From Craspedostauros australis (Eukaryota > Bacillariophyta > Bacillariophyceae > Mastogloiales > Achnanthaceae), in the NCBI GenBank assembly GCA_026770025.1, contig JAMXDE010000005.1, positions 3,534,001-3,598,000 of the forward strand: a DNA stretch of 64,000 nucleotides, written 5' to 3'. Both the position numbers and the translations under genes were made by a program. Below are positions 1 to 64,000 of the stretch, in pieces. The notes beneath the pieces are model-generated. The model was not told the origin of the DNA. It saw only the letters and a program-made list of their open reading frames with translations, and did not search any database. How positions within the stretch are numbered: position 1 is the first letter of the stretch; each line of letters starts with the position of its first letter.

Positions 1-383
1 CGAGGCCAACTAAATGCGGACGGAGAGGTCTTGGCGTCACACAGCGGCACGATTCCAGCACCAGAATCAGTTTGGGTATGAGTACGACTACGGCTACCAA
101 CACTTCGAGCACGAGTATGCAACGACATACTCATAGTTACAACCTAGAACATCAGACACGTCATTTTCCTTCATTCCTTCTTTCATGCGATGTTCACCAT
201 CTGCCATGTTCACTCTCTGGGGAGCAGAACATGGACTCGCACTGAATAGGACACATCATGGGCACAGGACGAACGTACTCCATTGTCGCGCTCAACTCGA
301 TGACCTATTACAACAATCAGAGTATGGGACTGATCAATTCAAAAACTAAGCTGTCGCATCATGACCATGGATGATACTCGTAG
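1..383. other. Flank 3' of the Dus3-like gene; nothing recognised
   Basis: There is no convincing open frame or RNA. The stretch lies downstream of the minus-strand dihydrouridine synthase and probably contains its 3' UTR. Confidence 0.4.
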
Positions 384-1901
384 CTACAGATCTGCGCCGC
401 TCGTAGCCGCAACAGCGGCGGCGGCAGCTTCGGCCTCAAGCCTGGCTTTCTTCGCAGCTCGCTCCGCTCTAATTTCCGCGATCTCTTCCGGAGTGCGTTT
501 TGGCTTTGGATTGCGGCTCCGTCTCGGTTGATGGCCCTTCTTTCCGTCACCCTTCGGTATGTTGGCCAATTCAGTTGTGGTGGGGTCCTCTGTCTCCTCC
601 GGTTGCTCATTCAGAATCTCCTTAAACGTGTGGCTCTCCGCAAGATCGTTCAATCGCCTCACCGCGTCCGCATCAGAATCGGCATCCCACAGGCAATGCG
701 AGATCAGATCGTGCGTCTTCTCGCTCCTGTGATACATCAGCGTCTCCAGAGGCGTGGTCGTTTCGGGGATGCCGAACCGATCGTGGATCAAGGGCTTCTC
801 CTTCGACATCTCGCCAAACTGATCCTCCGGGTACGGCTTGTACCTCGTCAAGAAGTGGAAATGCCACGGCAGGAATCTCCAAGCCTTCTTGCGTCCCCAG
901 TCATCATCGCCAAAATGGTCCTTCATGTACCTAGTGAGCGTCCGGTACACCGCGATGCGATCATCCATCTCCGGCCTCCAGTCGATGCCATCGCGGAACT
1001 CCTGGAAGATCCACGGCTTCATCAAGGCCCCGCGACCGACCATGACGCTGTCGACGCCGGACTCCTCGATCCGCCGCCTCGCCTCGTAGTACGTGAGGAT
1101 ATCCCCGTTGCCAACGATGGGGATGTCACTGCCGGACTCTTGACCGTCCACGACGACCTGATTGATGAGGTCCCAGTCGGCCGACCTCGCGTATCCCTGC
1201 TGCGCCGTCCGACCGTGGATGGTGACGGCGGAGGCTCCGGCTTCGCGCAGGGTGCTCACAACTCTCCGCACGTTGATAGTGTCGGCGCAGCAGCCCAGAC
1301 GGATCTTGACTGTCAGCGGCAGGCCGGTTTGGGATTCCTGGACGATGCCCTCCACCAAACGGCCGAGCTTGTTGGGTTGGCGCAGCAAGGCGGAGCCGAG
1401 ACCGCGCCTGGTGGCGTCGAAGATGGGACACCCGCAGTTGAGATCCACAAAGTCCGCCCCAGCCTCCTTGGCCATTCGCATGGCCCGCACGCCCTCGTCG
1501 ATCTGCTTGGTCGCAATCTGCACTCCGAAGAGCTGCTCGTTGCTGGCCCTCCTCAACCTGGCCTGCTCGATGCGGTCGCCCTTGAGCAATGGGCGGGAGT
1601 ACACCATCTCCGACATGGACACCTCCATGCCAAAGTCCGCGCACAGCCGACGAAACGGGAGGTTGCCTCCGCGCGTCAACGGGGCGAGGATCATCTTCCC
1701 CTTGATGGCCTGGGAGAATGCCGGCTGGCTCATCGCCTCGCAGAACCCAATGGAGTCGATCCCGATCAACGCGTTGCCAAAGGCAGCTAGCGTCACGGCA
1801 CCGATGAACGACACAGCGGGGGACCTGATCGTCGCTGAGTTCCTCGATGAAGCGCCAGCCGTCCTCCGAGCAGAGAGAGCGACACCCACGCCGTCCATCA
1901 T
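384..1901 (-). CDS. tRNA-dihydrouridine synthase, Dus3-like
   Basis: The product is a flavin enzyme that reduces uridine to dihydrouridine in tRNA; by family the likely site is U47. The TIM-barrel core starts near residue 69 with MILAPLTRGGNLPFRRLC. It carries VDLNCGCPI, where the second Cys (about residue 158) is the expected catalytic acid, then KIRLG, TIHGRTAQQGY, IVGNGDI and MVGRGALMKPWIF for FMN and phosphate binding. NCGCPI, ALLKPW-like and the RFLPWHFHFLTRY segment fit Dus3 better than Dus1 or Dus2. The CCCH zinc fingers of yeast and animal Dus3 are absent. The C-terminal 60 residues are Lys/Arg/Ala-rich and probably bind RNA. The frame is open upstream only through TTG, so the first ATG (1901) is used. 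An ATG at 1733 would remove a hydrophobic N-terminus that might be an organelle-targeting segment. The gene is intronless, 505 aa, and divergent from the kinesin gene. Confidence 0.88.
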   Translation of the reverse strand: MMDGVGVALSARRTAGASSRNSATIRSPAVSFIGAVTLAAFGNALIGIDSIGFCEAMSQPAFSQAIKGKMILAPLTRGGNLPFRRLCADFGMEVSMSEMVYSRPLLKGDRIEQARLRRASNEQLFGVQIATKQIDEGVRAMRMAKEAGADFVDLNCGCPIFDATRRGLGSALLRQPNKLGRLVEGIVQESQTGLPLTVKIRLGCCADTINVRRVVSTLREAGASAVTIHGRTAQQGYARSADWDLINQVVVDGQESGSDIPIVGNGDILTYYEARRRIEESGVDSVMVGRGALMKPWIFQEFRDGIDWRPEMDDRIAVYRTLTRYMKDHFGDDDWGRKKAWRFLPWHFHFLTRYKPYPEDQFGEMSKEKPLIHDRFGIPETTTPLETLMYHRSEKTHDLISHCLWDADSDADAVRRLNDLAESHTFKEILNEQPEETEDPTTTELANIPKGDGKKGHQPRRSRNPKPKRTPEEIAEIRAERAAKKARLEAEAAAAAVAATSGADL

Positions 1902-3100
1902 GCAACTGTCCGCCGCAGACCGCTCCTCCAAATATGGATGGGGCGTAATGTGGTGGAGCGGATTGAAATGGAGATGTCTGGCTGCGTATCTGACTTGCTG
2001 GTGCGACGGTGCGACGGTGTGATTGGAGATGAATGATGATGAACTGAGAAGAAGGTGCTCAGCTCATCTGCGAGGATGGGCATGACAACGACTATGCTGA
2101 CGGAGGATGTCACGAGAGATGATCCGGCCAGTGATGATGGGTGGTGGGAACAGCATCGTGGATTCGATTGTTGTTCTTTTGTCACAGAATCGGCCACACA
2201 TCACACAAAAGAAAGAGATTCATCTCGTGACAGCGAGTCATGGATAGCCAACTACTAACGCTATAATAACGCTTAGACGTTATTTCTTGTTATTTCAAGA
2301 TCGCTCTTTCTTTGACTCGGGCGACTCAGATTCAAATCAGATTGATGTCCGTTTGGACGTTATTGGGTTTGATTTCAAAAATGAAGAAGAAGAACACCAA
2401 ACAACGAGAGATGCGTGGCTGACACCCAAACCAACTTCGAGCGTGGAATTCCACGCTTGCAAGCAACAACACTTGAGTGAAACGATGGAGGAGCAAAGCC
2501 ACTGGCTTGTCATGCCGACAAGGACGCACCTGCAACATCTTTCCGCAATCGAACCACAGAGCGAAGGCTTTCACACTGATCGTTGTTGCATCTTGCAAGC
2601 CACGAGAAGAGTGGTGTCGAACCACAGAGCAATCTCAGAGATCAGGTGAGGAGAACAAGACCTCGTGTTGCCATTCAAGGCTGTTGTTGGCATTGTCGCC
2701 ACTACCGTGCATGCCGTGAACATTGTGTACTGCCACACCATTACATAAGTTCATTGGCCCAATCACCCTGCTGACTTACAAACAAGCACGGTGCAACTAA
2801 CAGCAGTTGCACATCGCAAAGTATCACATCACTCTTCACATCACAGCACTATCCACACCACAGCACTATCCACGCCACACCACACCACAGCAACAGTTCT
2901 CCTCATTCTAACATCAGACATCAGACATCAAGCATCAAGTCCAGAGCTTCGAGCTTTAAGCATCAACCGACCATCACTCACCACCCGACCACCCCCCAAG
3001 CAGGCATCAAGCCGGTGTGTTGCCGTCGTTGCATCTGAGGTCGTGATCAGGCCCATTGAGTGCATACGTATCCCCACAGTGAAGGGGAGCAGGAGGCACA
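1902..3100. other. Divergent intergenic region, Dus3-like / kinesin
   Basis: About 1.2 kb separates two divergent start codons, so both promoters should lie here. The last 300 bases before the kinesin ATG are rich in CACCACA and CATCA short repeats, probably 5' UTR or promoter. No gene was recognised. Confidence 0.4.
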
Positions 3101-6100
3101 ATGGCGAAATCAACGAACCTCCACAAAAGGCGCCGCAACCTTGACATTTCAACTTCGGACGATGGAGATCATCCAGCAGATCCTCATTCATCGCACTCGA
3201 GATATGATGGGACTCGTCCATCTCCCCGAAACCAATCATCGTACAGCTCCAAGAGCCGCAAGAGAGTCAAGCTGAGCCATGCCAACGCTGCTGGTAGATC
3301 AGCGGATGGTCAGCACGCAGACCCGTTGGGCGCATCCAGCGGCTCGATGGCATCCAGCACCACTTGCGCTTCCGCCATGACTTCGGCAACCACGTCCACA
3401 TCCGCATCCACGTCCACGCCCACCAATGGTTCCAGCAGCAGCTCCGGCCAGAACGTGAAGGTAGTGGCCAGAGTGCGACCATTGTCCAAGAAGGAACTCG
3501 CGGAGAATGCAGGAGAGGTCGTGAAGGCCACCAGGCACAACAATGCTATCCAAGTGCACGGCGACCGCAACTTCCAGTACGACGTCGTCTTCGACCAGAA
3601 CGCCACCCAGGCTGGCGTGTACGAGGAGACGGTGGGAGATCTCGTGCAGACTGACATCTTCAACGGTTTCAACGTTACAGTGCTCGCCTACGGGCAGACG
3701 GGAGCCGGCAAGACATTCACCATGGGATCGGCGTGCGCCGTCAAAGACGACACGGACGATGAAGACGGAGACGGAGACGGGAAGGATGCAAGTAGAAACG
3801 ACCTCGCTGTGCCAGGTGAAATGGATGGCGTGATCCCTCGCGCCGTGTACGATCTCTTCCGAAAGCAACAGGAACTGGAGGGGGATCGGCAGGTTACCGT
3901 CGAGATGTCCTACCTTGAGATCTACAACGAGGAGGCACGCGATCTGCTCAACCAGGACCCAGTCGCCGCGGCCAACCTGCACATCCGCGACAGCCGACAT
4001 GGCGTTTACGTCCAGAACCTCTCATGGGTCCCAGTGCAGTCCCCCAAGGACGTCAACAAGCTCATGGAATCGGCGTCGCAACGACGAGCGACGGCATCAA
4101 CGCAGATGAATGCCGTCTCCAGCCGATCGCATGCCATCTGCACGCTGCGCGTCGCCATCTCTGGCAGCTCGGCAACTATCGCCACGAGTGCCGACGCCGA
4201 CAGCGACAGTACTGCTACCATCACGGATGAACACCCTGCGAAAGAAAGCACCGAGACGCCGAAACAGACGAAGACTGTCGAAGCGAAATTGACTCTCGTG
4301 GATCTCGCTGGATCGGAACGGATCAAGCGGACGGGCGCGGAAGGCAACCGAATGAAGGAAGGCATTAACATCAACAAGGGACTGTTCGTTTTGGGCCAGG
4401 TCGTCTCTTGTCTGGCAGAGGTGGGACAGAGGAGCCCAGGTGGATCATCAGGTCACACGCACGTGCCCTACCGCAGCTCCAAGCTCACGCGCCTGCTACA
4501 GGATTCCTTGGGCGGAAATTCTCGCACCGTCATGGTGGCGTGCGTATCGCCGGCCGAAACCAACGTGGAGGAATCGACGAACACGCTCCGGTATGCTCAA
4601 CGGGCACGCAACATCAAGAACCTCGCAGTCAAGAACGTCATCGAAGCATCCGTGTCAGCAGAGGTCGCAACGGCCCTACGTCAAGAGAATCAGGCACTGA
4701 AGAGCCGCATCGTGCTCCTGGAGTCCATGCTGAAGCAATCCAACGGCGCCAAGATGCAACACAGCCTCGGTGGCTCGTCTCTGGCCGAAGCCGCCACCCT
4801 CGCAGCATCAGGATTGGCATCACCGCAACTGGCAGCCTCAAGCCCCGGGATGGCATCCTTGAAGAATCCCAAAGACGTCATCACCACCCTACACATGGAG
4901 ATCGCTTCATTGCGTTCCAAGGTGGAGCAGCTCGAAATCAAGGCACAGCAATCAGCAGCGGATGCATTGACCATCTCCCTTCGCGCCGACTCTGCTCAGG
5001 AGAAGATGGAGATGGCGGTCAAGCAGGCCAAAGAGCAGGGTGTGAAATTGGAACTGGATTTGGCTTCTGATAATGATGGGCAAGAGAAGTCAAACTCTGC
5101 AAGCCTCCGCATAGAAGTGCAACAGCTGAAGAGCCGGCTTGCCGAGGCCATCATGGAGGCCGAAGTTGCCCGCTCGACTGCTGCATCCATAGTGGTTCAG
5201 AGAGGCAACCTCAAGGCTGTGGAAACATCTCTGCTGCACACACCGGACTTTGGAACCAAGGATGGTGGGAGTGGCGCTGATGGTACTGACACTGATGAGC
5301 ATGCCCATCTCGCCAACCAGGTTGAATTGACGTCCGAACTGGCCAACCTGACCGAAGATATCGAGAAGAAGCAGGAGATGATCCAGCGTGCCAACCAAGA
5401 GCAGGAATGCATGGACAAAATGCGGACGCACTTCCTGCGGGCCCTGGAGCGTCTCAACGAGGAGGAGAAGGCCCTGTTCACCCAAAAGGAGGATGCCATC
5501 GAACAGCTCAAATCGGAGAGGCAGAAATCATCAACGAAACGGTCCGCAAACACCAACAGCAAGATTTCCGCAGAATCCAAGCTCCAGAAGAAGGTAAAGC
5601 AGCTCGAGACCAAGATTCAGGATCTGAAGTCGAAGGTTGCAAGCCACAAGAAGTGCCTTCGACTCAAGCAGATGGCGGAGACCAAATGCAGCAAGTTGTC
5701 GAAGGATATTGAGAACGACAAGAAGCGCCGCGCGGCATTGCAGAAGAAGCTCAAGGAGCAGACGGAGGAGAGACGCAGCGAGCGCAAGGAGGCCAAGAAG
5801 CAGGCCGCCAAGTTGGTCCGTGACAGTACGAAGCTGAAGATGGAGCTGCAGAAGGTTCGCGACAACGCCAAGCGACAAGCCGATGCGCTGCGCAAGAAGC
5901 TGAAGGACCTCCGCGACAAGGACAAGGCTGATCATCATGCCAGTCGAAGCCGCCGAAACCACTCTGGCAACACCGATAGCAAGTCTCATACGCACGCGCA
6001 CACGAACTCGCACGGTGCCAGGTCCACCTCCTCACGTGGAGCCTCACCAGCGAATGGTACATCTAGCGCTGGGCACACGGATGAGTTGGCGTCCTCCGTT

Positions 6101-8242
6101 GACAATGCTCTAGCGACGATGGTGTCTCTGCAGAAGCTGCGAACGCAACTCGAACAGCAACAGAAGGTGATCGAAGAAGTCCAACAGCGCCGAACACGAT
6201 CATCCAGCGTTGATGCGGAGGATGCTACGAGCGATAGCGAGATGACAGAGCGAAACCTCACCGTCCATGAGCTGCGCAAGAATATCGATGCCATCGAGCA
6301 GTCCATGAATGAGTCGAGGGCGCTGTTCCGATTCAATGCCTCATCGGAACGGTACGAAATGGGCGACAAGGGCGTGTCCACCGACGATCTCAACGTCATG
6401 TGTGTGGACATCTTCCGCCGGCTCGTGTTTTCGAACATTCGCAACGAATCCATGGAGACGGAGCATGCCACCGCGACGGCGCAAGCTGTGCAGACCGCCG
6501 TGTCCAAGGAACGGAAACGAAACGAGGAGCAGATGCTGCACCTTCAGATCGAGCAGGCGGAGGAGATGGCGTCCTTGTTGGATTCCACACGCAACACTCT
6601 TGAGGTGGAGATGAAGGCGCAGCTGAGCGAACACGCCAGCAACGAAGACGTGGCACACCGGATCCATGAGCTCCTGCAGCCATACTGGGAGGAATGTGAT
6701 TCCGTTGCTGCCAACATCCGCATGTGTCTTCACACCGTCCAAGAGAGGCAGGCCAGCATGGAGAGCATCGTGAACGAAGTGGCGGAGACGATGATTTCCA
6801 ACACGGAGAAGAGAATCGTCAAGAAAAAGCAGAAGCAGAGGAAGCATCCTTCCGCTGCCAATGCAATGATGGGTGATGGTCACCCGGTCTCATTCCGCAT
6901 CACCGATGGCGATCATGATGCTGGTGCCAATGGTGATGATTACAGCGAGGATGGCGACATCGAAGATCACAATGACAGCGACTGGAGTCCAGATACGCCA
7001 GGCGCGAAGGCCAAGAAGCCGCAAGGGAAGCAATTGCAGCATGCAGATTTGCAAAGCATCCAGGAGGACATCTCCGTTCACAAGTATGTATTGATAATGG
7101 GGCTGCGAGTGGAAGTGGCAGTGAGAGTGGGGGAGTGATTGAGATTGGTGCCGTGCGATGCATTCGAATACGTATACACGTACGCACACGAATGCGATGA
7201 GTGCGATCGACCAATGTCTGCTTTGGTCTGTGGTGCTTGCCCGCATCTGTTTTGCGTGCCTGTCCATGTCCACGCTTGCTGTTCTTCGCCGTCTGGTGCA
7301 GAGTCAGAAACCAAAAGGCACCGTTGCGTCAGATATTGATCACGGAACTAACACTGCATTTCCATTCATGTTATTTCATTTCAATTCGTTTCAATTCGGT
7401 TGTTTCCATTGTGTCTGGTGATCGCCATGAACCATCTTGTCATCTACAGCATGTCCATCGATGGGGCATTGGGAGAAGAGAGCACGACAAGCAAGACATC
7501 ACAACTCGCAGTCACGGAGGATAAAGAGAACAAGGCCCCCGCTCCGCGGCTCAAGCCCACCACTCCTCATGACCCTCCAAGAGCGAAGCTTGGCGTGCTA
7601 TCTGGAGGCCCGAAAAAGCCAACACTGTTGGCCGTTGAGCCAGCTGCTCCTTCACAGGACCGCGAAGCCTCTTTGGACACACTGAAGGTGATCGAGCTGA
7701 AGAATCGTCTCCGTTCTCTGGGATTGAAAGTTTCAGGAAAGAAATCCGAATTGAAGGACCGGCTGCGAGCGCACTACAGCAATAGCAATAGGAATAGCAG
7801 TGGTAGTGGTAGTGGCAGCATCAAAGCGACGTCACATGCTGTGCTCCCACGCAGCCATGCCGCGAATCCCTTCGCCAGCATCACATCGGATGAAGAGCCA
7901 AAGGAAACCATGACTACGAGTGGCGGCATTGTGGAAGGCGCCGTCAGCGAGGCGGAAGACGAGAACGGCGCACACGAGACCCCTGGAGGTTCCTCCCGCA
8001 ACCCTCTGGCCCCTCTGGATGGCAACAAAGCAGCGAAGCGATCGGAGCAAGTCTCGTACATGCAGCAAACGAAGACGTCGGCCGCGAAGAGACTGTCGCA
8101 GACGTTCTTCGTGACCGATGGCGACGCTGAGGCGCCAGCTGCGTTCCAGGTGTCACGCCGAACCCGGCGACGAAAGATGACCGCTGCCGTGAACAACGCC
8201 ATGCAAGAGTTCTCCAAGCTCGATGCGCTGTTGGAGGGTTGA
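3101..8242 (+). CDS. Kinesin-4-like chromokinesin with C-terminal SAP domain
   Basis: This is a plus-end-type microtubule motor, two exons, 3101-7083 and 7450-8242, 1591 aa. The N-terminal 110 residues are Ser/Thr-rich. The motor domain (about 115-510) has the P-loop GQTGAGKT near 198-205, NAVSSRSH near 337, DLAGSE at 401-406 and NINKGLFVLG. The neck ARNIKNLAVKN resembles KIF4/kinesin-4. Long coiled coils with many charged heptads run from about 520 to 1000 and again near 1050-1250. The intron is AA|GTATGT ... CTACAG|C, phase 2, and keeps the frame into a second exon that carries a SAP motif at about 1400-1435 (LKVIELKNRLRSLGL, SGKKSELKDRLRAH). SAP domains bind AT-rich DNA, so the protein probably links chromosomes to microtubules. 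If the intron is wrong, the motor would stop at 7138 and the SAP protein would be a separate gene with an ATG at 7451. Confidence 0.87.
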
Positions 8243-9208
8243 TTTCGCACTTGGAACCGATCACAAACAAGGAGCTGATGGGGTAATATTGTGAGGGGGG
8301 AAACCGAAGTCTAATGATACGAGCACGAGTGCAACCACGAGTACAAGGAAATGTGCCTGTGCATATTACAAGTGCCAGTAGAGTACGATGCATTGCCAAA
8401 GAATGACATTCAGCAAAAGAAAGAGAAGCAGAGTGCTCTAACAAAGAAGTATTATATTATATTATATCTTACGGTCTTGAGTTCCGTCATGTGTATGGTA
8501 TTCTAGTTACATTGAGAGTGTCTCCAGTGTAGAGCGTTGAGTGTAGAGTGTTGAGCCGTGGAGTTGAGTGTCAGCTTTCGTACGCACGTGTGTGCAGTGG
8601 TTGAGGCATTTGGAACGCGCACTCCAACGCTTGAGAAGCGATGCGTTTTGCACGCTTCTGGCTTGTTGGAGTTTGTATTTCCGTTTTGTGTGATGATGGA
8701 AACTGATCGGTGGCTCGGCACGAGACAAGACAGTCACTGCGAAGTCTCTGCAGACATTGTGCTTCTCGTGTCGGTTGTGAGAGCCTCAAACAATCCCTAG
8801 TCATTTTCAGCACGATTAAGTAGGTACTACGTAGAAAACAGTGATTTCTGCTGGAGATATGTACGATCAGGCCAAGAAAGAATCGGTCTTGCCACGAGGT
8901 CTAATTTTGATGCAGCGAGGAATAGTGGCGCGACCCATGTCTCTTGGCTGTCGAAAGGACAGCGCAACCAGCATCCGCTGCGAGTCTCATGAGACGATGG
9001 ACACAGACAACGTCGTCTCACTCCATTCCTCACAAACCGTATTTGGTTGTTTCGCGATCTGTCGTGTCCACCGCGCTCTTTCTTGTTGACTGGTCGTGAT
9101 CCTCCGAATGCTTGTTGAGTGGCGTAAGTACACACTCATACGCACTCATATAATTGTATGCCATAATACCAAACACCGGCACGTCCCTTGCTCTGCATTG
9201 AAGAAGAG
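8243..9208. other. Intergenic; promoter side of the HSF gene
   Basis: There is a short TATTA-rich run near 8450-8470. No gene was recognised; small open frames here have no family signature. Confidence 0.35.
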
Positions 9209-11037
9209 ATGGAATCCGAGAGACCGACAGCAACAGCGACCAACGCAGCGGCCGACCCGACGACCGATCCAATGGCAGATGCGATGGCAGATGCGATCGA
9301 AGACCCTCTGAGCGATGCGCCAGAAACGCAAGGACCATCAACAGTGGTGCCCATCGATGCGGCGATCGCACCAGTGGCCGAAGCTGCACCTATCGCAGAT
9401 CAGAAGGATGAGAAGGACCCCACCAGCGCCGCGGACAGCGCAGTTCCGCTAGGAGGCACCGTCAAGACAGAACGAACGGAGAACGTCGGCACTGTGGTGG
9501 TAGCACCCGCTGCGCCCCCTGCGGCAACCGCCAACGAACCCGCGGAGGGGCAAGCTGCAGGCGACAAGCCCAACGCAGCTGCTGTTCCCGTTGGTGCTGC
9601 GGATGCAAACCTCGCGGAACAGCCAGCCGCGTTTCCACCAACTCTGGAGCAAGGCGGCGAAGGCGAGCCCAAGCCGACCATGGTTGCAGAGGCGTCCGCG
9701 GCGGAGACTGCGGCTGCGGAAGAGGACAGGGCCGAGCAGCAACGTCAGGCGTACGCCCTCATCACGGACGGCACCAACCTCAAGAGGGTGGAGCCCAAGA
9801 CGATCAAGGAGATGGAGGATGAAGCACCCAAGACCTTCCCGCAGGTGGTAAGTCACGTTGCAGATTCTGCTTGATAACTACTCTGTGCGTGTGATACGAG
9901 GAAGTGCAATGCGATGCGATGCAATGCGGTACAATGGGTGTGATCAAGTATCTCTTCGGTGTATTGAAGTGTTGTGTACGTGCTGTGGTGTCTACGTGCT
10001 GTGCTGTGGCACAGTATTTGTCAGTCAAGAATACTAGCATGACCACTTGTGATCGCTGCAACAACTGCACTGTAGCGGTGATCGTGACGGTGATCACGAC
10101 AGTGATCGTATCGATTACTTTGGACAGAGCATCTATCACGATTGTGCATGTCTCCATCCGCGCACTTGCATGCACTCATATATTCATAAATTCCTGTATT
10201 CATTCTGGCCAATTACAGCTGATGGAGATCCTGTCTTCGCCTGAACAGGAGGACACGATCGCCTGGTTGCCGCACGGTCGATCCTTCATCATCTACAAGA
10301 AGAAGAAGTTCGCGTTGCAGGTCATCCCCAAATACTTCAAGGCCACCAAGTTCACCTCCTTCACGCGCAAGCTCAACAGGTGGGGCTTCACCCGCGTCAC
10401 GCGCGGTCCGGAGATGGGATCGTACTACCACAAGTTCTTCGTCAGGGAAGATCGCTCCCTCTGCCTCCGCATGAGCAGCCACAGCTCTTCCAAGTTCCAG
10501 GAGCAGCAGAGCATCATGCCGGCACCCATGGGCAACATGCCCTTCGGCATGCCCTTTGGGATGGGTGCCATGGGAATGCCAGGCATGAACCCCATGATGG
10601 GGATGCAGGGGATGAACCCGGGCGAGCTGGCACATCAGAGCCCGGTCTTCAACCAGCAGCTTCAACAGCTGCAGTGGCAGCAGTTCCAGATGCAACAATT
10701 CCAGCATCAGCAACCGCCGCCGCCACACGGGCATGGACACCCGCATGGACACCCCCACGGCCATCCCGGCGCACAGCAGGGACCGCATCCAGGGCATCCA
10801 CATCAGGGACCGCCGCAACCACATGGCATGCAGCATCCCGGCCCACCTCTGCCACACGGACCCTACGGTGCCCCACCACACGGCATGCATCACATGCCAC
10901 CCGGTGTTCCAGGAGGCATGCACCACCACGGTCCCGGTCCATCGATGCCTCAGGGACCTGGAATGCCCCCGCCAAATGGATCGCCCCAGCCACCACCGAT
11001 GGGTGGCAACCAAGGTCCGGCACCGTCCAACGGCTAA
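9209..11037 (+). CDS. Heat-shock-factor-type transcription factor
   Basis: This is a nuclear DNA-binding regulator with two exons, 9209-9847 and 10219-11037, 485 aa. The intron (GTG|GTAAGT ... TTACAG|CTG, phase 0, 371 nt) cuts the HSF domain just after its first strand. The joined domain (about 208-300) reads TFPQV, LMEILSSPEQEDTIAWLPHG, FIIYKKKKFA, KFTSFTRKLNRWGFTR and YYHKFF, the classic winged helix with its recognition helix. The N-terminal 200 residues are Ala/Pro/Glu-rich and look disordered. The C-terminus is Met/Gly-rich, then Gln-rich, then His/Pro-rich with HGHPHGHPHG runs. I see no HR-A/B leucine-zipper array of the kind that trimerises animal and plant HSFs. Diatoms carry many HSFs; which stimulus this one answers cannot be told. 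The open frame extends to 9188 only via TTG. Confidence 0.9.
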
Positions 11038-11819
11038 TGCCAACACTCATACCACAATGGATGGGCATGGGTGTCAGTGACAGTGACAAGGGTTTTGGGA
11101 AAGAAAGGGAACGAAGCGGCGGGGCTGGATGGCCGCGTAGTGTCATCGTATGGGACCAAGTCACCAGCGGCGATGGCATGGGATCATGTGGCATGCTACT
11201 ATGCCACGCATCAACACTCGATGGCAGGTGTGCGTGAGTCTGCGCACTGATGTGACGCTCTACGGACTATGTGCTCCTGCCTTCTAATATCTGTACCGGT
11301 GGGTTTACAATAATCCTCAAGTGAATCAAAGAAACGAATACATCAATGAATGTAGGGAAAGAACGCGTGTGCGAGTGTGTTGATTGTCAACGTGCTTCGA
11401 GTTCTACTTTTGAACCAATGTGAGTACTTGTACTGTACCAACCCCACACAGGTATGGGAACGTGGAGCACGTGACAAGTAGAGCATTCCGTCTTTTACGC
11501 GGCCTCGCTTTGAAGCTGGTGGGTCTGTACGAGTCGAGGGAACGGCATGGTGCCGAAGAACCCTCTTTGTGCATCCCAACCGGCCTGTACCATAAGGGGC
11601 GCACCATATCGTTGCATCATCAGTTGCGCAAGTGTCTCTGCCATTGTTGTATGCGCGTGCGGTTGGGGTTACTCTGGAGAGAATGCCGAGCTGAGCCTTC
11701 TGCGCAGTTGCATCGGCGACAAGATGGAACCATGGCTGCACAGCATGACTGTACCATGCACCATCGTGCCCACGTCCACGTTAGTGGAAATGCACTCAGT
11801 CACATTCAACCACACTCCA
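11038..11819. other. Convergent 3' region, HSF / G-patch
   Basis: The stretch lies between two converging genes and probably holds both 3' UTRs. Nothing else was recognised. Confidence 0.35.
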
Positions 11820-12785
11820 TCACGCCACCTTCGCATCTCTGCTCTTCTTTGACTTCTTTGATTTCTTGCTTTTCTTGTCTTTCTTCTTCTTCTGTTGTTG
11901 CTTCGCCGTGTCCTTCGCGACCGTCTGCCCTTCTGGCGTTGCGCTCTTGCCGTCGCTACCAATACTGGTATGTTGCGCGCTACCATCTGTGCGTGTGACG
12001 CTGTTTTGCGTCTCTCCCCCAGCCGCAGCTGCGCCCATTGGTTCGCTCCCCTCATCATCCTTTGATGATTTGCACCGTTTGCGCTTTCCGTTGGTGCCAA
12101 GCACAACCATGGCCTCTCCCTGCCCGCTCCATTCCACCGCATTCCTGGCATTGGCCTCCTCTTCAAGCCTCCGTTTGCTTCTGGCCTCGGTGCGCTGCCA
12201 CTTGCCTGCCTGACGCGACTGCGCTCGCATTCCAAACCGAGCACCGCCCGTCGCCTGGAAGAGCTCCTCGTCCGTGTACTCTCGCTTGCGCTTGCTGCTG
12301 TTCTTTTTTGCTTTCTTTTCTTTCTTGGCCTTCTTCTCTCGCTTGCCACTGGACTTGCCACTGGACTTGCCACTAGACTTGGTGCTGGACTTGCCACCAG
12401 ACAACCGAGCCAAGGTATCTCCCACGCTCGACTTCCACCACTCCTTCCCGATGACGCCCTTGACGGAGGCATCGAGATGAGAATCCTTCTTCCCCAATCC
12501 GCCCTCCTCATCGATGCGCTTCTTGACGCGGATGTGCGTCGCGATGCCCTGCTTGTTCTTTCCCAACCCGCTGCCCTCCTTCCAACCCATCTTCTCGAGC
12601 TGCAGGCGGGCGAATTCGGACGGTCCCGTCGCTGCCGATTCGTTGAGACGGGCGCCCATCTTGGACTTCAGCTTGCTGCCGGCCAGCGAGATCACAGAAT
12701 TCATGGTGCTGGCGTCCTTGCTTCTGCTGCTGCTTTTACTCTTGCCTGTTGAAGATGTCTCATTCCTGCAGGTAGTGATGGTCAT
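11820..12785 (-). CDS. G-patch domain protein, GPATCH4-like
   Basis: The protein is 321 aa, intronless, with an ATG at 12785. A G-patch spans about residues 53-105: the segments FARLQLEKMGWKEGSGLGK, GIATHIRVKK and EGGLGKK carry the conserved Gly positions and the GxGLG core. Just after it, WWKSSVGDTLARL matches the position of the WW segment that follows the G-patch in animal GPATCH4 and related nucleolar proteins. G-patches usually recruit and stimulate DEAH-box helicases such as DHX15/Prp43, so a role in ribosome or snRNP maturation is likely but inferred. The rest is low complexity: SSGK repeats (a 12-bp DNA repeat near 12350-12400), Lys-rich tracts and a KKSKK tail that should act as a nuclear or nucleolar signal. 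PINX1-like identity is an alternative. Confidence 0.8.
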   Translation of the reverse strand: MTITTCRNETSSTGKSKSSSRSKDASTMNSVISLAGSKLKSKMGARLNESAATGPSEFARLQLEKMGWKEGSGLGKNKQGIATHIRVKKRIDEEGGLGKKDSHLDASVKGVIGKEWWKSSVGDTLARLSGGKSSTKSSGKSSGKSSGKREKKAKKEKKAKKNSSKRKREYTDEELFQATGGARFGMRAQSRQAGKWQRTEARSKRRLEEEANARNAVEWSGQGEAMVVLGTNGKRKRCKSSKDDEGSEPMGAAAAGGETQNSVTRTDGSAQHTSIGSDGKSATPEGQTVAKDTAKQQQKKKKDKKSKKSKKSKKSRDAKVA

Positions 12786-13367
12786 GGTGACAGTGCTGGT
12801 GTACGTTAATATAGAGGTATTCTGTAATATTATGTAATATTTGGCTGTGGGTTAGACAATGGACAGTGAACGATGGGAATGGACTGTATCAACAAGTGGA
12901 GAAATGCGGAGTTGATGTTCGATGTGCGCAAACAGTGAATCACGAGGATCCCTTTTTCGTTGGTGTCTACGCACTTTCCGTGCGACGGACAGACCGCGCG
13001 AAGAACAAAACCACGAGATGGTCATCACACGGTAGACTGCTCGCCAGTGTAGAGAACTCTGCGAGTATGCAGGTAGATCGTATTGGTTCTTCAATCAGTC
13101 TCTAGCTTTAGCTCGAATCCACGAGTTTTTGGAGGGAAGCAGCAATAGCACTCTACTCTGCTCTATGTGGTTGACGATCTCTGAGAATCCACACATCGTG
13201 GAAGAGTCTCCCAAGAGAGTGAGAGGGCTGGAGATTTCAATCTGAATGCGCATGATCAACGGTGGGCACATCTTTCTTGGTCACATTTCTGCGCTTCAGT
13301 TGCATAGTCACTCCCCTATCTACCATACGCATGGATCCTCTTTTGGTCCATACCATGGTGCACGGAT
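12786..13367. other. Intergenic, G-patch 5' side / cyclophilin 3' side
   Basis: The stretch lies between the G-patch start and the cyclophilin stop. AT-rich TAATAT repeats near 12815-12840, close to the G-patch ATG, may be promoter. Nothing else was recognised. Confidence 0.35.
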
Positions 13368-15629
13368 CTAAATGGTACCGCTGTCGGCGATGGTGATGGT
13401 GGCCTTTGGGCGGCCCATCTCTGTTCCGTAGGTCTCGATCTTGCGCAGGAGGTCCATTCCGTTCGTCACCTTGCCGAACACGGTGTGCTTGCCATTCAAC
13501 CATGGCGTCTGGGCGGTGCACAGGAAGACTGCAGCGTTTGTGGTGTGGATGCATGTATGTGTGTGCGTGGATGATGTGTGGACATCGAATGGTGCGGATG
13601 GCAATAGTGTCATAGAATCGAATAGAATCGCGACAGTGGCAGAAGGTGGCGATTAGTGTTCAAGTTCATGTTCATGTTCACTGTTGCAGTGATGGTGGAT
13701 CAGCGGATCGAAGAAGTGATCCATCGCAACACGCAGCAGGGAAAGGACACGAGGCTATGTGGTGCAATTGCATGGGGTGAAATGGCTTGCAATGGCGTGG
13801 CGTGTGACACGATACCGCGCAGCAACTGAATCGTTGCCAAATGTGTGCACGGGATGCTTGGCTCCATCACGCATGTCTTGTTGTCGGAACCACCTGCGGC
13901 ACAAGCCGCTCATCCATCACATGGATGATATATCTCAGCAGCCGTGACATTGCATGACAGGAGACGCCACACAACGCAACGCCACACCACGCGACGATGC
14001 ACACATGCAGTGCGTTTCGCCACCAAATGTGCATAAGAATAGATGCACGCAGCGTGACCGACACGCAGCACATCGACTCGGCACATGCCTTCCGAACTTG
14101 TAGAGTACTCACATTGGCTCCCGTTGGTGTTAGGTCCAGCATTGGCCATGGACAGTGTTCCTGAAGCGTACAATTGGCAGAGGGATAATGTCGAGTCGTC
14201 ACACGGTGTGCGTTTGGTTGCGGCCAGGGCGTTGTTTTTGCATTGTCGGTAGGCACGGAAGCACGACGGGGGAAGCGTGAGTGTGAAAGTCAGTCAACGA
14301 TACATTGCGAAGAAGAAGCACAGCATCAAGCAAAGCATGATGCGATACCCAGCTGTATCATCATGGATCTATCTAAGGCCAGAGTGGAAGAGTCGTACAA
14401 ATACTCTCGAGGATATCGGTGCACCAGTCGTCTCTCTACTTGCACAATACCACGAGCGCATTTCGGATGGAGACGTACCTGGTCCTCCGTGGGCGAGGTC
14501 GAAGTTCTCATCATCAAAGACTCGTCCGTAAATGCTCTTGCCGCCCGTTCCGTTGCCGTTGGTGAAGTCACCGCCTGTGGGAATGCACGGCACGCAGGAC
14601 GCAGTCGGCAATACGCGGGCAGGCAAGTGTTGTGGGTGGAACGGGGATTTGAGAAGGAGGATTGGGAGAGACAAAGTGGACGTGAGAGCATGCGGTCGTG
14701 TGTATCGGCATGTAACAGGGTGGGCGATGAAAGAGATGGAAATCAGTCGATGTGACGAAAACAAAACCAAGCGTTTTGACGCCAACTTGATCGTTGCCTT
14801 TGTACGTAAGGCTGAAGAGCAGAGCTTGCTCACGCGAGAACGAACGCGATGGCATGTACAACGCGTTACGAGTATTCAAGGGAAGAGTCTTGAAATCGCA
14901 CTCAATGTGCGGGTGGAGCATTGCAGAGCACTCCACTGACCTTGGCACCTGTTGTGCATCGTTGCAGTATTGCCGAAGAATTGGAATAAATGGTGGAGCG
15001 TGATCAAGAACATCAATGAATGAATAAATGAATGAACGAATGCACAAGTTAGAGAATGGAATTGGAAGATGGAGATATCATATGAGATTGTGGATCAGAC
15101 GCAGAAGCAGAAGAAGAAAAAGAAGGAGATAGATGAGTTGATGTGCACGAAGAAATGGAATGCATTCGTTGGAGCTGCTGTTGTCAATGTGATAATGATT
15201 GTGATGATGATTGTGATATTGCACGCACATGAATCCCGGAATGACACGATGGAAGGTGGATCCCTTGTAGCCGAATCCAGGCTCTCCGGTGCAGAGCTGT
15301 TTGAAGTTCTCCACGGTCTTGGGGACGGTCGAACCGTAGAGTCCCATCTCGATGCGTCCCGCGGACTCCCCGTCGATGTCGATGTCGAAGTAGACCGTCT
15401 CCGTGATCTCCGCATCTGTGCTTCCGAAGATGGCCTTTGAGATGCCATCAAAGATGCCATCGAACATGTGCAGTTGCGTCGATGATTGATCGATCTGCTT
15501 TGAGGCTGTCCATGCGGAGGCAGTGGAGGTAGTGGAAGTGGTGGAAGTGGTGGATGGAGGGAGTGGAGCAAACGCGCTGACCGAAATCAGGGATGCGGCA
15601 ATGACGAACAGAACGGCAAGGACCTTCAT
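13368..15629 (-). CDS. Plastid-targeted cyclophilin (peptidyl-prolyl isomerase), five exons
   Basis: The enzyme catalyses cis-trans isomerisation of Xaa-Pro bonds. Minus-strand exons are 15629-15229, 14948-14941 (8 nt), 14574-14479, 14160-14113 and 13528-13368, giving 714 nt and 237 aa. All introns are GT-AG: AT|GTGCGT, AG|GTCAGT, AG|GTACGT and AT|GTGAGT, with acceptors CAACAG, CCACAG, TTCAG and CTGCAG. The N-terminus is a signal peptide ending VSAFAP, the ASAFAP-type motif used for diatom plastid import, then a Ser/Thr-rich transit region. The cyclophilin core is complete: FHRVIPGFM (catalytic Arg at 128), [50 protein letters not shown] and VFGKV. The tail [13 protein letters not shown] follows. 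It probably acts in the plastid stroma or thylakoid lumen as a folding helper. Confidence 0.92.
14941..14948 (-). other. 8-nt microexon of the cyclophilin gene
   Basis: On the minus strand CAACAG precedes GTGCCAAG, which is followed by GTCAGT. Joined between AT (end of exon 1) and GC (start of exon 3) it restores the family-invariant FMCQGGDF. It thereby encodes the Cys-Gln pair, and the Gln is an active-site residue in human cyclophilin A (Gln63). Joining exon 1 directly to exon 3 gives an in-frame stop. Confidence 0.88.
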
Positions 15630-17874
15630 GATGATTGACTTTGTTGACTTTTGTTGGCTTTTTTTGGCTTGTGTTTGGTTCTGTTACGCAATATACATTC
15701 ACTCTCTGCAATGGAAGCGGTGATTGTGATGGTAGTGATGATGATGGTGATGGATGGGATCGTTCATCCCTCCGATTGCTCCTCCGATCGCTGTCCTTGC
15801 CATCACACACCGCCATAGACCATCATGTGGACGCCCAGGATCCAGAAAGATCACGTTGTTGGGGTGTCAAGGAAGAAACAACGTTTTGAAGTTCTGACGT
15901 CATCATGCCAAAAGATACTCAAGTCTACGAGATCTCTTATCTAGACAGACAAAGACGAGTGAAACATTAATCGCATTAGTCAATGGTTGGAGAAGAGACT
16001 TTGTTTGTTCCATGTGAAACGTATGTCTGCGACATGAACCGTGACAACGCGAACGCCACCTGTCGCAGTTGGTCCGCGTTCTGGTGCGATGATCGGATTC
16101 GCCCGGTTCCACTTTTCGCTTCGCGCCTGCTTTGTGCTGCCTGTCAACGTTTGGCTGTCTGGTGTCGAGTAGTAGTACTATGCAAGGTATTCGACGTTGG
16201 CTTTTTGTCATTTCTATGGAAAAGGCTTCACGTCATGTGGTGTTGCGGGGTTAAATGTGAATTCGAAGAAATTCCCATAGCATCATAGTGCGTTTCTTCA
16301 CATAGCGATTGCTTCGCATACCATGTCCTGTTGTGACGAAGGGGTTATCCAGAAGCTGTTGTGTTTGCTCGTTGTCATGGACACAGACGCGAGCGTGGGG
16401 TGTAGCGAATGGACGCAAAGCGATCACGCATACGCAGTAGTAAGAGGTACGCAAGACCAACACGCTTCGAATCGAACCGACGAAGGAGCGAACAACACGA
16501 AACACGTTTGGTGGCGACAACATGACACGCGGTCTGCCCAAAGTGCAGCTGCGAAGGACGGAAGAGTGGAAGGAACATCTGTCAGAGGAACAAAGGAGCG
16601 CTCCCCAGAAACTCCGCCCGATCGGAATCGACACAGAGATAACCCGAGAGTCCCACGGCTCCGAACAGAGGACACAACCAAAGAAAGACACACGCGACGA
16701 GGGCGGTGCGGACACAGCCCCAAACCCAATGGGGGGCACAGCGGCTGGCGATGGTGGCTGAACTGCCGAAAATCTCCTTCTTCGCTGTCGCACTTGGTAT
16801 CTTTCTCTCTCTGTTCCTCCCCACCCCACAACCACATGAGCCTGGGTGTCACAGTGAACGCCACCAACCATCACAATACTATAACAGGATCGGCTCTGCT
16901 CACCCCCACTTGTTGTGTCGGAAACCATTGCTCTGCTCTGTTTGAATTCGAGCCTGCAGCCATCAGTGCCCCCTGCCTGGCGGTACCTTCTGTGACAACA
17001 TCGAAGAGAGACATCAAAGGGAGACACCAAAGGAAGCTGAGGCGGCTGGACAAACCGCGTTTGTGTTTGTATTTGCAGCAACAGCAACACAAACAGAGAC
17101 AGAAACAGAACCACCGATACTCGATCGAGCCATTGGAGACAGCATCATCATCAACAGCAACAGCGACAAGAAGGACTGCTACGACTAGCAGAGCACCAAC
17201 CGCAGCACGAGGAACAACCAGCAGGAGATCTTGCAACTGTCATTGTTCCCATCCGAGGAGAGACGGTGCGAGATCCGCAGCCACAATCAAGAACAGGCAA
17301 CAGACGACCGGGGCCTTCAAGGACTCCCCTCGGCTCTGTCTCCATCTCATCCCACTTGGAGGAAGACATCGGACTTGGACTTGGGACCTGGGACCTGGGA
17401 CCTGGATACGTGCTTGGATTCACACTAGCACTCTGCTGTGCTGCGTCCAATCGTGTTCAATTGTGTTCTATTGCGTTTCATCGCATCAGAATTGGAGCGT
17501 CCGAGTACCTCGTATTCTATCACATTATATTCTATTAATATTATACAACAGAGGAGAGGACTGCATTCGAGCATATTACGCTCGTGCTGCTACCGCTATC
17601 GCTATCGCTACTACAAGTATACTATTCTATTATATAATATAATAGTATACTGCACCGCATTGGGATTGGATCACGGTGGAGCCAAGTGAAGCGAAAGCCA
17701 ATTGCGTGTCTGGGAGATTCAGGTCCAGATGCAAAGCATCTCCGGCGGCACCAACAACAACAGCCGCAGGATCCTGTGCGCACAAGGCAAGCTTCAGAAG
17801 TTATACGGGCAGCCAACGCAATTGCAACATTCACAACATCCACAACATTCAAACCACTCACCTCGACCGCAATC
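15630..17874. other. Divergent intergenic region, cyclophilin / CRAL-TRIO-DUF6824 gene
   Basis: About 2.2 kb lie between divergent starts. Long open frames exist on both strands (a plus frame 16323-17642, a minus frame 16251-17114). They overlap, are rich in Arg, Thr, His and Cys, and show no family motif, so I leave them uncalled. Near 17380-17405 a GGACCTGG octamer is repeated three times. The 3' part may be a long 5' UTR. Confidence 0.35.
17616..17651. repeat. 36-bp near-perfect palindrome
   Basis: The arms AGTATACTATT and AATAGTATACT (11 bp each) surround an AT core that is itself mostly palindromic. It sits about 220 bases before the ATG at 17875 and could be a factor site or a hairpin. 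Confidence 0.6.
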
Positions 17875-19926
17875 ATGGACAGCGGATCCCTTGGCAACAG
17901 CTGCTTCTCGTCTGCTCCGAACCGCTCAAGTCTCAACAGTCAGACCAACATGACGGCGCAGCAGTACAACCCGCAGTTCCCACAGGGCGTCTCCTTCTCG
18001 CAGAGCAGGACCCGATCGTGCTTCACGCCCAACTGGAACCCAACCAACATCGGCACGGCCTCGGTCTCCTCCAATGCATCCGCAGCAACTTCGGCCGGTT
18101 CCGCATCCAACGACGACCACCAATTCCTGGGCCACGGATCGGTCGCCTCGGCGCATGACATACCGCTCACGGAGACCGACAGGATGCTGGCCAAGGAGAT
18201 GAACGAGCTCAGCGTGCAGGAACGCAACCGCGTCTACGAGCAGGTTCACGGGGTGGCCAACGAAACGGAGGAGACGCCGGACCTCCTCAAGGCAAAGCTC
18301 ACGGAAATGGACTACGAGCTCAAGCAGGTGCAGCAACGCTCCGCCTACGAGCGCGCCATGTTCATGTCCCCCAGCTTCATCCAAGCCCGCAACTACAAGC
18401 TCCTCTTCCTGCGCACGGAACAGTACGACACGCGAAAGGCCGCGGAACGCCTCGTCAGACATTTCCAGTTCAAGCTCGAGCTGTTCGGCCTCGAGAAGCT
18501 CGTCAAGAAGATCACGCTGCAGGATATTGGGGATGGCGGCATGGACTATCTCAAGACGGGGGCGCTCACCAAATTACCCAACAGGGACAGGAAAGGCCGC
18601 ATCTGCTACGCTGCTTGTCAGAAGTATCAGCGCTACGACACTTGGCAGGACCTGGTACGTACGAATCGTGTATGGCGCATGCGATTGCGTAGGTTCTTGA
18701 AATGGACTGGGGTGTATTGGCAAGGTGCCGCAGTCTCTCACTTTCGCATTTTTTCTCCTCTTGCACCTTCCCTTGGATCTGTCCTTGCATGTGCCATTGC
18801 ATGTATCTTCGCGATCTGGACCGGCACGCAGTTCCGTGCAACATGCTACTTCCTGGAGGCCATGGCGGAAGATGATCTATCCCAAAAGATAGGCACAGTG
18901 TTGATTCTCTACAACGTGGGATTTGACGTCCTCAGGGATTCCATGCTGGATCGGCAGGTCATGACGATCACCACCAAGATGGTCGATGCCACCCCCATTC
19001 GCAACACGGCCGTCCACTATTGTTACAATGACCCCAAGCTTCTTCCAGCGCTGGCTGTGGCGCAGCTGGCCTTGGGGAGGAACAACCGACTGCGGTTCCG
19101 GACGCATTACGGTAAGCGCATCGTCCGTGCTTCTTTCTTTTGCCTGCGTGCTACATGCTTGCTTGCTTCGTCAGGGCTCCTCGTGAGAGCCGACTCCCTT
19201 CGAATTGATGATGTCGTTCGCCCATGCACATTGGATGCCCGTTGAATGCACGTTGGATTCATTGAATGCACGTTGAATGCACCTCCGTCTCACCGCAATC
19301 ATCTTCTGCTCTACTCTGTCTGGTTCATCTTCTCCGAACCATCGACACCAGGTTCCCACACGGAATGCCAGTACTCATTGATGACGTTCGGGATCAGCGC
19401 CGATGGCCTGCCGGTGGATTCGCACGGCAACCGTGACATCACTAGGACATTCGCATGGTTGCAGGAACGGCATCTGCTGGAGATGCAGGAGCAGGAACAA
19501 AAGCGTCAGCAGCAGCAGCGGGAGGGGGCGGAGGCCATTGAATATCCGCACCCCAACGACGTGCTGCTGGGACGCGGACGGCCGTTCCAGGAATGGCCGG
19601 GCAACAAGCGGCTGTCAGAATGGATCGACCAGTACTACCCCGTGTTCTCCGAATCCGACCGCTCCACCAAGACCTCCATCTCCAAAGGGATCGTGCAGAT
19701 GGTGAAGGCCGCAGGTGGGAGGTTCCTGAAGCGCGGCGATGACAACGACTGGGTGCTCGTCAGCGATTACGATGGGCGCGAAAAGGTGAGCCACGCCTTC
19801 CGCAACAGGAAGCAGCGCGACGCGGAACGCGGCCAACCCCGGCGCAACGGCGGCAACCCGCTGTCGGCGATTCCCGACAACCTTGGCAGCAACAGCGACC
19901 CCGGTGACGCGGAGATGGTGTACTGA
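17875..19926 (+). CDS. CRAL-TRIO-like / DUF6824 fusion protein
   Basis: Three exons, 17875-18654, 18832-19111 and 19352-19926, encode 544 aa. Introns are CTG|GTACGT ... ACGCAG|TTC (phase 0, 177 nt, no stop inside) and G|GTAAGC ... CACCAG|GT (phase 1). The N-terminal 90 residues are Ser/Asn-rich. Residues about 100-370 resemble the diatom proteins annotated as CRAL-TRIO lipid-binding: MLAKEMNELSVQERNRVYE, HGVANETEE, ARNYKLLFLRTEQYDTRKAA, KLPNRDRKGR, and GSHTECQYSLMTFGI across the last splice. After a Gln-rich linker, residues about 416-510 form a DUF6824 domain: PHPNDVLLGRGRPFQEWPGN then KTSISKGIV and FLKRGDDNDWVLVSD. DUF6824 is a putative DNA- or chromatin-related domain of unknown role. The function of the fusion is unknown. 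The frame extends upstream to 17686 only via GTG. Confidence 0.82.
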
Positions 19927-20699
19927 GATGCTCTGCTCGACGAGCACTGAGATGGTGGAGGGTACTTGTGCGTATGCACGGGGCTGCTACCGGTACTCTG
20001 TCCAGCAGATGCATTTGGATGTAGAGGCGCCCTATTTCTGTGGAGTGGAGTAATTGGCAATCTATCGCAACTCGCTACGACTATAATATGTTGCGAAAGG
20101 TGGGTGATGTGCGGGACGCAAGTGGAATGTATATCAACAACATGGTCGCAGTCGTGGACATCGGTTGCGGACTGCATAATGTCTTAGAACGGTAGAGCAT
20201 TGTTACTCTCGCGAGAGAATCGTGAAACTGCCCGTTTGCTTTTGGTGTTGTTCTATGCAGGTTGTTATTGTAGTTGTTACATTGGCTCTTTGTCTCCGCC
20301 TCGAGCTAGATTATGGTGCCGTTTCCCTGTCCGTGTCACCACAAGCTGTGGCGTTTGACCGTGTTTGCTCCCCTTCGAATGGATCTTCGAGTCATCTTTT
20401 CTGGCCACCATGCGAGTGAAGCAGTGTAAGATGCCTTCCGCATTTACTTTCGTGTCGTGGCACTTCGAGCCCAGGTGTTTTCATCTCCACAACTTTGCAT
20501 CGTCAGGGTGTTGTGATGATTGTTGTGATGATTATACTATATTGTGACGCTTGTTGGTGGAATGACATGTGCACCACAGGAGTATCGTTCAATGCAATAC
20601 TGCCTCATCCGGTTCCACTGCGCTGTCGCACATTGCTCGAATCACATTGATACATGCAGTTGTGCGTGCAGTTATGCGTGAACATGCATGACACAGGGT
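19927..20699. other. Convergent 3' region, DUF6824 gene / H2B
   Basis: The stretch lies between two converging genes. No gene, RNA or clear repeat was recognised. Confidence 0.35.
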
Positions 20700-21053
20700 T
20701 TAGCTGGAGCTGAACTTGGTGACAGCCTTGGTTCCCTCAGAGACGGCGTGCTTCGCGAGCTCTCCCGGCAGCATGAGGCGCACAGCGGTCTGGATCTCTC
20801 GCGAGGACAGGGTGGCCTTCTTGTTGTAGGTGGCGAGCTTGCCTGCCTCGGTGGCGATGCGCTCGAAGATGTCGTTGATGAAGGAGTTCATGATGGACAT
20901 GCCCTTCTTCGAGATTCCGGTGTCTGGGTGCACCTGCTTCAGCACCTTGTAGATGTAGGACGAGTACGTCTCCGTGCGCTTCTTAGACTTCGACGATCCC
21001 GTGGAGGCCTTCTTCGGCGCCTTGGCGGATTGCTTGGATGGTGTCTTGGCCAT
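20700..21053 (-). CDS. Histone H2B
   Basis: This core histone pairs with H2A in the nucleosome. It is 117 aa, intronless, ATG at 21053, stop at 20700. The Lys/Ala/Ser N-terminal tail is short ([17 protein letters not shown]). The histone fold follows with [55 protein letters not shown] and a tail [15 protein letters not shown], all typical of H2B. Upstream frame continues but the conserved MAK start is clear. It is a single gene here; no H2A partner lies beside it in the window. Confidence 0.97.
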
Positions 21054-21095
21054 TGTGAAAGTTAATGTGAGTGTGAATGTGAATGTGAATGTGAA

Positions 21096-21101
21096 TATAT
21101 A
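21096..21101 (-). promoter_or_regulatory. Possible TATA box of H2B
   Basis: TATATA lies about 43 bases before the H2B ATG, flanked by a tandem GTGAAT hexamer array (21070-21095). If used, the 5' UTR would be only about 15 bases. The assignment rests on position and sequence alone. Confidence 0.4.
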
Positions 21102-21651
21102 CGCTGTACTCAGTGTTGTTATTGTGATTGTTGTTATGGTTGTTGGTGGTGATATGTGCTGGATGGGTGAGGTTTGGGGTGTGGTTGGAGTTATGAGCAA
21201 ATGGAGATCGACTCTTTCTCTTGTTGCTTTGTGCCCATCCGCGTTTCTGTGTTGTTGTGCTGTTGTGTTGCTGTGCTGCTGTGTTGCCGCGTTCTCAGTT
21301 TTCGCGCCGAAATGCAGTCTCCGATTCCTTCGACCCGTTTCAAAAATCAGTGTTTTCGATCGTGGCGCGCGCTCCCAATCATCAGACACACAGACAAAAT
21401 TGCGAACAAGCCGGGACACCCGGCAAGTGCATCAAATACTTCAGTTTACGACTAGTACGACCCCAAAGTGCTTTTTGTCATTTGTTGTGTTTCTTCGTTG
21501 TTTGTGAGATGTTGACAAAGCAATGTCGCAGCGACGTCTTCGTTTGATTCATTGATATTACCACTTTATCAATCGGTGTTACTCGGACAAATTTAGTCAT
21601 TGCTTCCGTTTGGTTGAAGTGTCATCGAGTCCCGTCGAACCTGCTTCCTTT
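21102..21651. other. H2B upstream region
   Basis: TTG/TGC-rich DNA upstream of H2B, with a CTGTTGTGTTG run near 21250-21290. No gene was recognised. Confidence 0.35.
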
Positions 21652-21809
21652 TGCATTTAATGCACTTGGAGTGCATTTAATGCACTTGGGGTTCAAAAAA
21701 TGCACTTGAAGTGCATTAAATGCATTTGAAGTGCATTAAATGCAATTGGAGTGCATTAAATGCAAATGGAGTGCAAAAAATGCATTTGAAGTGCATTAAA
21801 TGCACTTCA
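21652..21809. repeat. TGCA-rich palindromic minisatellite, left copy
   Basis: About eight units of 20-21 bp with the form TGCAnTTGnAGTGCATTAAA; each core TGCACTT..AGTGCA is an imperfect palindrome. A second array of the same family in the same orientation lies at 28546-28650, and both share a unit beginning GTTCAAAAAATGCA. Confidence 0.85.
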
Positions 21810-22064
21810 TCGGTTTTGCTGTCAACAATTCGTGAATGGATCCTCCTGGCGTGAACTCGCCACATCCAACCACTGGGAGCCATGGTAATATAGATAATTT
21901 CCCTCAGGTCTAAAAACAAAGACCCAACGGGATTCATTCGAATTGGCAACCACACAAACAAAAAATGACGACAACGACAGGCAAAATGGGTCTCCTGCGC
22001 GATGCATTGTTCCTGTGTGTACAACCAATTACTCTGCTCTGCTCTACTGGCTTAGTCTGTCTCT
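21810..22064. other. 3' flank of transposase
   Basis: Short non-coding stretch between the minisatellite and the transposase stop codon; nothing recognised. Confidence 0.35.
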
Positions 22065-23276
22065 CTAGTAACTGACTTGGAAAGGCTGGAAGAAGCCTTC
22101 ATCAATGGACAGCTGTGTGATCATGGCAACCACCTTGAACACTGTCTTGTGAAGCTTCGTGTTGTGGCGAAATGGTTCATACAAGATCTTCCATTTCTTG
22201 AAGAGACGATTGATGGTTTCGTGTCTTGCTCTTGCTTGCTTCTTGCCATCCCTGTCTGCGTGAGTAACGTAGTCCTTTGGTTTGCGTACGAGAGGGCCGC
22301 CGTACCCTCCGTCCGCTTCCACCATTTCACCAGGAGCAAGTTTCCCCGCGAGCGAACGGTTGAAGATCTTTTGGTCAGGCCATTCACCACAAGGGAATGG
22401 ACCATGGCACCAAACAATGTCACCAGTTTGAATGCAAATCGCCACCTCGTACCGCAGACCAGCGCCCTTGTATTTGTGACTGTACCACTTCTTCGAAAAG
22501 GGCTGAGGTTCGAGGATGCGAAAGTCAGTCCCATCCACCGTGACTTTGCACGTTCGCTGTTTGTCATTCTTCAAACGATTCCTCCATTTAGTCTGTTGTA
22601 CAAATTAGCGACAGCATAAGTATTCAAAAAGGTGATGTGAGTTGTCGTTATGTAAGTGTTATCATGAGATGTATCAATCGGAAGGGTGTTCTTCACTTAC
22701 CACGCCTTTGTATCCCTTCTGAATTTCATCCATCAGAAGCCAAATCCACTTCTTAAGCGTTTTGGGGTCTGCAGACATTTTCGATGACAGCGCAAGAACA
22801 CAATCGTAGTGTCGCAAGAAGTACAAGGTCCAATACAAATGCTTGGGATGACATTTCGGGACACCACGAGCATAGCTCCACATAACTAGGCACATGCGCG
22901 GAGAAAGCCCGTACAGAGAGATAAATTTTGTTTGTGTTGCTGGTTTCGCTGGGTCATACGACGCGTTATGCCCCACAATGTCCAATCCGATTCTGGTTAT
23001 GTCTTTCAAATCGTAGCGCTTTGATTGATTGTTCCACAAGTGCGCCGCGTCACAGTCAAAAGCAGCAGAGTGCAGCATTGTGCGGCAGACAACAAAGGGT
23101 TCGTGTGAGGTTGTGTTTTGGGTCGCTGCGCTTTGCCTCGACACATCAAGCTCCGCACAGGACATCACGTCGCCACACAAACAAACACCCATCACAAAAC
23201 TCACCATGATGCTTGTTGCAAGTGATGTTGCTTTTCGTTCGATCAGTTGATCTGCGGCTCGTTGCTGCAACTGCAC
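22065..23276 (-). CDS. DDE transposase (DDE_Tnp_4-like), two exons
   Basis: This is a cut-and-paste transposase of the eukaryotic DDE_Tnp_4/Harbinger-like kind. Exon A ends at 22701 (GTG|GTAAGT) and exon B is 22592-22065 (CAACAG|ACT, phase 0), a 108-nt intron. The joined reading gives KGYKGV then TKWRNRLKND before the catalytic domain. All three acidic motifs are present: VDGTDFRI, EADGGYGG and ARHETINRLFKKWKIL. The N-terminal part has YGLSPRMCLVMWSYA and HPKHLYWTLYFLRHYDCV, typical of related algal transposases. The N-terminus is uncertain: the frame reaches 23276 through GTG and on to a stop just beyond, the first ATG lies about 23 codons in, and an upstream exon in another frame (Ser/Thr-rich, toward 23520) is possible. 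No disabling change is visible in the catalytic half. Confidence 0.8.
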
Positions 23277-24131
23277 TGCTGTTGCCTCGTCCTTTTCCTG
23301 TTGTTGTTGGTGGTGGTGGTGCTGATGCTACTGATGGAGTTGATGTCACTGTGGATGGTACTGTGATGTTGATGCTATCCAACTGTTGTGGTAATGATGC
23401 AATGAGCACGGTCAACACCGACACTGCTGTTGGAGTGTGCTTGGATTGATGTTGTTGCAAGCTTGCCTGGTGACCCACTGTGCTTGTACGTATCGTGGAT
23501 CTAGCTGCTGCTGACATGATACAGTTGCAAACGATGGCTGCCACGTTGTCATCTCTTTCGCTCTGTCGGCTCGGATCAGTTGATTGGCCGAGTAGCTCAC
23601 GATCATCACATGTGAATACGAGTACTCGCTGTATTCTACTCCGATTTGCGATACTGTATTGGCGAGCCAACATCACTGGGCTAGATCACAGCATACATTC
23701 AGGGATAACCACCATGTTGCCACATGCAGCAGCAACACAACAACGAACAGCTGCATCTGTACCGAACAAGCACTCTCCTCTTGCCATGCCTGTCCACACG
23801 AATTCGCAGCCTCCCACAGACAGTTGCAACTATTATAGTATTCAAATTGAAACAGAATACAACTATACATACATGCAGAAGAGCATTTGTACAAGTGCTG
23901 TTGTTGCAAGCACGCTTGTGTGCCAGGTCTCGCAGTGTGTGGGATGTCCTGCATGGTGCTGTACTGATGGTTCAGCTGGATTGTGCTCCGCGCAGCATCG
24001 GGTGTTGCGAGCGGTGGGTTTTCGGGTGGGCCACATCAAAATGTGGCGTGGATTTGTTGTTATTTGTGATTTGATGGATTTGTCTCACATGGACAACTGA
24101 GAGGAGGCATGCGAAGGAATCGTGTCATCCA
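23277..24131. other. Between transposase and satellite; possible upstream exon
   Basis: A minus-strand open frame from an ATG near 23517 to 23146 reads as Ser/Thr/Pro/Gln-rich protein and overlaps the transposase N-terminal frame. It may supply a first exon. Otherwise nothing was recognised. Confidence 0.3.
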
Positions 24132-24271
24132 CATGGGAAAACGAGCCAGCCGCGTGGGAAAACGAGCCAGCCCCATGGGAGAACGGGCTTGCTCCATGGG
24201 AAAACGAATCGATTCCATGGGAAATCGAGGCTGTCGCATGGGAAATCGAGGCTGTCGCGTGGGAATTTTGA
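24132..24271. repeat. 21-bp satellite, about 6.5 units, CATGGGAAAACGAGCC type
   Basis: Units begin CATGGGA or CGTGGGA at exact 21-base spacing and differ at several inner positions, so both strands stay open and read as 7-residue repeats. Between 24340 and 24500 more CATGGGA words occur in both orientations (TCCCATG), outside the tandem register. Confidence 0.85.
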
Positions 24272-24861
24272 TGCATTGTTTCCCACGGAGTCCAAGACAA
24301 TCGATCGTATAAACTGTACTGCCAGCTACGTACGTCTCAAACACATGGGAAAACGGAACGCTGCGCTCCCATGGGAACACAGAAATATGCCATGCATGAG
24401 GACAAATTTCCCATGGAACGTTATTTTTTCCCATGCGACACTTCTCATTTGGCATGCGTGTCCACATTTTCCCAAACTCACATTTTGCTTCCCACAGCCC
24501 ACCCCTCCGTCGGCGCGCGGGGAAAACTGCCGATGGACGCATCGATGAATGCCAATCTTGGCCTTGAATAGTGTGTGTAGATGTACCAACTGAATTGTTG
24601 ATCGTGTTGCTCACTCGTAGTCTGCCTGGCATCCAAAGTAGGCATCCTGCAGTTTGTATCTGGAAGTGACAGTTGCTGTTGATCGCTGTTTTGAATTAGT
24701 TGACAGGACTGCGGTTTGAAACGAATGAGCAGCAATGACAGCAGCTGATGTGGAGCTTGGCTGATTCGGACAGCACTGCCATCTGAGGGTTGTCTTGTGT
24801 TGCCACTGCGTGTGAGCAGAGCAAAGGTGTAGGCAAGTTGCAAGCCTCACATTTCGAGATC
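24272..24861. other. Scattered CATGGGA words; upstream of the 517-aa gene
   Basis: Contains inverted and direct copies of the satellite core up to about 24500, then the 5' region of the next gene. A minus-strand 190-codon frame across this and the satellite is explained by the repeat and is not called. Confidence 0.35.
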
Positions 24862-26508
24862 ATGGCTCCCACAACACCAGCAGCTGATAATCCGTCACAG
24901 AAACCATACACCGAGTGGAAAGGTACCAGCGACGACGCAGCGTACATCATCGGTGGTCTCTTCCGCAACGAAATCGCCCCCAACTTCAAACAGTTCATCA
25001 CCAACCATCCTGACTGGATCCAGGCACCACCAGGCAAGAACTACAACCGCAACAACCTGCGTGGCAACTTCAGAAGCTGCATCAATCGTCTCAAGCTCCA
25101 CAGGGAAGGGAAGAATCAGCGTAAGTACACGAGTTGGATTGCTGTGTCACGAGCATGCCTGATCAAACTCACATGCTGCTGCTGCTGCTACTACTGCTTC
25201 CATTCTTGTTCAGGCCTGCCAACTGACTTCAAACGCCGAGCTGGCCTCCCTGCTACACCAGACAGGAACAGGGACATCACAGCAACAGAGCGCAGTGGCT
25301 TGGCCATTCAACCAGGCGACGCATTTGGAGAGAGCGACGACGACGACGACGAGAGCTTCGTTGACAACAATCACGAAAGTGATATCAGCTTGGAGAGCAT
25401 CGATCTCAATAGTGGCACCACCAGCACCACTACCAACAACAACAACAACAACAACAGCAACAATAACAATAACAACAACGCAGACCTCACTCCAGGGCAT
25501 CTCACAACTCTTGGAAGTCCCATCTCTGAGGCATCCTTTGAACCAGATCCTCAAGCCAGCACACAGATCGCAGCAGCCAGATCCGTTCATTCTCCTGTTG
25601 TTCGTTTTTCTGAGACGCTCGTTGACACCTCTTCGGTGACAGCGCCACCACAAGCCAATCCATCCAACAAGCGCGCGCGTTTCGAGGAGGACCATCGCGA
25701 CACAACCACCACCACCAACACCAGCCAACCAGCGAACACCAGCGAACACGAATTGGAGGCAAGGAAGATTGATTTTGGCGAAGTCGGCGAATTGACAAAA
25801 AGTATGAAGAAGATGACCGTCAACCCATTGGGCCAGGAATTCAAGGCCCTCGTCTTGGGGGGCCTGCATCTTATCCCCATCAGTGTGGACGAACCAACCA
25901 AAACTGCGAATCAAGCTGATCAGCGTCGTGGCTTTTCAATCCACTACCACTGCCCGTACCTCATGCACTGGGAGAATGTGGCATTCCAAATTGTGGAGGA
26001 GAGTGCACGGCAATTCTTGGAGCTCTCCCTCAAGGTCGATGTGCGATTTTTCGATGCAGCAACTTACTTGCCACAGACAGATGAGAACACACAGGACAGC
26101 AAGCATGAAGTGGCCAAGATGTTCTCCAAGGAGCAGGCTGGAGTGCAGTTGTACTATGACAAATTGTTTGAAGCAGCAAGCACGGACTTCCCTGTGTCTG
26201 ATGGCTTCATGTTTGTCAAGGTGCGCAAACTGTTCCCGTCCAAGGTGGTACCGAACTTCGTTGACCGCTTCGAGCAATACAAAGATGTTGCGCATGACGA
26301 AGATCCGCTCGAGTGCACTGAGATCAACACAAACTTTGGATACAACGTGAAGACCGAAGGCGACGATACTGATCCAGTGTCTTTTGTCATGAACACTGCA
26401 ACTGTGTTGTGCCCCAAACAACAGAACTCTGCCACCTCTCCGACCCCGAAGAGAAACACCAAACGCTCACTCAGACGCCCAAAGGCAACAACCCCAATGG
26501 CACCTTAA
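24862..26508 (+). CDS. Unrecognised 517-aa protein, possibly transposon-associated
   Basis: Two exons, 24862-25120 and 25214-26508, with a 93-nt intron (CAGC|GTAAGT ... TTCAG|GC, phase 1). I do not recognise the family. Residues 1-100 form a compact, probably folded region: YTEWKGTSDDAAYIIGGLF, FKQFITNHPDW, NNLRGNFRSCINRLKLHREGK, LPTDFKRRAGLP. The HP...N..RxxFRxxxxRLK pattern recalls a small basic domain seen in stramenopile transposon-linked proteins, but that is memory-based inference. Residues about 115-310 are acidic then Asn/Thr/Ser-rich with a CAA/AAC microsatellite (25430-25480). Residues about 315-500 look folded again (FSIHYHCPYLMHWENVAFQI, LKVDVRFFDAATYLP, FPVSDGFMFVKVRKLFPSK). The tail is basic. 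It lies opposite and 1.6 kb from the transposase, so it may be its partner protein or an unrelated host gene. Confidence 0.7.
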   Translation: MAPTTPAADNPSQKPYTEWKGTSDDAAYIIGGLFRNEIAPNFKQFITNHPDWIQAPPGKNYNRNNLRGNFRSCINRLKLHREGKNQRKYTSWIAVSRACLIKLTCCCCCYYCFHSCSGLPTDFKRRAGLPATPDRNRDITATERSGLAIQPGDAFGESDDDDDESFVDNNHESDISLESIDLNSGTTSTTTNNNNNNNSNNNNNNNADLTPGHLTTLGSPISEASFEPDPQASTQIAAARSVHSPVVRFSETLVDTSSVTAPPQANPSNKRARFEEDHRDTTTTTNTSQPANTSEHELEARKIDFGEVGELTKSMKKMTVNPLGQEFKALVLGGLHLIPISVDEPTKTANQADQRRGFSIHYHCPYLMHWENVAFQIVEESARQFLELSLKVDVRFFDAATYLPQTDENTQDSKHEVAKMFSKEQAGVQLYYDKLFEAASTDFPVSDGFMFVKVRKLFPSKVVPNFVDRFEQYKDVAHDEDPLECTEINTNFGYNVKTEGDDTDPVSFVMNTATVLCPKQQNSATSPTPKRNTKRSLRRPKATTPMAP

Positions 26509-28150
26509 TTACTCCACACATCAATAGTCCCACACAAGTCAATCAACCACAACACGAACAAATGCACACTTAATCAGCAAAACCAACACAGTTGCCAACA
26601 ACACAGGAGTGGTGCTTCTCGGGTTTGTGAGTTGCTTCGCTCTTCGCACTCCAACACTGGTTGCCCCGGTCATGCTATTCAGTCCAAGCCACCGTAGCGT
26701 ACGTGTTTCGTTTCAGCTTGTTTTCCGACCTATGGTAATTTTTGTTTTTTACCGTTGCTCCCTGGGCGCAAAACTGGTGGTTGCATGAGCCAGACGACTG
26801 TTTCACAAACGGAAGGTGGTCGTAGTGAGCAAGAACAATTCTCCTGCTGCCAATTCAGTGGTTCTTGTAAGCCCCGTGCTGGGTACCATCGTGTTTTCTG
26901 TAAGCCCCATGCTGGGTACCATCATGTTTTCCTGAAGGTGAAAAATAGGAAAACACTACTTTCTTAGATGGCGATGTACCGTGTTGTCAACTAGGGTTAG
27001 ACATATTTAGCTACATGTCTACGACACCAATACTGGCTGGCTTGTCCTCAACGCGGACAAAAAGCATGACGTCATTGACGGTCGATGACAGACCGAAATT
27101 GTATTCAATGGTGTGGATGGTGATGTCGTGACAGGTCCGGTGACAGGTCCGGTGTCACGCTGTTGGTGATTTGGCTCCTTTGGGTGTTTCCTCCTCCCGG
27201 TGTTGTGTCAAGCAGCAAAGCATTGGTGGTGCCATCCCTACATGTCGGCCACACCAGCCACACGTGTGAATGCTACACAACATAATATTATGTAATGTAA
27301 TGGAGGGCAGTGACTTATCCTTTGCTATGCACAACAAAATACAATACTAAATAGTACTTGGCTTAGTTTGTGAATATTCTACAAAGTCCTGTGCAACCTG
27401 CTTTGTTCCCCTTGGACATGGGATGCCATGATCATCTGCTGAGCTGTTGACATGGTGCAGAAAGAGACTGGTGACAGTAGTGTTGTTATCCTTGTTGTTT
27501 CTTGCATCGTGATTCAAGTGCTTGTGGATTCAATACCACTGAAACAAGAAGTATAGAGGGGGAGCAGATGAGCAACGGTTCGAAGCCAATGATGGCCATT
27601 GGCAACGACGAGCAGAGAGGAGGTCCAAACACACAGGCAGGGAATAGACCTGAAGCAAGGACAAGGCTGTACTATAGAGTAGGTATATGGAGGGAAGGCA
27701 GCATGTGCTGATTGAGACGTGGACGAAGCTGAACGTCCTGGACCATGAACAGCAGCAGACCAAGAACAAGGCATGATGCAGGTCAAGTTAAGGGTGAGTG
27801 CAAAGGTTGAATTGGGGTGTACCCACTGTGGGTAGCATGGAGCCTGCAACCCGCTCACCACCATATGTATTCTTCTCCACATGGATTCCATTGGTCCAAA
27901 GCCCAGACAAAGCAGCAGCCTCGGCATGCCCACCGCCACCACGCAATCCTCAACATTTCGTTACAAGTAACCGCCTCACCCACGTGAAATGTGAGTGTGT
28001 CGATGATAGACACGACTGGACAGCATGTCGAAACACGACTGACGATTCCGAACCCATTTGCCCTCCACCGTCCGCACGCTTGACGCTTTTAGGCAAAGTC
28101 TAATGCGAAAAATATAACTTTGTAACTACAAGGTTCAGGAGTCTATAACT
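26509..28150. other. 1.6 kb without a recognised gene
   Basis: Short unsupported open frames only, apart from the 33-bp tandem duplication at 26866-26931 and a doubled ACAGGTCCGGTG near 27131. Confidence 0.35.
26866..26931. repeat. Tandem duplication of a 33-bp unit
   Basis: Two adjacent copies beginning TGTAAGCCCC and ending GTTTTC, differing at two positions by eye. Confidence 0.8.
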
Positions 28151-28545
28151 TCACGCACACCCAATAAAGCATAACAGGATGAATTCAGTGCTAAAACATC
28201 GCATCATAACGAAGTTACAATCGTATCCTGAATGGGTCTTATGCTCACGCTGGGTCCACACAGCAAACAACTCGAGTCTGTTGTCTATTTGGCGTTGGAG
28301 AATCACACACAGAGCCTCGAATGGGTAGGTGCACATGGCACTGGTGGCCATGGCGAACAGTGTCGCTCGTGGTCTTCAAGTTCTTGATTCGGCAGTTCAT
28401 GCGCTCGTGTCGGCAACGAGCGCGGCTCTTGAACTTCGCACCATCTTTTCGCAAAAAATCCTGTTCTTGGGCCTGCACACCAATCGCCAACCCACACACA
28501 AACAGCTCAAGCAAGTCCCGCGACCTGTGTGCTTCCATCAAAAAA
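28151..28545 (-). pseudogene. Decayed DDE transposase C-terminus
   Basis: On the minus strand one frame (28550 to about 28330) reads RARCRHERMNCRIKNLK..DTVRHG, the catalytic-Glu helix and FRHG turn of DDE_Tnp_4-type transposases. A second frame then continues with FEALCVILQRQIDNRLELFAV, the usual next segment. At least one frameshift separates them and the upstream part is missing, ending at the right-hand minisatellite. It is related to, but clearly different from, the transposase at 22065-23276. Confidence 0.65.
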
Positions 28546-28650
28546 TGCACTTGGAGTTCAAAAAATGCAGTTGAAGTGCATTAAATGCATTTGAAGTGCA
28601 TTAAATGCAATTGAAGTGCATTAAATGCATTTGGAATGAATTAAATGCAC
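28546..28650. repeat. TGCA-rich palindromic minisatellite, right copy
   Basis: About five units of the same family and orientation as 21652-21809. It truncates the decayed transposase on the minus strand. Confidence 0.8.
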
Positions 28651-29154
28651 TTTCAGTTGTGCATCAGATTGATTCGTGACTTAAACAACTACAGTCACAA
28701 CGGCGGTCATTGGACACTAATAGACGATCTCGTTAAATATGATACTTAACGATACGACATCTACCGGTCATTTTCAGCGAATGCAACGACACAGATTGTG
28801 TAGGCAAGACTAATTCGATTAAACAGTCTCGATTCATCTCTCTGGTCAAATGAGTCAAACAACGCACGTTTCAATGGACTTGCCGGGTGTCCCCGGTTCT
28901 TTCAGGAGGCTAATAAATCGAATATAGAATACAAGCACTCCATTGAACAAAATCAAAAATTAAAATGTATCCCTTGATACATTATCGTGTTGCGAAGGAG
29001 AGCAGTACGAGCTAGGGGTTTCCATCCCTTCCATGTGGCACTTTCAGGTTTGTTTCTCCTTGCGTTCGACGATGGCCATGATGCACTCATGCATTCAATC
29101 GTCTAAACACGGCTCTCCCAGCCCGATCATGTGATGGGACAGGCCTTGCTGCCT
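28651..29154. other. Intergenic, 3' of receptor gene A
   Basis: AT-rich with no recognised gene. Probably transposon border and receptor 3' UTR. Confidence 0.35.
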
Positions 29155-31154
29155 TCACCTGTCGCCGCTGACGCCTTTTGACGATGAGCATACAGGGTCT
29201 CCTCGTGATTGTGCGAAGTGGATGACGGGGGCGATGCTGGGATCGTCCTCTGCTGCTATTTCCCCGTGCTGTGCTTCTCCGGTGCTGCTGGTCTGGGAAT
29301 GGCTGGCGCTCCCAGCATTCTCGTTGGTGGTCGGATTATCATGGCTGCAGTTGCTGTGGTTGCCGCAACGGCTGCGGCCGCTTTGATCGTGACTTAGAAC
29401 ACTTCCATGGCTATCATCGCCGCGCCATCTCGTCCTCACGACATCGTTGCTGTTGATGTCTGTATTGGACAGGCCGGTCATTCCGACTCTCACAGCATTG
29501 GAATGCGAACCATGGCTCTCTGTGCTCCTGTTCCGGCGCGGTTGCGACACTTGCGCATGCTGAATTGGGCGCCGCTCCGATTTGCTCGGTGGGTTACGTT
29601 TTCCAACCGCACATCGGAATACGTACCACCTTGATTCATCAGGCAAGGCCGTCCGCCAGAGTCGGTAGCGAGGTGAGATGAAGACCAGAAAGTTGAACCA
29701 TCCCTGCAATGGAAATAGCGTGTACATGGCAATTTGGAAAGGGAATCTCTGCAATGTCGTCTCGTCTCCATTAGCGTCGACCAACTCGTGCATGATCTGG
29801 CATAGCAGCGGCCATATGAATAAATTAGCATACACCCTATTGTTGTTGTTGTTGTTGTCGATGATGGTGGTGGTAACGGTGGTGATAATATAACCGGCAT
29901 TTGTCACAATACGCAACAAGGAATGTTAGCAACAGCATCGCATTGATCGCAAATGAAGCATATGTACTGGTAGCATGACATCGTGGCAGCCATGACACCA
30001 AATCAGATTTCAACTTACAGAGCATACATGATGCATTGCCATGAAACCTCTCGTATTCTTTGCTGATGGCGTTCATCCATGTTGAGGCGCGCTTTGGTGA
30101 CTGTTAGAGTGGAAGATTGGCGCTGGCAATCATTCTGCCAGTTTGATGCAAGGGACTTGGATGACGACGACACGCCATGGATCTGCGCGTCGTGCTCTTG
30201 GCCGTCGGTTTCTTCCGCCGAGGAGTCTCGTGGATGTTTCTCGTGCTGCTTGTCATGCTGATTGTCATGCTGCTTGTCATGTTGGCCATCATTGTGCTGG
30301 CTGCTGTGCTTGGAAGTAAAGTGGACGGCATGGTTCGTGCCAACATCGCAGCGTCCGTCACTGTCGCAGTCATCTTCGACACCTGTTTGCTCCTTAAAAT
30401 TATGCTTGGCGCTCTGATGCAATGTTTTACTGACCTTCCTGTACACAAGGAAGGTTGCAAGGAAGCCAGCACATGATAGGCAACACAGCAAGCTGATTGC
30501 CACACGCCCCAGCGTCTTCGCTGTGCCGCCTCCTCTTTCGCAGGGCACAGCGTCTCCAACGTCAGGCTCGGTACGGTGAGGATCAGTTGTGGTGTTGCCA
30601 TCATCGATGCTGCTGACATCATCTCCTCTGCCGACGTTGGTGGAACAGCCGTTGGGGTACTCCACGAGGAAGCAAATGCCACCAAATTCCCAGTAGTTGA
30701 TGGATTGCGTGGCCAAAGCCACAGTTTGCAGGATCATCGCCGTGAGCGCGGCTGCAATGTGCACCGCCCTTTCCACCCTCCGTGCGATCTTCTCCTCTGA
30801 CCATCCGAAGTGTATCTGAAAGCAGAAGTTGATGGAGATGAAAGCGCTGTAGACGGCCACCCAGCCCGTCAAAACAGAAACGAGGAAAGAGATCACAGAG
30901 CAGCTGGTCTGGTTGCCCACCACGGATGGAAATGGCGCATCGTCCGTGGGCACCACGAACGGGTGGATGACGTTGAGCGTGGAGAGGCAGATGTCGCCGA
31001 TGGAGAGAAGGAACAGCGTGCGATGATGGACCTTGGCCTTGAGGTCTCCGATGACATGGCAGAGGATGAGAGATGATCCTGTGAGGGAAAGGGTGGCGCT
31101 GATCGCGCTGATGGTCGCCAGGATGATGAACTGGGCATGCGTTTGCTGAGTCAT
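29155..31154 (-). CDS. Seven-transmembrane GPCR-like receptor A
   Basis: Two exons, 31154-30019 and 29836-29155, give 605 aa. The intron is GCTCT|GTAAGT ... ACAATAG|GGTG, phase 2, 182 nt. Seven hydrophobic segments are visible: TM1 FIILATISAISATLSLTG, TM2 LFLLSIGDICLSTLNVI, TM3 near SVLTGWVAVYSAFISINF, TM4 near AAALTAMILQTVALA, TM5 AISLLCCLSCAGFLATFLVY, TM6 across the splice (QCIMYAL + VYANLFIWPLLC), and TM7 FPLQGWFNFLVFISPRYRLW. A Cys before TM3 and one in the second outer loop could form the usual disulphide. Loop 3 is very long and His/Asp/Gln-rich (HDKQHDNQHDKQHEKH). The plan and the TM7 PLQG.FNFLVF motif place it with the cAMP-receptor-like/secretin-like GPCRs expanded in stramenopiles. 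The ligand is unknown. It is the most diverged of three local paralogues. Confidence 0.85.
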
Positions 31155-32507
31155 GATGGCACGATGGCGCGATGGGCTGTTTGTCTCTGGCTATACCTGG
31201 CTTTCCCTTCGACTCTGACCTATCTTGGGCTGTGTTGAGCAGCGTCGAGCAGCGTCGAGCGAAGGCAGGTTGTGGTGGGTGTATGGCCCGTGTACTCGAA
31301 AGGCGCAGGGTATGTACATACCATCATATAATATTATAATAGATCGCATGGTATGAGTGCGATACGACCTACTGATCACATCGGCAACGCAGACACTCAT
31401 GGAGAAAGAAGGATTGCGCGACAACCCAGGTGCGAGGCTCTTCATGACGTGGACGTGGATGTCGAAGTTGAAGCTGCCGAAGTTGATGTTGGCGTTTGGC
31501 CTTGCATCGATGGAGGTGCTGCCAAGGCATACACTTGCGACCCACAAACAGGAGCGCGAGCACGAGTACGTCAAGGGAGAGAGAATGCGCAAGTGTCGGG
31601 ATGTTCGCATGGGTACAACCACCGCTGTGTGCCATGGTGAGGACCCTTGTTCGCCTTTGCCCTTGTCAATGGGATACTTCTTGCTGCGCGCAGGATTCCT
31701 CTGCCCTGCCCAAACCCGCTCGCAAAAGAGACAGAAGAGAAGCAATTTTGACGACATAACTACCGCTTGTGTGTCTGCAAACGACCAAGAGAGATGATGC
31801 GAGTTCCATTGTTGCGGCTCGTATTGGGGAGAATTAATCATCGAAGTGAAGCAAATAAATAACACTGACATCTTGCCGCAGAGTCCTTTGCTCCATTCCA
31901 CGAGCTGCAAGAAATCACTTTGCGACAACAGGGGTGGAATGGGCTTGGGTGGATGCGACGACACAGGCTTTTCTCCCTGTGACATAGCCTTGACAGAATC
32001 TCTTGTCTCTTTGTGAATGTTTCACGCACGCGGATCAACATCGACAGCGAAACAGTACAGTAATACCGCCGCACGCAATCGTTTTCGCGCCACGAGACGA
32101 AGCTGCAGCCATTGGTGTTGGTCGGTCGCGGATCGGAGTTAGCGAAGATCGCGTCGCCATCTTCGGTGCAAGGTGGAGAGACAGATCTCATGTGGCGACA
32201 GCAGGCGCATCACGCGCATCACGCGCATCACAAGTTGCACAAGCTGCGGCAAGCGCAACAGGTATTATATGACCTATTATACTATATCAACTGCTCTATT
32301 ATGTTATTATATTCTGTTGTGCTGTGCATCAACCCTTGGCATGGCACCCCCGTGAATGGTTAGCGTACGAGCTACTCGTATGGCACGGCACCAACAGCAT
32401 GGCTTTCCATACTTTCTCGAGTGCTTCGGACATGCGGTTCCATGCTGCCAGCTTCTTCCGCATCATTCTCATCGAGCAGCGAATTCTCTCTTTCGTTTCA
32501 TTTCGGA
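31155..32507. other. Between receptor genes A and B
   Basis: Holds the 5' region of gene A and the 3' side of gene B. A minus-strand frame (31985-31191) has no family signature. From 32059 onward the sequence is part of the segmental duplication. A (CATCACGCG)n run lies at about 32206-32235. Confidence 0.35.
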
Positions 32508-35500
32508 TCATGTGATGGAGCGGGGATTGCTGCTCTCGTCTGGCGATACAGGTGCCTGGAAGCGGCGAACGTGGATGATCTCCTCGCGGTTGTTCGAGAT
32601 GGATGACACTGTGGTCATGGATATCGGGGTCATGCTGGGGTCGTTCGCGGTCAATGTCGCAACCCGGTGTGGTTGTTGCTCCCTGAGCCTGTTCTGTGCG
32701 TTCCCGCCATTTCCGTGGCTGTTGCTTTGACGGCTTCGGCGATGGCGGTTGTAGTCATGCCATCTCATGCCCATGCCGCTGTTTGCGCTTGCATTCGATA
32801 GGTCTGTCATCCCAACTCTTGAAACATCTGGGCGCGAAGGATGATGCTCTTCGTTCCTGTACAGATGTCGCAGCTGCTCCTTCGACTGTTGGCGCTGGCT
32901 GGATCTCTTTGGTGGTCTTTCCTTGCCGACCGCGCGCCGGAATACATACCACATGGATTCTTCCGGCAAAGCCGTCCGCCAGAGGCGGTAGCGGGGTGAG
33001 ATGAACACGAGAAAGTTGAGACATCCCTGCAATGGGAATAACAGGTAAATGGCCACCTGGAGGATGAATATCTGCGGCTCCCCATACCTCCCATCCATGT
33101 CGACGAACTCGTACAGGAGCTGGAATAGTAATGGCCACACGAATGAGTTTGCGTACACCCTGTTGATGGCCGTTGTGGTGATGATCACGGATGTGGCCAT
33201 GATGAGGTTGATGATGGCGATGGTGTTCATTGGTGTTCATTGGTGGATGTTCGCACGGTAATGGATATGGAGTAAAATAGAGTAAATGAATGTGAATGTG
33301 AATACACGTGGATAGTATTGCGACAGCGTCAATTGAAGCAGGCGAAACAAATGAAAGAGACAGTTAGTGTTTGAGGTGGACTGATCGACACGACTTTGCA
33401 TGATTTGTGGCTGCGTTTCAACAGAGGGGACGATGCAACACAAGAGATCTGAACTTACAGAGCATACATGATGCATTGCCATGAAACCTCCCGTATTCTC
33501 CGCCGATGGCGTTCATCCATGTCTGGGCGTGCCTTGGTTGCTGTCGCATTGGAAGATTGGCGCTGACGATCTTTCCTCCGGTCTGCTGCTGGAGATCTGG
33601 ACGATGATGGCACGCCATTGATCTTCGTGTCGTGCTCTTGGCCGTCGGTCTCCTCCGCCAAGGATTCTTGCAGATGCTGCTCATAATTCTGCCCATAACG
33701 CTTGACATGGCAACTGTCTTTATGATTGTTGCTGTGAATGTTGCCGTGAATGTTCTCATCGACTTCGCAGCCTTCTTCGCTGTTGCTTCCATCGTTGGCA
33801 CCTGTGTGATTGTCCATAATTCGACCCGATAAATTGGTCCGGGAAGACGTTGTCATGTTGGTGCTGGTGGCGCCTCTTGCACGATTCGAAGATGAGGAGA
33901 AGCTGTGCTTGGCGCTCTGTTGCAAGGTGTTGCGGACCTTCCTGTACACCAGGAAGGTTGCTAGGAAGCCGGCACATGAGTGGCAGAACAGCAGGGCGAT
34001 TGCGGCGCGTCCTATGCTCCTAGCTGCCTCGCCTCCTCTTTGGCACAGGACGACGTCGCCAACGTATTCGTCGTCGCCGTGCAGCAGCTCTGAGGTTGAG
34101 TTTGTGGAGACGTTGGTCGAGCAGCCGTTGGGGTACTCCACGAGGAAGCAAATGCCACCGAATTCCCAGTAGTTGATGGATTGCGTGGCCAAAGCCATAG
34201 TTTGCAGGACTGTGGCCGTGAGTATGGCTCCAATGTGCGCCAACCACTCCACCTTCCGCGCGATCTTCTCCTCTGACCATTCGAAGTGTATCTGAAAGCA
34301 GAAGTTGATGGAAATGAAAGCGCTGTAGGCGGACACCCAGCCCACGAGACATGTAACGAAGAATCCCATCGTTGAGCAGCTGGTCTGGTTGCCCACCACT
34401 GACGGGAAGGGCGCGGCGTCTGTGGGCACCATGAACGGATGGATGATGTTGAGTGTGGAGAGGCAGATGTCGCCGATGGAGAGAAGGAACAGCGTGCGAT
34501 GATGGACCTTGGCCTTGAGGTCTCCGATGACATGGTAGAGGATGAGAGATGATCCTGTGAGGGAAAGGGTGGCGCTGATCGCGCAGATGGTCGTCAGGAT
34601 GATGAACTGGACGTTTGTCAGATCACCCATGATTGTGTGGCGAGAAGTACGAAGTAGAATACGACAATGGTATGACAATGGTACGACAATGGTACGACAA
34701 TGGTACTGCTATGGTACTTGCTATGGTGGGCGTGTGTGAGTGCGAGTGCGAGTGCGAGTGCCTCACTCGTCTGATGTTGCGCAGAGCGAGATAATGTGCT
34801 CAATGACTGCGTTCCCTGTGGCCGACGATGTATTGGCAATGTGTAGTCGTACGACTAGTAGTATGGTACGACTAGTAGTATAACAGCTCGTGCTGACGCA
34901 ATCCCTCTCTGGAGTAGTAGTAGAATAGGTAAGATCTACACGTATTGGCTGTGAGCCGCGACGTCCAGCGGCGACCATGCGTTGTTGAGAGATGTCGGCA
35001 AATGAGCAGGAGCACTGGGATGCATCGTCGTTCTTCCCTTTTGCTGTTTCTTGTTTCTCTGTTGTGGTCTGATCTGTTCTGATCTGATCTGATCTGACAT
35101 GATGCGCTGTGGTCTTCAGTGCTGTTGTCTTCTGACATGCTGTTGTCTTCTGACATGCTGTTGTCTTCTGACATGCTGTGGTGTGATGTGATGTGACGTG
35201 GGGGTGCTACGACTACGACCACAACCATGACGATGATCTTGTGCTGTGATACAAAGCAGGCAGCGTGAAGTCTTCCCGCCCTTCTCCTTCTCCGCCTACG
35301 TCTCTCTTTGTTGCCCTCTCTGTGCGATCTTCCATGCGCGAAGGGCCTAACATGCGAACCCCAAGGGCTCCAAACATCCGCTTTGCCAAGTTGCGGACTT
35401 GCACGTTGTACCGACACCGATGGAGTTGCCAAGATAGAATCTCCCTCGCCCTTGTTCTGTTTTCTGTCACAGCCAGGCAAACATCATGGGTTGGTCGGAA

Positions 35501-35583
35501 CGAAAAGTCAAACGGCCGATGACACTCCCCATCGCCGGATCTCTCCGAACAAGCAGGTCTGTGGTTCGTGTTCCGTTCTTTCC
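32059..35583. repeat. Segmental duplication, copy 1
   Basis: About 3.5 kb matching 49228-52765 in the same orientation, from GTAATACCGC through receptor gene B and its upstream region to about GTTCGTGTTCCG. Similarity is highest in the receptor exons. It ends just before the foldback element. Confidence 0.85.
32508..34630 (-). CDS. Seven-transmembrane GPCR-like receptor B
   Basis: Two exons, 34630-33459 and 33159-32508, 607 aa; intron GCTCT|GTAAGT ... CATCAACAG|GGTG, phase 2, 299 nt, at the same codon as in A and C. TM1 IILTTICAISATLSLTG, TM2 LFLLSIGDICLSTLNII, TM5 AIALLFCHSCAGFLATFLVY, TM6 QCIMYAL + VYANSFVWPLLF and TM7 ending NFLVFISPRYRLW are clear. Loop 3 (about 115 residues) differs from A: Ser/Asn-rich with NHTGANDGSNSEEGCEVDE and His/Asn repeats. 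The C-terminal tail (about 150 residues) is hydrophilic. The frame is open upstream of the ATG, but MGDLTN is shared with copy C and is taken as the start. By homology it is a plasma-membrane receptor coupling to a heterotrimeric G protein. The ligand is unknown. Confidence 0.87.
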
Positions 35584-35734
35584 CCCAACCAGGAACACCC
35601 AACAATTTGTCCAGAATAAAGTGAAAAAAGCCAGTTTGAGTCTTACAGGACACGAATTAGAGATAAGTATTTTTTGCCACAGAAAGTTACAGATTCTGTA
35701 GGACGTGAACATTGAAGTAAGAACTTGCATCTAA
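34631..35734. other. Receptor B upstream region with conserved block
   Basis: Contains an imperfect 12-bp GGTACGACAAT array (34665-34712), three 18-bp TGCTGTTGTCTTCTGACA-type units (35118-35175), and at 35265-35583 a block well kept in copy 2 but without a recognised product. The last 150 bases lie outside the duplication. Confidence 0.5.
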
Positions 35735-37461
35735 CGGACTATGTAGGACATATACGGACAGACTCGACCCATTCGGACACGTACGGACAAATCCGGACAG
35801 ATCTGGACAAATCTGGACAAATCCGGACAAATCCGGACAAATCTGGACAAATCTGGACAAATCCGGACAGCACTGGAACACAAGAGATTACTCAATCCAA
35901 TAGAACAGATCTAGTTGTGGGCCCAAATGTGTCCTATCAACTGTTATCTTCTGAGAATATGAATGTTGTGTGTGGAAGTTATGAGCAAATTCACTAACCA
36001 GGTCTTTTTGGAGACCAAAGTGGACTAACCAGGTCGTGTTGGTGCCTGACACGATGATTGGATCAATGAAATGGCCGGCGTATCACTGCGACAGACTCGA
36101 AAATAATGATTTAGCCACGGAGTCAACACATCAACCATTTCTTGGTGGGACAGTGTAAAGTACTCTAGTTTATGATGTTGTTGATGAATCCTGTTGAGCA
36201 GAGGGTCGAACCAACTATATTGCATACTGACATCAACCATTGGCATGTACCTACCTTGGAACGGTCTACATTCAACTGCAAGGAGGTTCAGATCACCTGT
36301 AGTCAGTTCCTGAGATACCATTTGGTCACTGTGTGTACTGTGTTGGCCATATGTGCATACAAAAGGTCAAGCATACTTGATTACAACAACCCCACTACTC
36401 CAAGCGCACTCTATAGGGTACAGCCACGAAGCTTGAGGCCTTAGATCCATCTGCAAGGTGCTCAAATCTGGATATGGAGATAGCAAGTGATGATGTGTGT
36501 AGCAGTACTGTGCGATACGGCACGCGGTGTACAGGAACTCGAACAGATGTGCATGGAAAACGTTGATAGTCGTCCAATCCAACCTGACGAGCACTTGCAA
36601 CACACTCCAAAGGATACATCCACGAAGTTCGAAGTCTTCGATCCTTCTGGAAGGTGCTCCAATCGAACAGCATGTGCTGCCATGTGAGGAGTTCACAGTA
36701 CTGCTACACACATCATCACTTGCTATCTCCATATCCAGATTTGAGCACCTTGCAGATGGATCTAAGGCCTCAAGCTTCGTGGCTGTACCCTATAGAGTGC
36801 GCTTGGAGTAGTGGGGTTGTTGTAATCAAGTATGCTTGACCTTTTGTATGCACATATGGCCAACACAGTACACACAGTGACCAAATGGTATCTCAGGAAC
36901 TGACTACAGGTGATCTGAACCTCCTTGCAGTTGAATGTAGACCGTTCCAAGGTAGGTACATGCCAATGGTTGATGTCAGTATGCAATATAGTTGGTTCGA
37001 CCCTCTGCTCAACAGGATTCATCAACAACATCATAAACTAGAGTACTTTACACTGTCCCACCAAGAAATGGTTGATGTGTTGACTCCGTGGCTAAATCAT
37101 TATTTTCGAGTCTGTCGCAGTGATACGCCGGCCATTTCATTGATCCAATCATCGTGTCAGGCACCAACACGACCTGGTTAGTCCACTTTGGTCTCCAAAA
37201 AGACCTGGTTAGTGAATTTGCTCATAACTTCCACACACAACATTCATATTCTCAGAAGATAACAGTTGATAGGACACATTTGGGCCCACAACTAGATCTG
37301 TTCTATTGGATTGAGTAATCTCTTGTGTTCCAGTGCTGTCCGGATTTGTCCAGATTTGTCCAGATTTGTCCGGATTTGTCCAGATTTGTCCAGATTTGTC
37401 CAGATCTGTCCGGATTTGTCCGTACGTGTCCGAATGGGTCGAGTCTGTCCGTATATGTCCG
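35735..37461. mobile_element. Foldback (long inverted repeat) DNA element
   Basis: Two arms of about 767 bp, 35746-36512 and 36694-37460, are inverted copies that look essentially identical (centre at 36603) around a 181-bp loop. Each arm's outer end has about nine decamers ATCYGGACAA (35789-35870 and its mirror). Ends read CGGAC on both sides; the left end carries an extra 11 bases. CTAA at 35731-35734 and 37462-37465 is a likely 4-bp target duplication. The loop contains a diverged copy of the inner part of the arm. Open frames of 90-98 codons occur in both arms but have no recognisable product and look like chance. Confidence 0.8.
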
Positions 37462-37465
37462 CTAA

Positions 37466-38249
37466 CAGAATACAGGTTTCGGACTCTTGATCGAATTAGT
37501 CATGAGTTCTAACGCAATTTTGACACATTCAATAAAAGGCCATGTTTTGTCCTTTTTCTTGTCCGGCAATATTGTGGTTGTATTTCGACCAGAAATGTGG
37601 ACAAATTGTTGGGTGTTCCAGACGCTGTCGGCCTCGCACGACTCAAGACACCAAACCGGTTGGGCCGGTGTCTGTGGATGGGTGGTACCAGCTGCACCAC
37701 ATGCAGAATGGGGTCACGATAGCACTAGTTGTAGAGTTTTGGCCCCTTGTCGCCACTGGTTTGCTTGCTTTTGGGAGCAACGGCGATTGTACATTTAGAG
37801 CTATTTCGTGTTGTCTCTCTCTGATCCGTCTTCTACGTCACAGGACGGATTCGACGTCATGCGAAACCACTCACAACACAAGATGTGAGTGCGTCTCGCA
37901 GCACGTGGCCCTTGTTCCGCGGCACAATGTGATGGCTGCGCAGCACACACCAATCGCGCCGCAACACACGCGGACCGTGCAACAACACACGCGGACCGTG
38001 CCACAACACAACGTGACGGCTCCGCAACACAACGCACCGATCGTGTGGCGACGTGCACCAACCGCGACACAAAAATAACAGTCCTCGTCACAAAAAAAAC
38101 TCAAACACAACACAACACAACACATCACATCACATCACACCACACACCACACATCACAATCCTCCATGCCATCAAGCAGACGATGCACACATAGGCACTC
38201 CAATCACAGGTGTGCCTATAACATATACTACTACTAATACAATTTGCAG
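37466..38249. other. Between foldback element and transposase
   Basis: Contains CACGCGGACCGTG and CACATCACAT short tandem repeats (37960-38160). Probably the 3' end of the mariner-like element. No terminal repeat was found. Confidence 0.35.
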
Positions 38250-39862
38250 TTACATCTCTGCTGTGTTGGCATCCTGCTCTGCTTTGCTGCGATGCTCGGT
38301 TTTGCCACTCAGACAGGCCACTTCGAATGTGTTCATGGTGGGTGCTGCCTCGGTGTTGTTGTTGTGAGGCTCAATGATCTTGGCTTTGCTCTTGCTGGGC
38401 GTCTTCTTCTTCTTGCCTTTCTTCTGTTGCTCAGCCTCCTCATTGGCTCTGGTGGTTGCGACGATTTGCTTCTCCAGCAACGGAATGAGGCTGCTGGTTG
38501 TTGGCAGGTTCGTTTTAAGGCATTGCAGACCACTGACAGCCATCACCTTGAGGGCATCATTGTACATACCTTCGATGTCGGGCTTGGCATATTTGAAGCC
38601 AGCTGATTCGTCTTTCTTGCCTGTTGCAGCTGGTTTCTTGGCAGTATTGTTGGTTGCCTCATCCTCCTCCAACACGAAGTCCATGTGAGACACGGTAACG
38701 CCAATCTTGTTGCCATCCTTGTCAGTTTTGGTGAACGATTGTTTCCGCACATTCATGCTCAGGCCCTTGCGCTCTGTCACAAATTCGTCACCTCCTTCCG
38801 CAGCACAAATTGCGTAGGCAATCTGATGGTGGCGAACATACGCGCGAGCCACCTTGTCCAGCCCAAATTGCTCCCAACAGGTTCCACAAGCGCCCCACAA
38901 CGCATCAGTGGTGAACATGCGGCTCCTGTGGTACTTACCTTGATGTGCTGACACATGTTTCGACATCGCTGGGAATATTGCATCGTCTTTCACATTCGTG
39001 ATGGGAGAATTCGATGGTTGGAATCGTAGGTGCCATCCGCGACTGTCAAACTCCTCGTTGATGAACCTGAGCAGTTCCATGTCTCTGTGTGGCCCCGCGC
39101 CATCCATCTGGTACCGAATCACCACGTTCTTGCCCGTTTCGGCCTTGATTTTGCTGGCGAGCGAATCCAGTGCGGGGATTTCTTTTTCGCAGAAGAATTT
39201 CTTGAGGCTGTATTTTGGCTTGGGCTTATCAGGCGCACCAACTGATTCCTTGCTGCCCATCATCTCCAGTGGTTGAAAGTACAGTTCACCCTTCTTGCAA
39301 GAGATTTTGTTGGGATCAGGAAGGTGCTTGTACTTGGTTGGCGAGACCCAAGTTCGCTTGTACGTGGTCTTCTGCGCTCGGACCATGCACCCAACACGTT
39401 CGAAGCTGACCTGATACGCCTTTCCTCCTTGCCCAAAGCAGTTGTCTGTTGGAGCGAACGCTGTTGATGCAATCGCCATGGTCTTTTCGATGTGGCATTT
39501 GTGGTGCACAGGATGCTTCACAGGCTTAACTCCCATTTGGGGCACATGTTTGAGGTTGCGCCAAGCGACAATAGAGTAGAACCACTTCTCGTCCATGTGG
39601 ACAACAACTTGCGTATTCGGGAACAGCTCAACTGATTCCCAGAACACACAGAAGTCCTTGGCCCAGATGTTGCGCTTCACCTTGATGTCGCCCTGGATCT
39701 TGGGGAGCATTGTTGTAGAACGGTATTCGCTGCCCTCCAATCCCATCACGTATGTTCGAATGGTTTCTGCGCAAACGCATTGGACGTTGTCCCTTCCTGC
39801 TAGTTCGCGTGCAACATCGTCCCACGAGATTGCGCCATTGCATCGCCGCAACACATCCTGGA
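38250..39862 (-). pseudogene. Tc1/mariner-like transposase, C-terminal part (split by copia)
   Basis: This is the catalytic part of a plain DNA-transposon transposase. It reads VVVHMDEKWFYS (first catalytic Asp) and YQMDGAGPH (second Asp). Where most family members have SPD it reads QPSNSPITNVKDD, so the third acid may be one of the later Asp residues or be lost. A basic Lys-rich stretch (KKGKKKKTPSK) and an acidic/Asn tail follow, ending at the stop at 38250. The frame is open right up to the copia insertion at 39862 and is in phase with the N-terminal part beyond the insertion, so the gene seems to have been open when it was hit. Confidence 0.8.
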
Positions 39863-40386
39863 TATTAGCACAACGCTTTATTCACCTGATTCGTTTTCTG
39901 ATTAGTCTGTCCTTGTATGTGCTGAAACGATGCTTTCCTCAGACATGAATTTCGGCATGAGGGACACACTAGGGAACATCAGAGATTCGGTCTGGCCACC
40001 ACCCGGCAAACATGTGATGTCCAATTCGACCTGATATACTTCCCAACTAAACCTGAAATGACAACACACCCGACGACCTTAAGCATCATCAATGGAATGT
40101 GGAATCGACAGAGCCATGGAACGGTGATGAGTGACGTCGACACAGAAGACATCATCGCCACATCATGGGTCATCTCCACATCAGAACAAGATCGCAGAGG
40201 TGCAATGACCGAGAGCTGACCTTGAAGACAACAACATGAGATACAACTCAATGAAGATAACATAAGAACAGAAGTCACTCAACCCAAACAGTGTCTTCAC
40301 TCACCAGCTTGTCACCCTCGTCCTGAAAGACTTGATCTCTCTTGAAGGACTCGTGTGATTTCGCTGTGTACAGTAACGAGATAACA
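39863..40386 (+). repeat. 5' LTR of the copia element
   Basis: 524 bp, starting TATTAGCACAACGC and ending GAGATAACA, the same length as the 3' LTR. The ends are TA...CA rather than the common TG...CA. Confidence 0.93.
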
Positions 40387-40643
40387 GATTAACAGTCGCA
40401 AGCACTACGTCCTGACCTGACTGAGTGAACCCCCCTCCGAACCACCGAGCTGATCCCATCAGCACCGAACCAATTGCATCACGTGACGACGTGAAGCAAG
40501 AACCGAACAAGAACAAGAGCCTCCCAAGGCAGCGCACACGAACACACCGAGCACAGCGTATCCGCTTCTCCGTGACGAACCGAACAAACGAACACACCGA
40601 GCACAGCGTATCCGCTTCTCCGTGACGAACCGAACCGAACAAG

Positions 40644-43600
40644 ATGACAGAACCCACCGACCCCATCACCGTACTGAACCACGTCCTCAAGGCCGTGGGT
40701 ATCTCCGACGACTCCGACCATCGCCGCGTTATCATCGACGCAGCGGTGGAGAATGTTGACGACCTCACCTTCCTCACCAAGGAAGACCTTGACGGTCTTC
40801 ATCGCGACTTCACTCCCACCTCGGGAGACCCATACTCATGCCGATTGACTGCGCTGCACATTCGCAAGATCCTTGCACTCCCAGTGTGGTATGACGCGCA
40901 AGCTGGCGACGGCGACTCCGTCTGGCTTGGCCTGAATGCTGCGAGGCTCCAGAGCTTCATGAGAGCTGAACTCAAGAAACGCGTGGAAGCCTCCACACCG
41001 ACACCCGAACCCACCATGTCGTCCATGGTGACACCACCACCACCACCTGAACCTGTCTCTGATGGAGCCGCTGCCTTCGACAAGGGCATCAAGCGGAACC
41101 TCAGCGACTATCCGATCCTGAAGAGCGACGACCAGTTCATGGTCTTCGACCGACGTCTCCGAGCCACCGCTGCAGCGCACGGTGTGAAGAACGTCGTAGA
41201 CCCCGAGTACCTCCCGACCCAAGACGAGGCTGAGCTGTTCGACAAACAGCGCACCTTCCTTTTCTACGTCTTGACCCACTGTCTCAGGACCACGAAGAGC
41301 CGCAACTGTCTCCAAGCATATGCCGATGACGAGAACGGTCATGGGGTGTATACCATGCTCCGTGAAGAGTATGCAACCGGAGTAGCCGCAGCCAACAAGG
41401 CTCAGCTGATCCAAGAGGAGATCCGGAACCTCAAGCTGAACCACTCCTGGAACGGCAGCCGCGAAGCCTTCGTGAATAGCTGGCTCAGCAAGATCAACGA
41501 CCTCGAAGAGATTCAGGATGCACCTGTCTCTGAGGACTGGAAGCTCCAGTGGCTCAAGGAGGCCATCACCCCTGATGCTGACCTCTTCCGTTCCCTTGAC
41601 GACGCCGATGCTCTCCAGAGTAACTTGGCGTTGGCAACAGGAAAGACCAACTTCAGGTTGGACTTCGATGCCTTCCTTGGCGTTGTTCGCAGATCCGCAC
41701 AGCGCAACGATCTCCGCGTCCCACGCAACAAGACCAAGCGCAGAGTCAATAACACAAACAAGGAAGCAAGTAACAACGAGAAGAAGACCAACCAATCCAA
41801 GAACAAGAACACGAACAAACGAATCCCAGACAACGAATGGAAGCAAATGACCTGGGATCAGAAGAAGGCCCACATGCAGTCCAAGGGTACTTGGGATCCC
41901 AAGTACACCAGGGATGCATCAAACAAAGAGGCCAACAAGACATCCACCACTGGCAATGGGGGTGGTGGGCAAACCAAGTCCGCCTCGACCTCAGGCAACG
42001 CCGGTTCTGACGAACTCCCCGGCGATGCCATCAAGCGCATGCTGGCCAATGCCACGACCAACACCAACACTTCCGACGAAGTCACCATCCAGGGCAAGGT
42101 CTACCGTGCTGTCCAGGCCACAGTCCTGCAATACAGCTTCAACAAGACCGATGTTGCGAAGTCCGGTTCCCTGATCGACAGCGGTGCGAATGGAGGATTG
42201 GCAGGCGATGATGTCACTATCATCAGCCGTACCAACCATACCGCAGACATCAGCGGAATTGGAGACACCGCAATCGTCAACCTGGACATCGGAACGGTCG
42301 CTGGACTCGTCATGTCCACCGAAGGACCTATCATCGCGAAGTTCCACCAATACGCCCTCTATGGCAAGGGCAAGACGATTCACTCGACGAATCAGCTCGG
42401 TGCCTTCGGTCTCGATGTCAACGAGCGTCCTCGCGAACTCCCTGGAGGGAGACAGACAATCATCGTGCCTGATGGGCATGTGATCCCTCTCTCCATCCGA
42501 CAGGGCCTGTCCTACATGGACATGAGGCCTCCCACACGCAAGGAGATTGACACGTACCCTCACGTGGATTTCACTGCCGACGAAGAGTGGGACCCATCCA
42601 CTCTCGACCACGAGTTCACTTTGCTGGACGGGACCTCCGATGGTGCCCCAGATGACGGCGTCCACTCACCGGACTCCATCGAAGTGTTCACCAGTGAGAC
42701 TGGTGACCCAACGCAGGGCGCTATCACCCGCGCCAAGCCGATGATCGACTATGAGGCCCTCCGTCCATACTTCGGATGGATCCCGGCCAGAAGAGTCCAA
42801 GACACTCTCAAGTGCACGTCCCAATGGTACCGCACCTCCGAGCGATTCACCATGAGAAAGCACTTCAAGACCAGATTCCCTGCCGCGAACGTGGACAGAC
42901 TCCACGAGACTGTTGCCATGGACACGTTGTTCTCTGACACACCTGCACACGACGATGGTGTGCCAGGCCATGGTGGCAGCACGATGATGCAAGTATACGT
43001 GGCCGTGGATTCTCGCTTCACTGCAGGATTCCCCATGACATCGGAGAAGCAAGTCGCTTCCACTCTCCAAGACTTCATCCGGCGTCATGGAGCTCCTGAC
43101 CTCCTGATGTCCGATAACGCGAAATCCGAGATCGGATTCAAGGTACAAGACATCCTTCGACAGTACTCCATCGCTGACCATCAGAGCGAGCCGGAGCACC
43201 AGCACCAGAACGCCGCAGAGAGGCGTATCCAAGACATCAAGCGCATGACGAACGGCATCATGGACAGGACGGGCACACCTGCTCGCTTCTGGCTCATATG
43301 CACCATGTATGTCATTGTGCTCTTCAACCACTTGGCTCAACGCACGGCAGGAAACGTCACACCGATGCAGGCAGCCTACGGACACCGTCCCGATGTGAGC
43401 AAGTTCCTTGCCTACCGATGGTGGCAACCGGTGTACTACCGTGTTGAGAAGCCTGGCTTTCCCAGCCAGTCCAAGGAGCGCAAGGGGAGATGGGCCGGAC
43501 CCTGTCTCCACAAAGGTGACGAACTCACCTTCTGGGTGTTGGACGATGACACCCAACAGCTCCTCCCACGATCCTCGATCCGTGCAGCCGACGAGCACGG

Positions 43601-46034
43601 CTCTCGCAACCTGCGTGTCGACTTTCCCCTGGCCGACGTTGGGGAGGAAGACGGCTCGGACACGAACCCACTTGATGATGGGGAGCTTGACGACGACGTT
43701 CCAGTGCCTGATGGAATGCAACCAGTTGTCCATTCCCTCGGAGACGCCGTTCTTTTCGCTTCTGCGGAGTCCGATCCTGGAACGGCGGACATGGCAAGAG
43801 TCTCCATCCCTCGATTCACACCAGAGGATCTCATCGGCAAGACCTTCCTGTACGACCGCGACGGACAGAGAGTCAAGGCCGAAGTCATCCAACGCGTCAA
43901 CGATGCAGATGCTGCGAACCACCAGCGAATCAAGATGTTGCTCGCCTTCGACGATGGAGCCACCAACGATCTCATCTCCTACGTCCAGCTGTCCGACATC
44001 ATCGAACAGCAGCTCGAACGCAACGAAGACGACGAAGACGGAGTATGGGGATTCCAAGGCATCATCGGCCACGAAGGACCTCTCACTCCGAACGTCAAGA
44101 CCTACAAGGGGTCCCGATACAATGTCATTGTACAATGGGATGACGGATCAACAACATCCGAACCACTCTCCACCATGTTGCAAGATGATCCTGTATCATG
44201 TGCGGCATACGGCCGGAAGAACGGATTGCTCGATCAGCCTGGATGGAAACGGCTGAAGAAGCTCTCTGACCGACAGGCTCGAATGGAGCGCAAGACCTCC
44301 ATCAACAAGGCCAAGAAACACACCAACGCACCCATCTACCAGTTTGGTGTTCAGGTACCACGCAATCACCAAGAAGCCGTACGCCTCGACAAACGCAACG
44401 GCAACACGCTCTGGGCAGATGCAGAACGTACCGAGATGGAACAGCTCTTCGGATATGAGACATTCCGATCACTCGGCAAGACCAAGACCATTCCAGATGG
44501 ATACCAACAGATCCGGCTGCAATGGGTCTACGCGGTCAAGCACGACCTCCGACACCGAGCACGATGTGTGGCTGGTGGCCACCTGACGGATCCATGCAAG
44601 GACTCCTCCTACGCCGGAGTTGTCAGCTTGCAGTCACTCCGAATCGCCCTCCTCGCTGGCGAACTGAACGGACTCAAGACCATGGTCGGCGATATCGGCA
44701 ACGCCTACCTGGAGGCATACACGAAGGAGAAGATCTGCTTCGTAGCCGGCGACGAGTTCGGGGAGCACGCAGGCCACATGCTCACGATTGTCAAGGCGCT
44801 CTACGGCCTCCGGACATCCGGAGCTCGCTTCCATGAAGCGCTGGCAGATACCCTCCGAGACATGGGCTTCCAGCAGTGCAGGTCTGACCCCGATGTATGG
44901 ATGCGTGATGCAGGTCCGCACTGGGAATACGTATGTGTATACGTAGACGATCTCATGGCGGTCATGTCTGACCCACGCTCCTTCTTCGACACTCTCACTT
45001 CGCAGTATGGCTACAAGCTCAAGGGTGTCGGTCCCATCTCTTACCATCTAGGAGCAGACTTTGGAAGAGACAGCGACGGCACAATGAAAATCAGCGCGCG
45101 TTCTTACATCAAACGCATGCTCACGAACTACGAACAGATGTTCGACGGACCACCCAACAAGACCAGCTGCCCCATGGACAAGGACGACAGTCCTGAGCTC
45201 GATACGACACCCGAGCTCGGGGAGATCGATCGAACCAAGTACATGTCGTTGATCGGAGCACTCCAATGGTGTGTGTCTCTGGGAAGAATCGACATACATG
45301 TGGCGGTCATGACTCTCTCCCGTTTCCGTGCATCACCAAGAGCAGGACACATGGACAGAGTGAAACGCATCTACGGGTACCTTCGCAAATACCCAGACGC
45401 CTCCATCCGCTTCCGAACCGGAATCCCCAACCATGAAGAACACTACGACATCCCGCAGCACGAATGGATGTACTCTGTGTACGGACCCAACCGAGAGGAG
45501 CTGCCAGCGGATGCACCAACAGCCAAAGGCAAACCCGTACGTACCACGACTTTCGTTGATGCGAATCTCATGCACTGCAAGGTGACTGGGAAATCAGCAA
45601 CCGGTATTGTGCATCTCATAAACCAAACACCCATCGAATGGTTCTCGAAGCGACAGTCCACCGTGGAGACGGCCACCTACGGATCAGAGTTCGTGGCAGC
45701 ACGGTTGGCAACAGAACAGATCCTATCCATCCGCTTGATGCTGTGCGAAATGGGAATACCAGTGGACGGCCCAAGCTGGCTCTTTGGTGACAACCAGAGC
45801 GTAGTCACATCCTCCACCATCCCAACCAGTGTACTCTCCAAGAGGCACAACGCACTGGCCTACCACCGAGTCCGATCGGCCATCGCCGCTGGGACGATGT
45901 ACTTCATCAAGATCAAGGGAAACCAGAACATCGCCGACATCCTCACGAAATTCCTTCCACGGTCGGTTTTCTGGGACCTCATCCAACCACTGTTGTTCTG
46001 GAAGGGCAACACCGATCCCAACCACAAGAAGTGA
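40644..46034 (+). CDS. Copia polyprotein
   Basis: One open frame of 1796 codons with parts in copia order: gag-like region (about 40644-42000), aspartic protease (about 42150-42350), integrase (about 42850-43500), reverse transcriptase (about 44350-45200) and RNase H (about 45550-45980). Integrase preceding reverse transcriptase separates copia from gypsy; the CoDi group of diatom copia elements is the likely home. Gag and pol are fused in a single frame. The leader before it (40538-40630) holds a tandem duplication of about 50 bp. Treated here as an old virus-like element; it looks whole. Confidence 0.92.
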   Translation: MTEPTDPITVLNHVLKAVGISDDSDHRRVIIDAAVENVDDLTFLTKEDLDGLHRDFTPTSGDPYSCRLTALHIRKILALPVWYDAQAGDGDSVWLGLNAARLQSFMRAELKKRVEASTPTPEPTMSSMVTPPPPPEPVSDGAAAFDKGIKRNLSDYPILKSDDQFMVFDRRLRATAAAHGVKNVVDPEYLPTQDEAELFDKQRTFLFYVLTHCLRTTKSRNCLQAYADDENGHGVYTMLREEYATGVAAANKAQLIQEEIRNLKLNHSWNGSREAFVNSWLSKINDLEEIQDAPVSEDWKLQWLKEAITPDADLFRSLDDADALQSNLALATGKTNFRLDFDAFLGVVRRSAQRNDLRVPRNKTKRRVNNTNKEASNNEKKTNQSKNKNTNKRIPDNEWKQMTWDQKKAHMQSKGTWDPKYTRDASNKEANKTSTTGNGGGGQTKSASTSGNAGSDELPGDAIKRMLANATTNTNTSDEVTIQGKVYRAVQATVLQYSFNKTDVAKSGSLIDSGANGGLAGDDVTIISRTNHTADISGIGDTAIVNLDIGTVAGLVMSTEGPIIAKFHQYALYGKGKTIHSTNQLGAFGLDVNERPRELPGGRQTIIVPDGHVIPLSIRQGLSYMDMRPPTRKEIDTYPHVDFTADEEWDPSTLDHEFTLLDGTSDGAPDDGVHSPDSIEVFTSETGDPTQGAITRAKPMIDYEALRPYFGWIPARRVQDTLKCTSQWYRTSERFTMRKHFKTRFPAANVDRLHETVAMDTLFSDTPAHDDGVPGHGGSTMMQVYVAVDSRFTAGFPMTSEKQVASTLQDFIRRHGAPDLLMSDNAKSEIGFKVQDILRQYSIADHQSEPEHQHQNAAERRIQDIKRMTNGIMDRTGTPARFWLICTMYVIVLFNHLAQRTAGNVTPMQAAYGHRPDVSKFLAYRWWQPVYYRVEKPGFPSQSKERKGRWAGPCLHKGDELTFWVLDDDTQQLLPRSSIRAADEHGSRNLRVDFPLADVGEEDGSDTNPLDDGELDDDVPVPDGMQPVVHSLGDAVLFASAESDPGTADMARVSIPRFTPEDLIGKTFLYDRDGQRVKAEVIQRVNDADAANHQRIKMLLAFDDGATNDLISYVQLSDIIEQQLERNEDDEDGVWGFQGIIGHEGPLTPNVKTYKGSRYNVIVQWDDGSTTSEPLSTMLQDDPVSCAAYGRKNGLLDQPGWKRLKKLSDRQARMERKTSINKAKKHTNAPIYQFGVQVPRNHQEAVRLDKRNGNTLWADAERTEMEQLFGYETFRSLGKTKTIPDGYQQIRLQWVYAVKHDLRHRARCVAGGHLTDPCKDSSYAGVVSLQSLRIALLAGELNGLKTMVGDIGNAYLEAYTKEKICFVAGDEFGEHAGHMLTIVKALYGLRTSGARFHEALADTLRDMGFQQCRSDPDVWMRDAGPHWEYVCVYVDDLMAVMSDPRSFFDTLTSQYGYKLKGVGPISYHLGADFGRDSDGTMKISARSYIKRMLTNYEQMFDGPPNKTSCPMDKDDSPELDTTPELGEIDRTKYMSLIGALQWCVSLGRIDIHVAVMTLSRFRASPRAGHMDRVKRIYGYLRKYPDASIRFRTGIPNHEEHYDIPQHEWMYSVYGPNREELPADAPTAKGKPVRTTTFVDANLMHCKVTGKSATGIVHLINQTPIEWFSKRQSTVETATYGSEFVAARLATEQILSIRLMLCEMGIPVDGPSWLFGDNQSVVTSSTIPTSVLSKRHNALAYHRVRSAIAAGTMYFIKIKGNQNIADILTKFLPRSVFWDLIQPLLFWKGNTDPNHKK

Positions 46035-46059
46035 CTGCGAAAAGATACGTTTCGGGGAG

Positions 46060-46583
46060 TATTAGCACAACGCTTTATTCACCTGATTCGTTTTCTGATT
46101 AGTCTGTCCTTGTATGTGCTGAAACGATGCTTTCCTCAGACATGAATTTCAGCATGAGGGACACACTAGGGAACATCAGAGATTCGGTCTGGCCACCACC
46201 CGGCAAACATGTGATGTCCAATTCGACCTGATATACTTCCCAACTAAACCTGAAATGACAACACACCCGACGACCTTAAGCATCATCAATGGAATGTGGA
46301 ATCGACAGAGCCATGGAACGGTGATGAGTGACGTCGACACAGAAGACATCATCGCCACATCATGGGTCATCTCCACATCAGAACAAGATCGCAGAGGTGC
46401 AATGACCGAGAGCTGACCTTGAAGACAACAACATGAGATACAACTCAATGAAGATAACATAAGAACAGAAGTCACTCAACCCAAACAGTGTCTTCACTCA
46501 CCAGCTTGTCACCCTCGTCCTGAAAGACTTGATCTCTCTTGAAGGACTCGTGTGATTTCGCTGTGTACAGTAACGAGATAACA
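46060..46583 (+). repeat. 3' LTR of the copia element
   Basis: 524 bp, nearly identical to 39863-40386, followed directly by the second CTGGA target copy. Confidence 0.93.
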
Positions 46584-47591
46584 CTGGAGGTCGTATTGGA
46601 GGAACGGACCGCGCTCCAGCCACAAGTCGGACAGGGCTTTTGCAGATGCAAGCTCCTCAGGCAAAGCAGAAGCAAATGCAGATGAGATGTTGTCAGACGT
46701 CAACCGTTGTTGTGGATGTTTCAGCCTCAACTGCTTAGCAAAGGCAGCACGTGGCGTGAAGTATTGCTGTTGCTTCTTGGGGAAGGTGAAGATGGTGCTG
46801 CCTGCATCGCTGTGCTTCTTCCGTTCCAGCTTGTTCTGTTGGAATTTCTTGATGTTGCGATCAACAGTGCTAGCGCCAATATCCCATGCGTGGGCGATCA
46901 ATTTCATGTTGGCTGGAATCCCACCCAAATTGAAGTAGAGAACAATGTAGTTTCGCTGTTCATCTCTGCCAAGTTGTTTCTTTCTATTGGTGGGCTTAGT
47001 GTTGCTACGCCCTCCATCCTTTCGCAACCATCCTTTCGTTGCTGCGCCTTTCTTCATCTGCTTCGTGAGACGGGCGATTGCTGTTGCCTTCTGCTGCCGT
47101 GAGACCTCGAGAAAAGCAGCGATTTTGGCTTCTTGCGATTCCGTGGTAGTTGGGGATGGTGTGGGGGGCTTAGCCTTGTTGTTGACACGCGTAACAGCGA
47201 CGGAGTGATGCTGGGGAGAAAGGAGGGAAGGTTGAGCAAGGCCACCAGCAGTGCGAGTCCGTGCGTAGGTAGCGAGGCTGTGTGGCGCGCACAGATCCTC
47301 ACGAACAACGTACATTCGGCTCTGCCCCATCACTGGGGTCACCATGACCATTGCCACCTCTCCTGGTGCAAGAGGCCCATCGCGTTTGATCGTAGCGCCT
47401 TCAGCAGTCAGCTTCATCAGCGACTGGACATGGCACACACCGAGGTCATGAACCCTGCCACGTGAGTCCGTGTGGGATGTCACATTCACACAGTCACCAG
47501 CGAGCATCATGCTTGCGAGCTGAAGATCACAATGATTGCAGGATGATGTGTGCTGTGTTGATGGAGGCTGCAGTTGAGTTGAAAGGCGCAT
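46584..47591 (-). pseudogene. Tc1/mariner-like transposase, N-terminal part (split by copia)
   Basis: This is the N-terminal portion of the DNA-transposon transposase whose catalytic part is at 38250-39862. It has an unrecognised 150-residue leader, a Lys-rich stretch (KGAATKGWLRKDGG, NRKKQLGRDEQ), then a probable helix-turn-helix (IPANMKLIAHAWDIGASTVD) and a Phe/Gln-rich linker. The first ATG of the open frame is at 47591; the frame extends a little further through GTG. It ends at the copia 3' LTR. Confidence 0.72.
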
Positions 47592-49227
47592 CGCATCGCA
47601 CACCAGGCACACAAGGAGAATAACACAACACAGTGCACCGCATCATCAGCCATCGAAGCACAGCATGGCGCGGCGCATCACAGGAGGACATGGAGAACAC
47701 AGGATGACAGACACATGGTGCCTTGTATCTTCCACTCTCTCCCATGTGGAGGGTCACAGTCATTCCACATTGTTGTACAAGCTATCTACAAGCAGCAGAG
47801 AATCAACAACAGCTCGTCCCAGATGCGCTGTGTTTCCGTTGTTCACTTTGTGAGGTCAGTTTTGTTGTTGTGGAATGGAGGCGCAATTCGGGACTCGAAA
47901 AGTGTTCCCATTGTTGGGCACATTCGGCAGAATTGTGGCTAATCTCCACGTCCCCCAACAGCAAAAACTGTTTGAGAACACCAAACACAACACAACAACA
48001 CGACAATGGAGAAACACAACAAAACTCCTCAAGCGCCGTCGAACGGCATCATCGGCACTGCGACAACCAGCGGTCCAGTGCAAGATCTGAGGGCATAGGC
48101 GGAACCGCCATGGAAAGCTTGGTGGATGAGCGAGAGCGGGATGTCATCTTGGCTTATTTGGGGCCGTGGCAGGCCCACGCGCACATGACACGACTCGGAG
48201 GAAAATCTGCTCATTGGATATGGTCTCTGCCTGGAATGCACAGGCCATCCCAACGACTATTGATGGGCAAGACGCGTCCAAGAGGATACAATGAAGATGC
48301 ACACGAAGTTTGAGGGTTGGGGGTGGCCTGGAAGGTGCCCTCCGCAAGAAACAAGTGGCGGGCAAGAGTTTTTTGGTGGATGGCAGCGGACACATCACAT
48401 GACTTCGCCGGTGAAGGATGCCATTGACAAGTCACCCATATCGCCAAGCCACCCATTCAAGATGTGGTCAAAATTGACTCAGGGATCGATTCATGAAGCG
48501 CCAGAAAAAAACAAAGGTCTGGAAGAGGCTGCAAGGTAGGATGCACACAAAATGGTTTTTTGTGGGTGTCGGAAAAACAGCATGATGACATCATCACATG
48601 GAGGTGTACCTTTGGAGGTATGAACGCCCCACCCATTCTGAACACATCAGTGTGTCGTCAGAGAATGTGGGAACGCATGAGGGGCATGCGGAGGAGCTGC
48701 AACGATCGTATCGACGAGATACGGATCCAAATACGAACAGCATCCGTGTCGGAATCGGGTGTTCAAAAATTCTGCGTTTCAGTGCAGGGAGCCTTTGGGA
48801 TATCCAATGCGCCCAGATTTGTCTGTCCTTCATGGAGTGGATAGATGGGGGGTATGCAAAGCCAATGTGATGCGCAGATTGTGAAAATGCCAGGGATGAT
48901 AATGATGATCATGGGTGCTGAAGGTAGGGCAGCATGGTGGCACCCCGAATTTTTCGCACCCACCACCTGACTGACAGCAAGCCAAAACAACATTAAAAAT
49001 AAAGTTCATACAAATTCAACTTCGATATTCAGAATAAGCGATAGCCAAGCGTCCGAATGCACTGTCTATTTTTAATTTTAAATGGTGTGGTGTCAAGATA
49101 TAACATCATAAGCAGTTGTTTGGATGGTTTTGGGTGTGCTCTATTTTAGTCTACTTTATCACGACTCGTCACGAACAAAACTCCACAACTAGTGCTATCG
49201 TGTCCCATTTTACATTTCGTGCGGCTC
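47592..49227. other. Region 5' of the mariner-like gene to duplication copy 2
   Basis: No recognised gene. TAAAAATA near 48993 and TATTTTTA near 49068 form a weak inverted pair. No terminal inverted repeat of the mariner-like element could be identified by eye. Confidence 0.3.
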
Positions 49228-49669
49228 GTAATACCGCAGCACGCAATCGTTTTCGCGCTACGAGACGAAGCCGGAGCCATTGGTGTTGGTCGGTCGCGGA
49301 CCGGAGTTAGCGAAGATCGCGCCGCCATCTTCGGTACAAGGCGGAGGAGAGACAGATCTCACGCGGCGACAGCAGGCGCATCACGCGCATCACAAGTTGC
49401 ACAAGCTGTGGCAAGCGCAACAGGTATCATACGAGCTATTCTACTATATCAACTGCTCTATTATGTTATTATATTATGTTGTGCGGTGCATCAACCCTTG
49501 GCATGGCACCCCCGTGAATGGTTAGCGTACGAGCTACTCGTATGGCACGGCACCAACAGCATGGCTTTCCATACTTTCTCGCGTGCTTCGGACATGCGGT
49601 TCCATGCTGCCAGCTTCTTCCGCATCATTCTCATCGAGCAGCGCATTCTCTCTTTCGTTTCTTTTCGGA

Positions 49670-51779
49670 TCATGTGATGGAGTGGAGATTGCTGCTCTCG
49701 TCTGGCGATGCAGGTGCCTGTAAGCGGCGAACGTGGATGATCTCCTCGCGGTTGTGCGAGATGGATGACACTGTGGTCATGGATATTGGGGTCATACTGG
49801 GGTCGTTCGCGGTCAATGTCGCAACCCGGTGTGGTTGTTGCTGCCTGAGCCTGTTCTGTGCGTTCCCGCCATGTCCGTGGCTGTTGCTTTGACTGCTTCG
49901 GCGATGGCGGTTGTAGTCATGCCATCTCATGCCCATGACCTTGTTTGCGCTTGTGCTTGCATTCGATAGGTCTGTCATCCCAACTCTTGAAGCATCTCGG
50001 TGCGAAGGATGATGCTCTTCGTTCCTGTACAGATGTCGCAACTGCTCCTGCGACCGTCGGCGCTGGCTGGGTCTCGTTGGTGGTGTTTCCTTGCCGACCG
50101 CGCGCCGGAATACATACCACATGGATTCTTCCGGCAAAGCCATCCGCCAGAGGCGGTAGCGAGGTGAGATGAACACGAGAAAGTTGAACCATCCCTGCAA
50201 TGGGAATAACATGTACGCGGCGACCTCGAAGATGTATATCTGTGGCTCCCCATGCCTCCCCTCCACGTCGACGAACTCGTACAGGAGCTGCAATAGTAAT
50301 GGCCACGTGAATGAGTTTGCATACACCCTGTTGTTGGTCATTGTGGCGATGATCATGAATGTGGCCATGATGAGGTTGATGATGGCGATGATGTTCATTG
50401 GTAAATGTTCACACGGTCATGGATGTGGAGTAACATAGAGTAAATGAATGTGAATGTGAATACACGTGGATAGTATTGCGACAGCGTCAATTGAAGCAGG
50501 CGAAACAAATGAAAGAGACAGTTAGTGATTGAGGTGGACTGGTCGACACGACTCTGCATGCTTTGTGGCTGCGTTTCAACAGAGGGGACGATGCAACACA
50601 AGAGATCTGAACTTACAGAGCATACATGATGCATTGCCGTGAAACCTCCCGTATTCTCCGCCGATGGCGTTCATCCATGTCTGAGCGCGCCTTGGTTGCT
50701 GTCGCGATGGAAGATTGGCGCTGGCGGCCTTTCCTCCAGTCTGCTGCTAGAGATCTGGACGACAATGGCACACCATCGATCTTCGTGTCGTGCTCTTGGC
50801 CGTCGGTCTCCTCCGCCAAGGATTCTTGTAGATGCTGCCCATAATGCTGCCCATACCGCTTGACGTGGTGACTGTTATGATGACTGTCGTCATTGTTGTC
50901 GTCATTGTCCTCATCGACTTCGCAGCCTTCTTCGCTGTTGCTTTCATCGTTGGCACCTGTGTGATTGTCCATAATTCGACCCGATAGATTGGTCCCGGAA
51001 GATGTTGTCATGTTGGTGCTGCTGACGCCTCTTGGACGATTCGAAGATGAGAAGCTGTGCTTGGCGCTCTGCTGCAACGTCTTGCGGACCTTCCTGTACA
51101 CCAGGAAGGTTGCAAGGAAGCCGGCACATGAGAGGCTGAACAGCACGGCGACTGCGGCGCGCCCTATGTTCCTAGCTGTCTCGCCTCCTCTTTGGCACGG
51201 GACGACGTCGTCAGGGTGTTCCTCGTCGCCGCGCAGCTCTGATGTTGAGTTTGTGGAGACATGGGTTGAGCAGCCGTTGGGGTACTCCACGAGGAAGCAA
51301 ATGCCACCCAATTCCCAGTAGTTGATGGATTGCGTGCTCAGGGCTGCGATTTGCAGGAGTGTCGCCGTGAGTATGGCTGCAACATGCGCCCACCATTCCA
51401 CCTTCCGCGCGATCTTCTCCTCTGACCATCCGAAGTGTATCTGAAAGCAGAAGTTGATGGAGATGAAAGCGCTGTAGACGGACACCCAGCCCGCGAGACA
51501 TGCGACGAAGAAGCCCACCGCAGAGCAGCTGGTCTGGTTGCCCACCACTGACGGGAAGGGCGCGGCGTCTGCGGGCACCAGGAATGGGTGGATGATGTTG
51601 AGCGTGGAGAGGCAGACGTCCCCGATGGAGAGAAGGAACAGCGTCCGGTGATAGACCTTCGCCTTGAGGTCTCCGATGACATGGTAGAGGATGAGAGATG
51701 ATCCTGTGAGGGAAAGGGTGGCGCTGATCGTGCAGACGGTCGTCAGGATGATGAACTGGGCGTTTGTCAGATCACCCAT
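49670..51779 (-). CDS. Seven-transmembrane GPCR-like receptor C
   Basis: Two exons, 51779-50617 and 50327-49670, 606 aa; intron GCTCT|GTAAGT ... AACAACAG|GGTG, phase 2, 289 nt. It is closely similar to receptor B throughout: TM1 IILTTVCTISATLSLTG, TM2 LFLLSIGDVCLSTLNII, TM3 WVSVYSAFISINFCFQIHFG, TM6 QCIMYAL + VYANSFTWPLLL, TM7 LFPLQGWFNFLVFISPRYRL. Differences concentrate in the outer loop after TM4 and in loop 3, where B has His/Asn repeats and C has Asp/Asn/His repeats (EDNDDNNDDSHHNSH). An open frame also starts inside the intron (ATG at 50398), but it has no acceptor before it; splicing to GGTG restores TM6 exactly as in A and B. It is part of the younger duplication pair. Confidence 0.87.
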
Positions 51780-53051
51780 GATTGTGTGGCGAGAAGTACG
51801 ACGATGTTGTATTGTATAATACTATGTTTGGCAGTGTGGCGGTATGGCAGTGTGGAAATGTGGAGTAATGTAGCGCAATGTATAATAATGTAATATGGGT
51901 GGCTCGTCAAAGTACGCGCGTGAGTAGCAGCGGTACGTATCCAGCTAACGGAGTGGCCGCCAGTGATGCCAATTCGTCTGCCGTCGCAGTATCAGTATCA
52001 GCAATGGTATCGGTGTTAGCACTATCCGTATGGTATGGTATGGTATGGTATGGTATGGTATGGTATGGTGGGCGTGTGTGAGTGCGAGTGCTCCACTCGG
52101 CTGATGCTGCGAAGAGCGAGATAAGTGCCCAATGACTGCGCTCTCTGTGCCCGACGATGTATTGGCAACGTGTACGACTATGGTGCAACAGCTCGTGTTG
52201 ATGCAATCCCTCTCTGGGGGACGATCTACACGTATGAGTTGTGAGTAGCGACGTCCAGTGGAGACCATGCGTTGTTGAGAGTTGTTGGCAAATGAGCAGG
52301 AGCACTGGGGTGCATCGTCGTCCTTCCTCTTTTGTTGCCTCTCGTTTCTCCAGTGTGGTCTGTGCCACGATCTTGCTGTTGTCTTGTGGTGTGGTGTGGC
52401 GTCATGTGGGTGTGCTGCGATCTACTACTGTGATGCTGAGCAGGTGGTGTGAAGCCTCCCCATCCTTCTCCTCTGCCTCTCTTTGTGTCCCTCTGCGCCA
52501 TCTGCGATGCGCGAAGGGCCAAACATGCGAACCCCAAGGCTCCGAACATCCGCTCCGCCAAGCAGCTTTCCCGCTTTCTGTGGACTTGCACGTTGTACCG
52601 ACACCGGTGGGTTGCCAAGAAAGATTCTCTCTCGCCCCTGTTCTGCCTTCTGTCGCAGGAACATGAGGGAAGCGCTGTGGTTGGTCGGGACGAAAAGTCA
52701 CATGGGCGATGATACTCCCCATCGCCGAATCGCTCCGAACAAGCAGCTGTGGTTCGTGCTCCGTTTTTTTTTTTTTCAGCCTGGACACCGCCAAGGCTCG
52801 CACGATTGGAGACGCCGAGACGGTTGGGCCAGTGCCTGTGAATAGGCCGGTAGCGCCTTCAAAATGGGTGCGCTTGCCTGATCCGGTTTGTTGTTCGTGT
52901 GAGCTCCCGGTCACGTGAGCGCCCTCTTTGCAGAGACGTACTCTGTGTGGGACAAGAGCAGCAGCTTTGCATTTCGTACCTACAATGGTCTCTCTGGAGA
53001 CAGAGAGAGCGTCGCAGAGCGTGCTTTGGATTCGTCACGGCATCTCATTTG
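51780..53051. other. Receptor C upstream region
   Basis: Contains the pentamer array at 52028-52070, the conserved block 52449-52765 shared with copy 1, a T run near 52767-52780 at the duplication border, and the 3' flank of the RING gene. No gene was recognised. Confidence 0.45.
52028..52070. repeat. TATGG pentamer microsatellite
   Basis: About eight and a half TATGG units upstream of receptor C, at the place where copy 1 has a 12-bp GGTACGACAAT array. Both are followed by GGTGGGCGTGTGTGAGTG. Confidence 0.85.
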
Positions 53052-54689
53052 TTACTGTTCACGCTCTTGTTCTCGTGGCGGAGACATCGTGCTGACCCGC
53101 TTCTCCAGCCGAAGGCAAATGGCATCCGAACCGCACCAGGCATACACGCTCGTAATTGGGGCCATCGAGGACGGAGACAGCGGAGATGATGGAGAGGATG
53201 CCGTGCTTTCTGTGTTGGCGTCGGAACTTGCATCTCCATCTGCATTTCCAGTTGTTGTCGTTGTTGTCGTCGTTGTCGTCGTTGTCGCTTGCTGAACCCT
53301 CGCTGCACCTGCCGCGCCTCGATCTGCCAACGCATTTGCATTTGCATTGATCAGAGACGTTTGGCTCGACACGCTGTGGCAGGTCATCGGATAACGACAA
53401 GTGGGGCAGGTCCATCCATAGGTGCAACGCTGCCTCTGGATGAAGCTTGCGCGCAGGCTGCCTGCAGTTCGACCACTGCGATTGTCATTCTGGTCTCTCT
53501 GCGCGGTGGTGACATCAGCAGCTGCGTCCGTCAAGGCCGACGTCGAAGTGCGATCATCTAGTTGTGACGCGGCAGTGCTGTTGGTACGAGCACGGGCTGC
53601 ATTTGGCGTGAGCAATTGCAGCAACCGCGCACGATGCGATCGCGATTGCGCCTCTGGCTGGGGATGCTCCAGTGTCGCTTGCCGTTGCTGCTCCAACTGT
53701 TGTTGCCGAACTCGATGGATAACTGTCCGATCGCGCTTGCCGGAATGCAAGAACCATCGAAGGATGCACCTGGAGTGATACAGATGACCGCAGGGAAGTT
53801 TGGTCACGACGTCCTTTGGTTGCAGGTCTTCGGCACAAATGACGCACGCGATTGGGTCGACGGTTTGGGGGATGTCGTTGATTCGCAAGTGGATCAGCTG
53901 GTTCAACATCATCGACATCTCTTCGGTCAGCTTGTCAACGCGCTTTTGCTCTCGCTTCGTCAATATCGTGGACCGCGAACGGTTCTCGGGGTTTGGGTTG
54001 GTGGGGTTCTGAGACGAGGCAATGCTTGCAACTCGTCGGACGGCCCGAGCGACAGTGCTGATACCAGAAGTACTCCATCTTGATCGTGACTGCTGCTGTT
54101 GTTGTTGTTCTGAGGACGACAATGACGATGATAACGATGACAATGACGATGGTGGTAGTGGTGCTGCTGCTTCTGATGTTCTGGTTTGCCCGCTTGGTCT
54201 CCTTTCGAAGTACTTCCGGAACGACCATCGATGCCGCCGTCGCATCTGTTCTTCTGCGGGTGGTCGCCGAGCGCTCAACTGCGGCCCTCCGTCGGACTCT
54301 GTGTCGCTGCCTGGAGATGACGCTAGACGATCCATCCTGCCTGACCCATCGTCGCCATGTCCGGCCTGCTCATTGGCGGATCGCTCTTCTGCATGGTCCG
54401 CATTGAACCGAAGGTGACCGTGAGGGACATCGTCACGCGGTTGATTGGTGCTGTGATCATCGCTGCCGTCATCGTTGTTGCTCACACTTCGACGAGCACG
54501 GCAAGTCGATGCGTTCATCATGGGAATGGTGTCGCCATTCGTGCCTTTCCTCCCGATCTGGTTGCTGCGGTGGGTATTGCGGTGGGTATTGCCGTTGTCG
54601 ATGATAGTAGCCAGAGGCCGTGGTGCTGCTGCCGCATCATGCTTCGCGCGCGTGTTTCTATTCGGACCGACATCACTCCAAGATCCCAT
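53052..54689 (-). CDS. RING-H2 zinc-finger protein with interrupted RING
   Basis: 545 aa, ATG at 54689, no intron called; a probable E3 ubiquitin ligase. The first half is disordered (Ser, Gln, Asp and Arg-rich). The RING starts at about residue 283 with CVICAEDL, then VTKLPCGHLYHSRCILRWF, giving Cys-Cys, Cys-His, His-Cys. The last metal pair appears only about 120 residues later as CPTC in YGWTCPTCRYPM. Known RING-H2 domains have far shorter spacing there, so either the domain carries a large Arg/Gln/Ala-rich insertion or a frame-preserving intron lies inside; I see acceptors (CATCCAG) but no good donor. The C-terminus is Thr/Ala/Ser-rich. No transmembrane segment is visible, so a cytosolic or nuclear site is likely. 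Confidence 0.75.
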   Translation of the reverse strand: MGSWSDVGPNRNTRAKHDAAAAPRPLATIIDNGNTHRNTHRSNQIGRKGTNGDTIPMMNASTCRARRSVSNNDDGSDDHSTNQPRDDVPHGHLRFNADHAEERSANEQAGHGDDGSGRMDRLASSPGSDTESDGGPQLSARRPPAEEQMRRRHRWSFRKYFERRPSGQTRTSEAAAPLPPSSLSSLSSSLSSSEQQQQQQSRSRWSTSGISTVARAVRRVASIASSQNPTNPNPENRSRSTILTKREQKRVDKLTEEMSMMLNQLIHLRINDIPQTVDPIACVICAEDLQPKDVVTKLPCGHLYHSRCILRWFLHSGKRDRTVIHRVRQQQLEQQRQATLEHPQPEAQSRSHRARLLQLLTPNAARARTNSTAASQLDDRTSTSALTDAAADVTTAQRDQNDNRSGRTAGSLRASFIQRQRCTYGWTCPTCRYPMTCHSVSSQTSLINANANALADRGAAGAARVQQATTTTTTTTTTTTGNADGDASSDANTESTASSPSSPLSPSSMAPITSVYAWCGSDAICLRLEKRVSTMSPPREQEREQ

Positions 54690-57059
54690 GTTGACTGTTG
54701 GACTTGTGGACTGTTGGACTGCTGGGCTACTGGACTGCTGGACTGGTTGTTGATTGGTGTCGTTTGTGATGTATCGTATTATATTCTATGATATTCAACG
54801 AACCATGGCAGAATGCTGCTTCGTGTTCAGCCAACGCATTGTAGTCGTATTATACTAAATGAACGACACCGAGACAGGAGGGGCAACACCAAACAGTCCT
54901 CGCAGGAAATGGAGGGAGAGAAGATCTTTGATCGTGGGGGCAAAGCGGGCGAGCGGATGAACGGACGAGCGGAGCAATCATTGGCCTCTCTTGGTGGATA
55001 CGCGTGTTGTGTCTGACGTGTGTGGATGGAGACGCGAAGGATGAAGGACTGCATGGGGCTTTGCCAGAACGAGAGGAGGAGGAGGCGCACTGCTGTCTCT
55101 TTGGGTTTGAACGGCACCTTGGACATCAAGCGTGACTCGAGAAGGTGCCGCAGGTTCTCCTCGCATCTCCGTCTCCTTCCTTCCTGTACGCAGGGGCGGA
55201 GAGGCGGACTTGGCAGTTGTGGATACGACTGCTCGTGTTCGTAAGTAGTGGGAAGGATGGAGAGAGGCAGAGGCAGAGCGAGCGCGGAAAAGCCGTGACC
55301 ACACCCATGAAAGACGGAAATGGAAAGCCATCGAAGCGCGAAAACAATCGTGGCAGTTCCCACGATGCTTCAATTCTTCATCACCTGCGATGATCCAGAC
55401 CCGCGGCACACCTGCGACCATGGCGGCTTCAACGACCGGCCACGCGGCTGCGTTGTGGTCGTCATTGTCGATCGTGCGTGTGGTGGCGCATGGTGATGCG
55501 TTTGTGAGAAATGCCTCTAACGAATCCGAATGGGGGACTCGATTCGCGTTCTTGAATTCGATCCGTTGTTGAAGTTTGATTATGTCAAGCAACCGCGCCA
55601 GCCTGAAATGAAGGTTCGATGTGGCAACTTGGACATGTTTTGTACGGGGCTGTTCAGCCGAGGATGGCGTTCTTTGTTTGTGTTGAAATCGTGGATTGGA
55701 AATGGTGGCGCCATTTCTCGGTCTAGAGTATCCGAGTTACTATTGAGGTAGTTGATCCTGATTTGACATTCCTTTTTGTTCTTGTCGGCTGTTAGATAGT
55801 CCCAAATGTATCTTTAGAACAAGTCTGATTGGTCCATGAATGCAAGCGCGAAAGGCACATTCGTAAAATGACGAAATCTGTCGGACAAGAGCAAATTAGT
55901 CATAGTTAACGTCTGGCGTTAACAGCATGCCAAAATTCGTCTTCACTTCGGCGACACGCGTCTGCAACGGTGACAAAAATTGTCACATTTTGAAACAAGA
56001 ACAAATGCAGAACGGACAGGCGCCGACAATGCGATGTTGTATTTGCGGCGGGATTCGGCGCAAGCCACCACCCTCGACGAGCGTGACGTTGTGACATCAA
56101 CAAATTTGAAACCAAGTTGGTAGCAACATCGCCATTGCCGATCTGCGGATTTGCATTCCATGTGCGCTTTCCCCCGCACCGCATCCCGCGATTGTTCTGC
56201 AGACTCGTTTGGCGCTGTGCCGCTTGGTTGTTGAATGGTGGTAGTTGCATCCTTGTCGTGTTCTGCTGTGTTCTGTGGAGGTGCCATCCGAGGATCAACA
56301 GAGTACCTTTGTACCATGCCTACTGCGCGCACCATCTCATCATTTCATCATCTCATCATCGTATCATCACCGTCGCGATCGCGATCGACATCGCCATCAC
56401 TTCGCAGTCCATCTGATGCCACCCTCTGGTTGCTACAACTACTCAACCAACACTCTGCCAATGCTCCATTGGTACTGCCTCTCAACCAGTCCTCTTGTTG
56501 CTGCCACCGACCTCTGTGCTGTCGTTACTCCATTATTCTGCCGATCACTGGTGGTCCATTCTGGTTTACAGTCATCTGCTCGATTCAGCATCAACTACTG
56601 CACCCCATTTTACGAATTGGTCACATCGTCAGTTCATCACAATAACAAGCGATCGACTGATCAGCGACTCATCATTGACTGATCATTGAGAGATCATTGA
56701 CTGATCATTGAGAGATTATCGAGGCAAGTGGGTGCAGTTTGCAGAACAGCTTTGCAAAACAACTTGCAGACATACCACATAAGTCAAAGCCAGCCACAGC
56801 CAGACACAACGAGAGATAAGGAGAGATTAAGAAAGGCAAGGCTGACATATTCTTCGAGACACTGCTATATTAGTAGTTTACTCTGCTCCGTTCACATATC
56901 TCCACTCCCACCAACAGCATCAAGAGGCAACTCCACTCAAGTGCAATCCATCTTCGCACCGCGGAGCACTCGCATCACCACCTGCACCATCACGAGCACA
57001 CTGAAGCAAGGAGACAATCCATCGATAGTCGTACCAAAGTGAAGGACCCAGCAACGAAA
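54690..57059. other. Divergent intergenic region, RING gene / membrane protein
   Basis: About 2.4 kb between divergent starts. A minus-strand frame (55592-54978) has no family signature. GATCATTGA-type short repeats occur at 56660-56720 and TCATCATTTCATC runs near 56330-56360. Promoters and UTRs are the likely content. Confidence 0.35.
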
Positions 57060-60000
57060 ATGAGGTCAACAGCCTTCGCAGCAACATCCAGGCTGCTGCT
57101 GCCCCTGCTGGCCTTGATCGGGCCGGCGATCTGCTTCGCAAGCGATTCGTCAACGGCAACATCCGCAGCAACGTCGGCAACACGTCTGGCAACTGAAAGC
57201 ATCAGCGTTTCGGACGATGTCTACCACTGCAGATACCCACAACTGTACGCAGACCGCACTATCTCATGCGATCCCACGACATACAGGTGGAACGTCGAAG
57301 ATCTCGACCCTGCCTCGCCGCCGCAGGATATCTGTGGACCAGCCGATGCTCTCACCTTCACGGACGAACAGATCTCGACCCTCCCAGATTCCTTGGAGCC
57401 ATGCTTCCTGTGGTGGAAGATGCATGGGGATGGAATTGGTGATGGCAGAAACGTTGCCAGCACGTCGTATCATTCCGACGCGGTGACAGCTGATCGCGCA
57501 CTCTCGGGTAAGTTGTTCCTCATTCATCTTCATTCATTCTGTGTCATCCTGCATCATTCTGTGTCACACTGTGTCACCATTGTCCAACCACTCAGCATTC
57601 CATGATACTCTCGTACTACATATGGAATGCCTCTTGATGTAGAACTGGCCTTCGCTGCCTATTCGTCGATGACTATTTGCCAATTGCTCATTGCCACTCG
57701 CAACAGCTGCACAAACCTCACCAGTCTTTGTTTTCTGCATATTCCGGCTCATGTCTCTCACTGCATTCTCACTTTTGTATCACATCAGCCTCCTCGGCTG
57801 GCGACATCGAAGACTCCCTTACCGAGAGAACGAGAGAATTTACGCCATTCACACTCATCATGCAGTTCAGCGACCAGAAAGTGGGAGCTGATGGAGAAGC
57901 AATCAATGCCGGGCTTGTGCTCGATCGAACGGAGCTCTTCGACGTTACGTACCAACACATCGTGGAGACTTTGAAGGCCAAGATTTATCACTTCACAGGT
58001 TCCGGTGCAGATCAGGGAGACGGCGATGGCGACGGCGACGGCGAAGTTACCATCCAGGTCAAGACAGGCAGTTCGTCGAAACCATCAGTCGAAGACGTCG
58101 AGCTGGTCCTCGCTTCAACCCACCTGTCCATCAATCCGCTACCGACGCTGTACGAGGCAGTCTCAGGCATCACCATCTTCGTCGCGGCCCAGGTGGTCAT
58201 CACCCGGGAGGAACTGGACAGCACGATGAAGGAGGCATTTCATGGAGATGCCCTGGAGCTCTACATGCTCCGGCTCAAGCTCTCGAAGGATGAAGGCCTC
58301 CAGCGCATCGCCAGCGTCGAATGGAGAGCCGGGACCGGCAAGGACGTGGCTCCGCCATCCCAGCAGGGCGGCAACGGGAACTCAGGTGGTGAAAATGGAG
58401 GCCGTGGAGGAACGCCGGGTGACGGCAGCAAATCATCCTCCGACGACGGCGTGCTCGGCGATGTCACATGGAGCAGCACGTCGATCCTTGCCATCGTTGG
58501 CTCGGTCGGAATGGTCATCGGTGCCATCTGCATCACGTGCATTTGGCTCATTTGTTCGTTGAGGAAGATCGGGCCCAACAGCAGACGCCGTGGCAGGGCC
58601 AACCAGGCTGCGAACAAGTCCAGATCGTTGGCACGCTCTTACGGAAATGACAACGAACATGGCGATGGCCGTGGAAGTGGAAACGGTGCCACCGATATTC
58701 TCAAATCGCGTGGGAGCGACTCCATGTCATCCAACAAGACGCCGAAGCGCGCAACAAGAGGCGGCGATGGCAGCAACCATAGCAACGGCACCATCGCTAG
58801 CGCGAACAACCGGCGCTGGGGACGCAAGAAACGGACGGCTGCGGAAGATATCGACCGTCACCCGAACGGGTTTGATGGGCTCACGTACCTCAACGCCGAT
58901 GGTGTTCGGGGCAGTGCCAATCCCCATTCTCCAGGATACGAGGGTGAAGAGTTTGTGGACAGCGACGACATGGATAGTCACAGCATTACGAGCGCTTCCC
59001 TCTACAGCTACGGAAGAGCGGGAGGCGGCGGCGTTACCACCATCTCGAGCATGGTTCTGGAAGATGACACATCGCTGTCGCTTGCACCTTCGTTGCTGCA
59101 TTCCATCAACGCGCACGAAGGGAAGACGACGCAGCCAAAAAGATTGAATGCGTATCACTACGGCGACGATGTTGAAATGGACGCATATGCCGACGGCGAC
59201 GACGACGACGACGACAACAACAACGATGCCGGTACAGATATGAATGACGACACTAACATTGGCATCGGTATTGGTGCCAGTTATTCCAGGGAGAGCAGGA
59301 CCATCGACATGAACGGAAGAAGCGGCCACGATAGTCACGATGATCTCAAGTCCAGCTCTGACGAGAGCACTCCCAAGATCTCTCCTGTTTGGAGCATCAT
59401 GTCTCAGCTCCAAACTCACTTTGGCAGAGACGACGACAGCGATGAAAGCGACGCACAGGACATGTCCGCCGATCTCGAGACTGGTGACGGCTCAACTGGC
59501 AACACAGATGGCCCGCATTCTCGCAATCGTCATGAAGCTGCTGGTCGGTTGGGCGTGAACACGGCGCCCAATCATCAGCACGGCCAGCGCCGCCGAAACA
59601 GGCAATCCCAGCAGCAGCAGCAGCAGCAGCAGCGATATGCGCACCCCCCATCAGCCAGCAGTTCGGTCACGACTCCATCCATGACATATTTCAATGGTCA
59701 CGACGAACGCGTGGTACGCAATGATGCTGCTGATAGGTACATAGATGCCGACGACAACACCAGCTTGGTGAGCGATCACGGAGTCTCCCGTATTCTGAAT
59801 CTGGATTCGACGACAAATACCATGATGACGGAAAGCGCAAGGCAGGCATTCCATGATCTTTGGAACGATCGCGGCGAAGAGAAGAAGGTCGGCGACGTGG
59901 CGGAAACCACGCCGGCGAAGAGCACGAGTGGTGACGGCCAGTACGGCGCTGCTGCTGCTGCTATGAACCAGCACAATCTCCCGACTGCCAAAAAATCAAA

Positions 60001-61162
60001 CGCAAAGAGGAATGGTGTCCAGTCTCCCATGATCGCCACACCAGGCAACAGTGTACGAGAAGCAGCAGCAGCAGCAGCATCAGCAGCAACAGGAAGAGGA
60101 GGGATAGGAAGAGCCCCTGCAGCCAGCCTTGAATCAAAGAAGCGCCAGTATTTGTCCAACTTTTCGGCCACCAGCAAGCAAGCGCCAAACGGCGGCCGAG
60201 AGCTCGATTTCGACACCAGCCATGTCGACGCTAAGGTGAAGGAGGATGAAGAGACCCACATGCAGAAAGAAATGAAGATCCGAGTCCGATCAACATCTCG
60301 ACCCGTCCCACCTCGATTCATGATGCTGGGTGTCAGCAACGTCGTGAGCACCGGTGGACGTCGAGGAGATGGCCCGGTCGATCTTGATGATTCCATCAGC
60401 GATTCAAGCTCATTTGCATCCCTCTTGCCGTCGCCGCAAGTCGAGGCTTCGCTGATGATCGATGCATCTCCAGATCGATCGCGGATCGCTCCAGGAGATC
60501 TGCTCGGCAGCATGGACGACGTCCACGCCAGTACCGACAGCATCGATTCGGCACGCAGCCCGTCCACCAACACGAGCGGCGATCCACTGAGGAGCTGCAC
60601 AAGCGGTGAAATGTCGGTGCCTGCCTCAACGAGCGGACTGTCACAACAGGAGAACAAACCTCCAACCGTCAGCAAGCAGATGCAACAACTTCATCCAATG
60701 GATCCGGCCACAAAGTCGCCACTGGCCACAGCCACGGCAAGGCAATCCATCGAATCGCCGCAAAAGCCAAATGCTTCATTTTCAGGCGCTCCAGGGGCTG
60801 CGATAACACCTCAATTCCCGTCTCCCTCGTCAGTCGCAGATGACCATGCCTCGTTGGCGCACAGCCATGGACGCACTTCCCACGACGGTAATGCAGACGA
60901 TGACAGCGCCAAGCTCCGAACAATCACAGCATCAGCAGCAGCGGTATCCGCCGTCACGCCAATTCCAGGTCCTTTAAGCAAGATGCGGACCGTCCTGATG
61001 ACACGGACGGCCAAGCCTTATCCTCATTTTGTCGACACCTCGAACGATTGTGACAATATGTCCGTTCGTTCCGACGGCACTGGCACTGTCGATGGCAGCA
61101 TCATGAGTTCTGATCCGAACAGCAATTATCGGTGGGATTCCGCAACCATGGCGTCGTTTTGA
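57060..61162 (+). CDS. Type I single-pass membrane protein with long disordered tail
   Basis: Two exons, 57060-57507 and 57789-61162, 1273 aa; intron TCGG|GTAAGT ... ACATCAG|CC, phase 1, 281 nt. A signal peptide (residues 1 to about 27) opens the protein. The outer part to about residue 375 has four Cys near its start (CRYPQLY, SCDPTTY, ICGPAD, EPCFLWW) and a mixed region (FTLIMQFSD to IASVEWRAGTG) that looks folded, then a Gly/Ser/Asn-rich stalk. One membrane helix follows at about 378-402 (ILAIVGSVGMVIGAICITCI), with a basic stop-transfer (RRRGR). The remaining 870 residues are hydrophilic and low complexity, with Asp, Ser, Asn and a Gln9-type run near 59610, and no kinase or other domain that I recognise. 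An adhesion or sensing receptor whose tail is a phosphorylation scaffold is a guess. The GTG at 57039 is not used as the start. Confidence 0.78.
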
Positions 61163-62880
61163 AGAGAGCACAACATGCTGATTGATGGTATGTGATGGTG
61201 CGTGATGGTGCATGATGGGTGATCGGTAATGGGTAGGTGGAGAGTTTGATATCGTTTCGGTCACATTCACTTCAAGACGAAACGATCGTCCTATTAGTAT
61301 GTTTTGTACAGTAAGTGATAGTATTGCATTTGCACAAGCACCACTACCAGTAAAGTACAACCGCAAGTGCAAGTATTCGTGCAAGTATAGTATTATAATT
61401 GAGCACAAGATGACAATACCACACAGACATGTCGTGCGCCAAAGAAGAGCAAAGCATCAAGATTTCAGCATGAGCGCGAAGGCTCGTTCATGGTCCAATT
61501 GGGTGGTCTGGAAATGTGAGGAGGAACAAGTTTGTGCGATGATTTGGCGGATGCATGTGCTTCCGTTGACAAGATCCGACTGGCGTTTTGCGCGCACCGA
61601 CCAGCACCCGAACACATTGAATTTGTGATCGTTTGTCTGATGGTTAGGATGTGTAGTGACCGATCCAAGTTGTGGCAGGGTTGACATGGAGCTTGTTTGT
61701 GAGGATTTCGCTCGCGTTGCTGACTTTGTCCGTGTCGCTTGGACTTGACACGATGCAACATGCGTGAATAGGAGTACTTAACCAGGGGCAAATGATGTGG
61801 TGTCAGAACACGGAGGCGATGTGTTGTGAAGCTGGAAGAGGTGATTACCCGTGATGCGTCTTGTTTCGTGGCTGTGTTCTCTCTGTTCGTGGTTGTGATG
61901 TGGTTGAGGACCAAACGCAGACAGAGACAGGCATGTTCCGTGACGAGAAGCACGCCGGACAGAGAAACGAATTGAGCTGTTGCAGAGAGTGGACGTCAAC
62001 GGCCGCTCACAACGAAGACGAATCAGATTGCTCATCTCCGTCCCTTTCTGACGCCCATGGTTCCGGTACAAGCAGCCTTGTGGAAGGAGTAAGGGAGAAA
62101 GGAAGAGACAAAGAGAGCGTGTGTGGCGTGCATGAACTATGCACCGCACGATTACTCCATGAACTGCATCCGCGGAGGCAACGTGTTGGCTGCTCATTCC
62201 CTCACCCCCTCATTCATCTCTCTTGAGGTTGAGAGAGAGAGCGATGTGAAGAATTTCTCCAAGCTTTTCAGATTGTGGTAGAATAGTATTGGAGGGCCAT
62301 GTTCTACTGTGATGTCCTATGCGCGTGAAGACAGGAGACGATGCTGCTTGTACGACCTACGAGAGAGAGCATGTGTGGCAAATGAAAAAATGAAGTCAAG
62401 GGTTGCTGTTGGTTGGTCTCTCTACCATACAGAGTGTTTTTACATACAAGTATTTTGGGCGCTTTGCCGATTCTACTCGTGCCATACCAATAGTACCAGG
62501 CACGCAGGCAGCTGAGCATGCACCGATGCTTGGCTTCACGCATGCGAGATTGCTTTCCCCTCTGGCATTCCTCGCTCGCACGATTGCTCCGGCTTCCGCA
62601 GCATTTTCTCACGCCTCCGAATTCGCGAGTTTGAATCGTGTGCTCCTCATCGCCGCTCATGCGACTGTCGCATGGCGCTTGTGCCCATGTGATGCTACTC
62701 CGTGGTGCTACTTTGTTCCGTCGAGTTGAAAGGTGTACTCTATCTCGTAGTGTGCGAGCTGTGGTGATCCTATCAACCCAAATCGACTCGATCCTCCCAA
62801 CATGATATCAGCATGATACCAGTACGACCACATCACATCACATCACATCACACCGCCCCGCATCGCAATGCTCCTCACTG
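61163..62880. other. Convergent 3' region
   Basis: 1.7 kb between converging genes with no recognised gene or RNA. A GTGATGGTGCATGATGGTG-like run lies at about 61195-61225 and a CACATCACAT run at about 62830-62850. Confidence 0.35.
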
Positions 62881-63339
62881 CTAGTGCTGTATTCTTGGAT
62901 CGATCATGGGTGGGCAGAATTCCAGCGTTTTCGGATTGTTGTAATCACAGTGCTGCACCTTGTTGATCTGCTGCAGCTTGAGGTTGGACCCGAATCCAAA
63001 TCGATACAGCGTATGCATGTCATCCTCATTCGTTGCGATCTCGGCCTCTTCCGACACCTCCGTGTTGCCGTGTTCGGTTGTGTGAGCATCGGGTGAGGCG
63101 GACTTGTGGTGCGAAAGGATGTAGTCACGGTTGCTACCTCGATCGGCGTGCTGGGGCTTGGCCTTCGTCCTTGTTCCGACGATGCGCCTTCCCTTCTTGT
63201 TGGCGTTGGCAGGGGTACCTGCTGGGCTGGCAGCGGCATCCTTGGCATTGCTGACCGTCTGAGGCGCCGTTTCTGCACCTGAGGCAACCAGGAGGCACAT
63301 GAGTGCGATGGTTCGTGTGATCATCGTTCCTGTCAGCAT
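62881..63339 (-). CDS. Small secreted protein, unrecognised
   Basis: 152 aa, ATG at 63339; a second ATG at 63324 would also work. The N-terminus MITRTIALMCLLVASGAETA is a clear signal peptide. The mature part is hydrophilic, with a basic stretch (KKGRRIVGTRTKAK), an acidic stretch (EVSEEAEIATNEDD) and two Cys near the end (HCDY, FCPP). No family was recognised. The frame extends upstream to 63507 without ATG evidence. It could be a cell-wall or extracellular protein or peptide precursor. Confidence 0.6.
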   Translation of the reverse strand: MLTGTMITRTIALMCLLVASGAETAPQTVSNAKDAAASPAGTPANANKKGRRIVGTRTKAKPQHADRGSNRDYILSHHKSASPDAHTTEHGNTEVSEEAEIATNEDDMHTLYRFGFGSNLKLQQINKVQHCDYNNPKTLEFCPPMIDPRIQH

Positions 63340-64000
63340 TCTGGAATAGTGTGCTGCACGTTGTACGTTGTCTATTGAACGTTGTGTGATGTTGTCGAGT
63401 GCTGTACGGCGGAGCAGTGTGTTTCGTGAGCTTGTCGAAAGTGAAATGAGGATGTCACAGAAGCAAATCTGGTGTGTTCGTTTTGTGTCCTGTTCGATTC
63501 GGTTCAAGCACAGCAGAAGATGTTGTCAGGTTTGGTACGACCTACGATACACGCACATGCTATTGCTTGTACACGCAATCAGCAACACTTGGACAGGTCC
63601 ACGTACTCGCACAGGACGCGCGCGAACTCTGGACAAACAAAGGAAGCTGACACACAGAGAAATGTGAAGCCAAACACCATCACTGGCCAGCACCAGCGTG
63701 CACGGTGAGTGTCTGTGTGTTCTGTTTGAAATCGTCATGCAGTTCTCAATTAAAATATCCAATAACCTTCCAATAACGTCCCACATGGTGCGGCGAAGCA
63801 ACAAATGACGAAACAGAGAATCGGATGACCGACAGACATAACATCGGATTGTGAACTCGAAGTGGAGTGGTTCGACGAAGCAAACGGGATGCGAACTGTC
63901 ACTTCCTTTCCACCAACTGTCAAATATCCATCCGACCCCATTCAGGGTTCGCACGTACGTTCCTGCCGATTTTTTTATGGGACAACATGACTTTAGTTGG
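63340..64000. other. Upstream of the small secreted protein; window end
   Basis: Promoter side of the minus-strand gene. No supported gene reaches the window edge. Confidence 0.35.

What the first reader, a model, noticed from the sequence alone, without database searches (positions are those of the whole stretch)
14941..14948. An 8-nt microexon encodes an active-site residue of a plastid cyclophilin
Skipping it puts a stop in frame; including it gives exactly FMCQGGDF, the invariant cyclophilin core, with perfect flanks (CAACAG before, GTCAGT after). Its Gln is an active-site position in cyclophilin A. Exons this small are hard to splice and routinely missed by gene finders. In a compact diatom-like genome this is a good test case for microexon recognition and for whether skipping acts as an off switch.
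Basis: partly seen in the sequence, partly recalled or inferred. Interest (0 to 1): 0.78.

Follow-up and report, generated by a model that had tools for sequence, protein, structure and literature searches.

The report
Tiny eight-base exon in diatom cyclophilin
A diatom gene for a protein-folding enzyme hides an eight-base exon that supplies part of the enzyme's active site, and four sister genes in the same genome carry similarly tiny exons in the same loop, so the exon is very probably real although no RNA data were available to prove it.

Summary
On the minus strand, 14948-14941 (GTGCCAAG) lies between CAACAG and GTCAGT. With it, five exons encode an intact 237-aa cyclophilin with FMCQGGDF; skipping gives FMR-stop. 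A spliced aligner queried with a cyclophilin A sequence picks the same exon, also with splice weights from other genes. Its donor is the best of 34 GTs in the interval. Against: a weak acceptor (7th of 14 AGs) and no RNA data.

New support: four paralogues in this genome have tiny exons in the same loop, of 11, 11, 14 and 12 nt. The two 11-nt genes share the upstream intron position and the first 8 nt with the window gene, though their flanking introns no longer align. In ten split cyclophilin genes, 15 of 38 introns fall in nine active-site codons.

Best reading: an included microexon in a probably plastid-targeted diatom cyclophilin, made by two introns in an intron-dense loop. The 'off switch' is untested.

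The parts
15229..15629 (-). exon 1: ATG, signal-like N-terminus with SAFAP, cyclophilin domain up to ...IPGF plus the first two bases (AT) of Met61; donor CAT|GTGCGT
   Evidence: donor 7.2 bits, 2nd of 34 GTs
14949..15228 (-). intron 1, 280 nt, phase 2 in codon Met61 (CypA numbering); weak acceptor ACAACAG
14941..14948 (-). 8-nt microexon GTGCCAAG: last base of Met61, Cys62, Gln63, first base of Gly64
   Evidence: 11-nt exon GTGCCAAGGAG at the same place in L009 and L011
14575..14940 (-). intron 2, 366 nt, phase 1 in codon Gly64; strongest donor and strongest acceptor of the interval
   Evidence: donor 8.4 (1st of 34), acceptor 9.9 (1st of 14)
14479..14574 (-). exon 3: [17 protein letters not shown]...GGPG
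14113..14160 (-). exon 4: [15 protein letters not shown]
13368..13528 (-). exon 5: [21 protein letters not shown]...GTI, stop TAG

Best explanation
The 8 nt are a genuine internal exon, normally included, of a functional diatom cyclophilin gene whose product is probably plastid-targeted. Two GT-AG introns sit 8 nt apart in the codons of the active-site loop. SHOWN by sequence: the reading frame, the splice signals, loss of frame on skipping, and matching microexons in paralogues. INFERRED: inclusion in mRNA, and its order. I think it most likely that intron 2, which has the best donor and the best acceptor of the interval, is removed first. The 8 nt then form the 5' end of a 104-nt exon, which lets the weak intron 1 acceptor be used without the two splice complexes crowding on 8 nt. 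Evolution (inferred): the loop collected introns at many nearby positions in this gene family, and where a gene kept two of them a microexon resulted. My confidence is about 0.9 in the exon and its inclusion, and about 0.5 in the splicing order.
For: Intact 237-aa product with all nine listed CypA active-site residues. The spliced aligner, given a cyclophilin A query, finds the 8-nt exon without being told, and again with splice weights trained without this gene. Donors 14940 and 15228 are the two best of 34 GTs, 8.4 and 7.2 bits, next 2.2. The 11-nt exons of L009 and L011 have the same upstream intron position (61.2) and the same first 8 nt. The 19-base pattern of acceptor, 11-nt exon and donor occurs at just those two places in the 74.8-Mb genome, reversed-pattern control 0. 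Flanking introns of the three genes show no blastn match at E<0.01, so the tiny exon is what has been kept.
Against: There is no transcript evidence. The microexon acceptor is weak: 2.0 bits, with six of the other 13 AGs in the interval scoring higher; 18th percentile of 38 introns in leave-one-out scores. With GT/AG alone, 5 of 2000 shuffles do as well. The protein tree does not group the microexon genes: 4 changes needed, 157 of 500 shuffled labelings as low. No orthologue from another diatom was obtained; the collections I could scan hold viral contigs and prokaryote genomes.
Confidence: 0.9

Rival explanations
1. No microexon: exon 1 is joined to exon 3 directly through a GC donor (15226), giving an enzyme without Gln63 and one Gly (FMCGDF).
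For: It keeps the frame; GC donors are used in many genomes (recalled).
Against: With GC donors free of cost the aligner still prefers the 8-nt exon, score 240; the GC solution scores 228 when the microexon is masked. The site GCGTGC departs from the donor consensus of 28 non-microexon introns at +2, +4 and +6, though not at +3 and +5; it was not scored. The nine other modelled split genes all keep Gln63.
Confidence: 0.04
2. The microexon is real and its skipping is a regulated off switch: the skipped mRNA (FMR-stop) is destroyed, so the cell sets enzyme level through inclusion.
For: Skipping gives an immediate stop here and in L009, and a frameshift in L011 and L014. The skip junction would use two good sites, donor 7.2 and acceptor 9.9, while the microexon acceptor is weak. 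Exon skipping is reported in Phaeodactylum (PMC5859163, passages).
Against: Four of five frame-breaking is near the chance two thirds; L015's 12-nt exon keeps frame. The introns around the microexon show no alignable stretch between the three related genes; short regulatory elements were not tested. No expression data.
Confidence: 0.1
3. The window microexon arose independently of those in L009 and L011 (parallel gain of intron 2), rather than from one ancestral microexon whose intron 2 slid by one codon.
For: Intron 2 lies at 64.1 here and at 65.1 in L009 and L011. The tree does not unite the three genes. Both places are AG|G sites, and the loop is dense in introns.
Against: Intron 1 is at exactly 61.2 in all three genes, and the first 8 nt are identical; a 3-nt slide between two Gly codons is a small step.
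Confidence: 0.45
4. The gene is a pseudogene or an assembly error in the loop, and the match is chance.
For: 5 of 2000 shuffles reach the score when only GT/AG is required.
Against: Intact frame over 237 codons, good donors, 0 of 4000 shuffles with splice weights, matching microexons in paralogues.
Confidence: 0.03

Closest known systems
Conserved small microexons (1-15 nt) of plants, PMC8831610 (passages read)
   Same: Tiny coding exons, conserved inside protein families, missed by annotation, grouped by size and phase; size classes include 8 nt (a RECQ3 cluster).
   Different: Its clusters were built from land plants (the alga C. reinhardtii was left out of clustering), and 'cyclophilin' occurs 0 times in that text. 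Here the host is a diatom and several paralogues carry different-sized microexons in one catalytic loop.
Single-nucleotide constitutive exon of Arabidopsis APC11, PMC4674806 (abstract, introduction and section list seen)
   Same: Constitutive exon far below usual exon size; its length means that leaving it out shifts the frame.
   Different: 1 nt against 8 nt; there supported by fusion constructs in vivo, here by sequence alone.
Cyclophilin A-type PPIase genes
   Same: Same domain family, all nine listed active-site residues kept, 65% identity to the cyclophilin A query.
   Different: N-terminal signal-like leader with SAFAP; active-site loop split by two introns 8 nt apart. I recall that human PPIA also has an intron close to codon 63; not checked.

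Membership tests
Cyclophilin-type PPIase (PF00160) | Domain match over the curated cut-off | tested here: met
   E 3.5e-48, 164.3 bits against cut-off 21.7, residues 81-234
Cyclophilin-type PPIase (PF00160) | Active-site residues R55 F60 M61 Q63 A101 F113 W121 L122 H126 | tested here: met
   9 of 9 by alignment to CypA; list from PMC2911226
Cyclophilin-type PPIase (PF00160) | Prolyl isomerase activity | not testable with these tools
   needs an assay
Microexon (internal coding exon of at most 15 nt) | Acceptor and donor that fit the genome's splice signals | tested here: met
   CAACAG and GTCAGT; donor best of 34, but acceptor weak, 7th of 14
Microexon (internal coding exon of at most 15 nt) | Required for frame and for conserved residues | tested here: met
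   skip gives FMR-stop; inclusion gives FMCQGGDF
Microexon (internal coding exon of at most 15 nt) | Conserved among homologues | tested here: met
   11-nt counterparts in two paralogues, same upstream intron position; orthologues in other species not obtained
Microexon (internal coding exon of at most 15 nt) | Seen in transcripts | not testable with these tools
   no RNA data
Diatom plastid-targeted protein | Signal peptide followed by ASAFAP-like motif with F at +1 | tested here: inconclusive
   [23 protein letters not shown] read; motif recalled, no predictor run
Splicing off switch (regulated poison skipping) | Condition-dependent skipping with decay of the product | not testable with these tools
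   no RNA data; frame loss in four of five genes is near chance expectation

The most novel reading that the evidence does not exclude
The active-site loop of cyclophilins is a hot spot of recurrent intron gain or sliding in this diatom. Introns at ten distinct positions within nine codons repeatedly fenced off 8-14-nt exons carrying active-site residues in five genes, and the resulting fragile exon may be used to tune enzyme output.
Probability: 0.3. Interest if true: 0.72.

Novelty: new member of a known kind. Interest (0 to 1): 0.55.

Why it matters
Four searches of an open-licence paper library listed no paper that, by title and abstract start, deals with a diatom or cyclophilin microexon (listings only). 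If RNA confirms it, the gene gives a clean test of how a unicellular alga recognises an exon too short for exon definition. The set of genes in this genome (microexons of 8, 11, 11, 12 and 14 nt, plus L010, L012, L013 and the L016 pair with one intron in the loop) is a natural series for asking whether introns slide, or are gained repeatedly at one spot. Practically, gene finders that omit the exon predict a broken or Gln-less cyclophilin.

Tried and rejected
Rejected: direct joining of exon 1 to exon 3 by the GT sites tested (stop or wrong frame) or by GC (15226 gives FMCGDF; 15222 gives a stop). Rejected: donor 15224 with a 4-nt exon; the two 4-nt options that exist do not restore Gln, and the donor scores -5.6 bits.

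Led nowhere: two searches for 18S rRNA in the own genome gave no usable answer; I used rbcL instead to place the organism. Viral contigs: no relative of the protein, no pattern match. Genome contigs: 6 bacterial records match the 20-base pattern, and none shows a tblastn match to the window cyclophilin at E<=1 in the stretch fetched, so I take them as chance. Paper searches for microexon with diatom, stramenopile or cyclophilin, micro-exon with diatom, and '90 contigs' gave nothing relevant (listings only).

Weak control, told plainly: with splice weights, 0 of 26 Ras and E2 loci (11 and 15) show an internal exon of at most 15 nt, against 5 of 12 cyclophilin loci. Those 26 loci contain only 4 internal exons in all, so this does not prove that cyclophilins are special. 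The 26 are part of the 28 Ras and 24 E2 loci fetched: 12 intron-free ones served or could serve as queries (7 Ras, 5 E2), six were second exons of a locus already counted, and eight weak matches (L042-L046, L049, L078, L079) were not modelled. Without splice weights the aligner invents tiny exons at poorly matching ends of divergent E2 and Ras genes, and small end exons in the one-frame cyclophilins L005, L007 and L008, which is why I reran it with weights. L017 and L018 were dropped from the intron counts (partial or poor models), as was the first intron of L011 (10-nt end exon, doubtful).

Full report
OBSERVATION. The gene lies on the minus strand. Its exons are 15629-15229, 14948-14941, 14574-14479, 14160-14113 and 13528-13368, with four GT-AG introns of 280, 366, 318 and 584 nt. 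Joined, they encode 237 aa with one Pfam domain, PF00160, E 3.5e-48. The best solved-structure matches are entries named peptidyl-prolyl cis-trans isomerase A, with a photosynthetic NDH subunit (7eu3) among the top six. The second exon is 8 nt, GTGCCAAG, with CAACAG before and GTCAGT after. It completes Met61 and encodes Cys62, Gln63 and the first base of Gly64 in CypA numbering. Leaving it out gives FMR-stop.

IS IT CHANCE? I enumerated GT-AG exons of up to about 80 nt between exon 1 and exon 3 that keep the frame without a stop, with donors from 9 nt before to 40 nt after the exon 1 end: 38 options, one of which gives FMxQGGDF exactly. I then wrote a protein-to-DNA spliced aligner that has no minimum exon size and used as query a cyclophilin A sequence printed (PDB 8g9q; human, as I recall). 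With only GT and AG required it returns the same four introns and the 8-nt exon. With dinucleotide-shuffled intron interiors, 5 of 2000 shuffles reach the same score. With donor and acceptor weights trained on other genes the same exons are found, and 0 of 4000 shuffles reach the real score; the closest, 252.1 against 254.4, does so by another solution. Trained on 34 introns of nine other cyclophilin genes, the weights rank donor 14940 first (8.4 bits) and donor 15228 second (7.2) among 34 GTs in the interval; the third scores 2.2. The acceptor of the microexon is weak: 2.0 bits, 7th of 14 AGs. Of the six that score higher, 14575 is the acceptor of exon 3 (9.9, the best); 15175 and 15178 would make introns of 54 and 51 nt, shorter than the shortest of the 38 introns, 119 nt; the others are 14798, 14812 and 14901.

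THE PARALOGUES. The own genome (74.8 Mb, 90 contigs) has 49 PF00160 matches. I fetched ten regions whose matches looked split or partial, not every match; one holds a tandem pair (L016a, L016b), and with the window gene this makes twelve loci. Ten have full models by the aligner; L017 and L018 were left out of the counts. The eight best matches (L001-L008) have the domain in one frame; seven of them were run (L006 was not) and none shows an intron in the loop. Five of the twelve loci contain an internal exon of 8-14 nt, all within the same loop: window 8 nt; L009 and L011 11 nt (GTGCCAAGGAG); L014 14 nt (ACTTCATGGTACAG); L015 12 nt (TTCCAAACTTCA). L009 and L011 share with the window gene the intron at phase 2 of Met61 and the first 8 nt of the microexon; their downstream intron lies one codon further on, at 65.1 instead of 64.1. 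L009 and L011 are 75% identical to each other and 64% to the window protein over the domain. The flanking introns of the three genes show no match by blastn at E<0.01. The pattern of acceptor, 11-nt exon and donor occurs at exactly these two places in the genome, with none for the reversed control. The microexon has thus been kept while the introns around it changed, which is the pattern expected of coding sequence. L010, L012 and L013 have a single intron in the loop, after codons 61, 63 and 58, and the tandem pair at 58.1.

INTRON CLUSTER. Over the ten modelled genes, 15 of 38 introns lie in codons 57-65, and every one of the ten genes has at least one there. These are ten of 25 distinct positions. 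In 20,000 random placements the densest nine-codon stretch anywhere never held 15 introns (largest 12), nor ten distinct positions (largest 9). I chose the family and the split loci because of the finding, so this is a post hoc observation, although the test allows any nine-codon stretch; the placements also treat genes as independent, which related genes are not. Control families are uninformative rather than contrary: 0 of 26 Ras and E2 loci show a microexon under the same model, but these loci have only 4 internal exons.

ORIGIN. A protein tree of 19 rows does not group the microexon genes: 4 changes are needed, and 157 of 500 shuffled labelings are as low; only one of 16 inner branches is well supported. 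The shared 61.2 intron and identical 8 nt argue for common descent with the two 11-nt genes and a one-codon slide of intron 2; the tree and the AG|G context of both positions leave room for separate gains. The 14-nt and 12-nt exons start and end elsewhere, so they look separately made. I leave this open.

ORGANISM AND LOCATION. rbcL on contig C90 matches PDB Rubisco chains 7yk5, 5mz2, 5n9z, 5oya and 6ftl best. PMC9833100 (passages) names the last four as diatoms (Thalassiosira antarctica, T. hyalina, Chaetoceros socialis, Skeletonema marinoi). The species was not identified. The protein begins [23 protein letters not shown]; from memory this matches the diatom plastid signal with an ASAFAP-type motif, but no predictor was run.

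MECHANISM. Eight nucleotides are too few for both splice complexes to sit on the exon at once (established view, recalled; PMC4674806, introduction, says that exons too small may hinder recognition at adjacent sites). Because the strongest donor and the strongest acceptor of the interval both belong to intron 2, I infer that intron 2 goes first, leaving a 104-nt exon that supports the weak acceptor of intron 1. This is inference. Skipping would break the frame in four of five genes, but two thirds would do so by chance, and L015's exon keeps frame, so there is no evidence for a switch.

COMPARISON. Tiny conserved coding exons of 1-15 nt are known from plants (PMC8831610, passages), with a 1-nt constitutive exon in Arabidopsis APC11 (PMC4674806, abstract and introduction). 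My searches listed none described for diatoms or cyclophilins (listings only, open-licence library only). Alternative splicing with exon skipping is reported for Phaeodactylum (PMC5859163, passages). I therefore file this as a new member of a known kind, with an unusual family-wide setting.

Noticed in passing
L009, L010, L011, L012, L013, L014, L015, L016 and window 13368-15629: Introns of split cyclophilin genes crowd into CypA codons 57-65: 15 of 38 introns, ten distinct positions.
   Followed up: partly
L015 2382-2393 (+) and L014 836-849 (-): Two further microexons, 12 nt (in frame) and 14 nt, followed by GTACGT and GTAAGT, in the same loop but with other boundaries.
   Followed up: partly
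L016 (own genome C27:733500-738500): Tandem pair of cyclophilin genes, 77% identical over the domain, sharing introns at 34 (after), 58.1, 94.2 and 112.1.
   Followed up: no
window 13529-14112, and L009, L011, L016: Intron at phase 1 of codon 112 is shared by four genes (window, L009, L016a, L016b), while L011 has one a single base away, after codon 111, another case of near-coincident intron positions.
   Followed up: no
window 387-2063 (-), 3083-7135 (+), 9895-11034 (+), 53055-54785 (-): Four of ten long window frames scanned match Pfam: dihydrouridine synthase, a kinesin motor, an HSF-type DNA-binding domain and a RING finger; the other six match nothing at E 0.001.
   Followed up: no
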